Part shown: one piece after another, positions 1 to 64,000 of the stretch
Layout of the letters: every line of letters begins with the position of its first letter
Position numbering within the stretch: the first letter of the stretch is position 1
From: Methyloversatilis sp. RAC08
GTDB taxonomy: Bacteria > Pseudomonadota > Gammaproteobacteria > Burkholderiales > Rhodocyclaceae
Length of the DNA stretch: 64,000 nucleotides
Assembly (NCBI RefSeq): GCF_001713355.1
Contig: NZ_CP016448.1
Location: 3,782,001-3,846,000, forward strand
Direction of reading: 5' to 3'
Position numbers and translations under genes: made by a program
The notes under the pieces: model-generated
The model's input: only the letters and a program-made list of their open reading frames with translations
Told to the model about the DNA's origin: nothing
Databases searched by the model: none

Positions 1-133
1 TGAGGCCGGTGTGGCAGCGATTCCGGTGTCGGCCTTCCACCACGACGGCCACGACGCACGGCTGATCCGCTTCTGCTTTGCCAAGACTGAAGCCGTCATT
101 GCGCAGGCGATAGAACGTCTGCGTGCCTACTGA
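1..133 (+). CDS. PLP-dependent aminotransferase, C-terminal fragment
   Basis: Only the last 43 codons are present (reading from base 2); the gene begins outside the window. The visible tail contains AAIPVSAFHHDG, then LIRFCFAKTEAVIAQAIERL, and ends at TGA. The pattern of a 'RFCFAK' strand followed by an amphipathic helix is typical of the small domain of class I/II aminotransferases of the methionine/aromatic (YbdL-like) group. That assignment comes from memory of the family and cannot be checked for the catalytic lysine, which lies upstream. The S4-domain gene starts 9 bp after the stop, so the two are probably co-transcribed. Confidence 0.7.
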   Translation, partial: EAGVAAIPVSAFHHDGHDARLIRFCFAKTEAVIAQAIERLRAY

Positions 134-142
134 AGGATTTAC

Positions 143-355
143 ATGCAAACCGTTGATTTCACGCTGACCGGCGACTACGTCGCACTGTGCGACCTGCTCA
201 AGCTTGCCGGCCTGGCCAGCAGTGGTGGCGAAGGGAAGGTGCGGGTGGCTCAGGGCGATGTGCAGGTCGACGGGAAGACCGAAACCCGCAAGACCGCCAA
301 GATCCGCAGCGGCCAGAAGGTCGTGTGTGACGGTGTGTGCATTGCCGTCCGTTGA
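143..355 (+). CDS. S4-domain RNA-binding protein (YbcJ-like)
   Basis: A 70-residue protein that is almost entirely one S4 RNA-binding fold: CDLLKLAGLASSGGEGK at residues 17-33, then VAQGDVQVDGKTETRKTAKI with the helix-turn 'G-x-V-x-V-N/D-G' signature, then IRSGQKV. The length matches E. coli YbcJ (about 70 aa), a stand-alone S4 protein thought to bind RNA. It follows the aminotransferase by 9 bp on the same strand and probably shares its transcript. No catalytic domain is attached, so it is not a full pseudouridine synthase or RluB/RsuA relative. Confidence 0.85.
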   Translation: MQTVDFTLTGDYVALCDLLKLAGLASSGGEGKVRVAQGDVQVDGKTETRKTAKIRSGQKVVCDGVCIAVR

Positions 356-583
356 GGAGCGGCGGGTTGCACCTGGATTGTGTCGACGCTTTTTACATTC
401 GCACCAGACCGGGGGACGTTGGCCCGGGAGGCGAAAAGGGAGTGCCCGGGAAATCGCTGATTTGACGTGATTTTGTTATTTTTTTCCGCTATTGGCTCGA
501 TCTCTGCTTGCATCCGTTCAGACAGATTTTCCTGCCTTCTGAATTGCCGCGGCTGTACTGCGGATCGCGATGTGAGGTACTCG

Positions 584-1114
584 ATGAAACTTTCCACCCT
601 GTTCGGCCTGACGTCGCTCGGCGTCGCGCTGTCCTTTCCTGCGTATGCCGGCCTCAACGGAGATATCGTCACCACTGCGCTGCACGCCGAAACGGCTGAT
701 TACGGTCAGTTTTCCGCCGTCGTCGGCGCTGGCGTGGAAGGCAGTCTGGTCAGGGGCGTGTTGCCGTTCGACTATACCGATGCAGGTTTTTTGCTGAGTT
801 CGCCGGGCAACTTCTGTGGCATCCACAGTTGCGGCGCCGTGCGGGAACAGATGACCCTTAAACTGTCCGGTCTCGATTTCGGTCCGTCCGTCGTACTGAC
901 CGATGTTGTGCTCACCACGACATTGAGCAACGTCACGGTGACGGTCGGTCCTACCTTCGCGGAGTTCGCCTGGATCGATCAGCCGGTCAGTCAAGGCACC
1001 TTTCTGAGTGCGGCATTCGTGACAGGAGTGCCCGAGCCGGACGCCCTTTCGCTGATGCTCGCCGGCCTGGGCCTGATCGGGATTGCCGCAGCACGACGTT
1101 CTCTGCGCGCCTGA
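584..1114 (+). CDS. PEP-CTERM sorting-signal protein, function unknown
   Basis: A secreted 176-aa protein. The chosen ATG at 584 gives a clean signal peptide (MKLSTLFGLTSLGVALSFPAYA, cut after AYA) with a GAGG-like ribosome site just upstream; the reading frame stays open further upstream but without signal-peptide character. The C-terminus has the exosortase sorting signal: VPEP at about residue 149, a hydrophobic helix (LSLMLAGLGLIGIA) and a basic tail ARRSLRA. Exosortase-type processing and surface or exopolysaccharide association are known for this signal. The middle of the protein matches nothing I recognise; it has two cysteines close together (NFCGIHSCGA). About 230 bp upstream of it are AT-rich and non-coding. 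Confidence 0.8.
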   Translation: MKLSTLFGLTSLGVALSFPAYAGLNGDIVTTALHAETADYGQFSAVVGAGVEGSLVRGVLPFDYTDAGFLLSSPGNFCGIHSCGAVREQMTLKLSGLDFGPSVVLTDVVLTTTLSNVTVTVGPTFAEFAWIDQPVSQGTFLSAAFVTGVPEPDALSLMLAGLGLIGIAAARRSLRA

Positions 1115-1116
1115 AT

Positions 1117-4100
1117 TCAGCTGTCCGGCGGGGCTTTGAGGAAGCGGCCGTAGTGCAGCAACAGCGTCGGCAGGACCAGCAGATTCAGTATCGTCGAGGT
1201 CGTCAGGCCGCCGACGATGATGGCGGCCATCGGCCCTTCGATCTCCCGACCGGGTTCGCCCGAGCCCAGTACCAGCGGCATCAGGCCCAGACCGGTCACC
1301 AGCGCGGTCATCAGGATGGACGGCAGACGCTGGGACGCGCCGAGGATGGCGGTGTCCAGGTTCCACGGGTGCCCCTCCCGCTCCACCAGGTGCTGGAAGT
1401 GCGAAACCAGCATGATCGAGTTGCGCAGCGTGATGCCGAACAGCGTGACGAAGCCGACCACCGATCCGAGTGACAGCCAGCCGCCGCCGGCCAGTGCCGC
1501 CAGCACGCCGCCGATCAGCGCGAACGGCAGGTTCACGAAGGTGATCACCAGATTGCGCGAACTCGAAAACGCCAGCATCAGCAGGATGGCAATGGCTGCA
1601 GCGGCCAGCGCCGAATGCGTCACCAGTTCGCGTCGCGCCTGTGCCTGCGCCTCGGCAGCACCGGTCACCGTGTAGTAACTTCCGGCGTTGAGTTTCACGT
1701 CTTCGCGCAGAGTGCGTTGCACGGCCTCGCTGAACGCGCCCAGATCGTGGCCGCTGGCCAGATTTGCGGTGATGGTCTGCACCCGCTTGCCACCCGAGTG
1801 CAGGATCTTGTAGCGACCGTTCTCGACGCTGATGTCGGCCACGTCGCGCAGTTCGACCAGCCGGCCATCCGGCGTGCGCAGCGGCAGACGGCCAATCTCG
1901 TTCGGCGAGCGCCGGTGGTCCGGATCCAGCGTCACGACCAGCGGTGTCGCCAGCGTGCCGCGATACACCTCGCTCACCTTGCGCCCGGCAAAGGCGGCGC
2001 TGGTCGCCGACAGCACATCTTCCGGCGACAGGCGCCAGACCGCGAGCTTGTCGAGGCGCGGTCGCACGATGATTTCCGGCGTGCCGGGCGGCGCGAGTAC
2101 CTGAACGTCGGTTGCGCCCCTGACCTTCGCCAGCGCCTGCGCAACGGCGGTGGCGTCGGCGTCCAGCCGGTCGAGATTGGTGCCGAACACCTGCACCACC
2201 AGGGTCGCAGGAAAACCCGATTCGGTCTCGCCGATGCGTTCGGTCAGGAAGGTGTTGACCGAGAACGCAAGGCCGGGGAATCCGACCGATTCCGCCGCTT
2301 CTTCGTCCGAGCGATCTTCGTCGCCGTCGTCGCCGGTCACCGTGCGCCGGATGTCGGCGAGGATGCGTTCCTGGGTCGCGCCGTCGAGCGGACCGATTTC
2401 GATCTCGACCTCGCTGTAATGCGGGCCGAAGGGGTCGAACCCGTTCTGCGCCCGCCCGACCCACTGCGCCACCGACTTCACGCCGTCGATCTGCAGCACC
2501 TTTTCGGTCACCCGCTGGCCGACCCGCAGCACCTCGCCCGGCGCGGTGCCCGGAATGGTCGACAGATGAACGATGTAGTGACCTTCGCGCAGCGGCGGAA
2601 TGAATTCGCCACCGAACAGCGGCAATACGCCCAGCCCGCCGGCCAGAGCCAGCATGACGCCGGCGATCAGCCCGTGCGGCCGACGTTCGATGGCGCGCAG
2701 AGTCCGCTCGTAACGCGGTCGCAACCAGCGCACCAGCGGCGGGTCTTCGTCGGGCAGTTCGCGATTGCCCAGCATCAGGAAGCTCATCGCCGGCGTGACC
2801 GTCAGCGCCACGACCAGCGACGCGAGGATGGCCAGGATGTAGGCCAGGCCCAACGGCGCGAACAGCTTGCCGGCGACGCCGGACAGCGTGAGCAGCGGCA
2901 CGAACACGAGCGCCACGATGAAGGTGGCGTACACGACAGAACTGCGTACCTCCATCGATGCGTCGAGCACCACCTTCCACGCGGCCACCGGCGAGCCGAG
3001 GTGACGGTTTTCGCGCAGCCGGCGATAGATGTTTTCGCAGTCGATGATGGCGTCGTCCACCACTTCTCCGAGGGCGATTGCAAGCCCGCCCAGCACCATG
3101 ATGTTCAGGCTGGCGCCCGCCTCCAGCATGACCAGTACCGCCGCCAGCAGCGACAGCGGAATGGCGACGGCCGAAATGAAGGCTGTGCGCAGGTTGTACA
3201 GGAACACGAACAGCACGATCACCACCAGCGTGGCGCCGATCATCACGTCGGCCCGCACATTGCCGAGCGCCGTCTGGATGAAGTTGGCCGGCCGGAACAG
3301 CGCCGGATGCAGCGTGACCTGTTCGCGTTCGAACAGCGGCGCCAGCTCGATGAGCGACTTCTCGAGTTCCAGCGTGACGCCGAGTGTGTCGGCGCCGAGC
3401 TGACCCTGCACCATCATGAATACGCCGGGTGTGCCGTTGATCTGCGCAGCATTGATCGCCGGGCCCGGTGCTTCGCGCACGCGGCCGACGTCGCCCAGCG
3501 CGAGCGAGCGTCCGTCGGGCAGTGTGACGGTCAGCTGTTCCAGACTGCGTGGCGACGACGGCGTGGCGTCGATCGCAATCAGCAGGCGCTGATTGTCGTT
3601 CTCGATGAAACCTGCACCAGCGACCGAAGCCGCGCCGCGCGCCGCCAGCTCGACGTCGGCAAAAGTGACACCCAGCGTGCGCAGCCGCGCCGGGTCGAGC
3701 TGGATCTGCCACTGCTTCACTTCGCCGCCGAACACATTCACGTCCGCCACACCCGGCACAGCAAGCAGGTGCGGCCGCACCACCGAATCGACCAGATAAC
3801 GCATGTCCATCTGCGAGCGCTCTGCCGACGTGATGCCGATGCCAAGCAGGGTGCTGGCCGATGAAGTCAGCGGCGTGATGACGGGTGTGACGCCAGCCGG
3901 CAGCAGCGACCCCAGCGTGCCGAGCCGCTCCGACACCAGTTGCCGGTTGCGGAACAGATCGGACTTTTCGTCAAAGATGACCGTGACCACCGACAGGCCG
4001 GGAATCGACTGCGAGCGCAATTCCTTGATCCCGCGCGTGCCTGAAACGGCCGATTCGATCGGCGTCGTGACCCGTGTTTCGACCAGGTCGGCCGGCAGGC

Positions 4101-4263
4101 CGGGGGCTTCGGTCTGGATCACCACCTGCGCCGGTGCGAATTCGGGAAACACGTCGAGCCGGGCGTCGAACATGCGGCTGACGGCGTACAGCACGAGCAC
4201 CAGCGACAGCGCCAGCACGATGCCTGGCCGGCGCACCGAAAAGCGGACGATGGCTTCGATCAT
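1117..4263 (-). CDS. CusA/CzcA-type RND efflux pump, inner-membrane permease
   Basis: A 1048-aa proton-driven resistance-nodulation-division transporter. It begins with the usual first helix after MIEAIVRFSVRRPG and carries two large periplasmic loops plus 12 predicted membrane helices. The transmembrane-4 motif VVDDAIIDCEN near residue 404 has the paired acidic residues and Glu-Asn seen in heavy-metal-type (HME) RND pumps, and the length fits CzcA/CusA (about 1040 aa). It is the last gene of a minus-strand operon TolC-adaptor-pump, the same order as czcCBA. Substrate is not readable: metal ions are the family default, but HME-like pumps of unknown substrate are common. A repeat cluster of about 300 bp separates it from the adaptor gene. 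Confidence 0.9.
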   Translation of the reverse strand: MIEAIVRFSVRRPGIVLALSLVLVLYAVSRMFDARLDVFPEFAPAQVVIQTEAPGLPADLVETRVTTPIESAVSGTRGIKELRSQSIPGLSVVTVIFDEKSDLFRNRQLVSERLGTLGSLLPAGVTPVITPLTSSASTLLGIGITSAERSQMDMRYLVDSVVRPHLLAVPGVADVNVFGGEVKQWQIQLDPARLRTLGVTFADVELAARGAASVAGAGFIENDNQRLLIAIDATPSSPRSLEQLTVTLPDGRSLALGDVGRVREAPGPAINAAQINGTPGVFMMVQGQLGADTLGVTLELEKSLIELAPLFEREQVTLHPALFRPANFIQTALGNVRADVMIGATLVVIVLFVFLYNLRTAFISAVAIPLSLLAAVLVMLEAGASLNIMVLGGLAIALGEVVDDAIIDCENIYRRLRENRHLGSPVAAWKVVLDASMEVRSSVVYATFIVALVFVPLLTLSGVAGKLFAPLGLAYILAILASLVVALTVTPAMSFLMLGNRELPDEDPPLVRWLRPRYERTLRAIERRPHGLIAGVMLALAGGLGVLPLFGGEFIPPLREGHYIVHLSTIPGTAPGEVLRVGQRVTEKVLQIDGVKSVAQWVGRAQNGFDPFGPHYSEVEIEIGPLDGATQERILADIRRTVTGDDGDEDRSDEEAAESVGFPGLAFSVNTFLTERIGETESGFPATLVVQVFGTNLDRLDADATAVAQALAKVRGATDVQVLAPPGTPEIIVRPRLDKLAVWRLSPEDVLSATSAAFAGRKVSEVYRGTLATPLVVTLDPDHRRSPNEIGRLPLRTPDGRLVELRDVADISVENGRYKILHSGGKRVQTITANLASGHDLGAFSEAVQRTLREDVKLNAGSYYTVTGAAEAQAQARRELVTHSALAAAAIAILLMLAFSSSRNLVITFVNLPFALIGGVLAALAGGGWLSLGSVVGFVTLFGITLRNSIMLVSHFQHLVEREGHPWNLDTAILGASQRLPSILMTALVTGLGLMPLVLGSGEPGREIEGPMAAIIVGGLTTSTILNLLVLPTLLLHYGRFLKAPPDS

Positions 4264-4323
4264 CGGGTGCGGCCCATGTGACAGGCTGCCTGCGTGGGGT
4301 GGCGCGCGGTGGCGGAGGGGCGA

Positions 4324-4540
4324 TGTTGGGCATCGCTGCGCTCACCCCAACCTACGGGGTGGCACTCACCCGAAGGTGCCGGGCTGCGGTCGCCCCGGCC
4401 TGCGGCGTGGTGTTGGGCATCGCTGCGCTCACCCCAACCTACGGGAAGGCGGTGACACGAAGATGCGTGAAGCAGACGGGCTGCGGACGTGCAGTGTCGA
4501 GCTGCTTTCGTAGGTTGGGGTGAGCCAGCGAACCCCAACA
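4324..4540. repeat. Cluster of three copies of a 31-34 bp dispersed repeat
   Basis: The non-coding gap between the RND pump and its adaptor holds two direct copies of a unit reading GTTGGGCATCGCTGCGCTC followed by ACCCCAACCTACGG (about 4325-4358 and 4412-4444), and one inverted, slightly diverged copy at 4509-4539 (CGTAGGTTGGGGTGAG...). Each copy is internally an imperfect inverted repeat (GTTGGG...CCCAAC), so transcripts could form hairpins. The same unit recurs as an inverted pair between narK and nirD at 37961-38064. It behaves like a REP/BIME-type intergenic repeat family. No transposase is nearby. Confidence 0.85.
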
Positions 4541-4572
4541 TCCGGCCGCGGCCCCGCAGCGAAAGCGCGCAA

Positions 4573-5619
4573 TCAGTCATCGTTTTCGTCCGCCAGCGTG
4601 TGCTTGAGCTCTTCGGACAGCAGCAGCTGCGCGCCGCGCGTCACCACGCGGGCATCATCTTCCAGCTTCGGTGCGAGCCAGCCGTCCGGCCGCTGAGACT
4701 CGGCGGGCAGCGCCTGACGGGTGAATTCCTCCGGTTCGTCATCGTCGCGCACATAGACCCAGGGCAGGCCGGCGTACCAGACGACGGCGCTGTTGGGCAC
4801 CAGCGACAGCATGGTTTCGCCGGTGACGCCGCGCGCCGCCAGCCGGGTGCCGGTCGGCAATACGCGCTCGGACTTGTACAGCCAGGTCTCGCCGGCCGCC
4901 TGGGCGAGGCTGCGCGGAGCAGGGCCGATGCGGCGTGCCTCGATAGCATCGTTGCCGTCAGGCAGGCGCAGCAGCATGAGCGGTGGTGCTTCGCCGGAGC
5001 CGCGCAGCGCCACGGCGACCAGCGAATTGCGCCGGTCGGCCAGCCGCTCCAGCTCATCCGGCGCTTCACCCGACGCCGATCCGGCCAGCGGGCCCCAGCC
5101 CTGAACCAGCCGCGCATGCACGCCGTCGGCACGGGCGCGCGCAGCGGCGAGCGCGGCGCGGTCCTGTTCGACCTGGCTGCGTGCCGACTGCAGCGTCCGC
5201 TCCGATACATTTCTGTCGTCGTTGAACAGCGCCTGAACGCGATCACGTTCGGTCTCGGCGCGGGCAAGCTGGGCGGCCAGCCGCGCGATGTCGGCGCGCG
5301 CTTCGTGCAAAAGGCCACGCAGTGCGAACAGCGGCTCCAGGTCGAGCACTGCGGCTTGCGCCTCGTGTTCGGTACCGGCCCGCACGGCGAGTGGTTGCCC
5401 AAGTTCGATGCCGCTGGCCGTCTGCGCGGCGGCGGTCAGGCGCACGCTGGTCAGGCCGTCCGTATTGCGCTCGACCAGTGAAGGTACCTCGATATCGTCG
5501 TCGGGCTGGTCGCCGTACAGCTTCCACTCGTCGCGGGCGTAATAGACCACAGCCCAGACCAGTGCTATCAGCAGCAGGCCCATCGCGAACAGCAGTTGCT
5601 GGGGAGTGATGCGGTTCAT
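4573..5619 (-). CDS. RND efflux periplasmic adaptor (membrane fusion protein)
   Basis: A 348-aa protein with one N-terminal membrane anchor (LLFAMGLLLIALVWAVVYY, residues 9-27) followed by a periplasmic region. Residues about 110-170 are Ala/Arg/Glu-rich heptads (ARADIARLAAQLARAETERD, then QDRAALAAARARAD), which is the helical hairpin that docks to TolC. A beta-rich C-terminal part follows, and a charged tail. It overlaps the upstream TolC-family gene by 4 bp, so the two are translationally coupled. It lacks a metal-binding Met/His-rich tail that would point to copper or silver. Family identity rests on architecture and context more than on strong motifs. Confidence 0.8.
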   Translation of the reverse strand: MNRITPQQLLFAMGLLLIALVWAVVYYARDEWKLYGDQPDDDIEVPSLVERNTDGLTSVRLTAAAQTASGIELGQPLAVRAGTEHEAQAAVLDLEPLFALRGLLHEARADIARLAAQLARAETERDRVQALFNDDRNVSERTLQSARSQVEQDRAALAAARARADGVHARLVQGWGPLAGSASGEAPDELERLADRRNSLVAVALRGSGEAPPLMLLRLPDGNDAIEARRIGPAPRSLAQAAGETWLYKSERVLPTGTRLAARGVTGETMLSLVPNSAVVWYAGLPWVYVRDDDEPEEFTRQALPAESQRPDGWLAPKLEDDARVVTRGAQLLLSEELKHTLADENDD

Positions 5620-7007
5620 GGTGCGGTCTCCGTGGGGCCGGTCAGTGCAGACAGCGGGCGCTGCACCGCGTCTTCGAGTGCCAGACGCGACACGAGGGTA
5701 CGCTGACGTGCGTACAGCAGGCGGATGTCCGCTTCGAGCACGCGCACGCGGGCCAGCAGGCGATCCAACCGGTCAGCGTCGCCGCGTGCGTAGCGTTGTT
5801 CGGTGCGCGTCATCTGCAGACGGGCTTCGTCGTGCTCGGCTTCGGCGCCGTCGATGTCCAGTTCGGCCGCCTTGACACGGGTGCGCGCATGATCGAGTGC
5901 GACCAGCGCCTGCGACTGCAGCGCCAGGAAATCCTGCGCCGCCATGTCGCGCCGCGCGACGGCTTCGGCGATCGGTCCGGCCTGACGTTGCGCCGCGAAC
6001 AGCGGCAATGCAGCGCCCAGACTCCATACCGTGGCGCCCTGGTCCCACAGCAGACCGGGCTTGATGCGAATTTCCGGGTACTGCGCGCGCAGTTCAACCG
6101 TCAGCGCCGCTTCGGCTGCGGCATGCTGCGCCAGCGCACGGCGCAGGTCGATGCGATCGAGCGTGGCGTTCGCTCGCAACGCCTCCATCGCCGGCACCGC
6201 AACCGGCTCGTCGAAGGCGGTGAAATCGATGCGCAGTGCGTCCAGGGCCGACAGCGGCAGGGCGAGTGCCTGGGCCAGATCGCCGCGCGCGCGGATCTGC
6301 CGCTGTTCGGCCAGCACGTAGCGTGACTCGGCCTGTGCCGCGGCGGTGCGGGTCTGTGTCAGTTCCAGTGCATCGGCTGCACCGAGGTCATAGCGCTTCT
6401 GCATCACCGCCTGGGCCTCCAGCGTGGTGACGACCAGTCGGTCGAGCAGCGCCAGCTCGGCATTGGCCGACCACAACTCGATGAGCGCGCGCTGGGCGCC
6501 ACTGCGGACGGCCCACGCGGCATCGGCTTCGTCGAGCAGCGCCGCGTCGGCCAGCAGGCGGGCGCGCTCGATGCGGGCTTCACGCACCGATTCGCCGGTC
6601 AGCGCAAGGTCCAGTGCAAGGCCGACACTCCACGCCGACTGTCCGGCGTCGCGTTCGTTGGTGCGTTCGATCTCCGGCGCCAGAACGGTGCGCGGCGTGA
6701 GCCCGGCGGTCTGCAGTTGGGCGCGTGCGAGCGCCGCGCGCGCGCGCGCCTGCGCAGCAGCCGGGTGCTGCAGAAGCGCGGCCAGCACAAGTTGTTCGGG
6801 CGTCCAGCGTTCGGGCGGCCAGGTCGACGCGTTCATGCTGCGCTGCGCAAGAAACTCGCGCGTCGCGTCGTCGGTCAGCGAGCGGCCAAGGAAGGCGGTC
6901 TGGTGTGCCTGCGGATCCAGCGGTGCGGGCGGCACCTGTTGCATCGCACATGCGCTGAGGACGATACAGGGCAGCAGCAAGAAGAACGGAGGGGTGAGGC
7001 ACTGCAT
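5616..7007 (-). CDS. TolC-family outer-membrane efflux protein
   Basis: A 463-aa precursor with a lipoprotein-type signal peptide: MQCLTPPFFLLLPCIVLSACA gives a lipobox LSAC with Cys at residue 20, so it is probably lipid-anchored in the outer membrane like CzcC/OprM. The body is dominated by long Ala/Leu/Arg/Gln heptads repeated twice, as in the alpha-barrel halves of TolC (for example LAALLQHPAAAQARARAALA and its later counterpart). It is the first gene of the operon; the divergent metallohydrolase gene at 7044 begins only 36 bp away, so both promoters must lie in or around that short gap. Confidence 0.85.
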   Translation of the reverse strand: MQCLTPPFFLLLPCIVLSACAMQQVPPAPLDPQAHQTAFLGRSLTDDATREFLAQRSMNASTWPPERWTPEQLVLAALLQHPAAAQARARAALARAQLQTAGLTPRTVLAPEIERTNERDAGQSAWSVGLALDLALTGESVREARIERARLLADAALLDEADAAWAVRSGAQRALIELWSANAELALLDRLVVTTLEAQAVMQKRYDLGAADALELTQTRTAAAQAESRYVLAEQRQIRARGDLAQALALPLSALDALRIDFTAFDEPVAVPAMEALRANATLDRIDLRRALAQHAAAEAALTVELRAQYPEIRIKPGLLWDQGATVWSLGAALPLFAAQRQAGPIAEAVARRDMAAQDFLALQSQALVALDHARTRVKAAELDIDGAEAEHDEARLQMTRTEQRYARGDADRLDRLLARVRVLEADIRLLYARQRTLVSRLALEDAVQRPLSALTGPTETAP

Positions 7008-7043
7008 CCTGATTTGTTATTCTGGGCAGCTGATCAACACCGA

Positions 7044-8015
7044 ATGCTAACGATGCACGCTGTTGTGCGCAAACACAGCCTTGGCTGGCTGGCCCCCTGC
7101 ATCCACAGATTGATCGCCGTGATGCTGACGACGACAGCGATTGGTGCACAGGCGCTGGAGGCGCTTGCGGTGCGGCAGGCGGCGCCCGGTGTTTTCCTGT
7201 TCCAGGGCGAGATTGCCGAACAGGACGCACGCAATCTGGGTGCGATATCCAATCTCGGCTTCATTGTCGGCAGCCGCTGTGTGGCGGTCATCGACACCGG
7301 CGGTTCGCCAGCGGTCGGTGCGGCCCTGCGCGCCAGCATCCGCAGCAAGACCGACCTGCCGGTGTGTTACGTGATCAACACCCACGTGCATCCGGACCAC
7401 ATCCTGGGCAATCAGGCCTTCATCGACGACAAACCGGTGTTCGTCGGCCATGCCCGGCTGCCGGCTGCGCTGGCGGCGCGCAGCACTCACTATCTGGCGG
7501 CGGCCGAACGCCAGATGGGAGAAGCCGGCAAGGGGTTGCAACTGGTGCCGCCCTCACGCACCGTAGCCCTCGAGGACGAACTCGATCTGGGCGGGCGGAC
7601 GCTGAAGCTGCGTGCCTGGCCAACGGCGCATACCGACAACGATCTCACCGTGCTCGACGAGGCAACCGGCACGCTGTTTGCCGGCGATCTGCTTTTCGTC
7701 GGCCATCTGCCGGTGGTGGATGGCAAGATTCTGGGCTGGATAAAGGTCGGCGCGACGCTGTCGGCGATGGACGTGCAGCGCGTTGTGCCGGGTCATGGCG
7801 ACGCCGGCAACGCGTGGCGCGAAGCTTTTGCGAAGCAGGGGAACTACCTGCAGGGGCTGGTCGATCAAACCCGCAGGGCGCTGAAAGCCGGAAAGACGCT
7901 GTCGCAGGCAGTGGGCGAAGTCGAACCGGGGGACGCGACCGACTGGGCTCTCGTCGATCTGTTCCACCGGCGCAACGTGACGTCGGCGTTTGCCGAACTC
8001 GAGTGGGAAGAATGA
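7044..8015 (+). CDS. SoxH-like zinc metallohydrolase of the quinoprotein relay type
   Basis: A 323-aa exported metallo-beta-lactamase-fold protein. After a hydrophobic N-terminus (RLIAVMLTTTAIGAQA) the body carries the full zinc signature NTHVHPDHILGN (H-x-H-x-D-H), a second ligand region AHTDND, then TLFAGDLLFVGHLP and VVPGHG. The protein resembles SoxH and the 'quinoprotein relay system zinc metallohydrolase' families described by TIGRFAM near PQQ dehydrogenases. ATG at 7053 is an equally possible start; neither has a strong ribosome site. A fused SoxYZ-like carrier follows at 68 bp, and a second MBL-fold paralogue lies at 9336, so these probably act together. The substrate is unknown. Confidence 0.8.
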   Translation: MLTMHAVVRKHSLGWLAPCIHRLIAVMLTTTAIGAQALEALAVRQAAPGVFLFQGEIAEQDARNLGAISNLGFIVGSRCVAVIDTGGSPAVGAALRASIRSKTDLPVCYVINTHVHPDHILGNQAFIDDKPVFVGHARLPAALAARSTHYLAAAERQMGEAGKGLQLVPPSRTVALEDELDLGGRTLKLRAWPTAHTDNDLTVLDEATGTLFAGDLLFVGHLPVVDGKILGWIKVGATLSAMDVQRVVPGHGDAGNAWREAFAKQGNYLQGLVDQTRRALKAGKTLSQAVGEVEPGDATDWALVDLFHRRNVTSAFAELEWEE

Positions 8016-8082
8016 TGGATGGCGCATGTCAGCAATACCGTCAGCAGGCGGTCTGCTGCAGAATGACCACGAGGAGAAGACA

Positions 8083-8907
8083 ATGAAACTGAACAATCAA
8101 TGGACAGCGGCAATGGCGGCTTGCCTGATTCTGCTTGCGCCGGTTGCGCAGGCGGCCGAAGACGGTTCGGATACGCCGATCTGGGGCAAGGTGCGCACGC
8201 TGCTGGTCGGCGACCGCCCGGTGATCGAGGACACGACTGGCGCCGTACTGGAGATCGATGCGCCGGTGCGTGCCGAAGACGCGGCGGTAGTGCCGGTCTC
8301 CGTGCGCACGAAGCAGTTGCCGGGTGGCGTTTACGTCAGCAAGGTGCATCTGGTGATAGACGAAAACCCGTCACCGATCGGTGGCACGTTCACATTTACA
8401 CCGCTGGCCGGGCGGGCCGACATCGAAACGCGGGTGCGCATCGAAGCCTACAGCTGGGTTCGCGCCATTGCGGAAACGAGTGACGGGAAGGTCTATGCCG
8501 CGCGTCGTTTCGTGAAGGCCTCGGGCGGCTGTTCTGCCCCCGCAGGCAAGGACATGGAAGAGGCGCTGGCACGGCTGGGCAAGATGAAGTTCAAGGTGGA
8601 AGAGTCCGCCGTCGGCCAGCCCAGTGTTGCGCAGCTGATGATCAGCCACCCGAACAGCTCCGGGCTGGCCATGGATCAGATGACCCGGCTGTTCGTACCG
8701 CCGCATTTCGTGCGCCGCGTCGAGGTCACCTTCGGCGGCGAACCGGTCATGACCGCAGACGTCGATTTCTCGATCAGCGAAAATCCGAACTTCCGGTTTT
8801 ACGTGCTGCCGGCGAAGGCGGGCGAACTCAAGGCGGTGGTCGTCGATTCCAAGGACCTGCGTTTCGAAAGTTCGGTGGCGATCAAGCCGGGGTTGCGCGG
8901 GTCGTGA
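8083..8907 (+). CDS. Fused SoxY-SoxZ-like carrier protein (quinoprotein-associated)
   Basis: A 274-aa secreted protein: signal peptide to about residue 25 (ILLAPVAQAA), a SoxY-like domain, a short linker, and a SoxZ-like immunoglobulin-type domain from about residue 175. The junction holds SGGCSAP with Cys150, at the place where the swinging-arm cysteine ends SoxY (GGCGG). In sulfur oxidation that cysteine carries the covalent sulfur intermediate; here the carried group is unknown. Good ribosome site GAGGAGAAG 6 bp before the ATG. It matches the TIGRFAM concept of a SoxYZ-like carrier linked to quinoprotein dehydrogenases. No soxA/X/B/C or PQQ dehydrogenase is in the window. Confidence 0.85.
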   Translation: MKLNNQWTAAMAACLILLAPVAQAAEDGSDTPIWGKVRTLLVGDRPVIEDTTGAVLEIDAPVRAEDAAVVPVSVRTKQLPGGVYVSKVHLVIDENPSPIGGTFTFTPLAGRADIETRVRIEAYSWVRAIAETSDGKVYAARRFVKASGGCSAPAGKDMEEALARLGKMKFKVEESAVGQPSVAQLMISHPNSSGLAMDQMTRLFVPPHFVRRVEVTFGGEPVMTADVDFSISENPNFRFYVLPAKAGELKAVVVDSKDLRFESSVAIKPGLRGS

Positions 8908-8957
8908 ACAGTGCGGCGCGTGCCGCACTGCCGCACTGCTGCGTTGCACGCGTTTGA

Positions 8958-9311
8958 TTACTTGATGAAGCAGCGCTTCTTCGATTCCGCAACGACGTCC
9001 AGATACTTCTTGACTGCGCCTTTTGTTTCGTCGGTGCCGCGGAATACGCCACCGCGTTCGCCGCTCATCGACTGGGTGCGGCTGAAGCTCGACAGTTCGA
9101 CGTACTCGTCGTGCGTCAGCTTGGTCGCGATTTCGTCGATCAGGCATGAACACTTGTAGATGTACTCGTGGTTGTTGCCGTAAGCCTGCAGGCATTCGAG
9201 CGCAAATTCGACCCGCGAACTGGTCGGGTAGTCATTGGCGGCCGCGGCCGGGCCACCCATCAGCAGCGCGCCGACCGCAGCGACTGTCACGTGGAAGCGA
9301 TGAAATTTCAA
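8958..9311 (-). CDS. Small secreted cysteine-containing protein, relay cluster
   Basis: I choose the TTG at 9311 because AGGAG sits 7-8 bp ahead of it and it gives a good signal peptide (VTVAAVGALLMGGPAAA). The open frame continues upstream but is then antisense to the neighbouring gene. The mature part is about 90 aa, with cysteines at CLQAYG, YKCSCLID and KRCFIK, and conserved-looking stretches DYPTSSRVEF and MSGERGGVFRG. I recognise the type as a small protein found next to SoxYZ-like/PQQ-dehydrogenase genes, but no function is established. The divergent MBL gene starts 25 bp away on the other strand. Confidence 0.75.
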   Translation of the reverse strand: MKFHRFHVTVAAVGALLMGGPAAAANDYPTSSRVEFALECLQAYGNNHEYIYKCSCLIDEIATKLTHDEYVELSSFSRTQSMSGERGGVFRGTDETKGAVKKYLDVVAESKKRCFIK

Positions 9312-9335
9312 ACCGGATCTCCTCATTTGTTTTTG

Positions 9336-10376
9336 ATGAACCGCAGGGGCTCGCTGGCTGGCATCGACAAAAAGGCTAGCACATCGACGCAGACCGCCGT
9401 TTTGCTGCCCGAGTTGCACAGGATTCTTTCCCGATGGCTGTGTGCCGTCATCGTGATTTTCGCGGTATGTATGTCCAGTGCAGCACCCGCGCTCGCGCAG
9501 CGACTGCCTGAACTGCGTCTGACGCCGTTGGCCGATGGTGTCTATGTGCTGCGTCCTACCTCGTCCGAAGTCAGTCCGGACAACGCCGGTTTCGTGACGC
9601 ACATCGGGGTGCTGGTCGACCCGCGCGGCCTCATCCTGGTCGGAACCGGCACCAGCCAGCGTTTCGCGCAGCATCTGCTCGCCTTCGTCGCACGCGAGCT
9701 GGGCAAACCGGTCATCGCGGCGGTCAATCTTTACGGTGGCGGGGACCATGTGCTGGGCAATCGCGCGTTTGTGTCACGGGGTGTGCCGGTTACAGCGCAT
9801 ATTGAAACAGACCGCTTCATTCGGGCCAGTTGCCACAGCTGTGTCGAACGCCTGACGGCTGCACTGGGCGAAAATATGATGTCAGGTACCGAACCCACCC
9901 CCGCAAGCGTGACCTTCGAACATTCAGGCCGGCTGACCGGCGTATCCCGTCGGCTGAAATTGCTGCACTACGGGCACACCTTCCAGCCCGGCGCGACCGC
10001 GTTGCTGGACGAGGCCAGCGGCACGCTGTTCGCGGGCGAACTGGCGGCGACGCACTACCTGCCCGATCTGTACAACGCGAACGAAATCGGCTGGGTCGCC
10101 GCCCTCGATGCGCTGATCGCACTGGACGCGCGGCAGGTGGTGCCGGCGCATGGCGTGCCGGGCGGACGTGAAGTTCTCGAAGCGCCGCGCCGTTATCTGC
10201 AGCAACTGGTCGAGCGCGTGGATGCGTTGTACGCCGGCGGCGCGACGCTTGAAGAGGCGCTGGATCAGGTAGACCTTGCGGAATTCCGCGACTGGCACGG
10301 CTATGCCCGGTGGCATCGCCGCAACGTGCATTTCGCCTATCTGCACCGGGAAGCCCGCGCCTTCGGCCCGCAGTGA
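9336..10376 (+). CDS. MBL-fold relay protein with a degenerate zinc site
   Basis: A 346-aa exported paralogue of the gene at 7044: hydrophobic segment LCAVIVIFAVCMSSAAPALA, then a metallo-beta-lactamase fold. Where active members read T-H-x-H-x-D-H this protein reads NLYGGGDHVLGN, so the first two histidines are gone while Asp-His stay; the second ligand area is GHTFQPGATALLDEASG and the last VVPAHG is kept. It also has a CHSC pair in the middle. It resembles 'quinoprotein relay system zinc metallohydrolase 1'. The ATG at 9336 has no ribosome site, and a start further in, just ahead of the hydrophobic segment, is possible. Probably binds one metal or none. Confidence 0.75.
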   Translation: MNRRGSLAGIDKKASTSTQTAVLLPELHRILSRWLCAVIVIFAVCMSSAAPALAQRLPELRLTPLADGVYVLRPTSSEVSPDNAGFVTHIGVLVDPRGLILVGTGTSQRFAQHLLAFVARELGKPVIAAVNLYGGGDHVLGNRAFVSRGVPVTAHIETDRFIRASCHSCVERLTAALGENMMSGTEPTPASVTFEHSGRLTGVSRRLKLLHYGHTFQPGATALLDEASGTLFAGELAATHYLPDLYNANEIGWVAALDALIALDARQVVPAHGVPGGREVLEAPRRYLQQLVERVDALYAGGATLEEALDQVDLAEFRDWHGYARWHRRNVHFAYLHREARAFGPQ

Positions 10377-10451
10377 AGTCCAGGCGTGGATCAGGACACG
10401 GCCCGGCGCCGCGCCCCACACAACAGAATTGATCGATGAGGATGAGCCTAC

Positions 10452-12140
10452 ATGTCGGAACCGTTTTCCATACCGCTTGAGCAGATGCGACGCATGGTCA
10501 AGCCCACGCCCAAGGGGCGCGCGCTCGACCCGGTTGCCGTCGAAGAGGTGCAGGCACTGCTCGGTCGCATGCCGCGCCGTCCGGATCTGCTGATCGAATG
10601 TCTGCACCTGCTGCAGGACACCTACCGCGCAGTGCATGCGCGCCATCTCGCCGCACTGGCGGCCGAACTGAAGATGGCGCAGGCCGAGGTGTACGAGGTC
10701 GCGACCTTCTATCACCACTTCGACGTGCTGCGTGAAGGCGAGGGCGCGCCGGCCGAACTGACCGTACGCGTGTGCGACACGCTGTCCTGCAAGATGGCCG
10801 GTGCGGACGATCTGCTGAAAAAGCTGCCGGGCATCCTGGGCACCAAAGTGCGCGTCATACCGGCACCCTGTGTCGGCCGTTGCGAACAGGCGCCGGTCGT
10901 CGTGGTCGGCCAGAACGCCTTGGGCGGCGCCACCGATGCAACGGTGAAGGCCGCCGTGAAGGCGAATGAATCGACCCATCCGCTGCCGCGTTACGTCGGC
11001 TACAAGGCTTACCTCAAAGCGGGCGGTTACCAGCTGTTCCGCGATCTGGTGGAAGGCCGTCGCGATGTCGAATCGGTCATTCAGGCCATGGAACATTCCG
11101 GACTGCGCGGTCTGGGCGGGGCCGGATTCCCGGCCGGCCGCAAGTGGCGCATCGTGCGTGCGGAGGCTGCGCCGCGGCTGATGGCAATCAATATCGACGA
11201 GGGCGAACCGGGCACCTTCAAGGACCGCTGGTACCTCGAACGCGATCCGCATCGCTTCCTCGAAGGCATGCTGATCGCCGCGTACTGCGTCGGCATCGGC
11301 GAGGTGTACGTCTATCTGCGCGACGAATACGCCCATGTGCGCGACATCCTGCAGAAGGAACTGAAGAAGCTGCTGGCCGATCCGCCCTGTGCGCTGCCGC
11401 CGATCCATCTGCGCCGCGGCGCGGGCGCCTACATCTGCGGCGAAGAGTCGGCGATGATCGAATCGATCGAAGGCAAGCGCGGCATGCCGCGTCTGCGCCC
11501 GCCGTATGTCGCCCAGGTCGGCCTGTTCGGTCATCCGACGCTGGAACACAATATGGAAACCGTGTTCTGGATCCGCGACATCGTGGAAAAGGGCGCGGAA
11601 TGGTTCGCCGGCCACGGCCGCAACGGTCGCAAGGGACTGCGTTCGTTCTCGGTGTCGGGCCGCGTGAAGAAGCCGGGCGTGCATCTGGCGCCGGCCGGCA
11701 TTTCGGTGCGCGAACTGATCGATGAATACTGCGGCGGCATGCTGCCGGGTCACACCCTGTACGGCTATCTTCCGGGCGGCGCATCCGGCGGCATCCTGCC
11801 GGCCAGCCTCGGCGACATTCCGCTCGATTTCGACACGCTGCAGCCCTACGGCTGCTTCATCGGATCGGCGGCGGTCATCATCCTGTCCGACCAGGACCGC
11901 GCGACCGATGCGGCGCGCAACATGATGCATTTCTTCGAACATGAGTCGTGCGGCCAGTGCACGCCCTGCCGTGTCGGCACGGCCAAGATGAACACGCTGA
12001 TGGAAGCCCCGGTGTGGGACACCGATCTGGTCGAGGAACTGTCACAGACCATGGTGGACGCGTCGATCTGCGGCCTCGGGCAGGCAGCACCGAATCCGGT
12101 GCGCTGCGTCATCAAGTATTTCCCTGACGAAATCAAGTGA
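10452..12140 (+). CDS. NAD-dependent formate dehydrogenase, beta subunit (NuoE-NuoF fusion)
   Basis: A 562-aa diaphorase subunit that takes electrons from the alpha subunit and reduces NAD+. Residues 1-160 are NuoE-like with the [2Fe-2S] cysteines in VCDTLSC and APCVGRC. The rest is NuoF-like: FMN/NAD loops GLGGAGFPAGRKW and GAGAYICGEE, and the [4Fe-4S] motif ESCGQCTPCR near residue 500 with a fourth Cys in ASICGLG. A single fused NuoEF chain of about 570 aa next to a NuoG-like alpha chain is the layout of Methylorubrum FDH1, unlike the separate fdsG/fdsB genes of Cupriavidus. The alpha gene follows after 16 bp. fdhD-type accessory genes are not in the window. Confidence 0.9.
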   Translation: MSEPFSIPLEQMRRMVKPTPKGRALDPVAVEEVQALLGRMPRRPDLLIECLHLLQDTYRAVHARHLAALAAELKMAQAEVYEVATFYHHFDVLREGEGAPAELTVRVCDTLSCKMAGADDLLKKLPGILGTKVRVIPAPCVGRCEQAPVVVVGQNALGGATDATVKAAVKANESTHPLPRYVGYKAYLKAGGYQLFRDLVEGRRDVESVIQAMEHSGLRGLGGAGFPAGRKWRIVRAEAAPRLMAINIDEGEPGTFKDRWYLERDPHRFLEGMLIAAYCVGIGEVYVYLRDEYAHVRDILQKELKKLLADPPCALPPIHLRRGAGAYICGEESAMIESIEGKRGMPRLRPPYVAQVGLFGHPTLEHNMETVFWIRDIVEKGAEWFAGHGRNGRKGLRSFSVSGRVKKPGVHLAPAGISVRELIDEYCGGMLPGHTLYGYLPGGASGGILPASLGDIPLDFDTLQPYGCFIGSAAVIILSDQDRATDAARNMMHFFEHESCGQCTPCRVGTAKMNTLMEAPVWDTDLVEELSQTMVDASICGLGQAAPNPVRCVIKYFPDEIK

Positions 12141-12156
12141 AGGGACGGCAACCCAA

Positions 12157-14961
12157 ATGAATGCACCCATTGATGCTTCGGTGATCGCGCAATCGATCGA
12201 ATTCACGCTGGACGGCCAGTCGATGACGGCCCGTGTCGGCGAAACCATCCTGCAGGCGGCGGCCCGCCAGGGTGTGGACATCCCCCACCTCTGCTACAAG
12301 GACGGCTACCGTCCGGACGGGAACTGCCGCGCCTGCGTGGTCGAGATCGACGGCGAACGCGTACTCGCGCCGAGCTGCTGTCGCGCACCGACGCCCGGCA
12401 TGAACGTCAAGGCCGAATCGGAGCGCGCCGTGAAGGCGCAGAAGATGGTGGTCGAACTGCTGCTGTCGGACATGCCGGAGCAGACCTACAAGCCCGATTC
12501 CGAACTGGCCCATTGGGCGGAAAAGCTCGGCGTGACAGGGTCGCGCTTCGAAGGCCGCGAGCAGCCGGCATGCGACCAGTCGCATCCGGCGATGAGTGTG
12601 AACCTCGACGCCTGCATCCAGTGCAACCGCTGCGTGCGCGCCTGTCGCGAAGAGCAGGGCAATGACGTGATCGGCTATGCCTTCCGCGGTTCGGCGTCGA
12701 AGATCGTGTTCGACCAGGACGACCCGATGGGTGCGTCGACCTGCGTGGCCTGCGGCGAATGCGTGCAGGCCTGCCCGACCGGCGCGCTGATGCCGGCCGG
12801 CGGTGTCGGCATGGTGAAGATGGACAAGACCGTCGACTCGGTCTGCCCGTACTGCGGTGTGGGTTGCCAGCTGACGTATCACGTCAAGGACGACCGCGTA
12901 CTGATGGTGACCGGCCGTGACGGTCCGGCCAACGAAGAGCGCCTGTGCGTGAAGGGCCGCTTCGGCTTCGACTACGCGCGTCATCCGCAACGCCTCACGA
13001 AGCCACTGATCCGTCGTGCCGATGCACCGAAGCACAAGAATTTCGTCGTCGATCCGGGCAATCCGCTGTCGGCGTTCCGCGAAGCGAGCTGGGAAGAGGC
13101 GATCGAGTACGCAACGAGCCGGCTGCGCAGCATCCGCGACACCAAGGGACCGAATGCGCTGGCCGGTTTCGGTTCGGCCAAGGGCTCGAACGAAGAGGCC
13201 TATCTGTTCCAGAAGCTGATCCGCACCGGCTTCGGCACCAACAACGTCGATCACTGCACGCGCCTGTGCCATGCCTCGTCGGTCGCTGCGCTGCTCGAAG
13301 CGGTTGGCTCGGGCGCGGTGTCGAATCCGGTGCGCGATGTGCTGCACTCCGACGTGATCTTCCTGATCGGCGCCAATCCGCTGGTCAATCACCCGGTCGG
13401 CGCGACCTGGATCAAGAACGCGGTCAAGCAGGGCGCGCGCCTCATCGTGTGCGATCCGCGCCGCAACGACCTGCAGCGCTACGCCACGCATTTCCTGCAG
13501 TTCAAGCCGGACACCGACGTGGCCATGCTCAACGCGATGATGCACGTCATCATCGAAGAAGGTCTGGTCGACGAGGCCTTCGTGCGCGACCGCACCTCGG
13601 GTTTCGATGCGCTGAAGAAGAACGTGGCCGATTTCAGTCCGGAACGCATGGCCAAGATCTGCGGCATTCCGGCCGAAACGCTGCGCGAGGTGGCGCGCAT
13701 GTTCGCGACCTCAAAGGCGTCGATGATCCTCTGGGGCATGGGCGTGTCACAGCACGTGCATGGCACCGACAATGCGCGCTGCCTGATTTCGCTGGTCATG
13801 ATGACCGGCCAGATCGGTCGCCGCGGCACCGGCCTGCATCCGCTGCGCGGCCAGAACAACGTGCAGGGTGCGTCCGACGCCGGCCTCATCCCGATGGTGT
13901 TCCCGGACTACCAGGCGGTCGGCAACAAGACCATCCGCGACAAGTTCGAAGAACTGTGGGGCAGCCGTCTCGACGCCAACCCGGGTCTGACCGTGGTTGA
14001 AATCATGGATGCCATCCATGCCGGCAAGCTCAATGGCTGCTACATCATGGGTGAAAATCCGGCCATGTCCGACCCGGACGTCGAGCACGCGCGCGATGCG
14101 CTGGCGAAGCTCGACTGCCTGGTGGTGCAGGACATCTTCCTGACCGAAACGGCCTACTTCGCCGACGTCGTACTGCCGGCGTCGGCCTTCCCTGAGAAGA
14201 CCGGCACCTTCACCAATACCGACCGCCAGGTGCAACTGGGTCGTCAGGCGATCAATCCGCCGGGTGACGCGCGGCAGGACCTGTGGATCATCCAGCAGAT
14301 GGCCAATGGCATGGGGCTGGACTGGCGCTACGATGGCGCGAAGGACGTGTTCAACGAAATGCGCAAGGCGATGCACTCGATCGCCGGCATCACATGGGAA
14401 CGGCTGGAAGCCGAGCACTCTGTCACCTACCCGTGCGAGAACGAGGGCGATCCGGGCGACGAGGTGGTGTTCATCGAAAGCTTCCCGACCCAGTCGGGCC
14501 GCGCCAAGCTGGTGCCGGCCAAGCTGATTTCGGCCAACGAGAAGCCGGACGCCGACTATCCGATGGTGCTGATCACCGGCCGTCAGCTCGAGCACTGGCA
14601 CACGGGTTCGATGACACGCCGGGCTTCGGTACTCGACAACATCGAGCCGATCGCGACCGTCACGATCAACCCGGCCGACATGGCGAAGCTGAAACTGCGG
14701 CCGGGCGAGGTGGTGACGGTCGAATCGCGCCGCGGCAAGATCGCGCTGTACGCGCGCGTCGATGGCAATGTGCCGGTCGGTGCCGTGTTCATCCCGTTCG
14801 CGTATTACGAAGCCGCCGCCAACATGTTGACCAATCCGGCGCTGGACCCGTTCGGCAAGATTCCGGAGTTCAAGTACTGTGCGGTGCGCCTGAAGAAGGG
14901 CGGGACACCGACCCAACTGACGACCTACGGCGGCGGTCAGGCGAAGATGGTAACTGCCTGA
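12157..14961 (+). CDS. NAD-dependent formate dehydrogenase, catalytic alpha subunit
   Basis: A 934-aa Mo/W-bis-PGD enzyme that oxidises formate to CO2. Domains in order: NuoG-like [2Fe-2S] region (CYKDGYRPDGNCRAC), His/Cys-type cluster region, two [4Fe-4S] ferredoxin motifs CIQCNRCVRAC (near 153) and CVACGECVQAC (near 196), then the molybdopterin oxidoreductase with CPYCGVGC near residue 230. The active-site position in DHCTRLCHASS is a cysteine codon (Cys371), not UGA, so this is a Cys enzyme. The C-terminal molydopterin-binding domain is present (GRQLEHWHTGSMTRR). Layout matches FDH1, which in Methylorubrum uses tungsten; the metal cannot be read here. Ends at a strong terminator. Confidence 0.93.
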   Translation: MNAPIDASVIAQSIEFTLDGQSMTARVGETILQAAARQGVDIPHLCYKDGYRPDGNCRACVVEIDGERVLAPSCCRAPTPGMNVKAESERAVKAQKMVVELLLSDMPEQTYKPDSELAHWAEKLGVTGSRFEGREQPACDQSHPAMSVNLDACIQCNRCVRACREEQGNDVIGYAFRGSASKIVFDQDDPMGASTCVACGECVQACPTGALMPAGGVGMVKMDKTVDSVCPYCGVGCQLTYHVKDDRVLMVTGRDGPANEERLCVKGRFGFDYARHPQRLTKPLIRRADAPKHKNFVVDPGNPLSAFREASWEEAIEYATSRLRSIRDTKGPNALAGFGSAKGSNEEAYLFQKLIRTGFGTNNVDHCTRLCHASSVAALLEAVGSGAVSNPVRDVLHSDVIFLIGANPLVNHPVGATWIKNAVKQGARLIVCDPRRNDLQRYATHFLQFKPDTDVAMLNAMMHVIIEEGLVDEAFVRDRTSGFDALKKNVADFSPERMAKICGIPAETLREVARMFATSKASMILWGMGVSQHVHGTDNARCLISLVMMTGQIGRRGTGLHPLRGQNNVQGASDAGLIPMVFPDYQAVGNKTIRDKFEELWGSRLDANPGLTVVEIMDAIHAGKLNGCYIMGENPAMSDPDVEHARDALAKLDCLVVQDIFLTETAYFADVVLPASAFPEKTGTFTNTDRQVQLGRQAINPPGDARQDLWIIQQMANGMGLDWRYDGAKDVFNEMRKAMHSIAGITWERLEAEHSVTYPCENEGDPGDEVVFIESFPTQSGRAKLVPAKLISANEKPDADYPMVLITGRQLEHWHTGSMTRRASVLDNIEPIATVTINPADMAKLKLRPGEVVTVESRRGKIALYARVDGNVPVGAVFIPFAYYEAAANMLTNPALDPFGKIPEFKYCAVRLKKGGTPTQLTTYGGGQAKMVTA

Positions 14962-14978
14962 TCCGTTGCGCATTCATG

Positions 14979-15010
14979 AAAAACCGGGGCCGAGTGCCCC
15001 GGTTTTTTTT
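14979..15010 (+). terminator. Rho-independent terminator after formate dehydrogenase genes
   Basis: An 11-bp stem AAAACCGGGGC/GCCCCGGTTTT with loop CGAGT, followed by an eight-T run, 18 bp after the alpha-subunit stop. It insulates the operon from the cobalamin riboswitch that starts about 50 bp further on. Confidence 0.95.
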
Positions 15011-15059
15011 GCCCCTGCACCGGGTATTGTCATTGACGGCAGGTGAGGCGGACGGCTAC

Positions 15060-15262
15060 CCTGCGCGTGCTTCAGGTGCCCTGACCAGCGTTCGCTGCGA
15101 GGGGTGAAACGGGAAGTCCGGTGAGTGCCTGCAACCAGGTCGCGATCCCGGCGCTGCCCCCGCAACGGTAAGCGAGTCGTAGCGATTCAATCAGCCACTG
15201 TGCGCCACGCATGGGAAGGCGAATCGCACATTTCCCTCGCGAGCCCGGAGACCGGCCTGACG
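15060..15262 (+). ncRNA. Cobalamin (AdoCbl/B12) riboswitch
   Basis: The conserved core of the cobalamin riboswitch is readable in order: AGGTGCCCTG (15074), GGGTGAAACGGGAAGTCCGG (about 15102-15121), CGCTGCCCCCGCAACGGTAA with AAGCGA, then CCACTG, CACGCATGGGAAGGCG, and the 3' B12 box GAGCCCGGAGACCGGCCTG (15241-15259). It lies 150 bp upstream of the first surface-protein gene and on the same strand as the TonB receptor. The stretch between the aptamer and the ATG contains a GCCGGC...GCCGGC hairpin next to the AAGGAGG ribosome site, so control by hiding the ribosome site is likely. B12 binding should repress the downstream genes. Confidence 0.95.
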
Positions 15263-15415
15263 CATTTGACCGATGGCTGCGGTGGGCGGCGGAGGTGCGT
15301 ATTTCCTTTGCCGGTCGCTTTTCCGCGCAGGTCGTGCGTCGCTTCCCGTTTGCTTCAGATCATCGGATTTCCGCAATTCGCCGGCGGGTGCTGCCGGCGC
15401 TGCAAGGAGGTCTGC

Positions 15416-16213
15416 ATGCGTACCATTCTTCTAACATCCCTCATCGGACTGGCGTTTGCCGGTTCCGCCCACGCCGGCCCGTTCGCGCCGGCCGCCGGTC
15501 AGCCCGGCTCGACGGCCATCAGCAAGGACAGTCCTGCTTTCGTCCAGTGGGCGACCGGCCATCTCGACTACCTGCCGGGTCCCAATGTCGACGCCACATG
15601 GCAGACGCCGGAAAAGGGTCTGGGCGTGGCCCAGGGCGGCGCGACCGACATCGTCGTTCTCGGCGACGGCGGACGCATCACGCTCACCTTTGACGGCTAC
15701 ATCACGAACGGTGCCGGCGCCGATTTCGCGGTGTTCGAAAACGGCTTCATGGACACCTTCCTGGAACTGGCCTTCGTCGAAGTGTCGTCCAACGGGACCG
15801 ATTTCTTCCGCTTCCCGAACTTCTCCTTCACCGCCAGCCCGGTCGGTGGCTTCGGCCTGATCGATCCGACCAATATCGACGGTCTGGCTGGCAAGTACCG
15901 CGCCGGCTTCGGCACCCCCTTTGATCTCGAGGTGCTGAGCGGCGTCGCCGGGCTGGATGTTAACAAGGTGCAGTACGTGCGCCTGATCGACGTCGTCGGC
16001 AATGGCTCGACCTTCGACAGCTTCCCGGCCGAATTCGGCGGCCCGCACCCCATCTACGACCCGTACCCGACCACCGGCAGCAGCGGCTTCGACCTCGACG
16101 CGGTCGGCGTCATCCACTACGCGGCACTGCCCGCCGTGCCCGAGCCGTCGCAATGGGCGATGTACTGCGCCGCACTGGGCCTGCTCGGTCTGGTCGCCCG
16201 CCGTCGCGGCTGA
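15416..16213 (+). CDS. B12-riboswitch-controlled PEP-CTERM surface protein
   Basis: A 265-aa protein with a signal peptide (MRTILLTSLIGLAFAGSAHA), a beta-rich body, and a PEP-CTERM signal (AVPEPSQWAMYCAALGLLGL then ARRRG). Perfect AAGGAGG ribosome site 6 bp ahead of the ATG. Key stretches are DGGRITLTFDGYI, GADFAVFENGF, LELAFVEVSSNGTDF. I know this body from 'cell surface protein' genes that sit beside B12 TonB receptors in Bacteroidota as well as Proteobacteria, so a role in catching corrinoids at the cell surface is a reasonable inference. It is the first gene behind the riboswitch; the DUF4465 gene follows at 33 bp. Confidence 0.85.
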   Translation: MRTILLTSLIGLAFAGSAHAGPFAPAAGQPGSTAISKDSPAFVQWATGHLDYLPGPNVDATWQTPEKGLGVAQGGATDIVVLGDGGRITLTFDGYITNGAGADFAVFENGFMDTFLELAFVEVSSNGTDFFRFPNFSFTASPVGGFGLIDPTNIDGLAGKYRAGFGTPFDLEVLSGVAGLDVNKVQYVRLIDVVGNGSTFDSFPAEFGGPHPIYDPYPTTGSSGFDLDAVGVIHYAALPAVPEPSQWAMYCAALGLLGLVARRRG

Positions 16214-16246
16214 GGCCGCCCCCGCTCACCACGAAAGATCAATGAC

Positions 16247-17047
16247 ATGAACAAGACACTCATCACCCTTGCCCTGGCTGCACTGGCAGCCAGCCATGCC
16301 GCGCACGCAGCGACCCCTTCGGTTGCCACGTTCGAAGACGCGCCGCTGGCATCCGAAAGCCACTTCTTCCCGCAAGTCACGACCACCTTCACCAGCGGAG
16401 CCGCCACCTTCAACCACACCTACTCGGACTTCGGTGGCGGCTGCTGCCATGTCGACTGGGTGTATTCGAACCGCACCGACACGACGACCGGCAACTTCAC
16501 CAATCAGCACAGCGCGATCACCGGCGGCGGCGTCGACGGATCGGCCCATTACGCGATCGCCAATTTCGGTGCGCCGACGATCAGCTTTGCGTCGGCCGTC
16601 AGCGTGCAGGGTGCTTACTTCACCAACACCACGTTCACCGGTCGCACCATGCTCGACGGCGACACCCTGTTCGGCTTTTCGAAGAAGTTCGGCGGCGCCA
16701 GCGGCGATGACCCCGACTACCTGAAGCTGACCATCATCGGCAGGGACAGTGGCGGTACGACGACCGGCAGCGTCGACTTCATGCTGGCCGACTACCGGTT
16801 CGCCGATAACACGCAGGACTACGTGGTGACCGACTGGCGCTGGGTCGATCTCGCGGCGCTCGGCACGGTCAGCAGTCTGCAGTTCGCGCTGGCGTCGAGC
16901 GACAGCGGTGAATTCGGCATCAACACGCCGGCCTATTTCGCGCTCGACAATCTGACCGTCACCGCAGTACCGGAACCGGAACAGGCGGCGCTGCTGCTGG
17001 CCGGTCTGGCGTTGGTCGGCGCGATCGCGCGTCGCCGTCGCGGCTGA
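16247..17047 (+). CDS. DUF4465 PEP-CTERM protein, likely corrinoid-binding
   Basis: A 266-aa secreted protein: signal peptide ending AAHAA, DUF4465 beta-sandwich body, then PEP-CTERM anchor (VPEPEQAALLLAGLALVGA plus RRRRG). DUF4465 features are clear: YSNRTDTTTGNFTNQHSA, GAYFTNTTFT, GFSKKFGGASGDDPDYLKL, DFMLADYRFADN, and SSDSGEFGINTPAYFALDN. In Bacteroidota, DUF4465 proteins are encoded in B12-riboswitch loci with surface corrinoid-binding lipoproteins; here the lipid anchor is replaced by an exosortase signal. Gene order riboswitch - surface protein - DUF4465 - TonB receptor makes co-regulation likely. Corrinoid binding is inference, not shown by sequence. Confidence 0.85.
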   Translation: MNKTLITLALAALAASHAAHAATPSVATFEDAPLASESHFFPQVTTTFTSGAATFNHTYSDFGGGCCHVDWVYSNRTDTTTGNFTNQHSAITGGGVDGSAHYAIANFGAPTISFASAVSVQGAYFTNTTFTGRTMLDGDTLFGFSKKFGGASGDDPDYLKLTIIGRDSGGTTTGSVDFMLADYRFADNTQDYVVTDWRWVDLAALGTVSSLQFALASSDSGEFGINTPAYFALDNLTVTAVPEPEQAALLLAGLALVGAIARRRRG

Positions 17048-17059
17048 TCGACCCGGAGT

Positions 17060-17089
17060 CACCCGCACGCCCTCTGCGGTGTGCGGGTG
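17060..17089 (+). other. Hairpin in the short gap before the TonB receptor gene
   Basis: ACCCGCAC...GTGCGGGT forms an 8-bp stem with a roughly 14-nt loop, 11 bp before the receptor ATG. There is no T run after it, so it is not a standard terminator; it may tune expression of the receptor relative to the two surface proteins, or protect the processed 3' end of the upstream message. Confidence 0.5.
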
Positions 17090-17099
17090 ATGCGCATTG

Positions 17100-19178
17100 A
17101 TGCATCGCTTCCGCCTTTTGCTGTTGCTTACCGTGTCGCCCGGCCTGGCCCTCGCACAGGCTTCGGCGTCGCGCGTGCACGAGCTCGATGAAGTCGTGAT
17201 CAGCGCGCCGTCGGCAGCCGACACGCTGCGTGTGGTGCCGCACAGTGTGTCGGTCATCACGACCGAAGACATCGAGCGTTCGCCGTCGCGCAGCGTGGCC
17301 GAAGTGCTGGGTCGCGAAGCGAACCTCAACATCCAGAGCTATTTCGGCCGCGACAAGGGCGCCACCGTCGACATGCGCGGCTTCGGGGCCACGGCAGTCA
17401 GCAATGTGCTGGTGCTGGTCGATGGCGTCAGGCTGAACGCGTCGGATCTGTCCGGCGCAGACCTGTCGTCGGTTGCGCTTTCCCAGGTCGAACGCATCGA
17501 AGTGCTGCGTGGCGGCGGCGCCGTGCGCTACGGTGACGGCGCGGTCGGCGGCATCATCCATGTGCTGACAAGGCGTCCGCGGAGCGGGCCGCTGAAAGGC
17601 GAATTCGAGGCGCGCACCGCTTCATACGACACGCAGGAACTGCGCTTCAGCGCGTCCGGCGGCGCGGGGCCCCTGTCCGGCCGCATCGATGTCGGGCGGC
17701 TCGACGGCAACGGCTACCGGGACAACGACGAACAGCGCCGACGCGATACCGCGGCCGAACTGCGCATCACGCCTGACGGCGCGTTGTCCTTCATGGACGT
17801 GCTGCTGCGCGTGTCGCGTCACACCGACGAATACAAGCTGCCGGGTCCGGTGTCGCGCGAACGCTTCCTGTCCGGCAGTGCTGCGCTGCGTCGTTCGAGC
17901 ACGGCGTCACCGCTTGACGGCGGCAGTACGGACGACCGCAAGTTCGGCACGCTGTGGCGCTTCGATCTGGGCGATTTCGGTCTGGTCGAATTCCAGACCG
18001 ACCACCGTACGCGCGACAATCCGTATCTGATCGGCGTCAATCCGGCACAGCCGCTGAGCGATCAGCAATACACGATCGAATCGACGCGGCGCGACGTGCA
18101 GTTGCGCTACGACCTCGACTACAGCGCATTCGGCCGCATCCATTCCTTCGGTGCCGGCTTTGTCACGCAATCGTCCGACTATCTGCGGCGCGACGTCGGC
18201 CGCACCGTGATCGACCAGTCAAGGCTGCGTACCGGCGACCTCAATGGTCAGGCCTGGTATGCGGAGACGGTGTTCCGCGCGACCGATGCGCTGCGCTTGA
18301 ACGCCGGCTGGCGCAGCGACGACACGAAAAGCCGCACCGAAGCAGCCACCTACCGGCGCACCTGCCAGTTCCAGAACGTGTTCATTCCGGGACTGGGCTT
18401 CATTCCGGTGGAAATTCCGGGCAGTTGCGTCACCGGCTTCGAATCTGACAGCCGCTACGCGTCGAGCACGAAAAGCCATGCTGCGGAGCTGGGGGTGAGC
18501 TGGCAGCCGGTGAAGGCGCTGGTCGCCTTTGCCAGCGTGTCGCGCAACTTCCGCACCCCGAACATCGACGAACTGGCGCTGGCGTCGTCCGATCTGCGCG
18601 CGCAGCGCGGTCGCACGATAGAAGCCGGTGTGCGTCTGCAGCCTGACGACCGTCTTTCGCTCGGGCTTACGCTGTTCCGCCTGCGCAATCAGGATGAAAT
18701 CTACTTCGACAGCACCGGCGTGCCGAGCGTGAACCGCAACTACGACCTGCCGACCCAGCGCACCGGCGTCGAGCTGGAAACGCGCTGGCAGCCGTCCGCC
18801 GCCTGGCTGTTCGCTGCCAATGCCGGCTACGTGCAGCCGCGTTTCAAGGGCAGCGATGCCGACATTCCGCTGGTGCCGCGCTGGACCGCGAATGCGCGTG
18901 CGGAGTGGCTGCAGACGCCTTCGCTGCGCTGGATCGCTGCGGCGCGCCATGCCGGGCGACGCTTCGACGGCAATGACCTCGACAATCGCAGCTTCGCCGA
19001 ACTGCCGTCCTACACGGTGTTCGATCTTGCGCTGCGCCTCGATCTGGGCGGCGGTGCGCAACTGGCGGCCGGCATCAACAATGTGTTCGACAAGGTGTAT
19101 TCGACCATCGCCTTTTCGGAAACCTATTACCCGATGCCCGAGCGCAATGGCTACGCCAGCCTGCGCTGGCGCTTTTAG
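17100..19178 (+). CDS. btuB: TonB-dependent outer-membrane receptor, probable B12 receptor (BtuB-like)
   Basis: A 692-aa outer-membrane barrel with signal peptide (LLLLLTVSPGLALAQ), a TonB box (DEVVIS near residue 31), a plug domain (VSVITTEDIERSPSRSVAEV, LVLVDGVRLNASDLSG, IEVLRGGGAVRYGDGAVGGI) and a 22-strand-type barrel ending in aromatic Phe (SLRWRF). The start is the ATG at 17100; a TTG just before it would add one residue. Specificity is assigned from context: it is the third gene behind a cobalamin riboswitch, and its length and plug fit BtuB-type receptors. Periplasmic btuF and inner-membrane btuCD are not in the window. Confidence 0.85.
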   Translation: MHRFRLLLLLTVSPGLALAQASASRVHELDEVVISAPSAADTLRVVPHSVSVITTEDIERSPSRSVAEVLGREANLNIQSYFGRDKGATVDMRGFGATAVSNVLVLVDGVRLNASDLSGADLSSVALSQVERIEVLRGGGAVRYGDGAVGGIIHVLTRRPRSGPLKGEFEARTASYDTQELRFSASGGAGPLSGRIDVGRLDGNGYRDNDEQRRRDTAAELRITPDGALSFMDVLLRVSRHTDEYKLPGPVSRERFLSGSAALRRSSTASPLDGGSTDDRKFGTLWRFDLGDFGLVEFQTDHRTRDNPYLIGVNPAQPLSDQQYTIESTRRDVQLRYDLDYSAFGRIHSFGAGFVTQSSDYLRRDVGRTVIDQSRLRTGDLNGQAWYAETVFRATDALRLNAGWRSDDTKSRTEAATYRRTCQFQNVFIPGLGFIPVEIPGSCVTGFESDSRYASSTKSHAAELGVSWQPVKALVAFASVSRNFRTPNIDELALASSDLRAQRGRTIEAGVRLQPDDRLSLGLTLFRLRNQDEIYFDSTGVPSVNRNYDLPTQRTGVELETRWQPSAAWLFAANAGYVQPRFKGSDADIPLVPRWTANARAEWLQTPSLRWIAAARHAGRRFDGNDLDNRSFAELPSYTVFDLALRLDLGGGAQLAAGINNVFDKVYSTIAFSETYYPMPERNGYASLRWRF

Positions 19179-19179
19179 C

Positions 19180-20160
19180 TCAGTTCCGGTGCAGCGCCCG
19201 CGTGCTGCGCTGCGCGAAATAGAACCACTCGTTGCCCGGTGTCGAGGTCGGGTTCGGAAACACGATGTAGCCGTCCTGCGGCGCAATGACCGGCGTGCCA
19301 TCATGGCGGGTGCCGATCGCGTCGCCGGCGCTGACCGGGTCGAAGCTGCACCAGGCGCGCGCAAATTCATCGTCCGGATGCAAGCGGTCCACCACCTCGG
19401 TCAGACGCAGCAGTTCGAAGCTGTCGCGCGCCGCAGGCGCGGGTGCTTCGACCAGCCTCAGGTGGGCCAGCGTGTTGCGGATGGCGCGCCAGGCGAATTC
19501 GGGCGCAGCCGGATCGTCGTGCTGGCCGCATTCCAGCGTCACTGCATAGCCGCCCATGCGGCGCATGTATTCGGTGGTGCCGATGCCGTAGTCCGGATCG
19601 GTCGACAACAGGTGGGCACGCTCGGTCGGCGCGGTGCGGGCGAGTCGCTTGCGCACGCCGGTCGCGTAGGTGTCGAGCCAGCCCTCGACCAGACGTCGCG
19701 CACCGAGGCGCAGCGCCAGCGCCTCTTCGGCGGCCGCGTGCGAAAAGGCCTCTAGCGTGCCGTCGTTGTCCTGCGGCCCCAGCATCGCGAACGGTTCGCC
19801 GCCGGTGTGGAAGGAATGCAGGTCGAGCAGCACGTCATGCGCGGCGAGCAGCGGACACAGCACGTTGGCGATGCGGTCTTCGTAGTCCTGCGGCTCGGCA
19901 ACCGGACGCAGGTTGCGGTTCAGATTGCGGTCGCCGGCGCGCCGCTTCAGCGTCCAGGCGAGCGGATTGGTGATCGGCACGAAGGTGACGGTGCCGCGCA
20001 CGATGACGAGGTCGCCCCGCGCCAGCTCGTCGAGCACGCGCTCGATGCCGCGCGTGCCGCCGATTTCGTTGCCATGGACCGCGCCGAGCACGATCAAGCG
20101 CGGCCCGGCTTCGAGGCCATGGAAGGTGTGTGAGGCGAGACTGTGCGTGGAAGGATTCAT
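19180..20160 (-). CDS. Succinylglutamate desuccinylase/aspartoacylase family deacylase (M14)
   Basis: A 326-aa zinc amidohydrolase of the AstE/AspA type. The zinc site is visible as HGNEIGG near residue 30 (His and Glu ligands) and DLHSF further on (His ligand), with RNLNRN as the substrate-carboxylate motif. The ATG at 20160 starts directly before the conserved core; a longer upstream reading frame lacks family character. It follows the SelO gene by 16 bp on the same strand, and ends 2 bp from the convergent TonB receptor stop. There is no ast operon around it, so the substrate is open; it should not be called arginine catabolic AstE. Confidence 0.8.
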   Translation of the reverse strand: MNPSTHSLASHTFHGLEAGPRLIVLGAVHGNEIGGTRGIERVLDELARGDLVIVRGTVTFVPITNPLAWTLKRRAGDRNLNRNLRPVAEPQDYEDRIANVLCPLLAAHDVLLDLHSFHTGGEPFAMLGPQDNDGTLEAFSHAAAEEALALRLGARRLVEGWLDTYATGVRKRLARTAPTERAHLLSTDPDYGIGTTEYMRRMGGYAVTLECGQHDDPAAPEFAWRAIRNTLAHLRLVEAPAPAARDSFELLRLTEVVDRLHPDDEFARAWCSFDPVSAGDAIGTRHDGTPVIAPQDGYIVFPNPTSTPGNEWFYFAQRSTRALHRN

Positions 20161-20176
20161 CGATGCGGAATGCGGT

Positions 20177-21763
20177 TCATGAACTGCAGGACAGGGCGGA
20201 ACAGCCGGGCTTGTTGCGCGCCCATTCGGGGCGGCGGCCGGCCAGATCATCGAATTCGGGTTGTTCGTCGTACGGCCGCTGCATCATCTTCAGCAGCCGC
20301 TCGATCATCGTGGTGTCGCCGGCAGTGGCATCGTCGATGGCGCGCTGCGCCAGCCAGTTGCGCACGATGTATTTCGGGTTGGTCGCATTCATGCGCGCGA
20401 TGCGCGCCGCATCGGCCTCGCCGCCGGCCGTGATGCGCTGCGCCCAGCCCTGCAGCCATCCGAGCACGGCGCGGCCATGGTCGGCGGACGGGCCGTCACC
20501 GCTGTAGAAGGCTGCGTTCAACGGCGCCAGTGCCGCCGCATCGCCCGCGAGGGCTTTGGCCACCGGCACCTCGGCCAGTGCGCGGAAAAAGATCGTGAAG
20601 TCGCATTCTTCCGCCTGCAGCAGCTGGAACAGTTCGCTGCGCATGGCCTGTTCCGCCTCGTCGGCCGATGCGGGAAGGCCGAGCTTGTCGGCCAGCATCT
20701 GCGTCCAGCGTTCGGAAAAGGTCTGTTCGTAGCCCTCAAGTGCGGCATCGACCGCGGCCTGATCGTCGATCAGCGGCGACAGCGCAGCCGCGAGCCGTGA
20801 CAGGTTCCAGTAGCCGATCTGCGGCTGGCGGCCGTAGCAGTAGCGCCGGCCCTGGGCGTCGGTGGTATTCGGCGTCCACATCATGTCGACGCCTTCGAGC
20901 CAGCCGTAGGGGCCGTAGTCGATCGTCAGGCCGAGGATGGACATGTTGTCGGTGTTCATGACGCCATGCACGAAGCCGACGCGCATCCACTCGACCATCA
21001 GCACCGCGGTACGGCGGCAGATTTCCGCGAACCACTCCGCCGGCGACGCGATGCCCGGGAAGTGGTGTGTCATCACCCAGTCTGCGAGCTTGCGCTGCAG
21101 GTCGAGCTCCTCGTGCGACGCGAGGATTTCGAAGTGGCCGAAGCGCACGAAGCTTGGGGCGACGCGGCACACGATGGCGCCAGGTTCGTATTCGGGGTGT
21201 CCGTCGTAGAACATGTCGCGCACCACCCGGTCGCCGGTCGCGACCAGGCTGAGCGCGCGCGTGGTCGGAATGTCGAGGTGGAACATGGCTTCGCTGCACA
21301 GGAATTCGCGCACCGACGAACGCAGCACGGCGCGGCCATCGGCACGCCGCGAGTAGGGTGTCGGGCCGGCGCCCTTGAGCTGCAGTTCCTGGCGTTGCCC
21401 TGCCGTATCGATCATTTCGCCCAGCGTGATGGCGCGGCCGTCGCCGAGCTGGCCAGCCCAGTTGCCGAACTGGTGTCCGCCGTAACGCGCCGCGTAGGGC
21501 TGCATGCCGGGCAGGATGCGATTGCCGGCCAGCGCCTCGACCGCCGCGTCGACGCGCCCCGGGCGGCGCAGTCCGAGCTGGTCGCCCAGCACGTCCGACC
21601 AGGCCAGCAGTTCGGGCGCGGCGACCGGCGTCGGCGAGGTCAGCGTGTAGGACGCATCGATGACCGGGCGCGAGCGCATGTCGGCGGAAGGATCAGCGGG
21701 CAGGCTGCGCACGAACAGATTGTCGAACTCGATTTCATCGAGCCGTCGGGCGGCAATGGACAT
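20177..21763 (-). CDS. selO: Protein adenylyltransferase SelO (YdiU family)
   Basis: A 528-aa pseudokinase that AMPylates proteins. Family blocks are intact: YGGHQFGNWAGQLGDGRAI, KGAGPTPYSRRADGRAVLRS, REFLCSEAM, HGVMNTDNMSILGLTIDYGP, and the C-terminal NPKYIVRN and CSALSCSS. In some SelO proteins the penultimate region carries selenocysteine; here both positions are cysteine codons. ATG at 21763 is well placed just before the conserved N-terminal FDNLFVRSLPAD. Known role: redox-linked protein AMPylation. The deacylase gene follows in the same direction at 16 bp. Confidence 0.95.
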   Translation of the reverse strand: MSIAARRLDEIEFDNLFVRSLPADPSADMRSRPVIDASYTLTSPTPVAAPELLAWSDVLGDQLGLRRPGRVDAAVEALAGNRILPGMQPYAARYGGHQFGNWAGQLGDGRAITLGEMIDTAGQRQELQLKGAGPTPYSRRADGRAVLRSSVREFLCSEAMFHLDIPTTRALSLVATGDRVVRDMFYDGHPEYEPGAIVCRVAPSFVRFGHFEILASHEELDLQRKLADWVMTHHFPGIASPAEWFAEICRRTAVLMVEWMRVGFVHGVMNTDNMSILGLTIDYGPYGWLEGVDMMWTPNTTDAQGRRYCYGRQPQIGYWNLSRLAAALSPLIDDQAAVDAALEGYEQTFSERWTQMLADKLGLPASADEAEQAMRSELFQLLQAEECDFTIFFRALAEVPVAKALAGDAAALAPLNAAFYSGDGPSADHGRAVLGWLQGWAQRITAGGEADAARIARMNATNPKYIVRNWLAQRAIDDATAGDTTMIERLLKMMQRPYDEQPEFDDLAGRRPEWARNKPGCSALSCSS

Positions 21764-21832
21764 GGTTGATGGACTCGGGCGAGGCAGGGCGGACGCAAGA
21801 CCTCATTGTGAGCGATGTAAGTGGCTGCAGGT

Positions 21833-22798
21833 TCAATCGTGCCCGAGCAACGCCACATATTCGCGCAGCGCGCAGGCAGAGATGCCGCGTGTGATGAACA
21901 CGATGGTCGAACCGCGGTCCGCATCCGGCCAGTCGGCCAGCGGCGTGGGCGGATGCAGCGTGTGCTGCACGCCGTGCAACGCCAGCGGCCCGGTGCGCCC
22001 CTCGACGTCGAGCAGCGCCTTCATGCGCAGCAGGCCCGGACCGGCGATGTCCGGCCAGCCGGCGAGCCAGGCGTCGAGCCGGGACGTGCGGATCGGCTGA
22101 TCGATGGCAAAGCTGTCTGCGCGAATGGCGTGCGGTGCGTCCGTTGTCACGGGTCGAAAGCGTAACGGCCGGGCCGGTGGGACGTCGAGCAGCGCCATCA
22201 GTTCGGCGCTGTCGGACACGCGTTGAAGATCGATCTGCGGCGCAAAGGGATTGATGCGCTCGAGCTGTGCACACAGCGCACCGAGCGCGTCGGCATCGGC
22301 CAGATCGGACTTGCTGATCAGCAGGCGGTCGGCGGCGGCGATCTGGCGTACGGCTTCATCCTGTGTCGCCAGCGTGCCGGCAGCATGCAGCGCGTCCACC
22401 ACCGTCAGCGTGCAGCGCAGGCGGTAGCGCGCGGCAATGCGGTTGTCCTGCGTCAGGGTGCGCAGGATGGGCGCCGGGTCGGCGAGACCGGTCGTTTCGA
22501 TGACGATGCGTTCGAACTGCCGGCGACCTGCGCGCGCGAAGCGCCAGTGCGCGTCGCGCAGCGTCTGCGCCAGATCGCCGCGCAGGCTGCAGCAGACGCA
22601 TCCGCCGGGCAATTCGACCACGGGTTGCTCCGCCGAGTGGGTCACCAGCAGATGGTCGAGCGAGGCATCGCCATACTCGTTGATGACGACCAGCGTATCG
22701 GACATGCCGGGTGAGGCGAGCAGGCGGTTCAGCAGCGTGGTCTTTCCGCTGCCCAGAAATCCGGTCAGCAGGATGATCGGAAGCGGGCTGTCGTTCAT
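21833..22798 (-). CDS. CobW/COG0523-family GTPase (metal chaperone type)
   Basis: A 321-aa G3E GTPase: Walker [10 protein letters not shown] at about residue 12, the metal-binding [11 protein letters not shown] (CxCC) near residue 66, Walker B-like [10 protein letters not shown], and the NKxD-like [13 protein letters not shown]-terminal CobW domain follows. COG0523 proteins deliver zinc, cobalt or iron to target enzymes; nothing here identifies which metal. Its ATG overlaps the stop of the LysR gene (ATGA), so the two are translationally coupled. A histidine-rich loop, common in zinc-responsive members, is absent. Confidence 0.9.
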
Positions 22799-23739
22799 GC
22801 AGGCACACCTTCGAGCAGTGCGGTGCGGGTACGCGGACTCGCCAGCTGCTGCAGCCACCAGTCGAGCGCGCGACCGCGCGGGCCGCTGCGCCAGGCGATC
22901 GAAAAACCGCAGACCTTCGCGTCACCGGTGTCCTTCGCCAGCAGACGTCCGGCTGCGATGTGCCCGCGTACGCGGCTTTCCGGCAGAAAGCCGCAGCCCA
23001 GGCCGCGCAGCTGCGCGTCGATCTTCATGTCGAGCGTCGGCACGGTGAGTACATCCTGGCCGGGTTGCAGGTTGCGCGATACCGGCGACAGCTTCAGCGC
23101 GCTGTCGGCCACTGCAACGGCACGATGGGCGCGAATCAACGCAGGTGTCAGCACCGACTCGATGCGTGCAAGCGGATGCTGCGGTGCCACTGCGAACACG
23201 AACCGGATATCGCCCAGCGGCTCGATCTGCACGCCACTGACCCGGCTGTCGTCGGCATCGACGCCGATCGCCAGATCGGCCGCGCCGGTCAGCAGGGCCT
23301 CCCAGGTGCCGGACAGCACTTCCTGGCGCAGCCGGATGCGCGTGGGTGGCGGCAGGCGGGCGGTGTCGCGCTGGCTGTAGAAGGCGTCGACCAGATCGAG
23401 CAGCGTGTGCGGACACAGCAGTGCGTTGGCAGCGATCGCGAGCTGACCTTCCCAGCCACTGGCGACCCGCTTCACCCGGCTGGCGACCGCATCCATCTCG
23501 ATCAGCAGGCGACGCCCCTCCGACAGCAGTTCGCGACCGGCCGGCGTCAGGACCGCGCTGCGGCTGGCGCGGTCGAACAGCAGCACGTCGAGCGCGTCTT
23601 CCAGCTGGCGCACGCTGTAGCTGAGCGCCGACGGCACCTTGCCGAGCACGCGTGCGGCGGCGGCAAAGCTGCCGGCTTCATCGATGGTGGCGATCAGGCG
23701 GATCGCTTCCGGTGTCAGCGGGTGGTCGTGGTCGCTCAT
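22795..23739 (-). CDS. LysR-family transcriptional regulator
   Basis: A 314-aa regulator: N-terminal winged helix-turn-helix ([36 protein letters not shown] split across residues 14-49, with the classic [19 protein letters not shown] wing) and a periplasmic-binding-like effector domain. It is divergent from the pirin/flavodoxin pair across a 157-bp gap that contains a TCAAAT-T-ATTTGA palindrome. LysR proteins normally control the divergent neighbour, so the pirin operon is the likely target. The downstream CobW GTPase is coupled by a 4-bp overlap. Confidence 0.92.
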
Positions 23740-23798
23740 CGGGTGTCCAGGTGTGAAGTGGGCAGGTGGCAGGCTGTGCGATCGCGCCTGTCTTTAGG

Positions 23799-23811
23799 TC
23801 AAATTATTTGA
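23799..23811. promoter_or_regulatory. Candidate LysR operator palindrome
   Basis: TCAAAT-T-ATTTGA, a perfect 13-bp palindrome in the otherwise GC-rich gap between the divergent LysR and pirin genes. It contains a T-N11-A core as expected for LysR-type sites. No direct proof of binding. Confidence 0.45.
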
Positions 23812-23896
23812 ACGATGATATCAGCGCAATGCGGACACGCCAGGGTCAAGGGTCAGCAGAATTCAGTCATCGACATATGAATCAAGGAGATGAGCC

Positions 23897-24610
23897 ATGA
23901 TCAGTCTGCGCAAATCTTCAGAACGCGGCTGCGACGACCACGGCTGGGGGCACTCGTATTTCAGCTTTTCGTTCGCCGATTACCACGACCCGGAGCACAT
24001 GGGTTTCGGCGTGCTGCGCGCGCTGATGGAAGACACGATCGCGCCTGGCGGCGGCTTCGGCACCCACCCGCATCGCGACATGGAAATCGTCACCGTCGTG
24101 CTGGCCGGCGAACTGACTCACCGCGACTCGATGGGGCATGCCGGCGTCCTCCGCGCGGGCGACGTGCAGCGCATGAGCGCCGGCCACGGCGTGCTGCACA
24201 GCGAATGGAACCACGGTCGCGACGATACCGTGCGCATGCTGCAGATATGGCTGCTGCCGGAAGCGCGCGGCATCGCGCCAGGTTACGCGCAGGCCCACTT
24301 TCCGGCGGCGGCCCAACGCGGGCGGTTGCAGACGCTGGTCCATCCGCCGGCACGCGATGGCGCACTGGGCATCCATTGCGATGTGGCGCTGCTCGCCATC
24401 CGGCTCGACGCCGGTGACGCGCCGGTCAGCTACCCGCTTGACCATGGCCGCAAGGCCTATGTGCATCTGGTGGATGGCGCGCTGACCGTCAACGGGCAGC
24501 GGCTGCTGGGCGGCGACGCCGTGAAACTGGACGACGAAAAGGACGTGATTTTCGAACACGGGCAGGGCGCACATGCGCTGCTGTTCGACCTTGGCAACCC
24601 CGCATCTTGA
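23897..24610 (+). CDS. Pirin family protein (cupin; YhhW-like)
   Basis: A 237-aa two-cupin protein. The N-terminal cupin carries the metal site GTHPHRDMEIVTVVL and HRDSMGHAGVLRAGDVQRMSAGHGVLHSE, with the three histidines and glutamate expected of metal-binding pirins such as E. coli YhhW, which has quercetin dioxygenase activity in vitro. Good AAGGAGA ribosome site. The flavodoxin-like gene follows after 14 bp, and this pairing of pirin with an NAD(P)H:quinone reductase is common. Divergent LysR regulator upstream. The physiological substrate is unknown. Confidence 0.92.
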   Translation: MISLRKSSERGCDDHGWGHSYFSFSFADYHDPEHMGFGVLRALMEDTIAPGGGFGTHPHRDMEIVTVVLAGELTHRDSMGHAGVLRAGDVQRMSAGHGVLHSEWNHGRDDTVRMLQIWLLPEARGIAPGYAQAHFPAAAQRGRLQTLVHPPARDGALGIHCDVALLAIRLDAGDAPVSYPLDHGRKAYVHLVDGALTVNGQRLLGGDAVKLDDEKDVIFEHGQGAHALLFDLGNPAS

Positions 24611-24624
24611 TGAAGGAGTCCGAC

Positions 24625-25194
24625 ATGACACAGGTAGCGATCGTTTACCACAGTGGCTATGGCCACACCCGCCGCATGGCCCAGGCCGTCGCCGACGGTG
24701 CCGCACAGGCCGCCGAGGTGCATGCTATCGAAGTCGATGCGCAAGGCAATGTGCCGGACGCAGCCTGGGACAAGCTGGCCTCCGCCGATGCCATCGTGTT
24801 CGGCAGCCCGACTTACATGGGCACCGTATCCTGGCAGTTCAAGAAATTCGCCGACGCGAGTTCCAAGCCCTGGTTCGGTCAGAAGTGGAAGGACAAGCTG
24901 GCAGCCGGCTTCACCAATTCCGCCTCGATGAATGGCGACAAGCATTCGACACTGCATTACCTGGTGACGCTGGCGATGCAGCACAGCATGCTGTGGGTCG
25001 GCACCGGCCTGATGCCGAGCAACAGCAAGGCGGCCACGCGCAACGACATCAATTACGTGGCGTCCTTCGCCGGCGCGATGGCGTCTACGCCGTCCGATGC
25101 GTCGGTAGAGGAAATGCTCGAAGGGGATCTGCAGACTGCACGGCTGTTCGGCCAGCGGGTGGCGGAGCAGGCGGCGCGGCTGGCTGCCCGCTGA
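24625..25194 (+). CDS. NAD(P)H-dependent FMN oxidoreductase, flavodoxin/WrbA-like
   Basis: A 189-aa flavodoxin-fold protein. The phosphate loop for FMN is VYHSGYGHTRRMAQAV at residues 6-21 and the second flavin loop is FGSPTYMGTVSWQFKKF near residue 60. The ATG at 24625 is preceded by AAGGAG at the right distance; a start slightly upstream would lack this. Such proteins reduce quinones by two electrons at the expense of NAD(P)H. It follows the pirin gene by 14 bp and likely forms a two-gene operon under the divergent LysR regulator. Confidence 0.88.
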   Translation: MTQVAIVYHSGYGHTRRMAQAVADGAAQAAEVHAIEVDAQGNVPDAAWDKLASADAIVFGSPTYMGTVSWQFKKFADASSKPWFGQKWKDKLAAGFTNSASMNGDKHSTLHYLVTLAMQHSMLWVGTGLMPSNSKAATRNDINYVASFAGAMASTPSDASVEEMLEGDLQTARLFGQRVAEQAARLAAR

Positions 25195-25242
25195 GGAGCG
25201 GGGCAGAGGGTGGCGGGTGTCACCCACCACCCGTCGTTTCGC

Positions 25243-25617
25243 TCAGTACAGTTCCGGAAAACGTTCCAGCCAGCCCCAGGCGATGAACAGCACGATGGAC
25301 ACGACACCGGTCCACGTACCGGTGACGAAGCAGCAGGCAGCCGGGATGACCAGACCGGCTGCATCGTCGAAGAAGTGCCCGAAGGTGAAGAAGAACGCCG
25401 TGAACACCAGCCACTTCAGGATGAAGCCCGGCAGGTAGCGGCGCATCGACCGGTTGTGGCGGTAGCTCTGCACGCGCTCCAGCCAGCTGCCACGCGTGCA
25501 GTCACGGAAGTACAGGAAGGGCCAGACGAACCGCCACCAGACGCGCCAGAACGGCTCGGCAGGCGCGTTCAGCAACTCACCCGGCTCGACGCCGGATTCG
25601 GGTGCATCGCGAGACAT
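25243..25617 (-). CDS. Small membrane protein of unknown function
   Basis: A 124-aa protein with an acidic, proline-containing N-terminus and two to three predicted membrane segments (FWRVWWRFVWPFLYF, FILKWLVFTAFFFTFGHFF, and GTWTGVVSIVLFIAWGW). The loop between the first two is basic (RVQSYRHNRSMRRYLPG). I do not recognise the family. It stands alone between the flavodoxin-like gene (convergent, 48 bp) and the parvulin gene (same strand, 91 bp upstream), so it may be transcribed separately or by read-through from ppiC. Confidence 0.65.
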   Translation of the reverse strand: MSRDAPESGVEPGELLNAPAEPFWRVWWRFVWPFLYFRDCTRGSWLERVQSYRHNRSMRRYLPGFILKWLVFTAFFFTFGHFFDDAAGLVIPAACCFVTGTWTGVVSIVLFIAWGWLERFPELY

Positions 25618-25708
25618 TTCGCGTCCTCCTTCTTCATCTCATCCGTCCGCTTTAACGGCTCGATGACACGCAGGTTGAGGTAAGCGCACCCGGAACCGGA
25701 CGCAGGAC

Positions 25709-26527
25709 TTATTTGACCGAAGCCTTCTGGCGAAGTTCGTTAACGTGCGCTGCGATGGTCTGCTGTTCGAGGCGCTGGGCGATCTGCGCCTTGGCTTCTT
25801 CGAACGGCGGCACCTTCAGGTCGCGCACGTCTTCCAGCTTGATCACGTGGTAGCCGAAGTCGGTGCGGATCGGCTGCGGTGTGAACTTGCCCTTCTCGAG
25901 CTTGACCAGCGCATCGGAGAACGGCTTCACGTATTGGGCCGGCGCGCTCCAGCCGAGGTCTCCACCGCGGTCCTTGGAGCCCGGATCTTCCGAGTCCTTG
26001 GCCAGATCTTCGAACTTTTCGCCGACCTGCAGCTTGCCGATGATTTCCTTCGCCTTGTCCTCGGTCTTCACCAGGATGTGGCGCGCCTTGTATTCCTTGT
26101 CGCCCAGACCGGCCTTCACCTTGTCGTACTCGGCCTTGACGGTCGCTTCGCTGACCGGATTGGCGCGCACGTACTCCTGCAGGTAAGCCTGGATCAACAC
26201 GGCCTGGCGGGCCAGATCCGCCTGATGCATCAGGGCGGCGTTCTTGTCCAGCCCCTTGGTCGCCGCGGCCTGCGTCAGCACTTCGCGGCGGATCAGCTCT
26301 TCGCGCACGGCGTTGCGCAGCTGCTCGCCGTCCTGCTGTCCCTGGGCGATCTGATTGCGCACCATGATGTCGGCGCGGCCCTGCGGGATGGTCTTGCCAT
26401 TGACCGTGGCGAGCACGCCCTCGGCCGAAGCGGCAGCCGGCTTTTCCTTCGCCTTCTGCTGCGCCATCGCCGGTGCGGCGAAGGCAGTCATGACGGCGAG
26501 GGACAGAATCGAGAACGTGTGTTTCAT
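25709..26527 (-). CDS. Periplasmic parvulin-type peptidyl-prolyl isomerase
   Basis: A 272-aa PpiC/SurA-type foldase: signal peptide (FSILSLAVMTAFAAPAMA), a SurA-like N-terminal helical domain, and a parvulin domain from about residue 145 with KARHILVKTEDKAKE, FEDLAKDSEDPGSKDRGGDLGW and FGYHVIKLEDVR. It catalyses proline isomerisation during folding of exported proteins. It is the last gene of the yciB-yciI-bolA-ppi set on the minus strand, an order that is common in Betaproteobacteria; spacing to bolA is 52 bp. Confidence 0.93.
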   Translation of the reverse strand: MKHTFSILSLAVMTAFAAPAMAQQKAKEKPAAASAEGVLATVNGKTIPQGRADIMVRNQIAQGQQDGEQLRNAVREELIRREVLTQAAATKGLDKNAALMHQADLARQAVLIQAYLQEYVRANPVSEATVKAEYDKVKAGLGDKEYKARHILVKTEDKAKEIIGKLQVGEKFEDLAKDSEDPGSKDRGGDLGWSAPAQYVKPFSDALVKLEKGKFTPQPIRTDFGYHVIKLEDVRDLKVPPFEEAKAQIAQRLEQQTIAAHVNELRQKASVK

Positions 26528-26579
26528 CGGGTTACCTTTCTGGGTAAATGCCTGGTACTGCTGTTGGACAGGTCGTCGA

Positions 26580-26852
26580 TCAAACCGGGTCCGCGTCGCC
26601 GGGGGCGCGCGCCGTGATCGACAGGGCGTGGATGTCGTGCTGCATCAGGTCGCCCAGTGCAGCGTAGATGAGGCGGTGGCGTTCCATCAGCCGTCGCCCC
26701 GTGAAGCGGGCGGATTCGATGGACAGCCGGTAGTGCCGTCCGCCGGATCGCGCACCGGCGTGTCCGGCGTGCAGATGTGATTCGTCGACCAGTTCGAGCG
26801 CCGCCGGTTCAAGTGCTGCGAGCCGCTCGCGAATGGCGGATTCGACTGTCAT
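26580..26852 (-). CDS. BolA family protein
   Basis: A 90-aa protein that matches BolA in length and motif order: IRERLAALEPAALELVDESH at the N-terminus, the HAGHAG...GGRHYRLSIES core, then FTGRRLMERHRLIYAAL and IHALSITA. BolA proteins pair with monothiol glutaredoxins in iron-sulfur cluster traffic. The ATG at 26852 is chosen because it starts right before the first conserved helix. It lies 8 bp after the YciI stop, so it is in the same operon. Confidence 0.92.
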   Translation of the reverse strand: MTVESAIRERLAALEPAALELVDESHLHAGHAGARSGGRHYRLSIESARFTGRRLMERHRLIYAALGDLMQHDIHALSITARAPGDADPV

Positions 26853-26860
26853 GGCTTGAG

Positions 26861-27163
26861 TCACGGCGGAAATACCTTGCGGAAGGGCTTGATCGTGATG
26901 CGCTCGAACACGCCCTGAACCGTGTAGGGGTCTTCGTCGGCCCATTCGCGCGCATCGTCGAGCGAATCGAACTCGGCGACAATCAGGCTGCCGCTGAAAC
27001 CGGCTTCGCCCGGGTCGACCGCGTCGATCGCCGGCATCGGACCGGCCAGCAGCAGGCGTCCTTCGTCCTGCAGCAACTGCAGGCGATGCAGGTGATCAGG
27101 CCGCGCAGCGAGCCGCTTCGGCAGGCTGCCCGGCGCGTCTTCACCCATCAGAACATAAAACAT
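26861..27163 (-). CDS. YciI-like protein
   Basis: A 100-aa single-domain protein with the YciI fold: [14 protein letters not shown], then [22 protein letters not shown] with the conserved His and GP, then the Asp-His-like region [22 protein letters not shown]. The enzymatic role of the family is not settled. The short start at 27163 agrees with family length; a longer upstream frame does not. It sits between yciB and bolA in a tight minus-strand operon. Confidence 0.9.
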
Positions 27164-27238
27164 CGTCACCTCTGTGATCTCGGCAATGTTGCGGACAGGA
27201 TAAGGCGGGGCTGGATCAGACACGTCGAGTCTGCCGGA

Positions 27239-27847
27239 TCAGGAGTTCTTCTCGTCAACGTGACGCGACAGCATCGCCCCCTGCGCAAGCACGAACAGGA
27301 ACATGAGACCCATGCCACCGTAAAGCTTGAAATCCACCCAGGTTTCCTCGCTGAAACTGAAGGCAACGTAAAGATTCAGCACGCCCATGGCCGCGAAGAA
27401 GCCGATCCATGACAGATTGAGCCGCGTCCACACGGCTTCGGGCAGTTCGATCTGGGCCTGCATCAGGCTGCGGATCAGGTTGCGTTTCAGGAACAGCGCG
27501 GCACCGGCCAGCGTGCCTGCGAACAACCAGTACAACACGGTCGGTTTCCATTTGATGAAGGTCGCGTCGTGGAACAGCAGCGTCGCGCCGCCGAACACGA
27601 CGATGATGCCCAGGCTGACCCACAGCATGATTTCCACCTTGCGCCCGCGTGCCATCAGCCACAGGACCTGCCCTATCGTCGCGATGATCGCGACGGCGGT
27701 GGCGATCAGTATCGGGCCCTGGGTGACGGCGATGCCGTCGCCCAGGGCCTGGGTGACCAGCGAATGGGACGCCTCGGGCGACGCGTTGGCGAATTTGTAG
27801 GCTGCAAAGAACAGCAGGACCGGCAGCAGATCGAACAGAAATTTCAT
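27239..27847 (-). CDS. yciB: Septation protein A / YciB inner-membrane protein
   Basis: A 202-aa membrane protein with about five to six helices, opening with [20 protein letters not shown], the family's signature N-terminus. Later segments include [39 protein letters not shown] and [19 protein letters not shown], followed by [11 protein letters not shown]. YciB/IspZ affects cell envelope integrity and septation. First gene of the yciB-yciI-bolA-ppi set. Confidence 0.93.
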
Positions 27848-28066
27848 GGTCGCGAATTATGCCCCTCGGGCACCTGGGTGTCCAACCGGATCGGCATGTA
27901 GATGCCAAATCGGGCATGGAACTGGCTTGGCGGAGAAAAAGTGGCTACAGGGCGCGCAAATTCATGAAGAAAGTCTGCAAAGCCGCTTGTGGAGCGCGCT
28001 GCGCCTCACTATCATCCCTGCAGGTTTTCCCGCGCGCATTTGCGCATAACGAAGAAGGAGACTTAG

Positions 28067-28345
28067 ATGAACAAAGCAGAACTGATCGAAGCACTCGCCA
28101 AGAAAGCTGACGTTTCCAAAGCCGCAGCAGGTCGTCTGCTCGACGGTTTTCTCGAATCTGTCACGACCGAACTGAAGAAGGGTGGAAAAGTGACCCTGGT
28201 CGGCTTCGGTACCTTTGCCACCGGCAAGCGTGCTGCCCGTACCGGCCGCAATCCGCGCACCGGCGCCACGATCAAGATTCCTGCTGCCAAGACTGCGAAA
28301 TTCACCGCGGGCGCTGCGCTGAAGAAGTCGATCAACAAGAAGTAA
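28067..28345 (+). CDS. hupB: HU-family nucleoid DNA-binding protein
   Basis: A 92-aa histone-like protein. The N-terminal helix pair [19 protein letters not shown] and the DNA-binding arm [20 protein letters not shown] with the proline near residue 64 are textbook HU/IHF; the tail is Lys/Ala-rich. AAGGAGA sits just ahead of the ATG. HU-beta (hupB) is the best match because of the Lys/Ala-rich tail. The 218 bp upstream are non-coding and should hold its promoter; two hairpins follow the stop. Confidence 0.93.
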
Positions 28346-28358
28346 CCGGTTTCCTTTC

Positions 28359-28387
28359 CCGGGGCCGCGGCGAATCCGCAGCCCCGG
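28359..28387 (+). other. GC hairpin directly after the HU gene
   Basis: CCGGGGCCGCGG / CCGCAGCCCCGG with loop CGAAT, 13 bp after the stop. There is no T run, so it is more likely a 3' end stabiliser than an intrinsic terminator; the better terminator is about 50 bp further on. Confidence 0.5.
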
Positions 28388-28437
28388 ATGAACTGTCCGG
28401 CATGACCCAGGAAGTGCATGCTTGCCCGGCCGGAACA

Positions 28438-28471
28438 ACGGAGGTGTCCGCACTGCGGCACCTCCGTTTTC
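28438..28471 (+). terminator. Rho-independent terminator of the HU transcript
   Basis: ACGGAGGTG / CACCTCCGT stem with a 15-nt loop region, followed by TTTT. It closes the HU transcript; the remaining gap to the YaaA gene at 28652 shows no further feature I can support. Confidence 0.8.
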
Positions 28472-28651
28472 ATTGGGCGCCGCACGTGGGGCGGCTCGCC
28501 GCAGACGGGCTGCTGCGTGCGCTCCGCAGTCCGGCGACACTCGCTGAACATGCTTCTCCATTCGCCTTGTCCAGGTCTGCGACCGGCAAGCAGCGCACGG
28601 GTTCGATGGCGCACGCTACCATCGGGGGTCAATCCTGTTCGCGTCACTTCC

Positions 28652-29425
28652 ATGATCATTGTCCTGTCTCCCGCCAAGTCGCTCGACTACGAATCACCCT
28701 TGCCCGCTGCCAGCGCGACGCGGCCCGATTTTCTGGATCGCTCGGCCATGCTGGTGGATATCCTGAAGCTCAAAAGTCCGGCCGCCATCGCATCGCTGAT
28801 GAGCATTTCCGATCCGCTGGCTGCGCTGAACGCCGCACGCTACGCTGACTGGACGCCTGACTACGACGCTCCGCGCGGTCGTCCGGCCGCGCTGGCGTTC
28901 AACGGCGACGTGTACGACGGACTCGACGCCCGTTCGCTCGACCGTGCCGGACTCGACTGGCTGCAGCAGCATGTGCGCATCCTGTCCGGGCTTTACGGGG
29001 TGCTGCGACCGCTCGACCTGATGCTGCCCTACCGGCTGGAAATGAGTACCCGGCTGGTCAATCCGTCGGGCAGGGATCTGTACGCGTTCTGGGGCGATCT
29101 GCCCGCGCAGGCGCTGAACGCCCTGCTGGAGAACGATTCGCGGCCGGTGCTGGTCAACCTCGCCAGCGACGAATACTTCAAGGCCGTCAGGCGCAAGACG
29201 CTGAAGGCGGAAGTGATCCAGCCGGTGTTCCAGGACTGGAAGGGTGAAACCTACAAGGTGATCAGCTTTTTCGCCAAGCGCGCGCGCGGCCTGATGGCGC
29301 GCTACGCAGCCGACCATCGCATCGAGGACGTCGATGCCCTGAAGGACTTTGCCGTTGACGGCTACGCCTTCGACGGCAGCGCGTCGTCGGACACGCAGTG
29401 GATATTCAGAAGACGCCTCGCCTGA
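28652..29425 (+). CDS. yaaA: Peroxide stress protein YaaA
   Basis: A 257-aa protein beginning [18 protein letters not shown], the family's hallmark. Further conserved blocks: [42 protein letters not shown] and [12 protein letters not shown]. YaaA binds DNA and limits free iron and Fenton damage under peroxide stress. The ATG at 28652 is fixed by the conserved N-terminus; the open frame upstream of it is not coding. A TPR-like exported protein gene follows after 41 bp. Confidence 0.95.
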
Positions 29426-29466
29426 GGCCAGAAAAGACGCAGCACCCATCACGAGGAGATCTGATC

Positions 29467-30057
29467 ATGACCCGCCAACAACATCTGCTGACGGCACTTG
29501 CCGCGACGTTCTGCCTGCTCGGCGCGAGCGCCGGTTCGGCCGCACAGGACAACCAGTCCGACCGTTTTTTCCGCGAATGCCGGGCTGCGTGGGCCGACAA
29601 CAACATCGGTCTGGCCGATGAGCTCTGTTACAAGGCGCTGATGCATCCGGATGTAAACGCGATCACCCCGGATGCAAAGTCGCAGCGCCTGTACAACTAT
29701 GCACAACTGAAGCGCATGCTCGGCAACTGGGAAGGTGCGGAGGAGCTGTTGCGCGAATCGCTGACCATCGAGGAAAAGCGCGCCGGCAGCGCCCCGGATC
29801 TGCCGCTGGCCCGTCGCCTCGCCGAACTGTCGATCGCCTGCGCTGCGCAGAACAAGTGGTCCGAAGGCATCGACATGATCGAGCGTCTGTACCCGGTTGC
29901 CGGCCAGTTCCAGGGCGGCGAGCGTGCCGCGATCAGCGAACTGTTCCGCAACTACGTGCCGCAGGTGGCGACCGCCGGCAAGATGGATCTGGCGCGTCAG
30001 CTGAACGAGTTCTCAGACTCGGTGCCGGCACGCGAGCCCGGCTTCATCAATCGCTGA
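29467..30057 (+). CDS. Exported TPR-like protein of unknown function
   Basis: A 196-aa secreted protein: signal peptide LLTALAATFCLLGASAGSAA, then helical repeats of tetratricopeptide type (QRLYNYAQLKRMLGNWEGAE, LLRESLTIEEKRAG, PLARRLAELSIACAAQNKW, EGIDMIERLYPVA). Two cysteines (FFRECRAAW and DELCYKAL) may form a disulfide. Good ribosome site GAGGAG. It lies between yaaA and the dienelactone hydrolase gene on the same strand, with a gap of only 12 bp to the latter. I cannot name a partner. Confidence 0.8.
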   Translation: MTRQQHLLTALAATFCLLGASAGSAAQDNQSDRFFRECRAAWADNNIGLADELCYKALMHPDVNAITPDAKSQRLYNYAQLKRMLGNWEGAEELLRESLTIEEKRAGSAPDLPLARRLAELSIACAAQNKWSEGIDMIERLYPVAGQFQGGERAAISELFRNYVPQVATAGKMDLARQLNEFSDSVPAREPGFINR

Positions 30058-30069
30058 GGAGGACTGGCC

Positions 30070-30951
30070 GTGGATTCGAGCGCTGCAAAACCTGCCGCTG
30101 GTCTGCCGGGCGACCCGGAGCGGCGCGACTTCCTGCGTACGGCAACGGTGGCCGGCTTCGCACTGGCCGCGCAGCCGGTGATGGCGCAGCAGATCATCAC
30201 GACGCCCGCGACAGGTCTGGACACCGGCATGGCCGAGGTCGATACGGCCGATGCGCAGAAGCTGCCGGTTTATTTCGCCCGCCCGGCAGGCAAGGCCAAG
30301 CCGCCGGTGGTGCTGGTGGTGCAGGAAATATTCGGCGTACACGAACATATCCGTGATGTCTGCCGGCGCTTTGCCCGGGCCGGTTATTTCGCGATTGCGC
30401 CCGAGCTGTACTTTCGCCAGGGCGATCCGTCGAAGATAAGCAGCGTGCCGGAAATACTCGAACGCATCGTGTCGCGCGTCGGCGATGCGCAGGTGATGAG
30501 CGATCTCGACAGCTGCGTCGCCTGGGCCGCGCAGTCCGGTGGCGATGCGGCCCGTCTGGCGGCAACCGGTTTCTGCTGGGGCGGCCGCATCACCTGGCTG
30601 TACGCCGCGCATCAACCCGCGCTGCGCGCCGGTGTGGCGTGGTACGGCAAGCTTGACGGCCTGCCGGGCGAGCTCACGCCGAATCATCCGATCGATCTGG
30701 CCGACGCGCTCAAGGCGCCGGTGCTCGGCCTGTACGGCGGCAAGGATCAGGGCATTCCGAACAGCGACGTCGATGCCATGCGTGATGCCCTGACGAAGTC
30801 GCCGGCCGAGGCGGCGCGACGGTCGGACATCGTGCTGTATCCGGAGGCGCCGCATGGTTTTCACGCCGACTTCCGGCCGAGCTATCGTGAAGCCGACGCC
30901 AGGGATGGCTGGCAGCGCTGCCTTGACTGGATGTCCGCCAACGGCGCCTGA
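30070..30951 (+). CDS. Tat-exported dienelactone hydrolase family protein
   Basis: A 293-aa alpha/beta hydrolase starting at GTG with GAGGAGG 7-8 bp ahead. The N-terminus has a twin-arginine signal (PERRDFLRTATVAGFALAA), so it is probably moved folded to the periplasm. The catalytic set of dienelactone hydrolase is visible: nucleophile Cys in GFCWGGR, Asp in GGKDQGIPN, and His in PHGFHAD. Such enzymes open lactones or act on other esters. The 12-bp spacing to the upstream exported TPR-like gene suggests one transcript. Confidence 0.9.
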   Translation: MDSSAAKPAAGLPGDPERRDFLRTATVAGFALAAQPVMAQQIITTPATGLDTGMAEVDTADAQKLPVYFARPAGKAKPPVVLVVQEIFGVHEHIRDVCRRFARAGYFAIAPELYFRQGDPSKISSVPEILERIVSRVGDAQVMSDLDSCVAWAAQSGGDAARLAATGFCWGGRITWLYAAHQPALRAGVAWYGKLDGLPGELTPNHPIDLADALKAPVLGLYGGKDQGIPNSDVDAMRDALTKSPAEAARRSDIVLYPEAPHGFHADFRPSYREADARDGWQRCLDWMSANGA

Positions 30952-30982
30952 CGCCGCGCAGCACCGATTCCGGCGGTGAGCG

Positions 30983-31987
30983 TCAGTGGGCCGAGTGCGG
31001 TGTTGCGTGCGCCAGCCCGAGCGAAACGGTGGCCTTGGCATGCGTCAGGTCGCGTGCCGAACCGCTGCCGAACAGGCAGGCAGCCACCTGGTTGAGCAGC
31101 GGTTGCGGGATGGCCCGGTGACCTTCCAGCATTTCACGTATGCATACGCTGGTGGCGTCGATGTCTTCCGCAGGCGGCAGCGGATTGACCAGCTGCGGCG
31201 TACCGATCTCTGCTTCGAACAGCGTGCGGGCGGTCTGGTGTTCGAACATCTGGATGCGCGGTCGGCGCATTGGATCGGCAAACGAATCGTCGTCAGGGGC
31301 GCGCATCAGCAGCGCACGCTCCGGTGCGCGCAGGAACATGTCGTGCAGTCGCGACAGGAGCTGGGCATCGGCCGCGCAGATGACGCGCAGGCTGCGCAGC
31401 GGTGCCGGATCGAGCAGCTTTGCGACGACGTGTGCAGTATTGCGGTTGCCCATGCGATCCCGCAGGCGGATCAGACTGTCCAGCGAAGGGCTGAGCAATT
31501 CGGTCGGCAGCACTGCACAACGCCCAGAGTTCAGCGTGGTCTGCGCGTCGGCCAGACTGCTGCAGGGCGCATGCCCGAGTCGCTCGAACACGTCGATGCT
31601 GCCCGCCCGAGTACCATGGCCCACGAGTCCATGCACCAGCACGGGCACTTCGAGACGCGCCAGCATAAGCGCAAGCAGCGGCATCAGGTTGGGTGCCCGA
31701 CCGGCGCGCGAATAGCTTGGAATGACCACCATGCGAGGCCTATGCTGCGGCAGCTCGATGACCGGGACACGTTCGTTGAGCGCGCGCGCAAAGCCGGCCA
31801 GCTCGTCGGCCGACTCGTTCTTCCAGCGCAGGCTGGCCAGCACGGCACCGAGTTCGAGCGCAGGAATGCGGCCGTCCAGCATGTCGGCGAACAGGCCGTA
31901 TGCCTCTTCTTCCGCCAGATCCCGGCCTTCTTCGCCACCGCGGCCCAACGCGGACAGCATGTCTGTCAGGGTCTGTTGGCTCAACAT
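30983..31987 (-). CDS. ybiB: YbiB-type protein (TrpD2, phosphoribosyltransferase-like), copy 1
   Basis: A 334-aa protein with the glycosyl/phosphoribosyltransferase fold of anthranilate phosphoribosyltransferase: a helical N-terminal domain (EEAYGLFADMLDGRIPALELG) and a large domain with VIPSYSRAGRAPNLMPLLALM and VLVHGLVG. E. coli YbiB (TrpD2) shares this fold but lacks TrpD activity and binds nucleic acid. It is the last gene of the nitrate operon, 44 bp after nasA. A paralogue with the same motifs lies at 43475-44389. The ATG at 31987 is set by a stop in the only earlier alternative start. A short convergent gap separates it from the dienelactone hydrolase gene. Confidence 0.85.
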   Translation of the reverse strand: MLSQQTLTDMLSALGRGGEEGRDLAEEEAYGLFADMLDGRIPALELGAVLASLRWKNESADELAGFARALNERVPVIELPQHRPRMVVIPSYSRAGRAPNLMPLLALMLARLEVPVLVHGLVGHGTRAGSIDVFERLGHAPCSSLADAQTTLNSGRCAVLPTELLSPSLDSLIRLRDRMGNRNTAHVVAKLLDPAPLRSLRVICAADAQLLSRLHDMFLRAPERALLMRAPDDDSFADPMRRPRIQMFEHQTARTLFEAEIGTPQLVNPLPPAEDIDATSVCIREMLEGHRAIPQPLLNQVAACLFGSGSARDLTHAKATVSLGLAHATPHSAH

Positions 31988-32031
31988 CGCAGCACTCGCT
32001 CCATGCTCATGTTCGTCTCCTCGAAATATTG

Positions 32032-34761
32032 TTATGCCGCCTGCCGTCGTGCATCCAGCATGCGTTTCAACTCGGGCACGCAGGACCCGCATGAGGTGCC
32101 GCAACGCAGTGACTGCTGCAGCGACAACAGATCCGCACCGGCGTCGATGGCGAGCGCGATGTCGGGCTCGGCGACATCGAGGCAATTGCACACGATGCGC
32201 CCGCGCGTGACGGTGGCCACCGGCGGCGTGACCAGCGGTGCGAACAGCCAGCGCCGCAGATCGGTCGTCGGCTGGCGTCCGGTCATGACGTCACGCAGCC
32301 AGCCGGCTGCTGCGGTTTCGCCGGTCAGCCGTATGCCGGTCAGCAGGCCGTCCTCGATCAGCGCGCGCTTCGTGATGTCGCGCCGCGCGTCGCGATAGAC
32401 CAGGCAGGCCGGGTTGTCGAGCGCGCAGATGCGGTCTATGTCGGCCAGCCAGTCGTCCGGAATAGGTGCGTCGTGCGCGATGCGCAGCACCAGCACCGGG
32501 CGCTCCCGGCCGGCCAGTGACAGTGCAGCGTAGGCAAACCGTGCCAACACCGGAGCCAGCGCCTCCGACCGCTGCAGCGCGGCACTGACGGCGGCCTCGT
32601 CGCTGGCTTCGGTGCGTAGCAGCAGCGCCTGATAGGGCAGGTCGGCGCGGGCGATCTGCACTGCCGCGTGCTTGAGTTCCGGCTGCTTCGAGTAGGGGTC
32701 GGTCCGGCCGGCAGTCAGTGCATTGGCACCACTGTTCGAAAGCGTGTTGCGCCCCCAGTGCATCGCGACGAATGCGCTGCCCGGTCGCTGGGCCGCGCTG
32801 GCGTGCGCGCGCAGCACGATGTTGCCGCGCCGGCTCCGAACGCGCACCAGATCGCCGTCTGCCAGACCGCGGCGCGCCAGATCGTCGGCGTGTACCTCGA
32901 CGCGTGGCTCGTCGACATGGCTGTACAGCTGCGCCACCAGCCCGGTGCGGCTCATGCAGTGCCACTGGTCGCGCAGGCGGCCGGTATTCAGGTGCAGCGG
33001 GAAGCGCGCATCGATCTTTTCAGCGGTGGTGGTGGTGACCGGTACGACAAAGCGTGCCCGGCCGTCCGCGGTCGCGAACGTGCACTCGGTGTACAGGCGT
33101 GCCCGGCCGGCATCGGCGCCGGCGGGGAAGGGCCATTGCTGCGGACCGAGCCGGTCGAGCAGTGCGTAGCTCAGACCGGTGATGTCGAGGTCGCGTCCGC
33201 GCGTGGTTCCGGCGTGTTCGTCAAACAGCTGTTCCACCGTGTCGTAAGGGAACAGACTCATCGCGTCGCGGCCGATCCGGGGCGCCAGCGCGTGAGCGAA
33301 ATCGCAGGCGATGCGCCAGTCGGCGCGCGCTTCGCCCGGTGCCGGCAGTGCCGCCTTCACATGTGTGATGCGGCGTTCCGAGTTGGTGACCGTGCCTTCC
33401 TTTTCGCCCCAGGTGGTCGCCGGCAGCAGCAGGTCGGCGAAGGCGGCCGTTTCGGTGCTGCGGCAGGCGTCCTGCACGACGACGAATTCGGCCGCCTGCA
33501 GCGCTTCGGTGATCAGCGCCTGATCGGGCATCGAGTGCGCCGGATTGGTACAGGCGATCCAGATCGCCTTAACCTTGCCGCTGCGCACACCCTCGAACAG
33601 CTCGACCGCGGTCAGGCCGGGTTGCGCCGGGACCTCATCGATACCCCACAGCCGGGCGACTTCGGCCCGGTGTTCCGGGTTGGCGAGGTCACGATGGCCG
33701 GACAGCAGATTGGCCATGCCGCCGACTTCGCGTCCGCCCATCGCATTGGGCTGCCCGGTCAGCGAGAATGGACCGGCACCCGGGCGGCCGATCTGGCCGG
33801 TGGCCAGATGCAGCGCGATGAGCGCCGTGCCGTTGTGCGTGCCGTGATGCGACTGGTTCAGGCCCTGACACCACATCGACATCGCGGCCTTCGCCGAACC
33901 GAACCACTGCGCGGCGGTGACGATGTCTTCGGCGCGCAGGCCGCAGATTTCCGCCGCGACCGCCGGTGTCACGTCGCGCACGTGCCTGCGCAGTGCCTCG
34001 AAGCCTTCGGTGTGCGCACGAATGAAGGCGTCGTCGGCATGACCTTCCCACAGCAGCACGTGCAGCATGGCGTTGAACAGCCAGACATCGGTGCCGGGCA
34101 GAAGCGCCAGATGCAGGTCCGCGTCGGACGCGGTGTCGGTGCGACGCGGGTCGATGACGATCACCTTCAGTGCCGGATTGGCGCGCCGCGCGTCCTCGAT
34201 GCGGCGATAGACGATGGGGTGCGCGTAGGCCGGGTTGCCACCGGCGATCAGCAGACAGTCCGTTTGGTCGATGTCTTCGTAGGAGCAGGGTGGCGCGTCG
34301 GCGCCCAGCGTCATCTTGTAGGCCGACACGGCCGAACTCATGCACAGGCGCGAATTGGTGTCGACATTGTTGGTGCCGATCAGGCCCTTCGCCAGCTTGT
34401 TGAAGGCGTAGTAATCCTCGGTCAGCAGCTGGCCGGAAATGTAGAAGGCAACCGAATCCGGGCCGTGCGCTTCGATGAGGGACGCAAACCGTTCGGCGGC
34501 ATGGCCGAGCGCAGCATCCCAGCCGACGCGCGTGCGCTGCGCGTCGCGCGCAAGGCGCAGTTCCGGATGCAGCGCGCGCGTTTCTGGCCTCGCACTGAGG
34601 TGCAGCGTCGCCCCCTTGGAGCACAGCCGGCCGAAATTCGCCGGATGCTCGGGGTCGCCGCGAACACCGCTGATGCGGCTGCCGTCGTGTTCGATGATCA
34701 CGCCGCACCCGACACCGCAGTAGCAGCAGGTCGAGCGGGTTTCGTGTCGGGTGTCGGTCAT
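32032..34761 (-). CDS. nasA: Assimilatory nitrate reductase, catalytic subunit
   Basis: A 909-aa cytoplasmic molybdopterin enzyme reducing nitrate to nitrite. N-terminal [4Fe-4S] motif CCYCGVGCGV plus GRLCSKG; Mo-bis-PGD domains with TNNVDTNSRLCMSSAV holding the active-site Cys region, GQPNAMGGREVGG and NTGRLRDQWHCMSRTG. The C-terminus carries an extra BFD-type [2Fe-2S] domain (VCNCLDV ... LRCGTSCGSC, from about residue 848), typical of NasA proteins that accept electrons from a separate reductase or ferredoxin. It follows the kinase/phosphatase gene by 29 bp. No nasB-like reductase gene is in the window. Confidence 0.93.
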   Translation of the reverse strand: MTDTRHETRSTCCYCGVGCGVIIEHDGSRISGVRGDPEHPANFGRLCSKGATLHLSARPETRALHPELRLARDAQRTRVGWDAALGHAAERFASLIEAHGPDSVAFYISGQLLTEDYYAFNKLAKGLIGTNNVDTNSRLCMSSAVSAYKMTLGADAPPCSYEDIDQTDCLLIAGGNPAYAHPIVYRRIEDARRANPALKVIVIDPRRTDTASDADLHLALLPGTDVWLFNAMLHVLLWEGHADDAFIRAHTEGFEALRRHVRDVTPAVAAEICGLRAEDIVTAAQWFGSAKAAMSMWCQGLNQSHHGTHNGTALIALHLATGQIGRPGAGPFSLTGQPNAMGGREVGGMANLLSGHRDLANPEHRAEVARLWGIDEVPAQPGLTAVELFEGVRSGKVKAIWIACTNPAHSMPDQALITEALQAAEFVVVQDACRSTETAAFADLLLPATTWGEKEGTVTNSERRITHVKAALPAPGEARADWRIACDFAHALAPRIGRDAMSLFPYDTVEQLFDEHAGTTRGRDLDITGLSYALLDRLGPQQWPFPAGADAGRARLYTECTFATADGRARFVVPVTTTTAEKIDARFPLHLNTGRLRDQWHCMSRTGLVAQLYSHVDEPRVEVHADDLARRGLADGDLVRVRSRRGNIVLRAHASAAQRPGSAFVAMHWGRNTLSNSGANALTAGRTDPYSKQPELKHAAVQIARADLPYQALLLRTEASDEAAVSAALQRSEALAPVLARFAYAALSLAGRERPVLVLRIAHDAPIPDDWLADIDRICALDNPACLVYRDARRDITKRALIEDGLLTGIRLTGETAAAGWLRDVMTGRQPTTDLRRWLFAPLVTPPVATVTRGRIVCNCLDVAEPDIALAIDAGADLLSLQQSLRCGTSCGSCVPELKRMLDARRQAA

Positions 34762-34790
34762 TATTGTCTCCGCCTGACGTTTAGCAAGGC

Positions 34791-36602
34791 TTATGCCACG
34801 TTCCTGAAGGCCTGTTTGCGCGCCTGGGTGAGCGCTTTTGCCGCGAAGCTGTACGCATGCGCTCCTTCGCGGGGCGCGCTGAATGGTGCATGCATGCCAC
34901 TGGTGCGCGCCGCGTTCGGTCCTTGCGATAGCAGTGCCCACAGCAGCAGCAGATTCAACAGTGCCGACAGGGTCAGCAATACGCGCAGCAGCCGCACCGA
35001 CGCACGTTCGATCAGCGGCGTCCGTCGCGGCAGGGCGAGCGGGCGGTGTGCGCCATGTTCCAGCGCGAGCAGGAACTCTTCGGCCGTTTCGAAGCGCGAG
35101 TCGGGTGTGCGTGCCACAGCCTTGAGCAACGCCGCTTCGAGCCATTCCGGTGTTTGCGGGCGAAAACGCGTGGGTGGCAGCGGATCGCCGAAACGCGGTC
35201 GCTGGAAAGGTTCGATCTCGCCGTACGGGTAACGCCGGGTCAGCAGTTCGTACAGCGTGACGCCGAGCGCGAACAGGTCGCTCGACTCGCTGGCGACCGA
35301 GCCGGCAAACAGTTCCGGCGCCATGTAGCTCGGCGTACCCGGGTTATTGATCTCGCCAAACGCTTCGCCATCGGACGCCGCGACGCCGAGGTCGAGTACG
35401 CGCAACGCGCCCTGAGCGTCCAGGTGCAGGTTGTCCGGCTTGATGTCGCGATGCACGATGCCGAGCCGGTGCAATGTGCCGAGCGCGCGCAGGACGGTGC
35501 AGCCCAGCCGGACAGTCTGCTCGACATCGAAATGGTGGCCAGCATCGAGCCGGGCACGCAGCGTCGCTCCCTCGTGCCAGCTCATCAGGTAATACAGGCA
35601 GCTTCGACCGGCATGGCTCGACACCTGCGGAAACAATGGCGACACCACGCGCCGTGCGAGCCATTCCTCGTGCACCAGGGCGGCGATGGCATCCGGGTCG
35701 GCCGCGTCCGCGCGCAAGGTCTTGAGCACCTTGATGTCGCCGCTTGCTTGATCTCGCACGCGATAGAGCAGCGTCACGCGCGATTCGTGCAGCACCGCCT
35801 CGACCTTCAGTCCGTCGATGACATCGTCCGCATGCAGCCGCGGCGGCAATTCCAGTTGCGCAGCCTGCGCAAGGCGGTCGCGCAGCGCCGCCTGCCCCAG
35901 CGCGTCGACGCGCACCACCAGCGCGGTGCAGTTGTCGTTGGCGCCGCGCGCTTCTGCCTGCAGCGCGAGCGCCGAAGCCAGCGACTCGGGTTCGCTGTGG
36001 CACGCCAGCTCGCCGGCGATGCCTTCGTCGTGCAGCGTGTTCCAGACGCCATCGCTCAACAGCACGAAGCAGTCGCCGGTTTCGAGTTCGCCGTCGGCGT
36101 GGTCGACTGCAAAGCGCGCATCGAGGCCGACCGCGCGGTGCAGCACATTGGACAGTTCCGGGTGCGCCCAGGTGTGATCCTCGGTGAGCTGCGTCAGGCA
36201 GCCGGCGCGGTACAGGTAGATGCGCGAATCGCCGACGTGGGCGAGGTGCCAGCGGGTGCCGCGCAGTACCAGCGCAGACAGCGTGGTGGCCATGCCCGCG
36301 GTTTCTCGAGTGCGCGCGGCGTGCGCAATCAGCCAACGATTGAGCGCACCGAGTACCCGGTCGATCGACTGCGTGATGCTCCAGGTATCGGGCGTGGCGT
36401 AATAGTCGTTCAGCAGGCCGCGCACGGTGAGCTCGGCCGCTTCCCGTCCGTTGGCGTGCCCGCCGACGCCGTCGGCCACGGCGAACAGCAAGCCTTTGGC
36501 GTCCAGCGTTTCGCCGGCGGGCGTCACCGCACCGGCAAAATCCTCGTTGCGCGGTCGCGGCCCGGCGATCGAGCACTGACCGATGGACACCTTCAATGTC
36601 AT
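34791..36602 (-). CDS. Fused PP2C phosphatase / Ser-Thr protein kinase, membrane anchored
   Basis: A 603-aa signalling protein. Residues about 1-240 are a PP2C phosphatase with RPRNEDFAG, VADGVGGHANG, HVGDSRIYLYR, LLSDGVWN and GANDNCTALVV. Residues about 260-520 are a Hanks-type kinase: KVLKTL for the ATP lysine, HRDIKPDN near residue 384 and LDLGVAA for the DFG motif; the glycine loop is degenerate (LHESRVT). A single membrane helix (LLRVLLTLSALLNLLLLWALL) near the C-terminus leaves a short tail. It lies between narK and nasA with 17 and 29 bp spacings. This fused gene is known in nitrate assimilation operons (for example Pseudomonas), but its substrate is not established. Confidence 0.9.
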   Translation of the reverse strand: MTLKVSIGQCSIAGPRPRNEDFAGAVTPAGETLDAKGLLFAVADGVGGHANGREAAELTVRGLLNDYYATPDTWSITQSIDRVLGALNRWLIAHAARTRETAGMATTLSALVLRGTRWHLAHVGDSRIYLYRAGCLTQLTEDHTWAHPELSNVLHRAVGLDARFAVDHADGELETGDCFVLLSDGVWNTLHDEGIAGELACHSEPESLASALALQAEARGANDNCTALVVRVDALGQAALRDRLAQAAQLELPPRLHADDVIDGLKVEAVLHESRVTLLYRVRDQASGDIKVLKTLRADAADPDAIAALVHEEWLARRVVSPLFPQVSSHAGRSCLYYLMSWHEGATLRARLDAGHHFDVEQTVRLGCTVLRALGTLHRLGIVHRDIKPDNLHLDAQGALRVLDLGVAASDGEAFGEINNPGTPSYMAPELFAGSVASESSDLFALGVTLYELLTRRYPYGEIEPFQRPRFGDPLPPTRFRPQTPEWLEAALLKAVARTPDSRFETAEEFLLALEHGAHRPLALPRRTPLIERASVRLLRVLLTLSALLNLLLLWALLSQGPNAARTSGMHAPFSAPREGAHAYSFAAKALTQARKQAFRNVA

Positions 36603-36619
36603 GACCGGGGAACCCTGCG

Positions 36620-37834
36620 TCAGATGCGTGCGTTGGTGAGGTGTGCGGCCCCCCAGGTCGTGCGCCAGCGTGTTTTTACCCGCGTCAGCCCGACCAGCGC
36701 GAGCACGGCCAGCAGTCCGAAAATGATGAAGCCGGTCTGGTAGCTGCCGGTGGCTTCGCGCGAATAGCCGAGCGACGATGCGAGATAGAAGCCGCCGATG
36801 CCCCCGGCCATGCCGACCAGACCGGTCATGACGCCGATCTCGCGCCGGAAGCGCTGCGGCACGAGCTGGAACACTGCGCCATTGCCCATGCCCAGCGCCA
36901 GCATGGCGCCGACGAACACGACCACCGCCATCCAGGCCTGCGGCAGGCCGAAGCTCACGCCGAACAGGAAGGCGGCGGCGATCACGTACATGACGGTCAG
37001 CGTGCGGATGCCGCCAATGCGGTCGGCGAGGTTGCCGCCGATCGGCCGCACCAGCGAACCGGCGAACACGCAGGCGGCAGTGAAGTAACCGGCCATCTGC
37101 GCGTCCAGCCCGTACTGGGTGTTGAAGTAGATGGTCAGCGACGAGGCGAGGCCTACGAAGCCGCCGAAGGTGACGCTGTAGAAGAACATGAACCACCAGG
37201 CATCGCGGTCGCGCAGCACCTTCAGGTACTCGGCCAGCGTCTTGGGTGGCGGGCATTCAGGCGCGTCCCTGGCCACCAGCAGATAGAAAATGAACACGGC
37301 CACCAGCGGGATCAGCGCCAGACCGAACACGTTGACCCAGCCGAACGCGACCGCCAGGCCTGGCGCAAACAGCGCGGCCAGCGCGGTGCCCGAGTTGCCG
37401 GCGCCGGCGATGCCCAGTGCGGTGCCCTGGTGTTCCGGCGGATACCAGCGCGACGCCAGCGGCAGCGCGACCGCGAAGGCGGCGCCGGCGAAGCCGAGGA
37501 AGCAGCCGAACAGCAGTGCCTGTTCGTAGCTTTGGATGCCGAAGTGCCAGGCGACGAACATCGCTGCGATGACGATGACCTGGCCGATCGCGCCCGCCTT
37601 CTTCGGCTGCAGGTGGTCGACCAGCACGCCCATCAGCAGGCGCAGCAGCGCGCCGGCGAGCACCGGCACGGCGACCATGAAGCCCTTCTGCGCGTGGGTC
37701 AGTTGCAGGTCATGCGCGATCTGCACGCCGAGCGGGCCGAGCAGCACCCACACCATGAAGGCGAGATCGAAATAGAGAAAGGCGGCAAACAGCGTTGGCG
37801 TGTGGCCGGCCTTGAGAAATGCTTTCCTGTCCAT
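36620..37834 (-). CDS. narK: NarK-type nitrate/nitrite MFS transporter
   Basis: A 404-aa major-facilitator protein with 12 helices. It shows the nitrate-porter features: FAAFLYFDLAFMVWVLLGPLG in helix 1, RLLMGVLVDHLQPKKAG after helix 2, the glycine-rich nitrate signatures GIAGAGNSGTALAALFAPG and GMAGGIGGFYLASSLG, and two likely nitrate-binding arginines. Placed between nirD and the kinase/phosphatase gene in the assimilation operon, so nitrate uptake is the probable main job. Upstream is a repeat cluster in the 268-bp gap to nirD. Confidence 0.93.
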   Translation of the reverse strand: MDRKAFLKAGHTPTLFAAFLYFDLAFMVWVLLGPLGVQIAHDLQLTHAQKGFMVAVPVLAGALLRLLMGVLVDHLQPKKAGAIGQVIVIAAMFVAWHFGIQSYEQALLFGCFLGFAGAAFAVALPLASRWYPPEHQGTALGIAGAGNSGTALAALFAPGLAVAFGWVNVFGLALIPLVAVFIFYLLVARDAPECPPPKTLAEYLKVLRDRDAWWFMFFYSVTFGGFVGLASSLTIYFNTQYGLDAQMAGYFTAACVFAGSLVRPIGGNLADRIGGIRTLTVMYVIAAAFLFGVSFGLPQAWMAVVVFVGAMLALGMGNGAVFQLVPQRFRREIGVMTGLVGMAGGIGGFYLASSLGYSREATGSYQTGFIIFGLLAVLALVGLTRVKTRWRTTWGAAHLTNARI

Positions 37835-37960
37835 CGGTGGATGACCTCCCCGTTATCGGTCCGGCCTGCGCGCGTCGTTGCGGACAGCCGTTCTTCGGGA
37901 TTGCGGTGAATCAAATGGGTGAGTCGCTGAGCATCGCTCCGCGGTACATCGGTAATCATG

Positions 37961-38064
37961 TGTAGGTCGGGGTGAGCGCAGCGATGCCCAACGAGCTGAT
38001 GCCTCCGAGTGCGATGTGTAACGAGCTCTTGTTGGGCATCGCTACGCTCACCCCAACCTGCGGG
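37961..38064. repeat. Inverted pair of the dispersed repeat between nirD and narK
   Basis: Copies of the same unit seen at 4324-4540, here facing each other: TGTAGGTCGGGGTGAGCGCA... at 37961-37992 and GTTGGGCATCGCTACGCTCA... at 38031-38064, with a 38-bp loop between. In RNA this gives a long hairpin between nirD and narK, which could lower narK expression or stabilise the nirBD part of the message. A further partial motif (CACCCCGACC) follows near 38070. Confidence 0.85.
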
Positions 38065-38102
38065 ACCGCGTTCACCCCGACCGACGGGGCGTACGCGGTG
38101 GA

Positions 38103-38420
38103 TCAGGCTTTCAGCAGCACCTGCCCGTTTTCGACCTTCACTTCGAAGCTGCGCGTGCAGCCGACGTCCGGTGCGATGGCGTCGCCGGAATCGAGCTGGA
38201 TCTTCCAGCTGTGCAGCGGGCAGGTGACGGTATTGCCGTGGACGATGCCCTGCGACAGCGGCCCGCCCTTGTGCGGGCACTTGTCATGCACCGCGAACAC
38301 CTGCTCGTCATTGCGGAAGATGGCGATGTCGCCGGTGTCGCTGCGCACGACGCGCGAGCCCAGGTGGGGAATGTCTTCGAGGGCACAGACCGGCGCCCAC
38401 GTGATGGTTTCGGTGCTCAT
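38103..38420 (-). CDS. nirD: Nitrite reductase (NADH) small subunit, Rieske type
   Basis: A 105-aa protein with a complete Rieske-like fold: VCALEDIPHLGSRVV, then VHDKCPHKGGPLSQG and CPLHSWKIQLDSG. The cluster ligands C-x-H and C-x-x-H are present (CPHKGG and CPLHSW). NirD accompanies the large subunit NirB in reducing nitrite to ammonium. It follows nirB on the same strand, separated by a 124-bp gap that contains a long inverted repeat. Confidence 0.93.
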   Translation of the reverse strand: MSTETITWAPVCALEDIPHLGSRVVRSDTGDIAIFRNDEQVFAVHDKCPHKGGPLSQGIVHGNTVTCPLHSWKIQLDSGDAIAPDVGCTRSFEVKVENGQVLLKA

Positions 38421-38440
38421 GAGGGTTCCTGTTTGTGTAT

Positions 38441-38537
38441 CTGGAGGGGCTAGGGGTGAGGGGCTGGGGGCCAGGGAACAGGCGCGGCTTTGCCGCGCGA
38501 GGGGTGAGCCCCTGATCCCTGGCCCCTAGTTTCCAGT
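38441..38537. repeat. Long imperfect inverted repeat between nirB and nirD
   Basis: Nested arms are readable: CTGGAGGGGCTAGGGG pairs with CCCCTAGTTTCCAG, GGGGGCCAGGGA with TCCCTGGCCCC, and the centre GCGCGGC-TTT-GCCGCGC. The gap is otherwise non-coding. It could be a processing or attenuation hairpin in the nirBD message, or an unrelated repeat element. No T run is present on the minus strand. Confidence 0.75.
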
Positions 38538-38544
38538 CCCCAAA

Positions 38545-41013
38545 TCAAGCCTGCATGGCCTGGCGGATGGCGATGGTGCGGAATTCGCGGCCTAGGTCGG
38601 ACTTCGCATCCGCCTGCGCGCGTTCCAGCCAGGGATCCTTGTAGTCCTGCAGCGCAAACAGCAGCCGCTCGTACAGGGCCTTGCGGTTCTCGGCGTCGTC
38701 GACCACCTTGCCCTTCACATAATCGAGGCCGACGCGGTCGATGTAATGCACCGTCCGTTCCAGGTACCAGCCTTCTTCGCGATACAGTTGCAGGAAGGCG
38801 CCGGAGTACTCCATCACCTCGTCGTCGCTGGTCACCTTGCAGAAGTATTGCGCCACCTCGGTCTTGATGCCGCCGTTGCCGGCGACGTAGATTTCGTAGC
38901 CGGATTCGACGCCGATGACGCCGACGTCCTTGATGCCGGCTTCGGCGCAGTTGCGCGGGCAGCCGGACACGGCGAGCTTCACCTTGTGCGGGCTGTACAT
39001 GCCGAACAGCATCTTTTCCAGCTTCACGCCCAGACCCATCGACAGCTGGGTGCCGAAGCGGCAGTGCTCGGCGCCGACGCAGGTCTTCACGGTGCGCAGG
39101 CTCTTGCCGTAGGCGTGGCCCGACACCATGCCGGCCTGCGCGAGGTCGGCCCACATGGCGGGCAGGTCGTCCTTCTTGACGCCCAGCAGGTCGATGCGCT
39201 GGCCGCCGGTCACCTTGACGGTCGGCACCTTGTACTTTTCCGCAGCGTCGGCGATGGCGCGCAGTTCGTTCGGCGTGGTGAGCCCGCCCCACATGCGCGG
39301 CACCACGGAGTAGGTGCCGTCCTTCTGGATGTTGGCGTGCGCGCGCTCGTTGATGTAGCGGCTCTGCGGGTCGTCCTTCGCCTCGTGCGGCCAGCTCGAT
39401 TGCACGTAGTAGTTGAGCGCCGGGCGGCATGACGCGCAGCCATTGGGCGTCTTCCACTGCAGTTCGCGCATCACGGTCGGAATGTCGATGTAATGGCGGT
39501 CGCGGATCGCCGCACGCACGTCGCCGTGGTTCATGTCGGTGCAGCCGCACATCGCCTTGGAGGTGGAGCTGGCCGGCGTGTAGGCGCCGCCGATGCACGA
39601 GGCGAGGATCTGCTCGACCAGGCCGGTGCATGAACCGCAGGAGCTCGACGCCTTGGTGTGCTTGCGTACGTCATCCAGCGAAAACAGACCCTTTTCCTTG
39701 ATCGCCTTGACGATGGTGCCCTTGCACACGCCGTTGCAGCCGCACACTTCGGCCGTGTCCGGCATCGAGGCGGCCTGCGTCTGACCCTTGTGGCCGACGT
39801 CGCCCAGGTGGTTCTGGCCGAACATCAGGTGGTCGCGCACGGCGTGGATGTCCTGGCCGTCCTTGATCAGCTGGAAGTACCAGGCGCCATCGGCCGTGTC
39901 GCCATACAGGCAGGCACCGACCAGACGTTCGCCTTCCAGCACGAGCCTTTTGTAGACGCCGCCAGACGGGTCGTGCAGCACGATGTCATCGCAGCCCGGA
40001 CCGCCGGTGAAGTTGCCGGCCGAAAACACGTCGATGCCGGTCACCTTCAGCTTGGTCGAGGTGACCGAACCCTTGTAGGTGCCGATGCCGTACTGCGCGA
40101 GGTGGTTGGCGCACACCTTGGCCTGTTCGAACAGCGGCGCGACCAGACCGTAGGCGATGCCGCGGTGGCTGACGCATTCGCCGACCGCGTAGATCTTAGG
40201 GTCGTAAGTCTGCATCGTGTCATTGGCGACGATGCCGCGGTTGCAGTGGATGCCGGCCGATTCGGCCAGCGTGGTGTTCGGGCGGATGCCGGCCGCCATC
40301 ACGACCAGATCGGCCGGGATCGTTTCGCCGCTCTTGAAGCGCACCGCCGACACGCGGCCATCCGGTCCGGCGATCAGCGACTCGGTCTGCTTCTCGAGCA
40401 GGAAGGCCAGCCCCTTCTTTTCCAGCGAGGCCTGCAGCATGTCGGCCGACGGCCGGTCGAGCTGGCGTTCCATGATCCATGCGCCCAGATGCACCACGGT
40501 GACATGCATGCCGCGCAGCGCAAGACCATTGGCCGCTTCCAGACCGAGCAGGCCGGCGCCGATCACGACCGCGTGCCGGTGGTTCGCAGCCGCTTCGATC
40601 ATCGCGTCGGTATCGGCGATGTCGCGATAGGCGATCACGCCCGGCAGGTCCTTGCCCGACACCGGCAGGATGAAGGGATTGGAGCCGGTCGCCAGCAGCA
40701 GGCGGTCGTATTCGGCTTCGGTACCGTCTTCGGCCACCACCTTGCGCGCGATGCGGTCGATCTTCACCACCTTCTTGCCTGCGTGCAGCGTGATGCCGTT
40801 GTCGCGGTACCAGTCCCAGTCGTTCAGGATGATGTCCTGCACCGTCATTTCGCCCGCCAGCACCGGCGACAGCAGGATGCGGTTGTAGTTGGGATGCGGC
40901 TCGGCTCCGAACACCGTGATGTCGTACATCCCGGGCGCGATCTTGATCAGCTCCTCCAGCGTGCGACAGCCCGCCATCCCGTTGCCCACCATCACAAGAC
41001 GTTTCTTTTCCAT
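38545..41013 (-). CDS. nirB: Nitrite reductase (NADH) large subunit
   Basis: An 822-aa siroheme enzyme reducing nitrite to ammonium. Domains in order: FAD/NAD reductase (RLVMVGNGMAGCRTLEEL, AVVIGAGLLGLEAANGL), two BFD-type [2Fe-2S] modules (VCGCNGVCKG with SSCGSCTG; then MCGCTDMN with NGCASC), and the siroheme/[4Fe-4S] domain with TCVGAEHCRFG and SGCPRNCAEA. The ATG at 41013 begins at the conserved MEKKRLVMVGNG. The gene heads the assimilation operon nirB-nirD-narK-kinase/phosphatase-nasA-ybiB. A sigma-54-type promoter lies about 500 bp upstream, leaving a long leader. Confidence 0.95.
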   Translation of the reverse strand: MEKKRLVMVGNGMAGCRTLEELIKIAPGMYDITVFGAEPHPNYNRILLSPVLAGEMTVQDIILNDWDWYRDNGITLHAGKKVVKIDRIARKVVAEDGTEAEYDRLLLATGSNPFILPVSGKDLPGVIAYRDIADTDAMIEAAANHRHAVVIGAGLLGLEAANGLALRGMHVTVVHLGAWIMERQLDRPSADMLQASLEKKGLAFLLEKQTESLIAGPDGRVSAVRFKSGETIPADLVVMAAGIRPNTTLAESAGIHCNRGIVANDTMQTYDPKIYAVGECVSHRGIAYGLVAPLFEQAKVCANHLAQYGIGTYKGSVTSTKLKVTGIDVFSAGNFTGGPGCDDIVLHDPSGGVYKRLVLEGERLVGACLYGDTADGAWYFQLIKDGQDIHAVRDHLMFGQNHLGDVGHKGQTQAASMPDTAEVCGCNGVCKGTIVKAIKEKGLFSLDDVRKHTKASSSCGSCTGLVEQILASCIGGAYTPASSTSKAMCGCTDMNHGDVRAAIRDRHYIDIPTVMRELQWKTPNGCASCRPALNYYVQSSWPHEAKDDPQSRYINERAHANIQKDGTYSVVPRMWGGLTTPNELRAIADAAEKYKVPTVKVTGGQRIDLLGVKKDDLPAMWADLAQAGMVSGHAYGKSLRTVKTCVGAEHCRFGTQLSMGLGVKLEKMLFGMYSPHKVKLAVSGCPRNCAEAGIKDVGVIGVESGYEIYVAGNGGIKTEVAQYFCKVTSDDEVMEYSGAFLQLYREEGWYLERTVHYIDRVGLDYVKGKVVDDAENRKALYERLLFALQDYKDPWLERAQADAKSDLGREFRTIAIRQAMQA

Positions 41014-41502
41014 GGTCTGCTTCCTGCGAGTACTGACCGCGAATCGCGCGGCCGACGATCCGTCAGCGGCGTCGCCCGGCGGTCGGGTCGAGAACCCCGC
41101 ACGTGAGAGGACGCACGCACCGGCGTCGGCGCCGATGGCTGTCGGTTTCAGATGATCGTGACCGGCACGTGCCGGTCGAATGAGTGGATGCCGGTTCCTG
41201 TCCGCCGCTGGACGAGGAAGCCGCTTGCTGCCGGGTCGCATCGGGCGGGCTGAGCCTGACGCGACATTGATGCTGTCGAGGCGCGATGCTCGACGCGATG
41301 TAGGGGCGGTCGAAACCGCTCTGAGTTGTTGGCCCGGTTCAGCGGTCGCGCATCGGGCGAGGCAGGACGCGTCGTTGCGTCGTGGTTGCCTGGCTCTTTA
41401 GTCCTCCGGTCGGGTGCGCGTTGCGCAATCGAGTCGGCAGGAATGATCGTGACATGAACAGAACTTCGGTCAGGTTCCACCACGCGTGGATGCAACGTGA
41501 CC
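41014..41502 (-). promoter_or_regulatory. Long untranslated leader of the nitrate assimilation operon
   Basis: About 490 nt between the predicted sigma-54 start near 41502 and the nirB ATG. No convincing gene is inside. Readable hairpins on the minus strand are the 18-bp palindrome GACCGGCACGTGCCGGTC (41160-41177), GTCGAG/CTCGAC with an 8-nt loop (41275-41294), and GCGGT-TTCG-ACCGC with a TTCG tetraloop (41306-41319). Nitrate operons of this kind are often controlled by NasR/NasT antitermination in the leader, so such a role is plausible. I see no clear intrinsic terminator, so this is a guess. Confidence 0.5.
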
Positions 41503-41513
41503 GAAAAACACTA

Positions 41514-41529
41514 AGCAAATCCTTTGCCA
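41514..41529 (-). promoter_or_regulatory. Sigma-54 promoter of the nitrate assimilation operon
   Basis: Minus strand reads TGGCAAAGGATTTGCT. Against the sigma-54 consensus TGGCACG-N4-TTGCW it has GG and GC at the right spacing, TGGCA intact and TTGCT intact. Transcription should start about 12 nt downstream near 41502, leaving a long leader to nirB. Confidence 0.75.
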
Positions 41530-41681
41530 TCGCGTTCGCGACTTGCCGGCACGCAGCGCCTGACCGGCGGCAACGCCCGGCCAACAAGGCTTTCAGCTGG
41601 CTGTCGCCCGGTGTGGCGCACTGTCACGCAGACGCCAAACACGGGTGCTTGCGCACCGCGGTGGCGGCCAGGCTGCATCAA

Positions 41682-41698
41682 TGCACCCTTGTGGTGCG
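41682..41698. promoter_or_regulatory. NtrC-like activator site
   Basis: TGCACC-CTTGT-GGTGCG, matching the 17-bp NtrC pattern TGCACY-N5-RGTGCA except for the last base. It lies about 190 bp upstream of the predicted nirB start, a normal enhancer distance. It is also 49 bp upstream of the small ORF at 41747 on the other strand. Confidence 0.65.
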
Positions 41699-41746
41699 CC
41701 GCCCGGGCCTTTCAAGAAGTCAGCGCCTTCTGCCGTTAAGCAGATC

Positions 41747-41935
41747 ATGACTGACCGATCGATCTCATGTCCCGCCCGGCCGCACAACCGTTCTGCAGAT
41801 CGACTGGCGTGGCTGCTGCTGACCGGCTGGCTGGTGGCCAGCGGCGTTGCGCTCGCCGGGCACATGCTGGACAAGCCTGCGGACCTCTGCACGACCCCGC
41901 GCACCCCGACTGTCACCTACAAGGTTTCGCCATGA
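41747..41935 (+). CDS. Small single-pass membrane protein coupled to the chemoreceptor gene
   Basis: A 62-aa open frame: basic N-terminus ([19 protein letters not shown]), one hydrophobic segment [19 protein letters not shown], then a short polar tail with one Cys. Its stop overlaps the ATG of the methyl-accepting chemotaxis gene (ATGA), the usual mark of translational coupling. There is no strong ribosome site, and I recognise no family, so it may be real or chance. If real it probably affects synthesis or assembly of the chemoreceptor. Confidence 0.4.
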
Positions 41936-43419
41936 ACGAACACGTACTTCAATCGGCCCATTCGGCGGCGGATCGCGTAATGCTGATCAGCGCGTCACTG
42001 CTGTCCATCGTCTGCATAGCCGTCGGCGCCGCTTACGGCGACCTGCTCGTTTCGCTGCTGGTCGGCTTGCCGGCGGCGGTGGTGCCGCTGCTGATCCATC
42101 ACCTGGCGCCGGGCGCACTGGTCACCCGCCTGGCCTGCGCGAGTGCGTTCATGGTGCTGGCGGCGCTGCTGATCCAGCTCACCGGTGGCCTGATCGAAGC
42201 GCACTTCGCCATTTTCGTCATGCTGGCCTTCCTGCTCTATTACCGTGACTGGCGTCCGATCGTGATGGCCGCCGGCGTGATCGCGGTGCATCACCTGGCG
42301 TTCAATTTCATGCAGGCAGCCGGTGTCGGCGTCTTCGTGTTCGCCGATGGCGCCAATCTGTTGATGGTGTTCGTACATGCGGCGTTCGTCGTGGCCGAGG
42401 CCGGGTTGCTGTGCTACATGGCGATCGGCCTGAAGCGCGATGCCCTGCAGGCTGCGTGGATCGGCGACATCGCGGAGCGCATCGGTGCGGGCGATCTGGT
42501 GTCGGATGTGCCGCAGCACCCGGGCATGCCGCTGCTGGGCAGGATGGAATCGATGCGACTGAAACTGGCGCAGACGGTCAGTCTGATAGTCACCGAGTCG
42601 GTCAGCGCGCGCAACGTGGCGGATACGCTGCGCGTCAATTCGGAGCGCATCACGCGCTCGACCGGAGAACAGTGCGAAGCGAGCGAACGCATGGCTGCCG
42701 CGGTTCATCAGATGACCACGTCGATCCAGCACATTTCCGGCGAAGCGGATGAAGCGAGCGCGCGGGTGCAGCGCAGCGGTCAATCGGCCGACAACGGGGT
42801 GGCCGTCATGCAGGGGCTTGCCGGCGACATCCGGCAGACCGGCGAGGCGATCCACGAGGTGGAAAGCAGCATGGAACTGATCGGCTCGCAATTCGACAGC
42901 GTCAAGTCCATCGTCGCGCTGATCAAGGAAATCGCCGATCAGACCAACCTGCTGGCGCTGAACGCCGCCATTGAAGCTGCCCGGGCAGGTGAGCAGGGGC
43001 GCGGGTTTGCGGTGGTCGCGGACGAGGTGCGCAAGCTGGCGGAACGCACCCGCCTGGCGACCGAAGACATCGCCCGCACGGTCGACGCGATGCAGACCAG
43101 CAAGGACCGCGCGCTCGAAAGTGTGGCCAACACCGTGGCGACAGCCCAGCGCGGGGTCGATCAGGTGGCATCGGTCAGCGATTCCATCGCCGCCGTGTCA
43201 TCCGAGATCGGCGCCATGATGGACATCATCGTCGGCATGTCGGAATCGATGCGCGAACAGACGCGAGCGGCGACCGGCATTGCGCAGGGCATCGAACAGG
43301 TCACCGGGCTGGCGCACGACACTGCGGTGATCGCCGAGGAAGACCGCGCCACCGCTGCACGGCTCGGCGACACGGCGGAGTCGCTGGTCGGCGCGAGCCG
43401 GCAGTTCAAGCTGAACTAG
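41932..43419 (+). CDS. Methyl-accepting chemotaxis protein with an integral-membrane sensor
   Basis: A 495-aa chemoreceptor. The first about 190 residues are five or six membrane helices with almost no periplasmic part ([78 protein letters not shown]), so the signal is sensed within or across the membrane. A HAMP-like linker is weak. The cytoplasmic signalling tip is intact: [20 protein letters not shown] then [18 protein letters not shown]. It is divergent from the nitrate operon, which hints at nitrogen-linked taxis, but no chemotaxis genes are adjacent. Confidence 0.9.
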
Positions 43420-43437
43420 GGGCCATCAAAGCGATAT

Positions 43438-43472
43438 CGGGGTCTGCGTTGAAAACGCGGACCCCGCTTTTG
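43438..43472. terminator. Bidirectional terminator between chemoreceptor and ybiB copy 2
   Basis: CGGGGTC-T-GCGTT / AACGC-G-GACCCCG stem with a GAA loop followed by CTTTTG, placed 18 bp after the chemoreceptor stop and just before the convergent stop of the next gene. Confidence 0.8.
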
Positions 43473-43474
43473 CG

Positions 43475-44389
43475 TCAACACCCCGCAAGTTCCCGGCAGG
43501 CGTCGAACTGTGCCCGCAGTGGCGCCGGCAGCGGCAGACGGCCTGCCAGCATTTCGCGGATCAACGCCGCATTGGCCGCCGCATCGATTCCGGCTTCCGG
43601 CTGGGTCAGCGCAGCGGCGCTGTCGTCTGCCTCGCACAACACCTTTTCGATGCCATCGAAGAAGCCGGTCAGGGCCGGCCGGCGCGCCGGATTGGCATAG
43701 GCCTCACCTTCGGTGCCGCGCAACAGCATCGAATGACCGCCATCCAGGCGCAGGAACTGCGACATCTTGTCCAGATACTCCGGATGCGTCACCGGCACGA
43801 CGCGTACGCTGCGCCCCGGCAGCGGATCGATCATCTTGGTCATCGAATGCGCCGAGTTGCGCACGCCCAGCTGCGGCCGCAGCGACAGTAGCGTGTCCAG
43901 CCCCGGACTGAGTTTCGCGACCTGGATGCAGGCGATGCGCCCGTGCGCGAGCAGCTCGCCTGCGTGTGCGGCGCTGTCGGCCAGCGGCAGTTCGAGCGCG
44001 GCCAGCAGTGCGAAAGGATCGGCCCGGCTGTCGAAATCGAAGTGGCCGTGGATCAGCACCGGCACCCCCTCGCGCGCCAGCATCATGGCCAGCAGCGGCA
44101 TCAGGTTGGGGCGGCGGCGCGCGCCGTTGTAGGTCGGCAGCACCACGGTGCGCGGGCCGGGCGGTGCCTCGATGTGCGTCAGGCGCGCATCGATCGCCGC
44201 CTTGAAACCCAGCAGTTCCTCCAGTGATTCGCTCTTGATGCGCATCGCCAGCACGATGGCGCCCAGTTGCAGCGGCGGCACGCGACCGTCGAGCATGTCG
44301 CCGAACAGCGCCTGTGCATCATCGCGCGACAGCGCGCGCGCGCCCTTGGCGCCGCGGCCGATTTCCTTGATCTGTTTCGTGTAGTCCAT
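43475..44389 (-). CDS. ybiB: YbiB-type protein (TrpD2-like), copy 2
   Basis: A 304-aa paralogue of the gene at 30983. Shared blocks: ALFGDMLDGRVPPLQLGAIV, VVLPTYNGARRRPNLMPLLA, VLIHGHF, LLSLRPQLGVRNSAHSMTKM and LLRGTEGEAYANPARRP. As with copy 1, the phosphoribosyl pyrophosphate-binding features of true TrpD are not clear, so nucleic-acid binding like E. coli YbiB is the better guess. It does not belong to the nitrate operon by position but lies just upstream of it, on the same strand beyond the chemoreceptor. Confidence 0.85.
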   Translation of the reverse strand: MDYTKQIKEIGRGAKGARALSRDDAQALFGDMLDGRVPPLQLGAIVLAMRIKSESLEELLGFKAAIDARLTHIEAPPGPRTVVLPTYNGARRRPNLMPLLAMMLAREGVPVLIHGHFDFDSRADPFALLAALELPLADSAAHAGELLAHGRIACIQVAKLSPGLDTLLSLRPQLGVRNSAHSMTKMIDPLPGRSVRVVPVTHPEYLDKMSQFLRLDGGHSMLLRGTEGEAYANPARRPALTGFFDGIEKVLCEADDSAAALTQPEAGIDAAANAALIREMLAGRLPLPAPLRAQFDACRELAGC

Positions 44390-44490
44390 GGCCCGGATTA
44401 TGCCCGCGCGGGCGGCGTGGCCTGCTGCGTTATAGTCGGCAGTCCCTGCAGCGCCGGTACAGGCGCGCACAACGAATCGAGGAGAACAGC

Positions 44491-45375
44491 ATGAAGATCG
44501 GTTTCATCGGACTGGGACTGATGGGGCGGCCCATGGCCGGCCACCTTGCCGCGGGCGGCCACAGCCTGCACCTGTGGGCACGTCGTCCGGAGTCGCTGGC
44601 GCCGTTCCGCGACAGCGGTGCCACGCTGCACACGTCGATCGCCGATGTGGCGCGCGAAGCCGACATCGTGTTTTCGATGGTGGCCGACGCACCCGACGTC
44701 GAGGCGGTCGCGCTCGGCCCGCAGGGTGTGGCCGAAGGCGCGGCCGGGCGCACGGATCTGGTGTTCGTCGACATGAGCACCATCGCGCCCGACGCTGCGC
44801 GTTCGATCGCCGCGCGGCTGGCAGCCAAGGGCGTGGCGATGATCGACGCGCCGGTATCGGGCGGCGAAGTCGGCGCCATCAACGCGGCGCTCACCATCAT
44901 GGCCGGCGGACCGCAGCCCGCCTTCGACCACGTGTTGCCGCTGTTCCAGCTGATGGGCAAGAACGTGACCCGGGTCGGCGACAGCGGTGCCGGACAGGTG
45001 GCCAAGGCCTGCAACCAGATTCTCACCGGTGTCGGCGTGCTGGCGCTGGCCGAAGCCTTTGCCTTCGCCGAAAAGAGCGGTGTCGACGCGGCACGCGTGC
45101 GCGAAGCGCTGCTCGGCGGCTTCGCCTACAGCCGCATCCTGGAAAATCACGGCCAGCGCATGCTGGACCGCAATTTCAAACCGGGTTTCAAGTCCTGGAT
45201 GCACCAGAAGGATCTGCGCATCGTGATGAACGAGGCGCACCAGATGGGTTTGGCGCTGCCCGCCGCCGCCGCCGCCGCGCAGATGCTCAATGCCATGGTC
45301 GGCCAGGGGCTGGGCGAAGAAGATTCGATCGCCGTGCTCAAGGTGCTGGAAGGTCTGGGCGGCATCGAAGGATGA
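44491..45375 (+). CDS. NAD(P)-dependent beta-hydroxyacid dehydrogenase, copy 1
   Basis: A 294-aa dehydrogenase of the 3-hydroxyisobutyrate / tartronate-semialdehyde reductase family. Cofactor loop IGFIGLGLMGRPMAGHLA at the N-terminus; substrate loop DAPVSGGEVGAINAALTIM; catalytic lysine in GAGQVAKACNQIL. Good ribosome site GAGGAGA. Its stop overlaps the start of a paralogue (ATGA), so the pair is co-translated. The closest functional calls are GarR/GlxR-type reductases, but the two paralogues make a single assignment unsafe. Confidence 0.88.
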   Translation: MKIGFIGLGLMGRPMAGHLAAGGHSLHLWARRPESLAPFRDSGATLHTSIADVAREADIVFSMVADAPDVEAVALGPQGVAEGAAGRTDLVFVDMSTIAPDAARSIAARLAAKGVAMIDAPVSGGEVGAINAALTIMAGGPQPAFDHVLPLFQLMGKNVTRVGDSGAGQVAKACNQILTGVGVLALAEAFAFAEKSGVDAARVREALLGGFAYSRILENHGQRMLDRNFKPGFKSWMHQKDLRIVMNEAHQMGLALPAAAAAAQMLNAMVGQGLGEEDSIAVLKVLEGLGGIEG

Positions 45376-46241
45376 AGGCCGGCTTCATCGGCCTCGGCGC
45401 GATGGGGCGGGCGATGTCCGCCAATCTGCTGCGCGCCGGCCATGATGTTGCCGTGTGGGCGCGTCGCGCCGAGTCGATGGCGCCGCTGGTCGCACTCGGC
45501 GCCCGTGCGGCCGCGTCGCCCGCGGACTGCGCGCGCGGCGCCGATGCCGTGCTGTGCGTGGTCACCGCCGGGCCGGACGTGCGTCAGGTTGCGCTCGGCG
45601 CCGACGGCGTGATCGAAGGCGCGTCGCCCGGTTGCGTGTTCATCGACCACAGCACGATTCCGCCCTCCACCGCGCGCGACATCGCCGCTGCGCTGGCCGG
45701 ACGCGGCATCGACATGCTCGATGCGCCGGTGTCCGGCGGCGAACGGGGCGCAATCGACGCCAGCCTGTCCATCATGGCGGGCGGCGATGCGGCGGTGTTC
45801 GAGCGCATGCGGCCGCTGCTGTCGTCGGTCGGCAGCACGCTGGTGCATGTCGGGCCGAACGGTGCCGGCCAGGTCGCCAAGGCATGCAACCAGCTTCTGC
45901 TGTGCGCCTTCATCGAAGCGGCAGCCGAGGCGGCGCGGCTGGCCAGCGCAAATGGCGTCGATTTCGGCACGGTGCGCGAGGCGGTCATGCACGGCTCGGC
46001 AGGCTCGAGGGCACTCGATCTGTTCGGCGGCCGGATGGCCGCGCGCGACTTTTCGGCCGGCGTGCAGGCCCGACTGCACCATAAGGACATGGGCATCGTG
46101 CTCGACGAGGCGGCGTCGCTCGGACTGGCGCTGCCGCTGTCGGCTGCGGTATGGCAGCAGCTCAATGCGCTGATGGGTCAGGGCGGCGCAAGCCGCGACA
46201 CCTCGGCACTGCTGACCGTGCTCGAGGCATCGCCACACTGA
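45372..46241 (+). CDS. NAD(P)-dependent beta-hydroxyacid dehydrogenase, copy 2
   Basis: A 289-aa paralogue of the gene just upstream: AGFIGLGAMGRAMSANLLRA, DAPVSGGERGAIDASLSIM and GAGQVAKACNQLL keep the cofactor loop, substrate loop and catalytic lysine. Its sequence differs enough elsewhere to suggest a different substrate rather than a recent duplication. The ATG at 45372 overlaps the upstream stop by 4 bp. The sensor kinase gene begins 14 bp after its stop. Confidence 0.88.
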   Translation: MKAGFIGLGAMGRAMSANLLRAGHDVAVWARRAESMAPLVALGARAAASPADCARGADAVLCVVTAGPDVRQVALGADGVIEGASPGCVFIDHSTIPPSTARDIAAALAGRGIDMLDAPVSGGERGAIDASLSIMAGGDAAVFERMRPLLSSVGSTLVHVGPNGAGQVAKACNQLLLCAFIEAAAEAARLASANGVDFGTVREAVMHGSAGSRALDLFGGRMAARDFSAGVQARLHHKDMGIVLDEAASLGLALPLSAAVWQQLNALMGQGGASRDTSALLTVLEASPH

Positions 46242-46255
46242 CGGCGCCTTGCCCT

Positions 46256-48301
46256 ATGCGATTGTTTTCAGCTCTGCGAGGGGGTTCGGTGCGCGCGCGC
46301 CTGCTGCTGCTGGTGCTGGCGCCGCCGTTGCTGATGCTGCCGCTGCTGATCGGCCTGGTCGTGTATTGGGGCAATTCGGCTTACGACCGGTTGCTGGTGT
46401 ACAAGGTCAATGCCGAACTGACGATTGCCCGTCAGTATCTGGACCGGGTGCTCGAAGCGCAGAAGCTGGCGGTGGCCGGGCTGGCCGGATCAGGCCGCCT
46501 GCGCAGCGCCATGGGCGATGACGCCACGCTGGGTGCCATGCTGGCGCAGCAGGCCTCTTCGCGCCGCTTCGACTACCTGCACCTGCTCGATGACGCCGGC
46601 CGCGTCGTCGCCAGTTCCACCGACGAATACGGCACGCACCGCCGTGACACCGGCACGACGCCGCGCAGCCACTGGCCGGTGGTCGCTGCGGCGCTGGCCG
46701 GTGAAGCGCAGGTGGCCCTGTCCATCTTCAGCGCGCCCGAGCTTGAACAGGTCGGCCCGCCGCTGCGCGAACGCGCACGCCTGGCCATCGTGCCGACCGA
46801 GAACGCCCGCCCGGATCCGCGCACCGAAGAAGAGCGCGGCATGGTGATCCATGTCGCCAGTCCGGTGGTCGATGCCCAGGGGCGGCAGATCGCGGTGCTC
46901 GAAGGCGGCCAGCTGCTGAATCGCAACCTCGACTTTGTCGATACGATCAACGATCTGGTCTACAACGACGGCGCGCTGCCGCTCGGTTCGCGCGGAACTG
47001 CCACGCTGTTTCTCGATGACGTGCGCATCGCGACCAATGTGCGGATGTTCGGTGGCGACCGCGCACTCGGCACTCGCGTGTCGGCGGCGGTGCGCCACCG
47101 CGTGCTCGACAACGGCGAACGCTGGCTGGACCGCGCCTTCGTCGTGAACGACTGGTATGTGTCCGGCTACGAGCCGGTGGTCGACGGCGAGGGGCGGCGC
47201 GTCGGCATGCTGTACGTCGGTTTTCTCGAAGCACCGTTCCGCGACGTGAAGCAGAACATCCTCGCGGCATTGATCGGATTGTTCGCGCTCATCATGGCGA
47301 CCGGGGTCGTGCTGTCGCTGCGCGGGGCGCGCAGCATCTTCCGGCCGATCGAGCGCATGGATGCAACGATCAGCGCGGTCGAGCAGGGCGACGCCGCAGC
47401 GCGCACCGGTGCGGTGTCGGGTGGTGAGGAAGTGGCCCGTCTGGCGGCTCACCTCGACACCCTGCTTGACACCGTGGCAGCGCGCGAGGCGGAACTGAAA
47501 CAGCTCAATGCCGAACTTGACCACAAGGTGGTGGAGCGCACGGCGGAACTGCGCGAAACGCAGCGTCAGCTGGTCCGCTCGGAAAAACTGGCCGCAATCG
47601 GCCAGCTGACGGCCGGCGTGGCACACGAAATAAACAATCCGATCGCCGTCATGCAGGGCAATCTGGACCTGATGCGCGAACTGCTGGGCGATGCCGCGAG
47701 CAGTGTCTCGACCGAAATACGCCTGCTCGATGAACAGATCAACCGCATCCGGCTGATCGTCACCAAGCTGCTGCAGTACGCGCGGCCGGGTGAGTTTGCC
47801 GGCTACATCGACGAGGTGGACGTATCGGCGCTGCTGCGCGAAACGCTGCCGCTGGTGCTGCATCAGGTACCGGCACCGGCGGTCGACATCGTGTTCGATC
47901 TGCAGGCGCAGACACGCGTGCGCATCAACCGCGACGAACTGCAGCAGGTTCTGGTGAACCTGATGATCAATGCGCTGCATTCCATGCCCGACGGCGGCAC
48001 GCTGACGCTGGCCAGCCGCGAGCGCAGTGATTCGGCGGGAGCCGCACCCGGAGCCGACATTCTGGTAAGCGACACCGGCCACGGCATCACCGCAGAAAAC
48101 CTCGGCCGCGTATTCGATCCGTTCTTCACGACCAAGCGCGCCGAAGGCACCGGTCTAGGCCTGTCCGTGTCGCTCGGACTGGTCGAACGCTACGGCGGCA
48201 GCATCACGGTGAGCAGCACGCCGGGCGAAGGCAGCTGTTTCACCGTGCATCTGCTGGCCGAACCGGTATTCCGCAGCAGCGATGGCGTGCCGCACGCCTG
48301 A
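46256..48301 (+). CDS. Sensor histidine kinase with a periplasmic cache-like domain
   Basis: A 681-aa membrane kinase. One N-terminal helix (LLLLVLAPPLLMLPLLIGLVV), a large periplasmic region of about 290 residues (double-cache type, ending near VGMLYVGFLEAPFRDVKQNI), a second helix (ILAALIGLFALIMATGVVLSL), a HAMP-like segment, coiled coil, then H-box AAIGQLTAGVAHEINNPIAV with the phosphorylated His near residue 456 and an HATPase domain (DELQQVLVNLMINALHS, DTGHGI, TGLGLSVS). No response regulator is next to it in the window. It starts 14 bp after the tandem dehydrogenases and may belong to their operon. Confidence 0.9.
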   Translation: MRLFSALRGGSVRARLLLLVLAPPLLMLPLLIGLVVYWGNSAYDRLLVYKVNAELTIARQYLDRVLEAQKLAVAGLAGSGRLRSAMGDDATLGAMLAQQASSRRFDYLHLLDDAGRVVASSTDEYGTHRRDTGTTPRSHWPVVAAALAGEAQVALSIFSAPELEQVGPPLRERARLAIVPTENARPDPRTEEERGMVIHVASPVVDAQGRQIAVLEGGQLLNRNLDFVDTINDLVYNDGALPLGSRGTATLFLDDVRIATNVRMFGGDRALGTRVSAAVRHRVLDNGERWLDRAFVVNDWYVSGYEPVVDGEGRRVGMLYVGFLEAPFRDVKQNILAALIGLFALIMATGVVLSLRGARSIFRPIERMDATISAVEQGDAAARTGAVSGGEEVARLAAHLDTLLDTVAAREAELKQLNAELDHKVVERTAELRETQRQLVRSEKLAAIGQLTAGVAHEINNPIAVMQGNLDLMRELLGDAASSVSTEIRLLDEQINRIRLIVTKLLQYARPGEFAGYIDEVDVSALLRETLPLVLHQVPAPAVDIVFDLQAQTRVRINRDELQQVLVNLMINALHSMPDGGTLTLASRERSDSAGAAPGADILVSDTGHGITAENLGRVFDPFFTTKRAEGTGLGLSVSLGLVERYGGSITVSSTPGEGSCFTVHLLAEPVFRSSDGVPHA

Positions 48302-48346
48302 CGTATGCCGGATGGTTTGATCGCACCCATCCGCGGCAGGACGTCG

Positions 48347-49552
48347 TTACCGCACGATCGAAAAACCAACCCGGAACTGGGCCGGACCGCTGCGGTTGTA
48401 GTCGACCAGACTTTCGCCATAGCCGTTGAAGTACTGGAAGTGCAGGAAGCCGCCGGCGCCCGCGTCTGCGATCAGCAGGCGCTTGAGGCGGTACGACAGG
48501 TCGATCTGCAGCGAACCCTGGCTGCCTGGATAGCTTTCGGCCTTGAGCAGCCAGCCGTCATCGTTGCCCACCTCGACGCCGAGTAGTGCATAGCCGCGAT
48601 AGCGTGAAATGTCGCGGTTGGTCGGGTCGCGGTCGGTGTAGTCGAATACCTTCAGCGAGGCGCCGACATGGGTGTTGTGGTCAAGGTCCCAGCGCCATGA
48701 CGGCTTCACGAACAAGGTGTCGATCGAGCGCGATTCGTCGGCGTCGCGACCGTTGGACTGGTGCTCGTAACCGGCCTGTGCGGTGAAGGTGTGGCGCGAG
48801 CCGATCTGCCTGTAAGGGCCGAATTCATAGAAGAAGCTCGGCTTGTAGACGGTATCGCGGAATGGCTTGGAATCGCTGCTCCAGTCCCAGATCGAGGTTT
48901 GCGTGTAGCCGAAGTGCAGGCCGGTCAGCAGCTCGCCGACCGGAATCACGGTCGCCCAGCCGTCGGGATCGAACAGCCTGAACTTGAACGACAGCTGAAA
49001 GCGCCCCGTCGTGTCGCCGCGCGAACCGGCGACGAAATACACCGGTTCGTGGGTGGACAGACCGAGTCGGTTGCGGCCGAGATTCACGACGCCGACCGGT
49101 TCGGCCGTGGCGGCATCTCCGTTCGCGGCCTTGACCGCGTCCGGCGTCGTGACAGCCACGGCGCCGGCTGCCAGCGGCGCCGGCTTTAATTGCACCAGCA
49201 GTACGCTGGACGCCGCGCTGGTCAGTTCGATGCGGCCGGTGCCTTCGAGATCGGTCGGAAAGACCGCGGCGTACTCGCGCCGACCGGCCTCGGCCGGCGA
49301 CCTGGCGCGCAACGCAACGTCGGCTGCCCGCACGCCGACGATGACGCGTGCCTTCAGATCGTCAGGCAGCGTTTCGCCGGCCGTGGAGATCACGGTCAGC
49401 GTCAGCGGCAGGCCCGGCTCGATCTGCGTCTGGCGCGTGGCCAGCAGCAGATCTGCGTGGGCTGGCAGGGTGGTCAGTGCCGCAAGCAGCCCGGCCAGCA
49501 GAACGTTGGTCCGGCGCGCCAGGGAAAAACGGGGTCGGGAAGTGCTGTGCAT
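48347..49552 (-). CDS. pldA: Outer-membrane phospholipase A1 (OMPLA)
   Basis: A 401-aa precursor: signal peptide (LLAGLLAALTTLPAHA), an extra N-terminal beta domain of about 130 residues, then the 12-strand OMPLA barrel. The catalytic motif GYEHQSNGR near residue 262 holds the His and Ser of the active site; the C-terminal motif YFNGYGESLVDYNR is also conserved and may contribute calcium binding. It hydrolyses mislocalised phospholipids in the outer leaflet. The final residue is Arg rather than the usual aromatic. Confidence 0.9.
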   Translation of the reverse strand: MHSTSRPRFSLARRTNVLLAGLLAALTTLPAHADLLLATRQTQIEPGLPLTLTVISTAGETLPDDLKARVIVGVRAADVALRARSPAEAGRREYAAVFPTDLEGTGRIELTSAASSVLLVQLKPAPLAAGAVAVTTPDAVKAANGDAATAEPVGVVNLGRNRLGLSTHEPVYFVAGSRGDTTGRFQLSFKFRLFDPDGWATVIPVGELLTGLHFGYTQTSIWDWSSDSKPFRDTVYKPSFFYEFGPYRQIGSRHTFTAQAGYEHQSNGRDADESRSIDTLFVKPSWRWDLDHNTHVGASLKVFDYTDRDPTNRDISRYRGYALLGVEVGNDDGWLLKAESYPGSQGSLQIDLSYRLKRLLIADAGAGGFLHFQYFNGYGESLVDYNRSGPAQFRVGFSIVR

Positions 49553-49658
49553 GGGAAAGCTCCGTGGAAGACCGCGCGATTGTGCGCTCTCCCGCTCGTC
49601 CAGGCTGTCGCCGGCCGCAGCCCCCGACTGTCACCGCCCGCCTACAGGGCCCATCGCA

Positions 49659-50861
49659 TCACCACAGCGTTTCCCGTTCGGGCGACGCACTGATGCGGTG
49701 AATGGCCAGGTCGGCGCCTTCATGCTCCTGTTCCGGATCAAGCCGGATGCCCACGAAAGCCTTCAACAGGCCGTAGATGATGAAACCGCCGAGCAGCGCG
49801 ATCAGCACGCCGGAGACGCTCCCCACCAGTTGCGACATGAAGCTCACATTGCCCAGCCCGCCCAGTGCCTGCATGCCGAAGATGCCGGCCGCGATGCCGC
49901 CCCAGGTGCCGCACAGGCCGTGCAGCGGCCACACACCGAGCACGTCGTCGATCTTCCAGCGATTCTGGGTCAGCGTGAACATCCACACGAACAGGCCGCC
50001 GGCAACCGCGCCGGTCATCAGCGCGCCGAGCGGATGCATCAGGTCCGATCCGGCACATACGGCAACCAGTCCGGCCAGCGGCCCGTTGTGCGTGAAGCCG
50101 GGGTCATTGCGGCCGGCGACCAGCGCGGCCAGTGTGCCGCCGACCATGGCCATCAGCGAATTGACCGCCACCAGCCCGTTCACGCCTTCGAGCTTCTGGG
50201 CGCTCATGACATTGAAGCCGAACCAGCCCACGGTCAGTATCCAGGCGCCCAGCGCGAGAAAGGGAATGCTCGATGGCGGATGCGCCGAAATGCCGCCGTC
50301 GCGCGAATAGCGCCCGCGCCGTGCGCCGAGCAGCAGCACCGCGGCCAGCGCGATCCAGCCGCCTACGGCGTGCACCACGATCGACCCCGCAAAATCGTGG
50401 AACGGATGGCCGAATTGCGCCTCCATCCACGACTGGAAACCGAAATTGCCGTTCCAGACCATGCCTTCGAAGAACGGATACAGCAGGCCGACGATGAGCG
50501 CCGTGGCGGCCACCTGCGGCCAGAAGCGCGCGCGCTCGGCGATGCCGCCGGACACGATGGCCGGAATGGCTGCCGCGAAGGTCAGCAGGAAGAAGAACTT
50601 CACCAGATCGTAGCCGCTCGACTGGGTCAGCGCGGTTGCGCTGCCGAAGAAGCTGACGCCGTAAGCGATGCCGTAGCCGACGAAGAAGTAAAGCAAGGTC
50701 GACACGCAGAAATCGACCAGAATCTTGACCAGGGCATTGACCTGATTCTTGCGTCTGACCGTACCGACTTCCAGAAAGGCAAAACCGGCATGCATCGCCA
50801 GCACCATGATGGCGCCGAGCAGTACGAACAGCACATCGGTCGATGTCTTGAAACTTTCCAT
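49659..50861 (-). CDS. amtB: Ammonium transporter (Amt family)
   Basis: A 400-aa protein with 11 helices. It opens MESFKTSTDVLFVLLGAIMV without a signal peptide, and has the Amt signature DFAGSIVVHAVGGWIALAAV (first pore histidine) and AVAGGLFVWMF. The ATG at 50861 is preceded by GGAGGA; a GTG just upstream is less likely. Its promoter region (50862-51131) has a sigma-54 site and two NtrC-like sites. The usual partner glnK is not next to it. gdhA diverges on the other side of the control region. Confidence 0.93.
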   Translation of the reverse strand: MESFKTSTDVLFVLLGAIMVLAMHAGFAFLEVGTVRRKNQVNALVKILVDFCVSTLLYFFVGYGIAYGVSFFGSATALTQSSGYDLVKFFFLLTFAAAIPAIVSGGIAERARFWPQVAATALIVGLLYPFFEGMVWNGNFGFQSWMEAQFGHPFHDFAGSIVVHAVGGWIALAAVLLLGARRGRYSRDGGISAHPPSSIPFLALGAWILTVGWFGFNVMSAQKLEGVNGLVAVNSLMAMVGGTLAALVAGRNDPGFTHNGPLAGLVAVCAGSDLMHPLGALMTGAVAGGLFVWMFTLTQNRWKIDDVLGVWPLHGLCGTWGGIAAGIFGMQALGGLGNVSFMSQLVGSVSGVLIALLGGFIIYGLLKAFVGIRLDPEQEHEGADLAIHRISASPERETLW

Positions 50862-50894
50862 GATTCCTCCACGATTCACCGTGGCGGTGCGAAA

Positions 50895-50910
50895 AGCAAA
50901 GAACGCACCA
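50895..50910 (-). promoter_or_regulatory. Sigma-54 promoter of the ammonium transporter gene
   Basis: Minus strand reads TGGTGCGTTCTTTGCT: GG and GC 12 bp apart, CG in place and TTGCT intact against TGGCACG-N4-TTGCW. Predicted start near 50884, 23 bp before the ATG. Confidence 0.75.
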
Positions 50911-50936
50911 TAGGAAGGCGTTCATGACCGGAGGAT

Positions 50937-50953
50937 TGCACCGATCATGTGCA
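50937..50953. promoter_or_regulatory. NtrC-like site 1 in the amtB-gdhA region
   Basis: TGCACC-GATCA-TGTGCA; one base off the NtrC consensus TGCACY-N5-RGTGCA. Centre about 61 bp upstream of the predicted amtB start. Confidence 0.7.
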
Positions 50954-50986
50954 GGGATGCCGTTTCATGGAGGGTGCGCCATTGCA

Positions 50987-51003
50987 CGCACTGCTGCAGT
51001 GCG
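50987..51003. promoter_or_regulatory. NtrC-like site 2 in the amtB-gdhA region
   Basis: CGCACT-GCTGC-AGTGCG, a perfect palindrome with the GCACT-N5-AGTGC core of NtrC sites. Centre about 111 bp upstream of the predicted amtB start and 50 bp from site 1, so the two lie on nearly the same face of the helix. Confidence 0.7.
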
Positions 51004-51131
51004 GAAGGTCGGCTGACAAGTGCAAGGTTGTTGCAGGCGATGCCGCACCAAACAAGTGCGGAATGTCATGATTTACCTCAGAATGCGCGCCCTTGGTGCA
51101 TCGGATGTCCCGCCTCTTTCTGGAGAAACGA

Positions 51132-52475
51132 GTGAAACACAGCAATTTCGAAGCATTCATCGCCCATGTCGACGCCCGCAATCCGGGGCAGCCGGAATAT
51201 CTGCAGGCGGTGACCGAGGTCATGGAAAGCCTGTGGCCTCATATCGAAATGCATCCGCGTTACGCCGAACACGCGTTGCTCGACCGGCTGGTCGAACCCG
51301 AGCGCGTCCTGATGTTCCGCGTGTCCTGGGTCGATGATCAGGGCGATGTGCAGGTCAATCGCGGCTACCGCATCCAGCACAGTTCGGCCATCGGTCCGTA
51401 CAAGGGGGGCATCCGCTTCCATCCATCGGTGAACCTGTCGATCCTGAAGTTTCTGGCTTTCGAACAGACCTTCAAGAACGCGCTGACCACGCTGCCGATG
51501 GGCGGCGGCAAGGGCGGTTCGGACTTTGATCCGAAAGGCCGCAGCCCGGGAGAGGTGATGCGCTTCTGCCAGGCCTTCGTGTCGGAACTGTTCCGCCACA
51601 TCGGTTCGGACACCGACGTGCCGGCTGGCGACATTGGCGTCGGCGGCCGCGAAGTCGGCTTCATGGCGGGCATGATGAAGAAGCTGAGCAATCGGGCCGA
51701 CTGCGTGTTCACCGGCAAGGGCCTCAGTTTCGGCGGTTCGCTGATCCGCCCGGAGGCGACCGGTTACGGCACGGTGTATTTCGCCGAGGAAATGCTGTGC
51801 CACGCCGGCCAGTCGATGGATGGCATGCGGGTCGCGGTGTCCGGCTCGGGCAACGTCGCGCAGTACGCCATCGAAAAGGCGATGGCCTTTGGCGCGCGCG
51901 TCGTGACGGCGTCGGATTCAGCCGGCACGGTGATCGACGAAGACGGTTTCACGCCGGAAAAGCTGGACATCCTGATGGATGTGAAGAACCGCGCCTATGG
52001 CCGCATCAGCGATTATGCGAAGCAGGTCGGCGCGCGCTTCGAATCCGGGGTGCGCCCCTGGCAGGTGCCGGTCGGCCTGGCCTTGCCGTGCGCGACACAG
52101 AACGAACTGGACGAGCGCGACGCCCGCACGCTGATCGCCAATGGCGTGAAATGCGTGGCCGAAGGCGCCAACATGCCGTCGACCCTCGAAGCGGTGCGCG
52201 CATTCGAGTCGTCCGGCGTGCTGTACGCGCCGGGCAAGGCCTCGAATGCCGGCGGCGTCGCCACGTCGGGTCTGGAAATGAGCCAGAACGCGATCCGGAT
52301 GTCTTGGACGCGCGACGAAGTCGATGCCCGGCTGCTGCACATCATGCAGGGCATCCATGCCGCCTGCCTGCAGTACGGCAAGCGGCCGGATGGTCGCCTG
52401 AGCTATGTCGATGGCGCCAACGTCGCCGGCTTCGTCAAGGTGGCGGACGCCATGCTGGCGCAGGGCGTGATCTGA
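51132..52475 (+). CDS. gdhA: NADP-specific glutamate dehydrogenase
   Basis: A 447-aa enzyme that makes glutamate from 2-oxoglutarate and ammonium. I choose the GTG at 51132 because GGAG sits 6 bp ahead and it yields exactly the E. coli GdhA length; an ATG at 51105 would add 9 residues without a ribosome site. Motifs: YKGGIRFHPSVN, PMGGGKGGSDFDPKG with the catalytic lysine, PAGDIGVGGREVGFM, and the nucleotide loop VSGSGNVAQYAIEKA. It is divergent from the ammonium transporter gene and shares its NtrC-like control region. Confidence 0.95.
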   Translation: MKHSNFEAFIAHVDARNPGQPEYLQAVTEVMESLWPHIEMHPRYAEHALLDRLVEPERVLMFRVSWVDDQGDVQVNRGYRIQHSSAIGPYKGGIRFHPSVNLSILKFLAFEQTFKNALTTLPMGGGKGGSDFDPKGRSPGEVMRFCQAFVSELFRHIGSDTDVPAGDIGVGGREVGFMAGMMKKLSNRADCVFTGKGLSFGGSLIRPEATGYGTVYFAEEMLCHAGQSMDGMRVAVSGSGNVAQYAIEKAMAFGARVVTASDSAGTVIDEDGFTPEKLDILMDVKNRAYGRISDYAKQVGARFESGVRPWQVPVGLALPCATQNELDERDARTLIANGVKCVAEGANMPSTLEAVRAFESSGVLYAPGKASNAGGVATSGLEMSQNAIRMSWTRDEVDARLLHIMQGIHAACLQYGKRPDGRLSYVDGANVAGFVKVADAMLAQGVI

Positions 52476-52527
52476 CGCGCGTCGCGAACGAACGCCTTAC
52501 GCGATGCAGGTGAGCCTGCGCTCGGGG

Positions 52528-53295
52528 TCAGGGTGCGTTCGCTGACACGACTAGCAACCCGTCGTCGAGCCAGCGTGCCAGCCAGCCGCCGATCAGGGTG
52601 CGGGCGTCTTCGGCGGTGACCGATTCGCACGCAGCGGCGAAGGGGGTGCCCGATGCCATCGCCTCGAGCATGGCGGCTTCGTCGTCGTCGATGGAGCGAA
52701 AGTGCGGCTGGAAGCCCTTGCGCCACACGAGCAGTCGGCCCGGTCGGGCCAGCACGTCGACCTGCGGCGGGGCGTCGCTGCGGTCCATCGCATGCCACAG
52801 GTCCAGCGTATTTCGCGTGACGAGCAGCCACTGTGCCGTCGGGTGCAGGCGGAACACCACCTGCGCCCAGTCGTCATCGCCGAAGTCGGCCAGCGTTGCG
52901 CCGGTGACCGGTTCGGCGTCGGCACCGTCGAAGGCCTGCCGCATCGCCCAGTCGAGGCGGGCCAGCTCCGACACTTCCGGGTCGTCCGGCCATGCTGCAC
53001 CCAGCCAGTCGGCGAAGGTGCGGCCGAACGGCCGCAGGCTGAACTGGCTTGGCGGATGGTCGGCGACCCAGGCCAGGGCGGTGGATTCGAAGCGCTCGTC
53101 GCCCAGCCACGCCCAGGTCTTGTCGAAGCTGTCTTTCAGCGTGTCGATCAGGCGGACGCGGTAAGCATTGAAATAGATATGCGCGCGGGCCGCCTTCGCC
53201 AGCCCGCCGGCGTCGGCCAGCGTGCTCAGGAAGTCGTTCGGCCTGTCGTGCAGGTAATCGATGAATTGCGTCTGCAGGCTGGCGAGTGCGCTCAT
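52528..53295 (-). CDS. BufC-like DUF2063 partner protein of the bufferin operon
   Basis: A 255-aa protein of the DUF2063 / HvfC type: [18 protein letters not shown], then [20 protein letters not shown] and FPs-like tail regions; [19 protein letters not shown] is a typical block. In bufferin systems (BufA-BufB-BufC) this partner holds the precursor peptide for the DUF692 enzyme. Its ATG overlaps the stop of the DUF692 gene by 4 bp, so the two are translationally coupled. It is last in the operon and ends in a short convergent gap with gdhA. Confidence 0.88.
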
Positions 53296-54140
53296 GCCAC
53301 GGCCCTTTCGAAGGTCTCGGCGCGGATCGCGATGCGCCGGGCGCGGTCGAGTTCGTGCAGCAGTTCGGGCAGTTCCGGAATGTGGTCGTCGCGCTCGATC
53401 ATCGTCGCCACGTTGCCGAACATGCCGCAGGCGATGTCGTACAGCGCCCAGACCTCTTCGCATACCGGATGGTCGTGCGTGTCGACCAGATGATCGTCAT
53501 GCGTCGAATGGCCGGCCAGATGGATCTGCTGGATGCGGTTCGCCGGCATCGCGTGCAGGAAGTCGAGCGCGTCGAAGCCGTGATTGACGCTGCTCACGTA
53601 GATGTTGTTCACGTCGAGCAGCAGCAGGCAATCCGCTTCGTCGGCCACCGCGCGGATGAAATCCCACTCGGTCGCATCCGACATGCCGTAGCCCAGATAG
53701 CTCGACACGTTTTCGAGTACCAGCCGGCGTCCCAGTTCGTGCTGCACCTGACCGATCTTTCGCACCAGCAGGCGGGCGGATTCTTCGGTGTAGGGCAGTG
53801 GCAGCAGGTCATGCGAATTGCGGCCGTTGAAGCCGGTCCAGCACAGGTGATCGGAAATCCACAGCGGGTCGATGCGTTCGGCCAGCCGCTTCAGTCGGGC
53901 GAGGTAGTGGCGATCGACCGGTTCGTCGGAGCCGATCGACAACGCCACGCCGTGCATGGCCATCGGGTAGTCCGCACGCAGCCGGTCCAGCATGGCCATC
54001 GGCTTGCCGCCGTCGACCATGAAGTTTTCGGAAATGATTTCCAGCCAGTCGAGCGGCGCCCGCTGTTCGAGCAGCGCAGCGTAGTGGGCAGGGCGCAATC
54101 CCAGTCCGAATCCGGGTGATTCACGCGTCAGTTTGTTCAT
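53292..54140 (-). CDS. BufB-like DUF692 multinuclear iron oxidase (MNIO)
   Basis: A 282-aa TIM-barrel enzyme of the DUF692/MbnB family that modifies cysteines in RiPP precursors using a multi-iron centre. Metal-ligand regions are visible: [68 protein letters not shown]. In bufferins it converts cysteine to thiooxazole-like groups that bind copper. A start 9 codons further upstream is also open. It is 123 bp downstream of the precursor gene and coupled to the BufC-like gene, giving the order precursor-enzyme-partner. Confidence 0.92.
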
Positions 54141-54263
54141 GGAGGCAGTCTTGTCCGCCGGCGACATCGCGGGAGATGGAAAACCGTTCGCGACCGGACC
54201 ACATGCCCTTGCGGGCAGGCGAGCGGTGCGCGAACGGCGAATAGCCGCAACGCGTGCGCGGGC

Positions 54264-54557
54264 TTACTTGGCGACGAGATCGCCGATGGTGCCGCCCTGT
54301 GACAGGCAATCCTTGGCCGGAATGCCCTTGAAGCCATGGCCCTTGCAGGCATTCTGGCCCTTGCAGCTGTGCTCCGCGGTGGCGCAGTCGCTGTTGCCCT
54401 TGCAGGCGTGCAGGCCGTAGCAATGCACCTTGTCGCTGGCGCCAATGGCCATGCCCTTCGAACCCGCCGGCGCGTCCGCGGCAAAAACCGAACCGGACAG
54501 GGCGAGCGCAGCAGCGGCAGCGGCAATCGAAGCACCGAAATTCAATGTGGTCATCAT
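54264..54557 (-). CDS. Bufferin-type copper-binding precursor peptide (BufA2-like)
   Basis: A 97-aa precursor: a signal peptide (SIAAAAAALALSGSVFAA) followed by a Cys-rich core. Cysteines occur in VHCYG, LHACKGNSDCA, EHSCKGQNACKG and AKDCL, six in all. The ACKGxx...CKG pattern is typical of the second (BufA2) group of bufferins, while BufA1 usually has four cysteines. Bufferins are exported, cysteine-modified peptides that sequester copper. Good ribosome site GGAG; a second ATG three bases on (54554) is equally possible. The DUF692 enzyme and BufC partner follow. A DoxX-type BufD gene is not adjacent. Confidence 0.88.
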   Translation of the reverse strand: MMTTLNFGASIAAAAAALALSGSVFAADAPAGSKGMAIGASDKVHCYGLHACKGNSDCATAEHSCKGQNACKGHGFKGIPAKDCLSQGGTIGDLVAK

Positions 54558-54717
54558 GTTCTCCTGGGTAATGGGCTTGTGTAGGGGCGTGTGCCCGTCT
54601 GGGTCTGTGCGAGAACAACACCCGCCGGCCGGTGGCTGCGCATTGCGCTCTCCCGCCACTAGACCCGGTCGCCATCACCATGCTTACTTCACCCGGAGAA
54701 AAATATCTGTCTGCCGG

Positions 54718-55959
54718 TCAGGGCTTCTTCAGTGCATCGTCATCGGACGGACTGGCCCAGGGCAACTGCTGCTTCTGCGCTTCGTCATGCCAGCGTTCTT
54801 CCTCTTCGTGGATGTAGCGCTGCGTCGTGCGCGCGTCGGTATGACGGGCGTCCTTCTGTACGAAACGTTCGTTCATGCCGCTGTCGAGCTTGGCCGTGAT
54901 GCCGGTATGGCGTCCCCAGTGCGCCGATGCGGCGCGCAGCTTTTCGCGCTTGTGTTCCGACGCCTCGGGCAACAGGTCGGCGGCGGCGTTGAACAGCTTT
55001 TTCAGGATCTGGTTCAGCCGGCGTGCGGTGATCGGGCTGCGGTCCTTGATCGACACCAGCAGCGGCGTGAGGTCGGTGCGTTTCGGCATGGCGCTGAGCC
55101 CCAGATGTTTCCGGTAACGCACCAGCGCATGCACCATGTCGTCGGCTACCGGCACTCTGGCCTGCTTGCCGCCCTTTCCGACAACATGCCACCACCAGCG
55201 GCCGCGTTCCTCGCGAAAGCTGTTCATGCGATGCGATTCCAGCTCGCCGGCACGCGGTGCCAGCATGTAGAGCAGGGCGGCGATGAAGCGTGCGCGTTCG
55301 TACTCGTCGCGTTCTCCGTCGGTTTCGCGCGGCAGGGCTTCGATGGCACGGGTGACCGCATGCCACATCTCCGCATCGAGAAAACGCTCGATCTTCTGCA
55401 TTTCCTCGGTCTGCGCGATCACCTGGGCCGGCCCGGTCGCCGCCATGTTCAGCTTGCGCCGGCGCTGCCGGATCAGCCCGAGCGGGTTCCCCGACAGGTA
55501 GCCGGCGTCCACCAGATAGGCCATCAGCGAATTGATCGCAGCGATGGCGGTGAGTACCGCCGAATCCGACAGCGGGCCGACGAAGGGCCGCCATGCGGGC
55601 TTCACGCGCGGCACCTTGGGCGCGCACCACAGCTTCGCCGGCTGCGGATCGGCGAGAAAGTGCAGATAGCCTTCGAAGTCCTGCCGGTTCAGGCTCGACA
55701 GCGGTTTGCCGCATTCGATCAGCGACCACAGCAGCAGCCGCTCGCATTCGCGCTGGTAGATGCGGTGCGTGCCGGGCGACTGTTCGTACTCGGTCAGGAA
55801 GCAGCGGATGGCGTCGACGTCGTTCGAGGCACTGATCTGCAGGCGCGCGGCATCTGCGCGGTTGATGCCATCGTGACCGTCGAGCGCGGCGGGCACGGTG
55901 ACTTCATCCAGCGGACGGATCGGAACCGGCAGTTCGGGCAGGGCGCTTTCGTCACTCAT
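54718..55959 (-). CDS. Tyrosine site-specific recombinase / integrase
   Basis: A 413-aa recombinase. After an N-terminal SAM-like binding domain (CFLTEYEQSPGTHRIYQREC) the catalytic domain has Arg in MLAPRAGELES (near 235), Lys in VVGKGGKQ, the HxxR box SAHWGRHTG (near 348) and Tyr in TTQRYIHEE (near 380). It is longer than XerC/XerD (about 300 aa) and lacks phage neighbours, so it may be a chromosomal or decayed element integrase. I chose the ATG at 55959; a longer frame upstream has no family character. It is the only mobility-type gene in the window. Confidence 0.85.
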   Translation of the reverse strand: MSDESALPELPVPIRPLDEVTVPAALDGHDGINRADAARLQISASNDVDAIRCFLTEYEQSPGTHRIYQRECERLLLWSLIECGKPLSSLNRQDFEGYLHFLADPQPAKLWCAPKVPRVKPAWRPFVGPLSDSAVLTAIAAINSLMAYLVDAGYLSGNPLGLIRQRRRKLNMAATGPAQVIAQTEEMQKIERFLDAEMWHAVTRAIEALPRETDGERDEYERARFIAALLYMLAPRAGELESHRMNSFREERGRWWWHVVGKGGKQARVPVADDMVHALVRYRKHLGLSAMPKRTDLTPLLVSIKDRSPITARRLNQILKKLFNAAADLLPEASEHKREKLRAASAHWGRHTGITAKLDSGMNERFVQKDARHTDARTTQRYIHEEEERWHDEAQKQQLPWASPSDDDALKKP

Positions 55960-56180
55960 GGCAGAATCGGGCGGACAACGTTGCAGGGCAGGGCAGCCGG
56001 ATGGTAACCGGCCTGCGGAACCAACCGGCGATTGCACCGGTCAGGTTCGCGTCAGTCAGGGATACGATCATCCGGACTCGACAACGACACGAGCCTGTCG
56101 AGCGCTCCGCCCATCGGAGCACTCGGATCAAACAAGGTTATTCTTCGGCCGGACAGACGTAGCCCGACTTCGCAGCGCCC

Positions 56181-58997
56181 ATGAATCCACTTGCCACGAT
56201 AGTGCTGCTGCCCTTGCTGGCAGGCACGTTGCTGTGTTTCGGCCTCGGCCGGGACAATTCGCCCGCCCGCCGCACGCTGACCGCCCTGGCGGCCGGCGGC
56301 GTGACCGTCGCTGCGCTGGCGCTTCTGCTTTCACTCGCACCGCAGATACTGGCCGGCCAGACGTTGATCGCCCATACCGACTGGGTGCCGTCGCTCGGTC
56401 TGGCCATCGGCTGGCGGCTCGACGGCCTGGCGCTCCTGTTCGCGCTGCTGATCACCGGCATCGGTCTGCTGATCGTCATCTACGCGCATTTCTATCTGGC
56501 GGCATCGGACCCGGCCGGCAAGTTCTACACGCTGCTGATGCTGTTCATGGCGGCCATGCTCGGCGTGGTCATGTCGGACAACATCATGCTGCTGGTGGTG
56601 TTCTGGGAGCTGACCAGCGTGTCGTCCTTCCTGCTGGTCGGCTACTGGGGCCACAAGGAAGAGGCGAGGGCGGGTGCGCGCATGGCGCTGGCGGTCACCG
56701 GCGGCGGCGGTCTGGTCATGCTGGCCGGCTTCGTGCTGCTGGGCCAGGTTGCCGGCACCTATGAACTGAGCGAATTGCTGACGCGCGGCGACATCATCAA
56801 GGCCGACCCGCTGTATCCGCTGCTGCTCGGGCTGATCCTGGTCGGCTGCTTCACCAAGAGCGCGCAGGTGCCCTTCCACTTCTGGCTGCCGGAAGCGATG
56901 GCGGCCCCGACGCCGGTATCGGCCTATCTGCATTCGGCCACCATGGTGAAAGCCGGCGTGTTCCTGCTCGCCCGGCTCTATCCGGCGCTCGGCGGCACGG
57001 ACCTGTTCGAGGGGGTGGTCGCCAGTTTCGGACTGGCAACCGTGGCCTTCGCGGCATGGGTGGCGATCTTCAAGCACGACATGAAGTCGCTGCTCGCCTA
57101 CTCGACGGTCAGCCACCTCGGCTTCATCACCTTCCTGATCGGGCTGGGTTCGCCGCTGTCGGCGGTGGCCGCCGTGTTCCACATCCTGAATCACGCCACC
57201 TTCAAGGCGGCATTGTTCATGAGCGCCGGCATCATCGACCACGAGACCGGCACGCGCGACCTGCGCCGCCTCGGCGGCCTGTACCGGCTGATGCCCTGGA
57301 CCGCCACGTTCGCCATGACGGCCGCCGCGGCGATGGCCGGCATCCCGCTGTTCAACGGTTTCCTGTCCAAGGAAATGTTCTTCCACGAAGCGGTCGAGTC
57401 GACGCTGCCGTGGGGTGCGGCCGTGCCGGTCATCGCCACCTTCGCCGGCATCTGTTCGATGGCGTATTCGGTGCGACTGGTGCACGCCACATTCTTCAAT
57501 GGCGCGCCGAAGGATCTGCCGCCGGATGCACATCCGCACGACCCGCCGATCGGCATGCTGGCGCCGGTCGCGCTGCTGGCCGTGCTGTGCGTCGTCGTCG
57601 GTGTGCTGCCAGCCATCACCTACGGCCCGCTGGTCCACGTGGCCGCGACCGCGCTGCTTGGTACCGCCCCCCCCGACTATCACCTGGCGATCTGGCACGG
57701 CTTCAATCTGCCGCTGCTGATGAGCGCCATCGCCGTGGCGGGCGGTCTGGCGCTGTACTTTGCGCTGCAGAAGTCGTTCGGCCTGCCGGGCTACACGCCG
57801 CAGCGCTGGTCCGGCAAGGCCAGCTTCACCTGCCTGATGGACAGCCTGTTCGCCTTCGCCGGCCGGCTGACCGGCCGCATTGAAAACGGATCGCTCCAGC
57901 GCTCGCTGGCACTGATGGTGCTGCTGGTGCTGGTGCTGGCCGCGGCGACTTTCGGTGCCGCGGACAATCTGCCCCAGGCCGGCAGTCGCACGCTGCTCGA
58001 CGCGCCGCCTCTGGCCATCGTCGTGTGGGCGCTGCTGCTCGCGGCGGGCGCGGCCCTGGTGTGGACGCACCACGCTCGCTTCCAGGCGGTCGTGCTGACC
58101 GGCGTCGTCGGCATGGTGACCGCGCTCACTTTCGTCGCGCTGTCGGCGCCCGATCTGGCGCTGACCCAGCTGTCGGTCGAAGTGGTGTCTACCGTGCTGC
58201 TGCTGATGGGGCTTGCGCTGCTGCCGCAGACCTCGCCGCGCGAGTCGAGTTCGCTGCGTTACGGGCGTGACGCCGCGCTCGCGCTGGCAGCCGGCGGCGG
58301 CGTGGCGGCGCTGGCCTGGCTGATGCTGACGCGCGACCATTCGTCGATTTCCTGGTTCTTCCTCGACAACACCTTGCCCGGCGGTGGCGGCACCAATGCG
58401 GTGAATGTGATCCTGGTCGATTTCCGCGGCTACGACACCTTCGGCGAAATCACCGTGCTCGGCATCGCCGCGCTGGGCGCGCTGGCGCTGCTCGACGGCC
58501 TGCGCGTGAAGCGGCCGGCGGTCGATACCGCCGGGCGTGCGTGGACCTTCGAACAGCAGCCGCTGCTGTTGCGCGTTGCGGCGCGCATCGTGCTGCCGCT
58601 GGCGCTGGTGGTGTCGGCCTACATCTTCTGGCGCGGCCACAACCTGCCGGGCGGCGGTTTCATCGCCGGTCTCGTCACCGCAGTGGCGCTGGTGCTGCAA
58701 TTCATGGCGCTCGGCCAGGCGCGTGCCGAATCGGCGCTGCATGGCGCGGCCGGGCGCCGCTTCAGCCGCTGGATAGGCAGCGGCCTGGCTATCGCCGGGC
58801 TGACCGGTGTGGCCGCCTTCGTGTTCGGCAAACCCTTCCTGACCAGCGCGCACGGTCACCCGACGGTAGCCGTGCTCGGAGAACTGCCGCTGGCCAGCGC
58901 AGCGGTGTTCGACCTCGGGGTTTACATCACCGTGGTCGGCGCAACGCTGCTGATGCTGTCGGTGCTCGGCGCCGCCAGCAAGGAGAATCACGGATGA
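56181..58997 (+). CDS. mrpA: Na+/H+ antiporter subunit A fused to a subunit B domain (MrpA/MnhA)
   Basis: A 938-aa membrane protein, the largest subunit of the Mrp cation/proton antiporter. It is related to the NuoL proton channel: helix-rich N-terminal 600 residues with HSATMVKAGVFLLARLYPAL and AYSTVSHLGFITFLIGLG, then the MrpA-specific tail and, at the C-terminus, an MrpB-like domain (YIFWRGHNLPGGGFIAGLV). The A/B fusion is typical of the proteobacterial (group 2) operon. It begins the operon A/B-C-D-E-F-G; the next gene overlaps its stop by 4 bp. The 221 bp upstream are non-coding and should hold the promoter. Confidence 0.94.
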   Translation: MNPLATIVLLPLLAGTLLCFGLGRDNSPARRTLTALAAGGVTVAALALLLSLAPQILAGQTLIAHTDWVPSLGLAIGWRLDGLALLFALLITGIGLLIVIYAHFYLAASDPAGKFYTLLMLFMAAMLGVVMSDNIMLLVVFWELTSVSSFLLVGYWGHKEEARAGARMALAVTGGGGLVMLAGFVLLGQVAGTYELSELLTRGDIIKADPLYPLLLGLILVGCFTKSAQVPFHFWLPEAMAAPTPVSAYLHSATMVKAGVFLLARLYPALGGTDLFEGVVASFGLATVAFAAWVAIFKHDMKSLLAYSTVSHLGFITFLIGLGSPLSAVAAVFHILNHATFKAALFMSAGIIDHETGTRDLRRLGGLYRLMPWTATFAMTAAAAMAGIPLFNGFLSKEMFFHEAVESTLPWGAAVPVIATFAGICSMAYSVRLVHATFFNGAPKDLPPDAHPHDPPIGMLAPVALLAVLCVVVGVLPAITYGPLVHVAATALLGTAPPDYHLAIWHGFNLPLLMSAIAVAGGLALYFALQKSFGLPGYTPQRWSGKASFTCLMDSLFAFAGRLTGRIENGSLQRSLALMVLLVLVLAAATFGAADNLPQAGSRTLLDAPPLAIVVWALLLAAGAALVWTHHARFQAVVLTGVVGMVTALTFVALSAPDLALTQLSVEVVSTVLLLMGLALLPQTSPRESSSLRYGRDAALALAAGGGVAALAWLMLTRDHSSISWFFLDNTLPGGGGTNAVNVILVDFRGYDTFGEITVLGIAALGALALLDGLRVKRPAVDTAGRAWTFEQQPLLLRVAARIVLPLALVVSAYIFWRGHNLPGGGFIAGLVTAVALVLQFMALGQARAESALHGAAGRRFSRWIGSGLAIAGLTGVAAFVFGKPFLTSAHGHPTVAVLGELPLASAAVFDLGVYITVVGATLLMLSVLGAASKENHG

Positions 58998-59335
58998 ATG
59001 TGAGCATGGAGTTTCTGGTCGCCAGCGGCATCGGCTGGGTCACCGCCTGCGGCGTGTTTCTGATGCTGCGCGGCCGCAGCTTTCCGGTCGTGCTTGGCCT
59101 GACGCTGATCGGTTACGCGGTGAATGTGTTCATCTTCGCGATGGGCCGTCTGTGGACCGGTGCGCAGCCCATCATCGGCAACGGCGAGGTGGTGGCCGAT
59201 CCGTTGCCGCAGGCGCTGGTGCTGACCGCCATCGTCATCGGCTTCGCCACCACCGGCTTCGTCATCGAGCTGGCACTGCGCAGCCATCACGAGTCGGGTA
59301 CCGACCAGGTCGACGGCAAGGAGCCCGGCGCATGA
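58994..59335 (+). CDS. mrpC: Na+/H+ antiporter subunit C (MrpC/MnhC)
   Basis: A 113-aa protein with three helices, homologous to NuoK: MEFLVASGIGWVTACGVFLM, then RSFPVVLGLTLIGYAVNVFI, then LPQALVLTAIVIGFATTGFV. Its ATG overlaps the subunit A stop by 4 bp, and its own stop overlaps the subunit D start, so the set is translationally coupled. Confidence 0.93.
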   Translation: MNVSMEFLVASGIGWVTACGVFLMLRGRSFPVVLGLTLIGYAVNVFIFAMGRLWTGAQPIIGNGEVVADPLPQALVLTAIVIGFATTGFVIELALRSHHESGTDQVDGKEPGA

Positions 59336-60948
59336 GCATGGTCAGCCTGATTTCGCCGCATCTGCCGGTGCTCACTGTGCTGCTGCCCGCCTTCACCGCG
59401 ATGCTGCTGGTGCTGATCGGCGACAGTCGAGACCGCCTGGTGCTGGCGCGGCGCATCGCGCTGGCATCGGTCGCGCTCGGCCTCTTGCTGGCGCTCAAGC
59501 TTGCGCTCGACGCGCATGACGGTGAGTTGCGCGTGTATCGCGTCGGCGACTGGCCGGCACCGTTCGGCATCGTGCTGGTGATCGACCGGCTGTCGGCGCT
59601 GATGCTGGTGCTCACGCAGGCGGTCGCGCTGCCGGTGCTGCTGTACGCGAGCGGTGGCTGGGACAGTCACGGCCGGCATTTCCATGCGCTGATCCAGTTT
59701 CAGCTGATGGGTCTGTGCGGCGCCTTCGTCACCGGTGACCTGTTCAACCTGTTCGTGTTTTTCGAAGTGCTGCTGATCGCGTCCTACGTGCTGCTGGTGC
59801 ATGGTCAGGGCAAGGAGCGCTTCCGCGTCGGCGTTCAGTATGTGGCGATCAATCTCGCCGCGTCGGCGCTGTTCCTGATCGGCGTGGCGCTGATCTACGC
59901 CGTGACCGGCACGCTGAACATGGCCGATCTGGCGCAGCGCGTGCCGCAGGTCACCGGTGACGAGGCGCTGGTGCTGAAGGCGGCGGCGCTCATCCTGCTG
60001 GTGGTGTTCGGTGTGAAAGCGGCCATGCTGCCGCTGTACCTCTGGCTGCCGGCGACCTATGCCGCAGCCAGCGCGCCGGTGGCGGCGCTGTTCGCGTTGA
60101 TGACCAAGGTCGGCGTTTACAGCATCGTGCGCGTGCATGGCGTCATTTTCGGCGCCGATGGCGGTGCGTCGGCGCTGGTTGCCGAGCCCTGGCTGCTGCC
60201 GCTGGCGCTGGGTACCAGCGCGCTGGCGGTATTCGGCGCACTGGCCGCACAGACCTTGCCGCGGCTGGTCGCCTATCTGACGATCGCGTCGGTCGGCACG
60301 ATACTCGCGTCACTCGGTCTGTTCAGCACCGCTGCCTGGTCCGCCGCTCTGTATTACATGGCGCACAGCACGCTGGTCATCGCAGCGCTGTTCCTGCTGG
60401 TCGAACTGGTCGCGTCGCAACGCGGCGACGCCGACAGCCGGCTCGAAGCCGGCGCACCGGTGGCACAGCCGGTGCTGCTCGGCCTGATGCTGCTGCTCGC
60501 CGCCGCCTCGGCTGCCGGCCTGCCGCCGCTGCCCGGCTTCATCGGCAAGCTGATGGTGCTGCAGGCGTCCAGCGGTCACGATGCGCAGGTGTGGATCTGG
60601 ATTGTCGTGCTGTCGGTCGGGTTCCTGACGCTGGTCGGACTGGCGCGCGCCGGCAGTCTGCTGTTCTGGAGCACGCGCCCCGAGCTGGCGGGCACCGGTA
60701 CCGCAGCGGGCGCCAGCGGCAAGCTGGTGCTCGCGACGATCGCGCTGCTGGTCGGTGGCGTTGCGATGACCGTGCTGGCCGATCCGCTGAAGCGCTACAC
60801 CGATGCTGCGGCCGCACAGCTGACCGACCACCGTGCCTACGCGCTCGGCGTGCTGGGCGGCGAGGGTGTCGACACCACATTGCCCTATGTTTTCCCGCGA
60901 CCGGCGCCAGGTGTGCCGGTGGGGCAGGGCACGGAAGGAGGGCCGTGA
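59332..60948 (+). CDS. mrpD: Na+/H+ antiporter subunit D (MrpD/MnhD)
   Basis: A 538-aa NuoN/NuoM-like proton-translocating subunit with about 14 helices. Conserved proton-channel segments include DLFNLFVFFEVLLIASYVLL, KAAMLPLYLWLPATYAAA (with lysine), PVAALFALMTKVGVYSIVRV and LAYLT-type SxxS regions. It overlaps subunit C by 4 bp and ends by one base in the subunit E start. Confidence 0.93.
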   Translation: MSMVSLISPHLPVLTVLLPAFTAMLLVLIGDSRDRLVLARRIALASVALGLLLALKLALDAHDGELRVYRVGDWPAPFGIVLVIDRLSALMLVLTQAVALPVLLYASGGWDSHGRHFHALIQFQLMGLCGAFVTGDLFNLFVFFEVLLIASYVLLVHGQGKERFRVGVQYVAINLAASALFLIGVALIYAVTGTLNMADLAQRVPQVTGDEALVLKAAALILLVVFGVKAAMLPLYLWLPATYAAASAPVAALFALMTKVGVYSIVRVHGVIFGADGGASALVAEPWLLPLALGTSALAVFGALAAQTLPRLVAYLTIASVGTILASLGLFSTAAWSAALYYMAHSTLVIAALFLLVELVASQRGDADSRLEAGAPVAQPVLLGLMLLLAAASAAGLPPLPGFIGKLMVLQASSGHDAQVWIWIVVLSVGFLTLVGLARAGSLLFWSTRPELAGTGTAAGASGKLVLATIALLVGGVAMTVLADPLKRYTDAAAAQLTDHRAYALGVLGGEGVDTTLPYVFPRPAPGVPVGQGTEGGP

Positions 60949-61454
60949 TGGCGACCGAAACAGCCCGTTCGAAGCGCTGGCTCGCGCACCCTTTCATGTC
61001 CGCCATCATCGCGGTCAGCTGGCTTCTGCTGCAGCAGTCGTTCGCCGTACCGCAGCTGATCACCGCCACGGTGCTTGCGTTGCTGCTGCCACGCGTACTG
61101 GCGGGTTTTCTCGGGCCGCAGGTGAAGGTGTCGTCCTGGGCAACCGTCGTGCGCTTTGCCGGCATCGTGCTGTGGGACATCGTGGTGTCCAACATCACGG
61201 TCGCGAAAATCGTCCTCAATCCAGCGCGCGAGCCGCAGCCTGCGTGGGTGCCGGTGTCGCTGGACATCCGTCACCCGAACGGCATCGCCTTGCTGGCGAC
61301 CATCATCACGACGACGCCGGGTACGGTGTCGTGCGTGATAGACGAGGACCGCCACGAAATCCTGGTGCATGCGCTCGACTGCAGCGACCCGGCTGCGATG
61401 GCGCAGGACATCAAGAATCGTTACGAACGACCCTTGCGGGAGATTTTCGAATGA
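60948..61454 (+). CDS. mrpE: Na+/H+ antiporter subunit E (MrpE/MnhE)
   Basis: A 168-aa protein: a membrane N-terminus (LAHPFMSAIIAVSWLLLQQS, VVRFAGIVLWDIVVSNITVA) followed by a cytoplasmic tail with LATIITTTPGTVSC and HEILVHALDC, the typical MrpE blocks. It overlaps the end of subunit D by one base and its stop overlaps the subunit F start. Confidence 0.92.
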   Translation: MATETARSKRWLAHPFMSAIIAVSWLLLQQSFAVPQLITATVLALLLPRVLAGFLGPQVKVSSWATVVRFAGIVLWDIVVSNITVAKIVLNPAREPQPAWVPVSLDIRHPNGIALLATIITTTPGTVSCVIDEDRHEILVHALDCSDPAAMAQDIKNRYERPLREIFE

Positions 61455-61720
61455 TGCTGCTGGCCCTCGACATTGCCGTCGCCGCCGTTGCATTGGCCAT
61501 GCTGCTGTGCGCCTTCCGGCTGTTCCGCGGCCCGGAGGTGACCGACCGCCTGCTGGCGCTCGATACGCTCTACATCAATGTGGTGGCATTGGTCGTGCTG
61601 CTTGGCATCCGCCAGCAGACCGAACTGCTGTTCGAGGCGGCGCTGATCGTCGCCATGCTGGGTTTCGTGTCGACCGTGGCGCTGGCGCGCTATCTGACAC
61701 GCGGCGACGTGATCGAGTAA
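61451..61720 (+). CDS. mrpF: Na+/H+ antiporter subunit F (MrpF/MnhF)
   Basis: An 89-aa protein with three helices: LLALDIAVAAVALAMLLCAF, then FRGPEVTDRLLALDTLYINV (conserved 'GP...DR..ALD' motif), then LLFEAALIVAMLGFVSTVAL. Two ATG codons in a row (61451, 61454) leave the exact start open by one residue. Confidence 0.92.
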   Translation: MMLLALDIAVAAVALAMLLCAFRLFRGPEVTDRLLALDTLYINVVALVVLLGIRQQTELLFEAALIVAMLGFVSTVALARYLTRGDVIE

Positions 61721-61731
61721 GGCATATACAT

Positions 61732-62094
61732 ATGGACACCCTGCATCCACTGGTCGAAGCCCTGATATCGCTGATGCTCGTCATCGGCGCGCTGTTCACG
61801 CTGGTCGGCGGCATCGGCCTCGTGCGCTTCGGCGATTTCTTCATGCGCCTGCACGCACCGACCAAAGCCACGACGCTGGGCGTCGGCGGCGTATTGATCG
61901 CCGCGATGATCCACAGCTGGGCCAGCGGCCGCTTCGGTGTGCCCGAACTGCTGATCACGCTGTTCCTGTTCATCACCGCGCCGGTATCGGCCAATCTGAT
62001 GGCCAAGGCTGCGCTGCACCTGAAGGTGCAATCGAAGGCGGGTCATCCGGCGGGCATGGACGATGGCGCGCAAACCCAGGGCGAGCAAGGCTGA
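61732..62094 (+). CDS. mrpG: Na+/H+ antiporter subunit G (MrpG/MnhG)
   Basis: A 120-aa protein with three helices and the MrpG pattern: SLMLVIGALFTLVGGIGLVR, then FFMRLHAPTKATTLGVGG, then ELLITLFLFITAPVSANLMA. Starts 11 bp after subunit F and ends the antiporter operon. Confidence 0.92.
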   Translation: MDTLHPLVEALISLMLVIGALFTLVGGIGLVRFGDFFMRLHAPTKATTLGVGGVLIAAMIHSWASGRFGVPELLITLFLFITAPVSANLMAKAALHLKVQSKAGHPAGMDDGAQTQGEQG

Positions 62095-62140
62095 GCGGGC
62101 GAAAGGGTTCGGGCGGGCTGCCGGAACCGGAATCTACAAG

Positions 62141-62164
62141 TTCTGAAAATTACTGTTTTCAGAA
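62141..62164. other. AT-rich hairpin after the mrp operon
   Basis: TTCTGAAAA / TTTTCAGAA, a perfect 9-bp stem with loop TTACTG, 47 bp after mrpG. Without a T run on either side it is a weak terminator candidate, and could as well be a site for a regulator of the GFA gene downstream. Confidence 0.5.
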
Positions 62165-62289
62165 GTAAGTATCAGACATCCCATATCCGCTTCCGGCGCA
62201 CTGATTCTGGAAAGCCGTCGCGCCTTCACCTATGTTATCGATGCGGTCGTGAGGTCACTCCCATCACTCGATGACAATCCGGAGGTGCA

Positions 62290-62745
62290 ATGAACACTCC
62301 TTTTTCGGGCGGCTGCTCGTGTGGAGCCATCCGCTACACATGTTCGGCCAAGCCGCTTTTCTCGTGGAACTGCCATTGCCGCGACTGTCAGCGCGCCAGC
62401 GGCAGTGCGTACTGCCCGGTCATGTACGTATCGAAAGGCGCGCTCACGATTTCCGGTCCCGAACCTCGCTATGCCTCGCTGCACGCCGAGAGCGGTCGCA
62501 AGGTCAGCCGCGGGCTGTGCGCGGCCTGCGGCTCGAATCTGTTCATACTGGCCGATCTGGTGCCCGACATGCAGGGTGTGTGGGCAGGCAGCCTGGACGA
62601 TCCGGAAATATTCTGGCCGCAGATCAATGTATGGACCCGCAGCGCGCCCGCCTGGAGCCGCTTCGACCGATCCATCGAATGCCTCGACACCGCGCCCGAC
62701 GAACAGCGATTCAACGCCCTGCTGCAGGAGGCGCTCGATCTCTGA
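62290..62745 (+). CDS. GFA family zinc protein (glutathione-dependent formaldehyde-activating-like)
   Basis: A 151-aa protein with the Mss4-like zinc fold of GFA proteins: GGCSCGAIRY at residues 8-17, CHCRDCQRASGS (near 30), and GLCAACGSNL (near 77), the three Cys groups that bind two zinc ions. Family members range from glutathione-formaldehyde ligases to proteins of unknown role, so a formaldehyde function is not proven despite the methylotrophic context. Good GGAGG ribosome site 6 bp before the ATG. Confidence 0.9.
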   Translation: MNTPFSGGCSCGAIRYTCSAKPLFSWNCHCRDCQRASGSAYCPVMYVSKGALTISGPEPRYASLHAESGRKVSRGLCAACGSNLFILADLVPDMQGVWAGSLDDPEIFWPQINVWTRSAPAWSRFDRSIECLDTAPDEQRFNALLQEALDL

Positions 62746-62856
62746 GCACCGTCGTTCGTGATGCCGCCCGCCGAACCGAAATCTCGACCGCAGTGACGCG
62801 ACGTTGCCCACCCCTGCTCGCCCGCTGGCCGATCAGGCAGCGCGCGAGGGGCGGCT

Positions 62857-63606
62857 TCAGCGCATCGCGCGTCGGTAGGTCACCACCAGAACATCCCGCC
62901 AGGCCGGTTTCGACGGGTCCAGCGGATGGATGGGTGTGACGCCGTGCAGCGCGCGCTGGTCATTCACCAGCGCCGCATCGCACGGCGCGGTCAGCGTGAA
63001 GCTGTCCAGCGGGTCGCCTTCGGGCGAGAAGATTTCGGTCGTGCCGCTTTCGACGTTTTCTCGCCGCACCATCATCACCAGCACGAAATCGACGCCGTCG
63101 CGGTGCACGCCTTCCGGCGTCGGCTTGCCGGCGCCATCGGGCAGCGCCTCGATGCGGAACTGGTGCACCTCGATGTGCGCCGCGGTACCCGGATGCAGGC
63201 GCTGGAACACGCCGAGACCAAGCCGGATCGCGGTCTGCATGGTTGCGCCCTGCATCACCTCGGGTGCGATCGGCGCGAAATGGCGTGCGACGCCACCATT
63301 CAGGTTGTTGTAGTCGAGGCTTTGATAATGCGGCTGATGTGCTTCGAGCACTGCGTCGAGACTGTCGGCCGGCGCGCTCAGTACCGCGTAGCGACGGCGC
63401 CGGTAGCGGCCGCCGTCAGCCATGTAGGTATCGCGCTCCAGCGAGCCCCAACTGGCGGCAAACCTTTCCCAGTCACTGTTCCAGCCCGCTTCGAGGCTGG
63501 CCAGACCGTTTTTCGTGTGATCGGCCGGCAGGAAGCAGAAGTCATGCGTGGCGATGCATTCCGCGAGGGCATGCGGATCATCGCCATGTGTGATGTGAGC
63601 GGGCAT
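62857..63606 (-). CDS. 2OG-Fe dioxygenase family protein
   Basis: A 249-aa protein with the jelly-roll of the '2OG-Fe dioxygenase' family (PF10014): metal ligands in PEGVHRDGVDF (His, Asp near residue 168) and DQRALHGVTPI (His), and a 2-oxoglutarate-binding Arg in the RDVLVVTYRRA tail. Members hydroxylate free amino acids such as isoleucine or leucine in known cases; the substrate here is unknown. It is convergent with the GFA gene and divergent from the hydroxypyruvate isomerase-like gene. Confidence 0.85.
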   Translation of the reverse strand: MPAHITHGDDPHALAECIATHDFCFLPADHTKNGLASLEAGWNSDWERFAASWGSLERDTYMADGGRYRRRRYAVLSAPADSLDAVLEAHQPHYQSLDYNNLNGGVARHFAPIAPEVMQGATMQTAIRLGLGVFQRLHPGTAAHIEVHQFRIEALPDGAGKPTPEGVHRDGVDFVLVMMVRRENVESGTTEIFSPEGDPLDSFTLTAPCDAALVNDQRALHGVTPIHPLDPSKPAWRDVLVVTYRRAMR

Positions 63607-63715
63607 GAACGGGACCGGGCGAAAAAAATGCGAAGCCTCAGAAGATACTCCGCGCGACAGGACAACGCATGTCCGCCGCCAATTAGAATCATCGCCTCAC
63701 CCGGATTGACGTCAC

Positions 63716-64000
63716 ATGCCCCGCTTCTGCGCCAACCTGTCACTGCTGTTCACGGAACAGCCCTTCGTCGGGCGCTATGCCGCGGCTGCGCGCGCCGGCT
63801 TCAGCGGCGTCGAATGCCACTTTCCGTATGCCGTGCCGGCCGACGTACTTGCGGCTGAACTGCTCGCGCATCGGCTCGAACAGGTGCTGTTCAACCTGCC
63901 CCCCGGCAACTGGTCGGCCGGCGAACGCGGCATCGCCTGCCTGCCCGACCGGGTGGAAGAATTCGAAGCGGGTGTGGCGCACGCGCTCGACTACGCGCGC
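63716..64000 (+). CDS. Hydroxypyruvate isomerase-like TIM-barrel protein, 5' part
   Basis: The first 95 codons of a gene cut by the window edge. It begins MPRFCANLSLLFTEQPFVGR, then AAARAGFSGVECHFPYAV, VLFNLPPGNWSAGERGIACL. This start is the classic N-terminus of hydroxypyruvate isomerase (Hyi), a xylose-isomerase-like barrel that interconverts hydroxypyruvate and tartronate semialdehyde. Catalytic glutamates lie beyond the edge, so the call rests on the N-terminus alone. It is divergent from the dioxygenase gene. Confidence 0.85.
   Translation, partial: MPRFCANLSLLFTEQPFVGRYAAAARAGFSGVECHFPYAVPADVLAAELLAHRLEQVLFNLPPGNWSAGERGIACLPDRVEEFEAGVAHALDYAR

Follow-up and report, generated by a model that had tools for sequence, protein, structure and literature searches.

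In the BtuB/BtuFCD system of Escherichia coli, the TonB receptor for vitamin B12 is encoded by btuB, which is under the control of a cobalamin riboswitch. E. coli has neither BtuG nor BtuH (PMC8941943). The literature that we found on B12 capture at the cell surface concerns nearly exclusively gut Bacteroides and systems based on lipoproteins. In the Bacteroides btuJ-btuH-btuL-btuG-btuB-btuFCD operon, a riboswitch, a DUF4465 protein, a BtuH-type domain and a TonB receptor are combined in one transcription unit, and BtuG (DUF5074) is the lid of the BtuBG pedal-bin system. The DUF4465 family (IPR027828, PF14717) includes the lipoproteins BtuJ1 and BtuJ2 (PDB 9fct, 9i2l), and its members have been found experimentally to bind B12 (PMC12751083), eight of them in one study (PMC13398666). 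A tyrosine of the HI loop has been named the hallmark of the family (PMC12751083). For the BtuH domain, structures of BtuH2 (PDB 7biz) and BtuGH (PDB 8blw) are available, and N399 of BtuH2 contacts the B12 phosphate.

PEP-CTERM tails, the signals of exosortase sorting, are generally taken as anchors. To our knowledge, the individual roles of most PEP-CTERM proteins are unknown, and none of the papers found mentions the use of this sorting system for capturing vitamins. PMC12530212, which deals with c-di-GMP riboswitches before PEP-CTERM genes, cites Haft 2006 for a link between PEP-CTERM proteins and exopolysaccharide. Here we analyse a Methyloversatilis locus in which predicted exosortase sorting would place the B12-binding domains known from Bacteroides on the surface of a different bacterium.

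Riboswitch and operon layout

The window, i.e. the whole stretch of 64,000 nucleotides analysed, contains a complete cobalamin riboswitch aptamer (RF00174; 15057..15274, + strand), which scored 110.4 bits (gathering score 31.5) and covered all 189 model positions (1-189). This was the sole match above a gathering score within the 64-kb window and the single RF00174 match across the whole 3.94 Mb genome; in an E. coli control the RF00174 search gave a positive signal. The riboswitch is followed on the same strand by the genes for P0001, P0002 and P0003, separated by gaps of 33 and 52 nt. The first-pass annotation had described a complete cobalamin riboswitch followed on one strand by two PEP-CTERM proteins and a TonB receptor, and the matches to RF00174, PF07589 and TonB receptor domains agree with this description.

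Folding predicts a hairpin (15361..15418, + strand) in which the Shine-Dalgarno region of gene 1, AAGGAGG, pairs with UUUCC further upstream. All seven Methyloversatilis leaders folded (of eight, one being left out) were predicted to form a hairpin over the Shine-Dalgarno sequence. No intrinsic terminator was found between riboswitch and gene 1 (interval scanned, 14900-17200); the one terminator site reported in this interval, with 1.4 expected by chance, is located before the riboswitch. The hairpin over the gene 1 ribosome site is a candidate translational expression platform.

P0002 belongs to the DUF4465/BtuJ family

Gene 2 (16247..17047, + strand) encodes P0002, a protein of 266 aa that matches PF14717 with an E-value of 3.6e-49 (167.9 bits; cut-off 25). 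Its relatives in the PDB are 9hmu (5e-24), 9fct (4.7e-23) and 9i2l (1.5e-8), placing it in the same family as BtuJ1 and BtuJ2 of Bacteroides. The predicted B12-binding HI loop, G-I-N-T-P-A-Y-F (residues 224-231; 16916..16939, + strand), carries the NTPAY motif described in PMC13398666 and PMC12751083 as N226, T227, P228, A229 and Y230, and the tyrosine is present in 20/20 rows of our DUF4465 alignment (A2). The helix tyrosine of BtuJ (Tyr146 of BtuJ1, DE helix) corresponds to Phe130 in P0002, a position located via the BtuJ2 orthologue, at which the same alignment has F in four and Y in 16 of 20 rows. Because the HI-loop tyrosine is the family hallmark, P0002 remains assigned to DUF4465/BtuJ despite Phe130. 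From its family, there is strong reason to expect that P0002 binds cobamide through its loops.

Where BtuJ1 and BtuJ2 have a lipoprotein signal, P0002 has a PEP-CTERM tail (residues 240-265; 16964..17041, + strand) that passed the cut-offs of both PF07589 (26.0 bits; cut-off 20.7) and TIGR02595 (19.5; cut-off 16). IPR013424 is, we assume, the PEP-CTERM entry. It has been counted on 88 of 824 DUF4465 sequences (PMC12751083).

Remote relationship between P0001 and the BtuH domain

Gene 1 (15416..16213, + strand) encodes P0001, an exported PEP-CTERM protein of 265 aa with a discoidin/CBM32-like beta-sandwich. Its tail (residues 240-264; 16133..16207, + strand) matches PF07589 with 24.8 bits (cut-off 20.7) and falls narrowly below the TIGR02595 cut-off (14.5; cut-off 16). 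As in P0002, it consists of PEP, a hydrophobic/transmembrane stretch and arginines at the basic end. The genome encodes two exosortases (PF09721) and has 78 PEP-CTERM matches, so these sorting signals should be usable.

A Pfam search of P0001 gave no core domain match. Foldseek found nothing with an E-value at or below 0.001; the 50 matches listed (of 910 and 919) were mostly carbohydrate-binding modules and discoidin domains, the AlyQ CBM32 among them, and did not include BtuH2 (7biz). BtuH2 itself is modestly similar to AlyQ (PMC8941943). In a comparison of profiles with the BtuH domain, hhalign gave 90.6-91.9% over 63 columns and a score of 50.7; the highest score among 200 column-shuffled controls was 28.1, and the reversed control scored 17.0. 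The match was weak against the single BtuH2 sequence (22.8%, E 9e-4) and amounted to 16% in a forced global alignment. The aligned core (residues 63-126; 15602..15793, + strand) shares with BtuH the pattern VxLGxxGxIxLxFDxxIxNxxGxDFxVxxNxF and contains N109 (codon 15740-15742), which is N in 23/23 aligned P0001 members and is aligned to BtuH2 N399, N in 9/9 BtuH rows. The equivalent of N109 is absent from all six outgroup proteins, one of which has N one place later. Upstream, a PAxG motif (23/23 members) lies at the site of BtuH Q333, which like N399 contacts the nucleotide loop; Q occurs there in 12/23 P0001 members, including the P0001 of the window (Q29).

The similarity does not extend to the C-terminal half of P0001, which scored 13.9 against BtuH2 where shuffles reached 18.8, and which has conserved motifs of its own (KYRxGxGTPFDL and YDPYPTxGSxGFDLDAxG). 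The BtuH2 corrin contacts Y510, W511, W577 and H476 sit in this half and could not be aligned with P0001. P0001 is also shorter than BtuH, lacks the PKD/Ig-like repeats and ends in a PEP-CTERM tail. Its hhalign score was higher with a family of generic discoidin-like surface proteins than with BtuH (83.5 vs 50.7), although the P0001 profile had itself been used to collect these proteins; they had no riboswitch in stretches of approximately 3 kb around their genes. Together, these sequence data suggest that P0001 is homologous to the C-terminal domain of BtuH2 at the superfamily level only.

Other assignments of P0001 were rejected. As a second DUF4465 protein it matched mainly through the shared PEP-CTERM tail (hhalign 0.3% after removal of the tails), and as BtuL it gave 0.1%, the same value as DUF4465 compared with BtuH. 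TgMIC1 matched weakly (best 0.019, in 11/21 members), and the lipoprotein model LIC_13355 reached 4.2e-4 (19.6 bits; cut-off 120).

Receptor, inner uptake and genome background

Gene 3 (17100..19178, + strand; alternative TTG start possible at 17097) encodes the TonB-dependent receptor P0003 (PF00593, 7.2e-40; PF07715, 7.7e-26). Its plug region resembles BtuB 3m8b (6e-18), and it is, narrowly, the best TIGR01779 match of the genome (109.8 vs 102.1 bits for the next). Its TIGR01779 score of 142.4 bits is well below the BtuB equivalog cut-off of 599.7, in which it differs from E. coli BtuB, and the siderophore-receptor model TIGR01783 scored higher (185.5) though below its own cut-off (223.5). 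'BtuB-type', as the receptor had been called, is therefore a fair but unproven label, and P0003 is probably a functional analogue of BtuB rather than a BtuB equivalog. DUF5074 had no match in P0001, P0002 or P0003. BtuF/C/D-like genes occur unlinked at positions 1930919-1933595 (contig C1 of the same genome), and four genome matches to the B12-binding domain PF02310 exceeded the cut-off. A search of the genome for CbiC gave no match; therefore the cell is probably unable to make B12 from scratch and would rely on this locus.

P0001 and DUF4465 are paired across phyla

The first-pass annotation had proposed a survey of genomes for the gene order. Among 20 P0001 loci, a same-strand riboswitch lies upstream of P0001 in 19 and DUF4465 is present in 18; the order riboswitch, P0001, DUF4465, TonB receptor was found in 14, seven of them from Methyloversatilis. 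P0001 is found with DUF4465 in three phyla, Pseudomonadota, Planctomycetota and Bacteroidota. Two planctomycetal riboswitch loci (L022, L025) hold the pair, as does a locus of Bacteroidota (L023) that also has a DUF5074/BtuG-type gene, and in a Rhodopirellula protein of 2015 aa P0001 is fused with three DUF4465 domains. The identity of P0001 to its five non-pseudomonadotal members is 44-62%. In a class sample of 369 genomes DUF4465 was detected in four, all with P0001, and in a phylum sample of 398 genomes in two, both with P0001; each sample includes the window's own genome among these.

In comparison with the Bacteroides operon, the Methyloversatilis locus lacks the BtuG propeller, BtuL and BtuFCD, and exosortase tails replace the lipid anchors. 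The first-pass annotation had regarded the locus as a separate, proteobacterial design. This does not hold, given the family that P0002 shares with BtuJ1/J2, the remote relationship of P0001 to the BtuH domain and the presence of the pair in riboswitch loci of Bacteroidota and Planctomycetota. The anchor differs between lineages, the parts list does not; it is the sorting signal that changes.

Proposed mechanism and alternative explanations

The view that the operon serves B12 capture and uptake under B12 control, with tails of the exosortase type, was supported. Capture of B12 is well supported because P0002 carries the DUF4465/BtuJ domain, whose family includes proven B12 binders. We consider it probable that the locus is a B12-repressed operon for cobamide capture and uptake, with P0002 as cobamide binder, P0001 as its BtuH-superfamily partner and hand-over to P0003. 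When B12 is scarce, the riboswitch would permit expression; when it is bound, the gene 1 ribosome site would be hidden in the hairpin. Signal peptides would export P0001 and P0002, and exosortase, judging from the motif and the genome content, would sort both via their tails to the cell surface or polysaccharide layer. There, the jelly-roll loops of P0002 would, with the strong backing of its family, bind cobamide. N109 of P0001 would most likely bind the cobamide nucleotide loop, or else P0001 may dock the carrier on the receptor, both more tentative assignments. The vitamin would then pass to P0003 and inward, perhaps via the unlinked BtuFCD-like genes.

The role of P0001 is where readings diverge. 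We regard the chances as evenly balanced that it founds an unnamed cobamide-binding family. Its compact BtuH-superfamily domain would then make up, together with a BtuJ-type DUF4465 protein, a surface B12 trap with two sites; this pairing, present in almost all loci seen, would be conserved across Pseudomonadota, Planctomycetota and Bacteroidota and anchored by the lineage's own sorting signal (exosortase, T9SS or dockerin). Somewhat less probably, P0001 does not bind cobamide and is a CBM/discoidin-like structural partner linking the DUF4465 carrier with exopolysaccharide or the receptor, only P0002 holding the vitamin; this is a variant of the preferred capture model as regards P0001, and the probabilities of the two overlap. 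Its listed fold matches, its nearer profile neighbours among generic surface proteins and the corrin-facing BtuH residues that could not be aligned fit such a role, as does the finding that B12 binding was not detected for BtuL and BtuK2 of such operons in Bacteroides (PMC12751083). However, the invariant N109 at the BtuH phosphate contact, missing from the outgroup, and the PAxG motif at the Q333 site (albeit with Q in just 12/23) argue against it, and the identity to non-pseudomonadotal members is high for a mere spacer.

It is rather unlikely that P0001 and P0002 leave the cell, either free or on vesicles, and shuttle B12 back to the receptor, as has been proposed for BtuJ on Bacteroides vesicles, instead of being fixed surface traps. 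BtuJ1/J2 do carry B12 on vesicles (PMC12751083), and the exopolysaccharide link cited in PMC12530212 would be compatible with release, but the usual view of PEP-CTERM tails as anchors speaks against it. With 78 PEP-CTERM matches in the genome, two of them might have come to lie between riboswitch and receptor by chance. This explanation has a negligible probability because the order of riboswitch, P0001, DUF4465 and TonB receptor is conserved, and it is further refuted by the B12-binding domain of P0002, the co-occurrence in two samples and the Rhodopirellula fusion.

Relation to published work and minor observations

The arrangement had been called one that is not usually described. This is true in part: no paper on the operon or P0001 was found in open-licence PMC, and the titles and abstract openings of the matches listed for Methyloversatilis and vitamin B12 contained nothing pointing to this locus; the counts of PEP-CTERM-type tails on DUF4465, on the other hand, are already in print (PMC12751083). 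What this analysis adds is the P0001 family with its BtuJ pairing and BtuH link, together with the predicted hairpin over the ribosome site. PEP-CTERM proteins thereby gain a concrete, testable job, and P0001 represents a small conserved family whose ligand can be tested.

P0001 had no match in phages, plasmids and viral contigs. A 415-aa gene of locus L020 was considered as BtuG, which BLASTP did not support (E 0.006; Pfam match only Reg_prop, 0.0082). The part of locus L021 that was covered contains P0001 but no DUF4465, and a lone P0001 was seen in a Desulfatibacillum record.

Organization of the operon

A complete cobalamin riboswitch (RF00174, 110.4 bits; 15057-15274, +) is followed on the same strand by the genes for P0001 (15416-16213, +), P0002 (16247-17047, +) and P0003 (17100-19178, +), the last encoding a TonB plug and barrel. 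The preceding same-strand reading frame stops at 14961, and the frame beyond the operon (19180-20250) lies on the opposite strand. P0001 and P0002 both end in PEP-CTERM signals above the Pfam cut-off, and their signal peptides were recognised by eye. The layout read by the first-pass annotation, a complete riboswitch ahead of two PEP-CTERM proteins and a TonB receptor on one strand, was thus confirmed. In the whole host genome, assembled as one 3.94-Mb contig at 99.96% completeness, RF00174 and DUF4465 (PF14717, the BtuJ family) each have a single match, next to two exosortases and 78 PEP-CTERM matches. A further PEP-CTERM signal lies at 1028-1099 (G000:C1:3783028-3783099).

P0002 belongs to the BtuJ family

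By its match to PF14717 (E 3.6e-49), P0002 is assigned to the BtuJ family, and its solved relatives include D5EK51 (9hmu, 5e-24), BtuJ1 (9fct) and BtuJ2 (9i2l). The HI-loop residues N226, T227 and Y230 are all there; the helix tyrosine position is Phe130, and is likewise Phe in 4 of the 20 rows of the DUF4465 alignment. PEP-CTERM tails are presumably covered by InterPro entry IPR013424. Among 824 DUF4465 members, 38% were reported to carry C-terminal extracellular sorting motifs, with IPR026444 in 229 and IPR013424 in 88; the same paper gives affinities in the nanomolar to picomolar range (PMC12751083). B12 binding has been demonstrated for eight divergent members, and the authors conclude that most of the family share this function (PMC13398666). 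Capture of B12 by P0002 is highly likely.

P0001 may share a ligand site with BtuH

P0001 is the less ordinary part of the operon. Its closest relatives are five Methyloversatilis records (95-98% identity), which marks the window as Methyloversatilis-like, and the other 20 rows of its family alignment are 44-98% identical to it, with motifs including KYRxGxGTPFDL and YDPYPTxGSxGFDLDAxG. PEP-CTERM is its only Pfam domain above cut-off; scanning 21 family members revealed no significant core domain, and a profile search of the PDB returned no relative (a single chance match, E 1). Two AlphaFold models (pLDDT 84 and 88; pTM 0.79 and 0.89) both predict a beta-sandwich. Discoidin, F5/8-C and CBM32 domains make up most of their listed Foldseek matches (best 50 of 910 and 919; all at E > 0.001), one of which is the CBM32 of AlyQ (TM by target 0.66 and 0.63). 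The B12-binding domain of BtuH2 was itself described as having low structural similarity to known folds and modest similarity to AlyQ (PMC8941943).

P0001 was next compared with BtuH. The Bacteroides finegoldii cobamide locus (L057) encodes a DUF4465 protein, a BtuL-like lipoprotein, a BtuG-like DUF5074 protein, a TonB receptor, an ABC transporter and BtuH2 (593 aa; 7biz match at E 0). Nine BtuH domains were aligned, from nine of ten records found in plasmid and phage collections, omitting H5 (identical to H4) and taking one of three places in the H7 record. The one BtuH2 sequence was matched weakly (22.8%, E 9e-4), and profile-profile comparison gave 90.6-91.9% (E ~1e-6) over 63 columns. Its score was 50.7, whereas none of 200 column shuffles exceeded 28.1, the reversed profile reached 17.0 and P0001 scored 15.9 with DUF4465; when a global alignment was forced, the figure was 16%. 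Of the parts scored alone, the N-terminal stretch (PAxGQ) rose above its best shuffle (18.5 versus 17.9), and the C-terminal half, its register plausible by eye, stayed below (13.9 versus 18.8).

Four sampled genomes (G124, G415, G683, G695) gave weak P0001 matches, all of them surface proteins belonging to a wider discoidin-like family, with no riboswitch in the ~3 kb stretches examined. That family scored 37.0 against BtuH and 83.5 against P0001, the latter value being biased because the P0001 profile had gathered the family. The sequence comparisons thus place the kinship of P0001 and BtuH at superfamily level and are not proof of sister families. What the two appear to share beyond the wider family is a putative ligand site. 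BtuH2 was reported to contact B12 through N399 (phosphate), Q333 (ribose) and F401 (lower base) (PMC8941943); the aligned P0001 positions are N109 (N in 23/23 rows), Q29 (Q in 12/23) and F111 (F in 21/23). In the outgroup, E-[A/V/S/I] replaces E-N in all six proteins, one of which has N one place later. The odds that P0001 captures B12 are about even.

Loci L069, L070, L071, L072 and L031 hold surface proteins of the wider family, which has its core in common with P0001 and frequently a YVSNDG-like motif; no riboswitch lies in the stretches examined. Among the BtuH loci examined, the layout most like that of P0001 is found on Persicobacter plasmid pPP3 (L061), where a riboswitch precedes a stand-alone BtuH domain (7959-8780; 273 aa), followed by genes for a TonB receptor and a DUF5074 protein. 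BtuH domains or B12 loci also occur in B. finegoldii 'plasmid 18' and 'plasmid 34' (L057, L067) and in 'Bacteriophage sp.' records from faeces (L062-L066), all of which may be pieces of bacterial chromosomes; L057 also holds the housekeeping genes trpS and carB.

The gene order recurs in other genomes

Surveying genomes for this gene order, as the first-pass annotation had proposed, showed riboswitch, P0001, DUF4465 and receptor in succession in 14 (L006-L019) of 20 P0001 loci. The 20 came from a pattern scan of genome contigs (84,980 species), which picks up close relatives, so that they are no census; nor are they independent, as seven are from Methyloversatilis (L006-L012) and L023 and L024 are near-copies. 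RF00174 lies upstream on the same strand in 19 of them (the match in L021 being clipped by the contig and barely above threshold); the record of the remaining one, L024, starts within its DUF4465 gene. DUF4465 is present in 18, the others being L020, whose record stops 295 bases past P0001, and L021, with none in the stretch examined. A TonB receptor was found in 16 (15 by similarity to P0003, L023 by its plug); in L024 the same receptor gene appears by eye split over two frames, and none was seen in the stretches of L021, L022 and L025.

Fluviicola (L023) has the order riboswitch, DUF4465, receptor, BtuG-type DUF5074, P0001, and two Fluviicola relatives of P0001 carry T9SS tails. Across 21 family members, Por_Secre_tail occurs in 2 and PEP-CTERM in 15; the L021 tail matched no Pfam family at 0.01. 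In L020, a lipoprotein-like gene (4594-5841; 415 aa) sits between TonB receptor and P0001, the position of the DUF5074 gene in Fluviicola, with no significant similarity to BtuG; L078 has a gap of ~1.3 kb in the corresponding position. In Rhodopirellula maiorica, a 2015-aa protein (L025:4125-10172), encoded ~1.2 kb downstream of a cobalamin riboswitch, has one P0001 domain together with three copies of DUF4465 and a dockerin, and is possibly a multi-site B12 sponge. In two Aquabacterium loci (L016:5899-7488, L019:5500-7290), a single ORF spans P0001 and DUF4465 without intervening stop; midway it contains the first PEP-CTERM and then another stretch resembling a signal. Such an ORF would encode a polyprotein, unless it is an artefact of assembly.

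Two partly overlapping genome samples, drawn without regard to the locus apart from the window's genome, present in both, agree with this pairing. In the class sample, DUF4465 occurred in 4/369 genomes and strong P0001 in 5, the same four plus G200, where P0001 adjoins a TonB receptor at a contig end; one more match (G124) was weak and of the wider family. The hypergeometric p of the overlap is ~7e-9 and becomes 5e-7 once the window's genome is removed, both values uncorrected for kinship. In the phylum sample, both genes occurred in the same 2/398 genomes (the window's and G709), with weak P0001 matches in three more. The pair is thus rare. In all four other DUF4465 species of the two samples P0001 immediately precedes DUF4465, and three have riboswitch and TonB receptor; the record of the fourth (G091) extends no more than 299 bases ahead of the P0001 frame, with no TonB receptor within the 8 kb examined.

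Receptor, host and comparison with Bacteroides

The receptor had been called BtuB-type, a reasonable but unproven label. P0003 scored 142.4 with TIGR01779 (BtuB), far below the cut-off of 599.7, and higher with TIGR01783 (siderophore receptors; 185.5, also under its cut-off of 223.5). A role in B12 uptake is suggested by the riboswitch and the neighbouring genes. CbiC, the sole synthesis marker gene tested, had no match in the host genome and PF02310 (B12-binding) had four above cut-off, which point to a cell that uses B12 without making it de novo. Genes resembling BtuC, an ATPase and BtuF lie in a row apart from the operon (G000:C1:1930919-1933595; L076:4920-7596), all below equivalog cut-offs (BtuF-like 187 bits versus 234; BtuC-like 231 versus 334).

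BtuJ, TonB receptor, riboswitch and a domain of BtuH type are also the components of the Bacteroides system. The operon is hence not a separate design, and the proposal of a distinct proteobacterial one was not borne out. One difference is BtuG, absent from this operon: in the BtuG-BtuB system, BtuG lids sit on BtuB, with BtuH suggested as a possible loader (PMC10404256). BtuG homologues were confined to Bacteroidetes in one paper's search (PMC6143338), and among 313 gut species surveyed for BtuH homologues, roughly two in three Bacteroidetes and three Firmicutes were reported to have them (PMC8941943). The arrangement had also been said to be not usually described. This holds for P0001 and for an exosortase-anchored B12 operon, of which we found no account in the open-licence PMC literature (subscription papers and preprints lie outside it), but not for the exosortase-type tail on DUF4465 proteins, already recorded as a statistic in the published motif count (PMC12751083).

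Predicted control of gene 1

The 141-nt leader between riboswitch and gene 1 is predicted to fold as a hairpin pairing the Shine-Dalgarno region (z -2.2; 4/200 shuffles equally good). The hairpin was predicted in all seven folded Methyloversatilis leaders (eight in the set, minus L007), two of which have changes on both arms. Among eight more distant leaders, a comparable pairing of the Shine-Dalgarno region seems, by eye, to exist in L015, L016 and L018; in the others pairing is absent or unclear. Since a search between riboswitch and gene 1 found no intrinsic terminator, the predicted hairpin favours translational control, as we infer. L015 also has a second cobalamin riboswitch (11-216, -); some 5.5 kb separates it from that of the operon, which is on the other strand.
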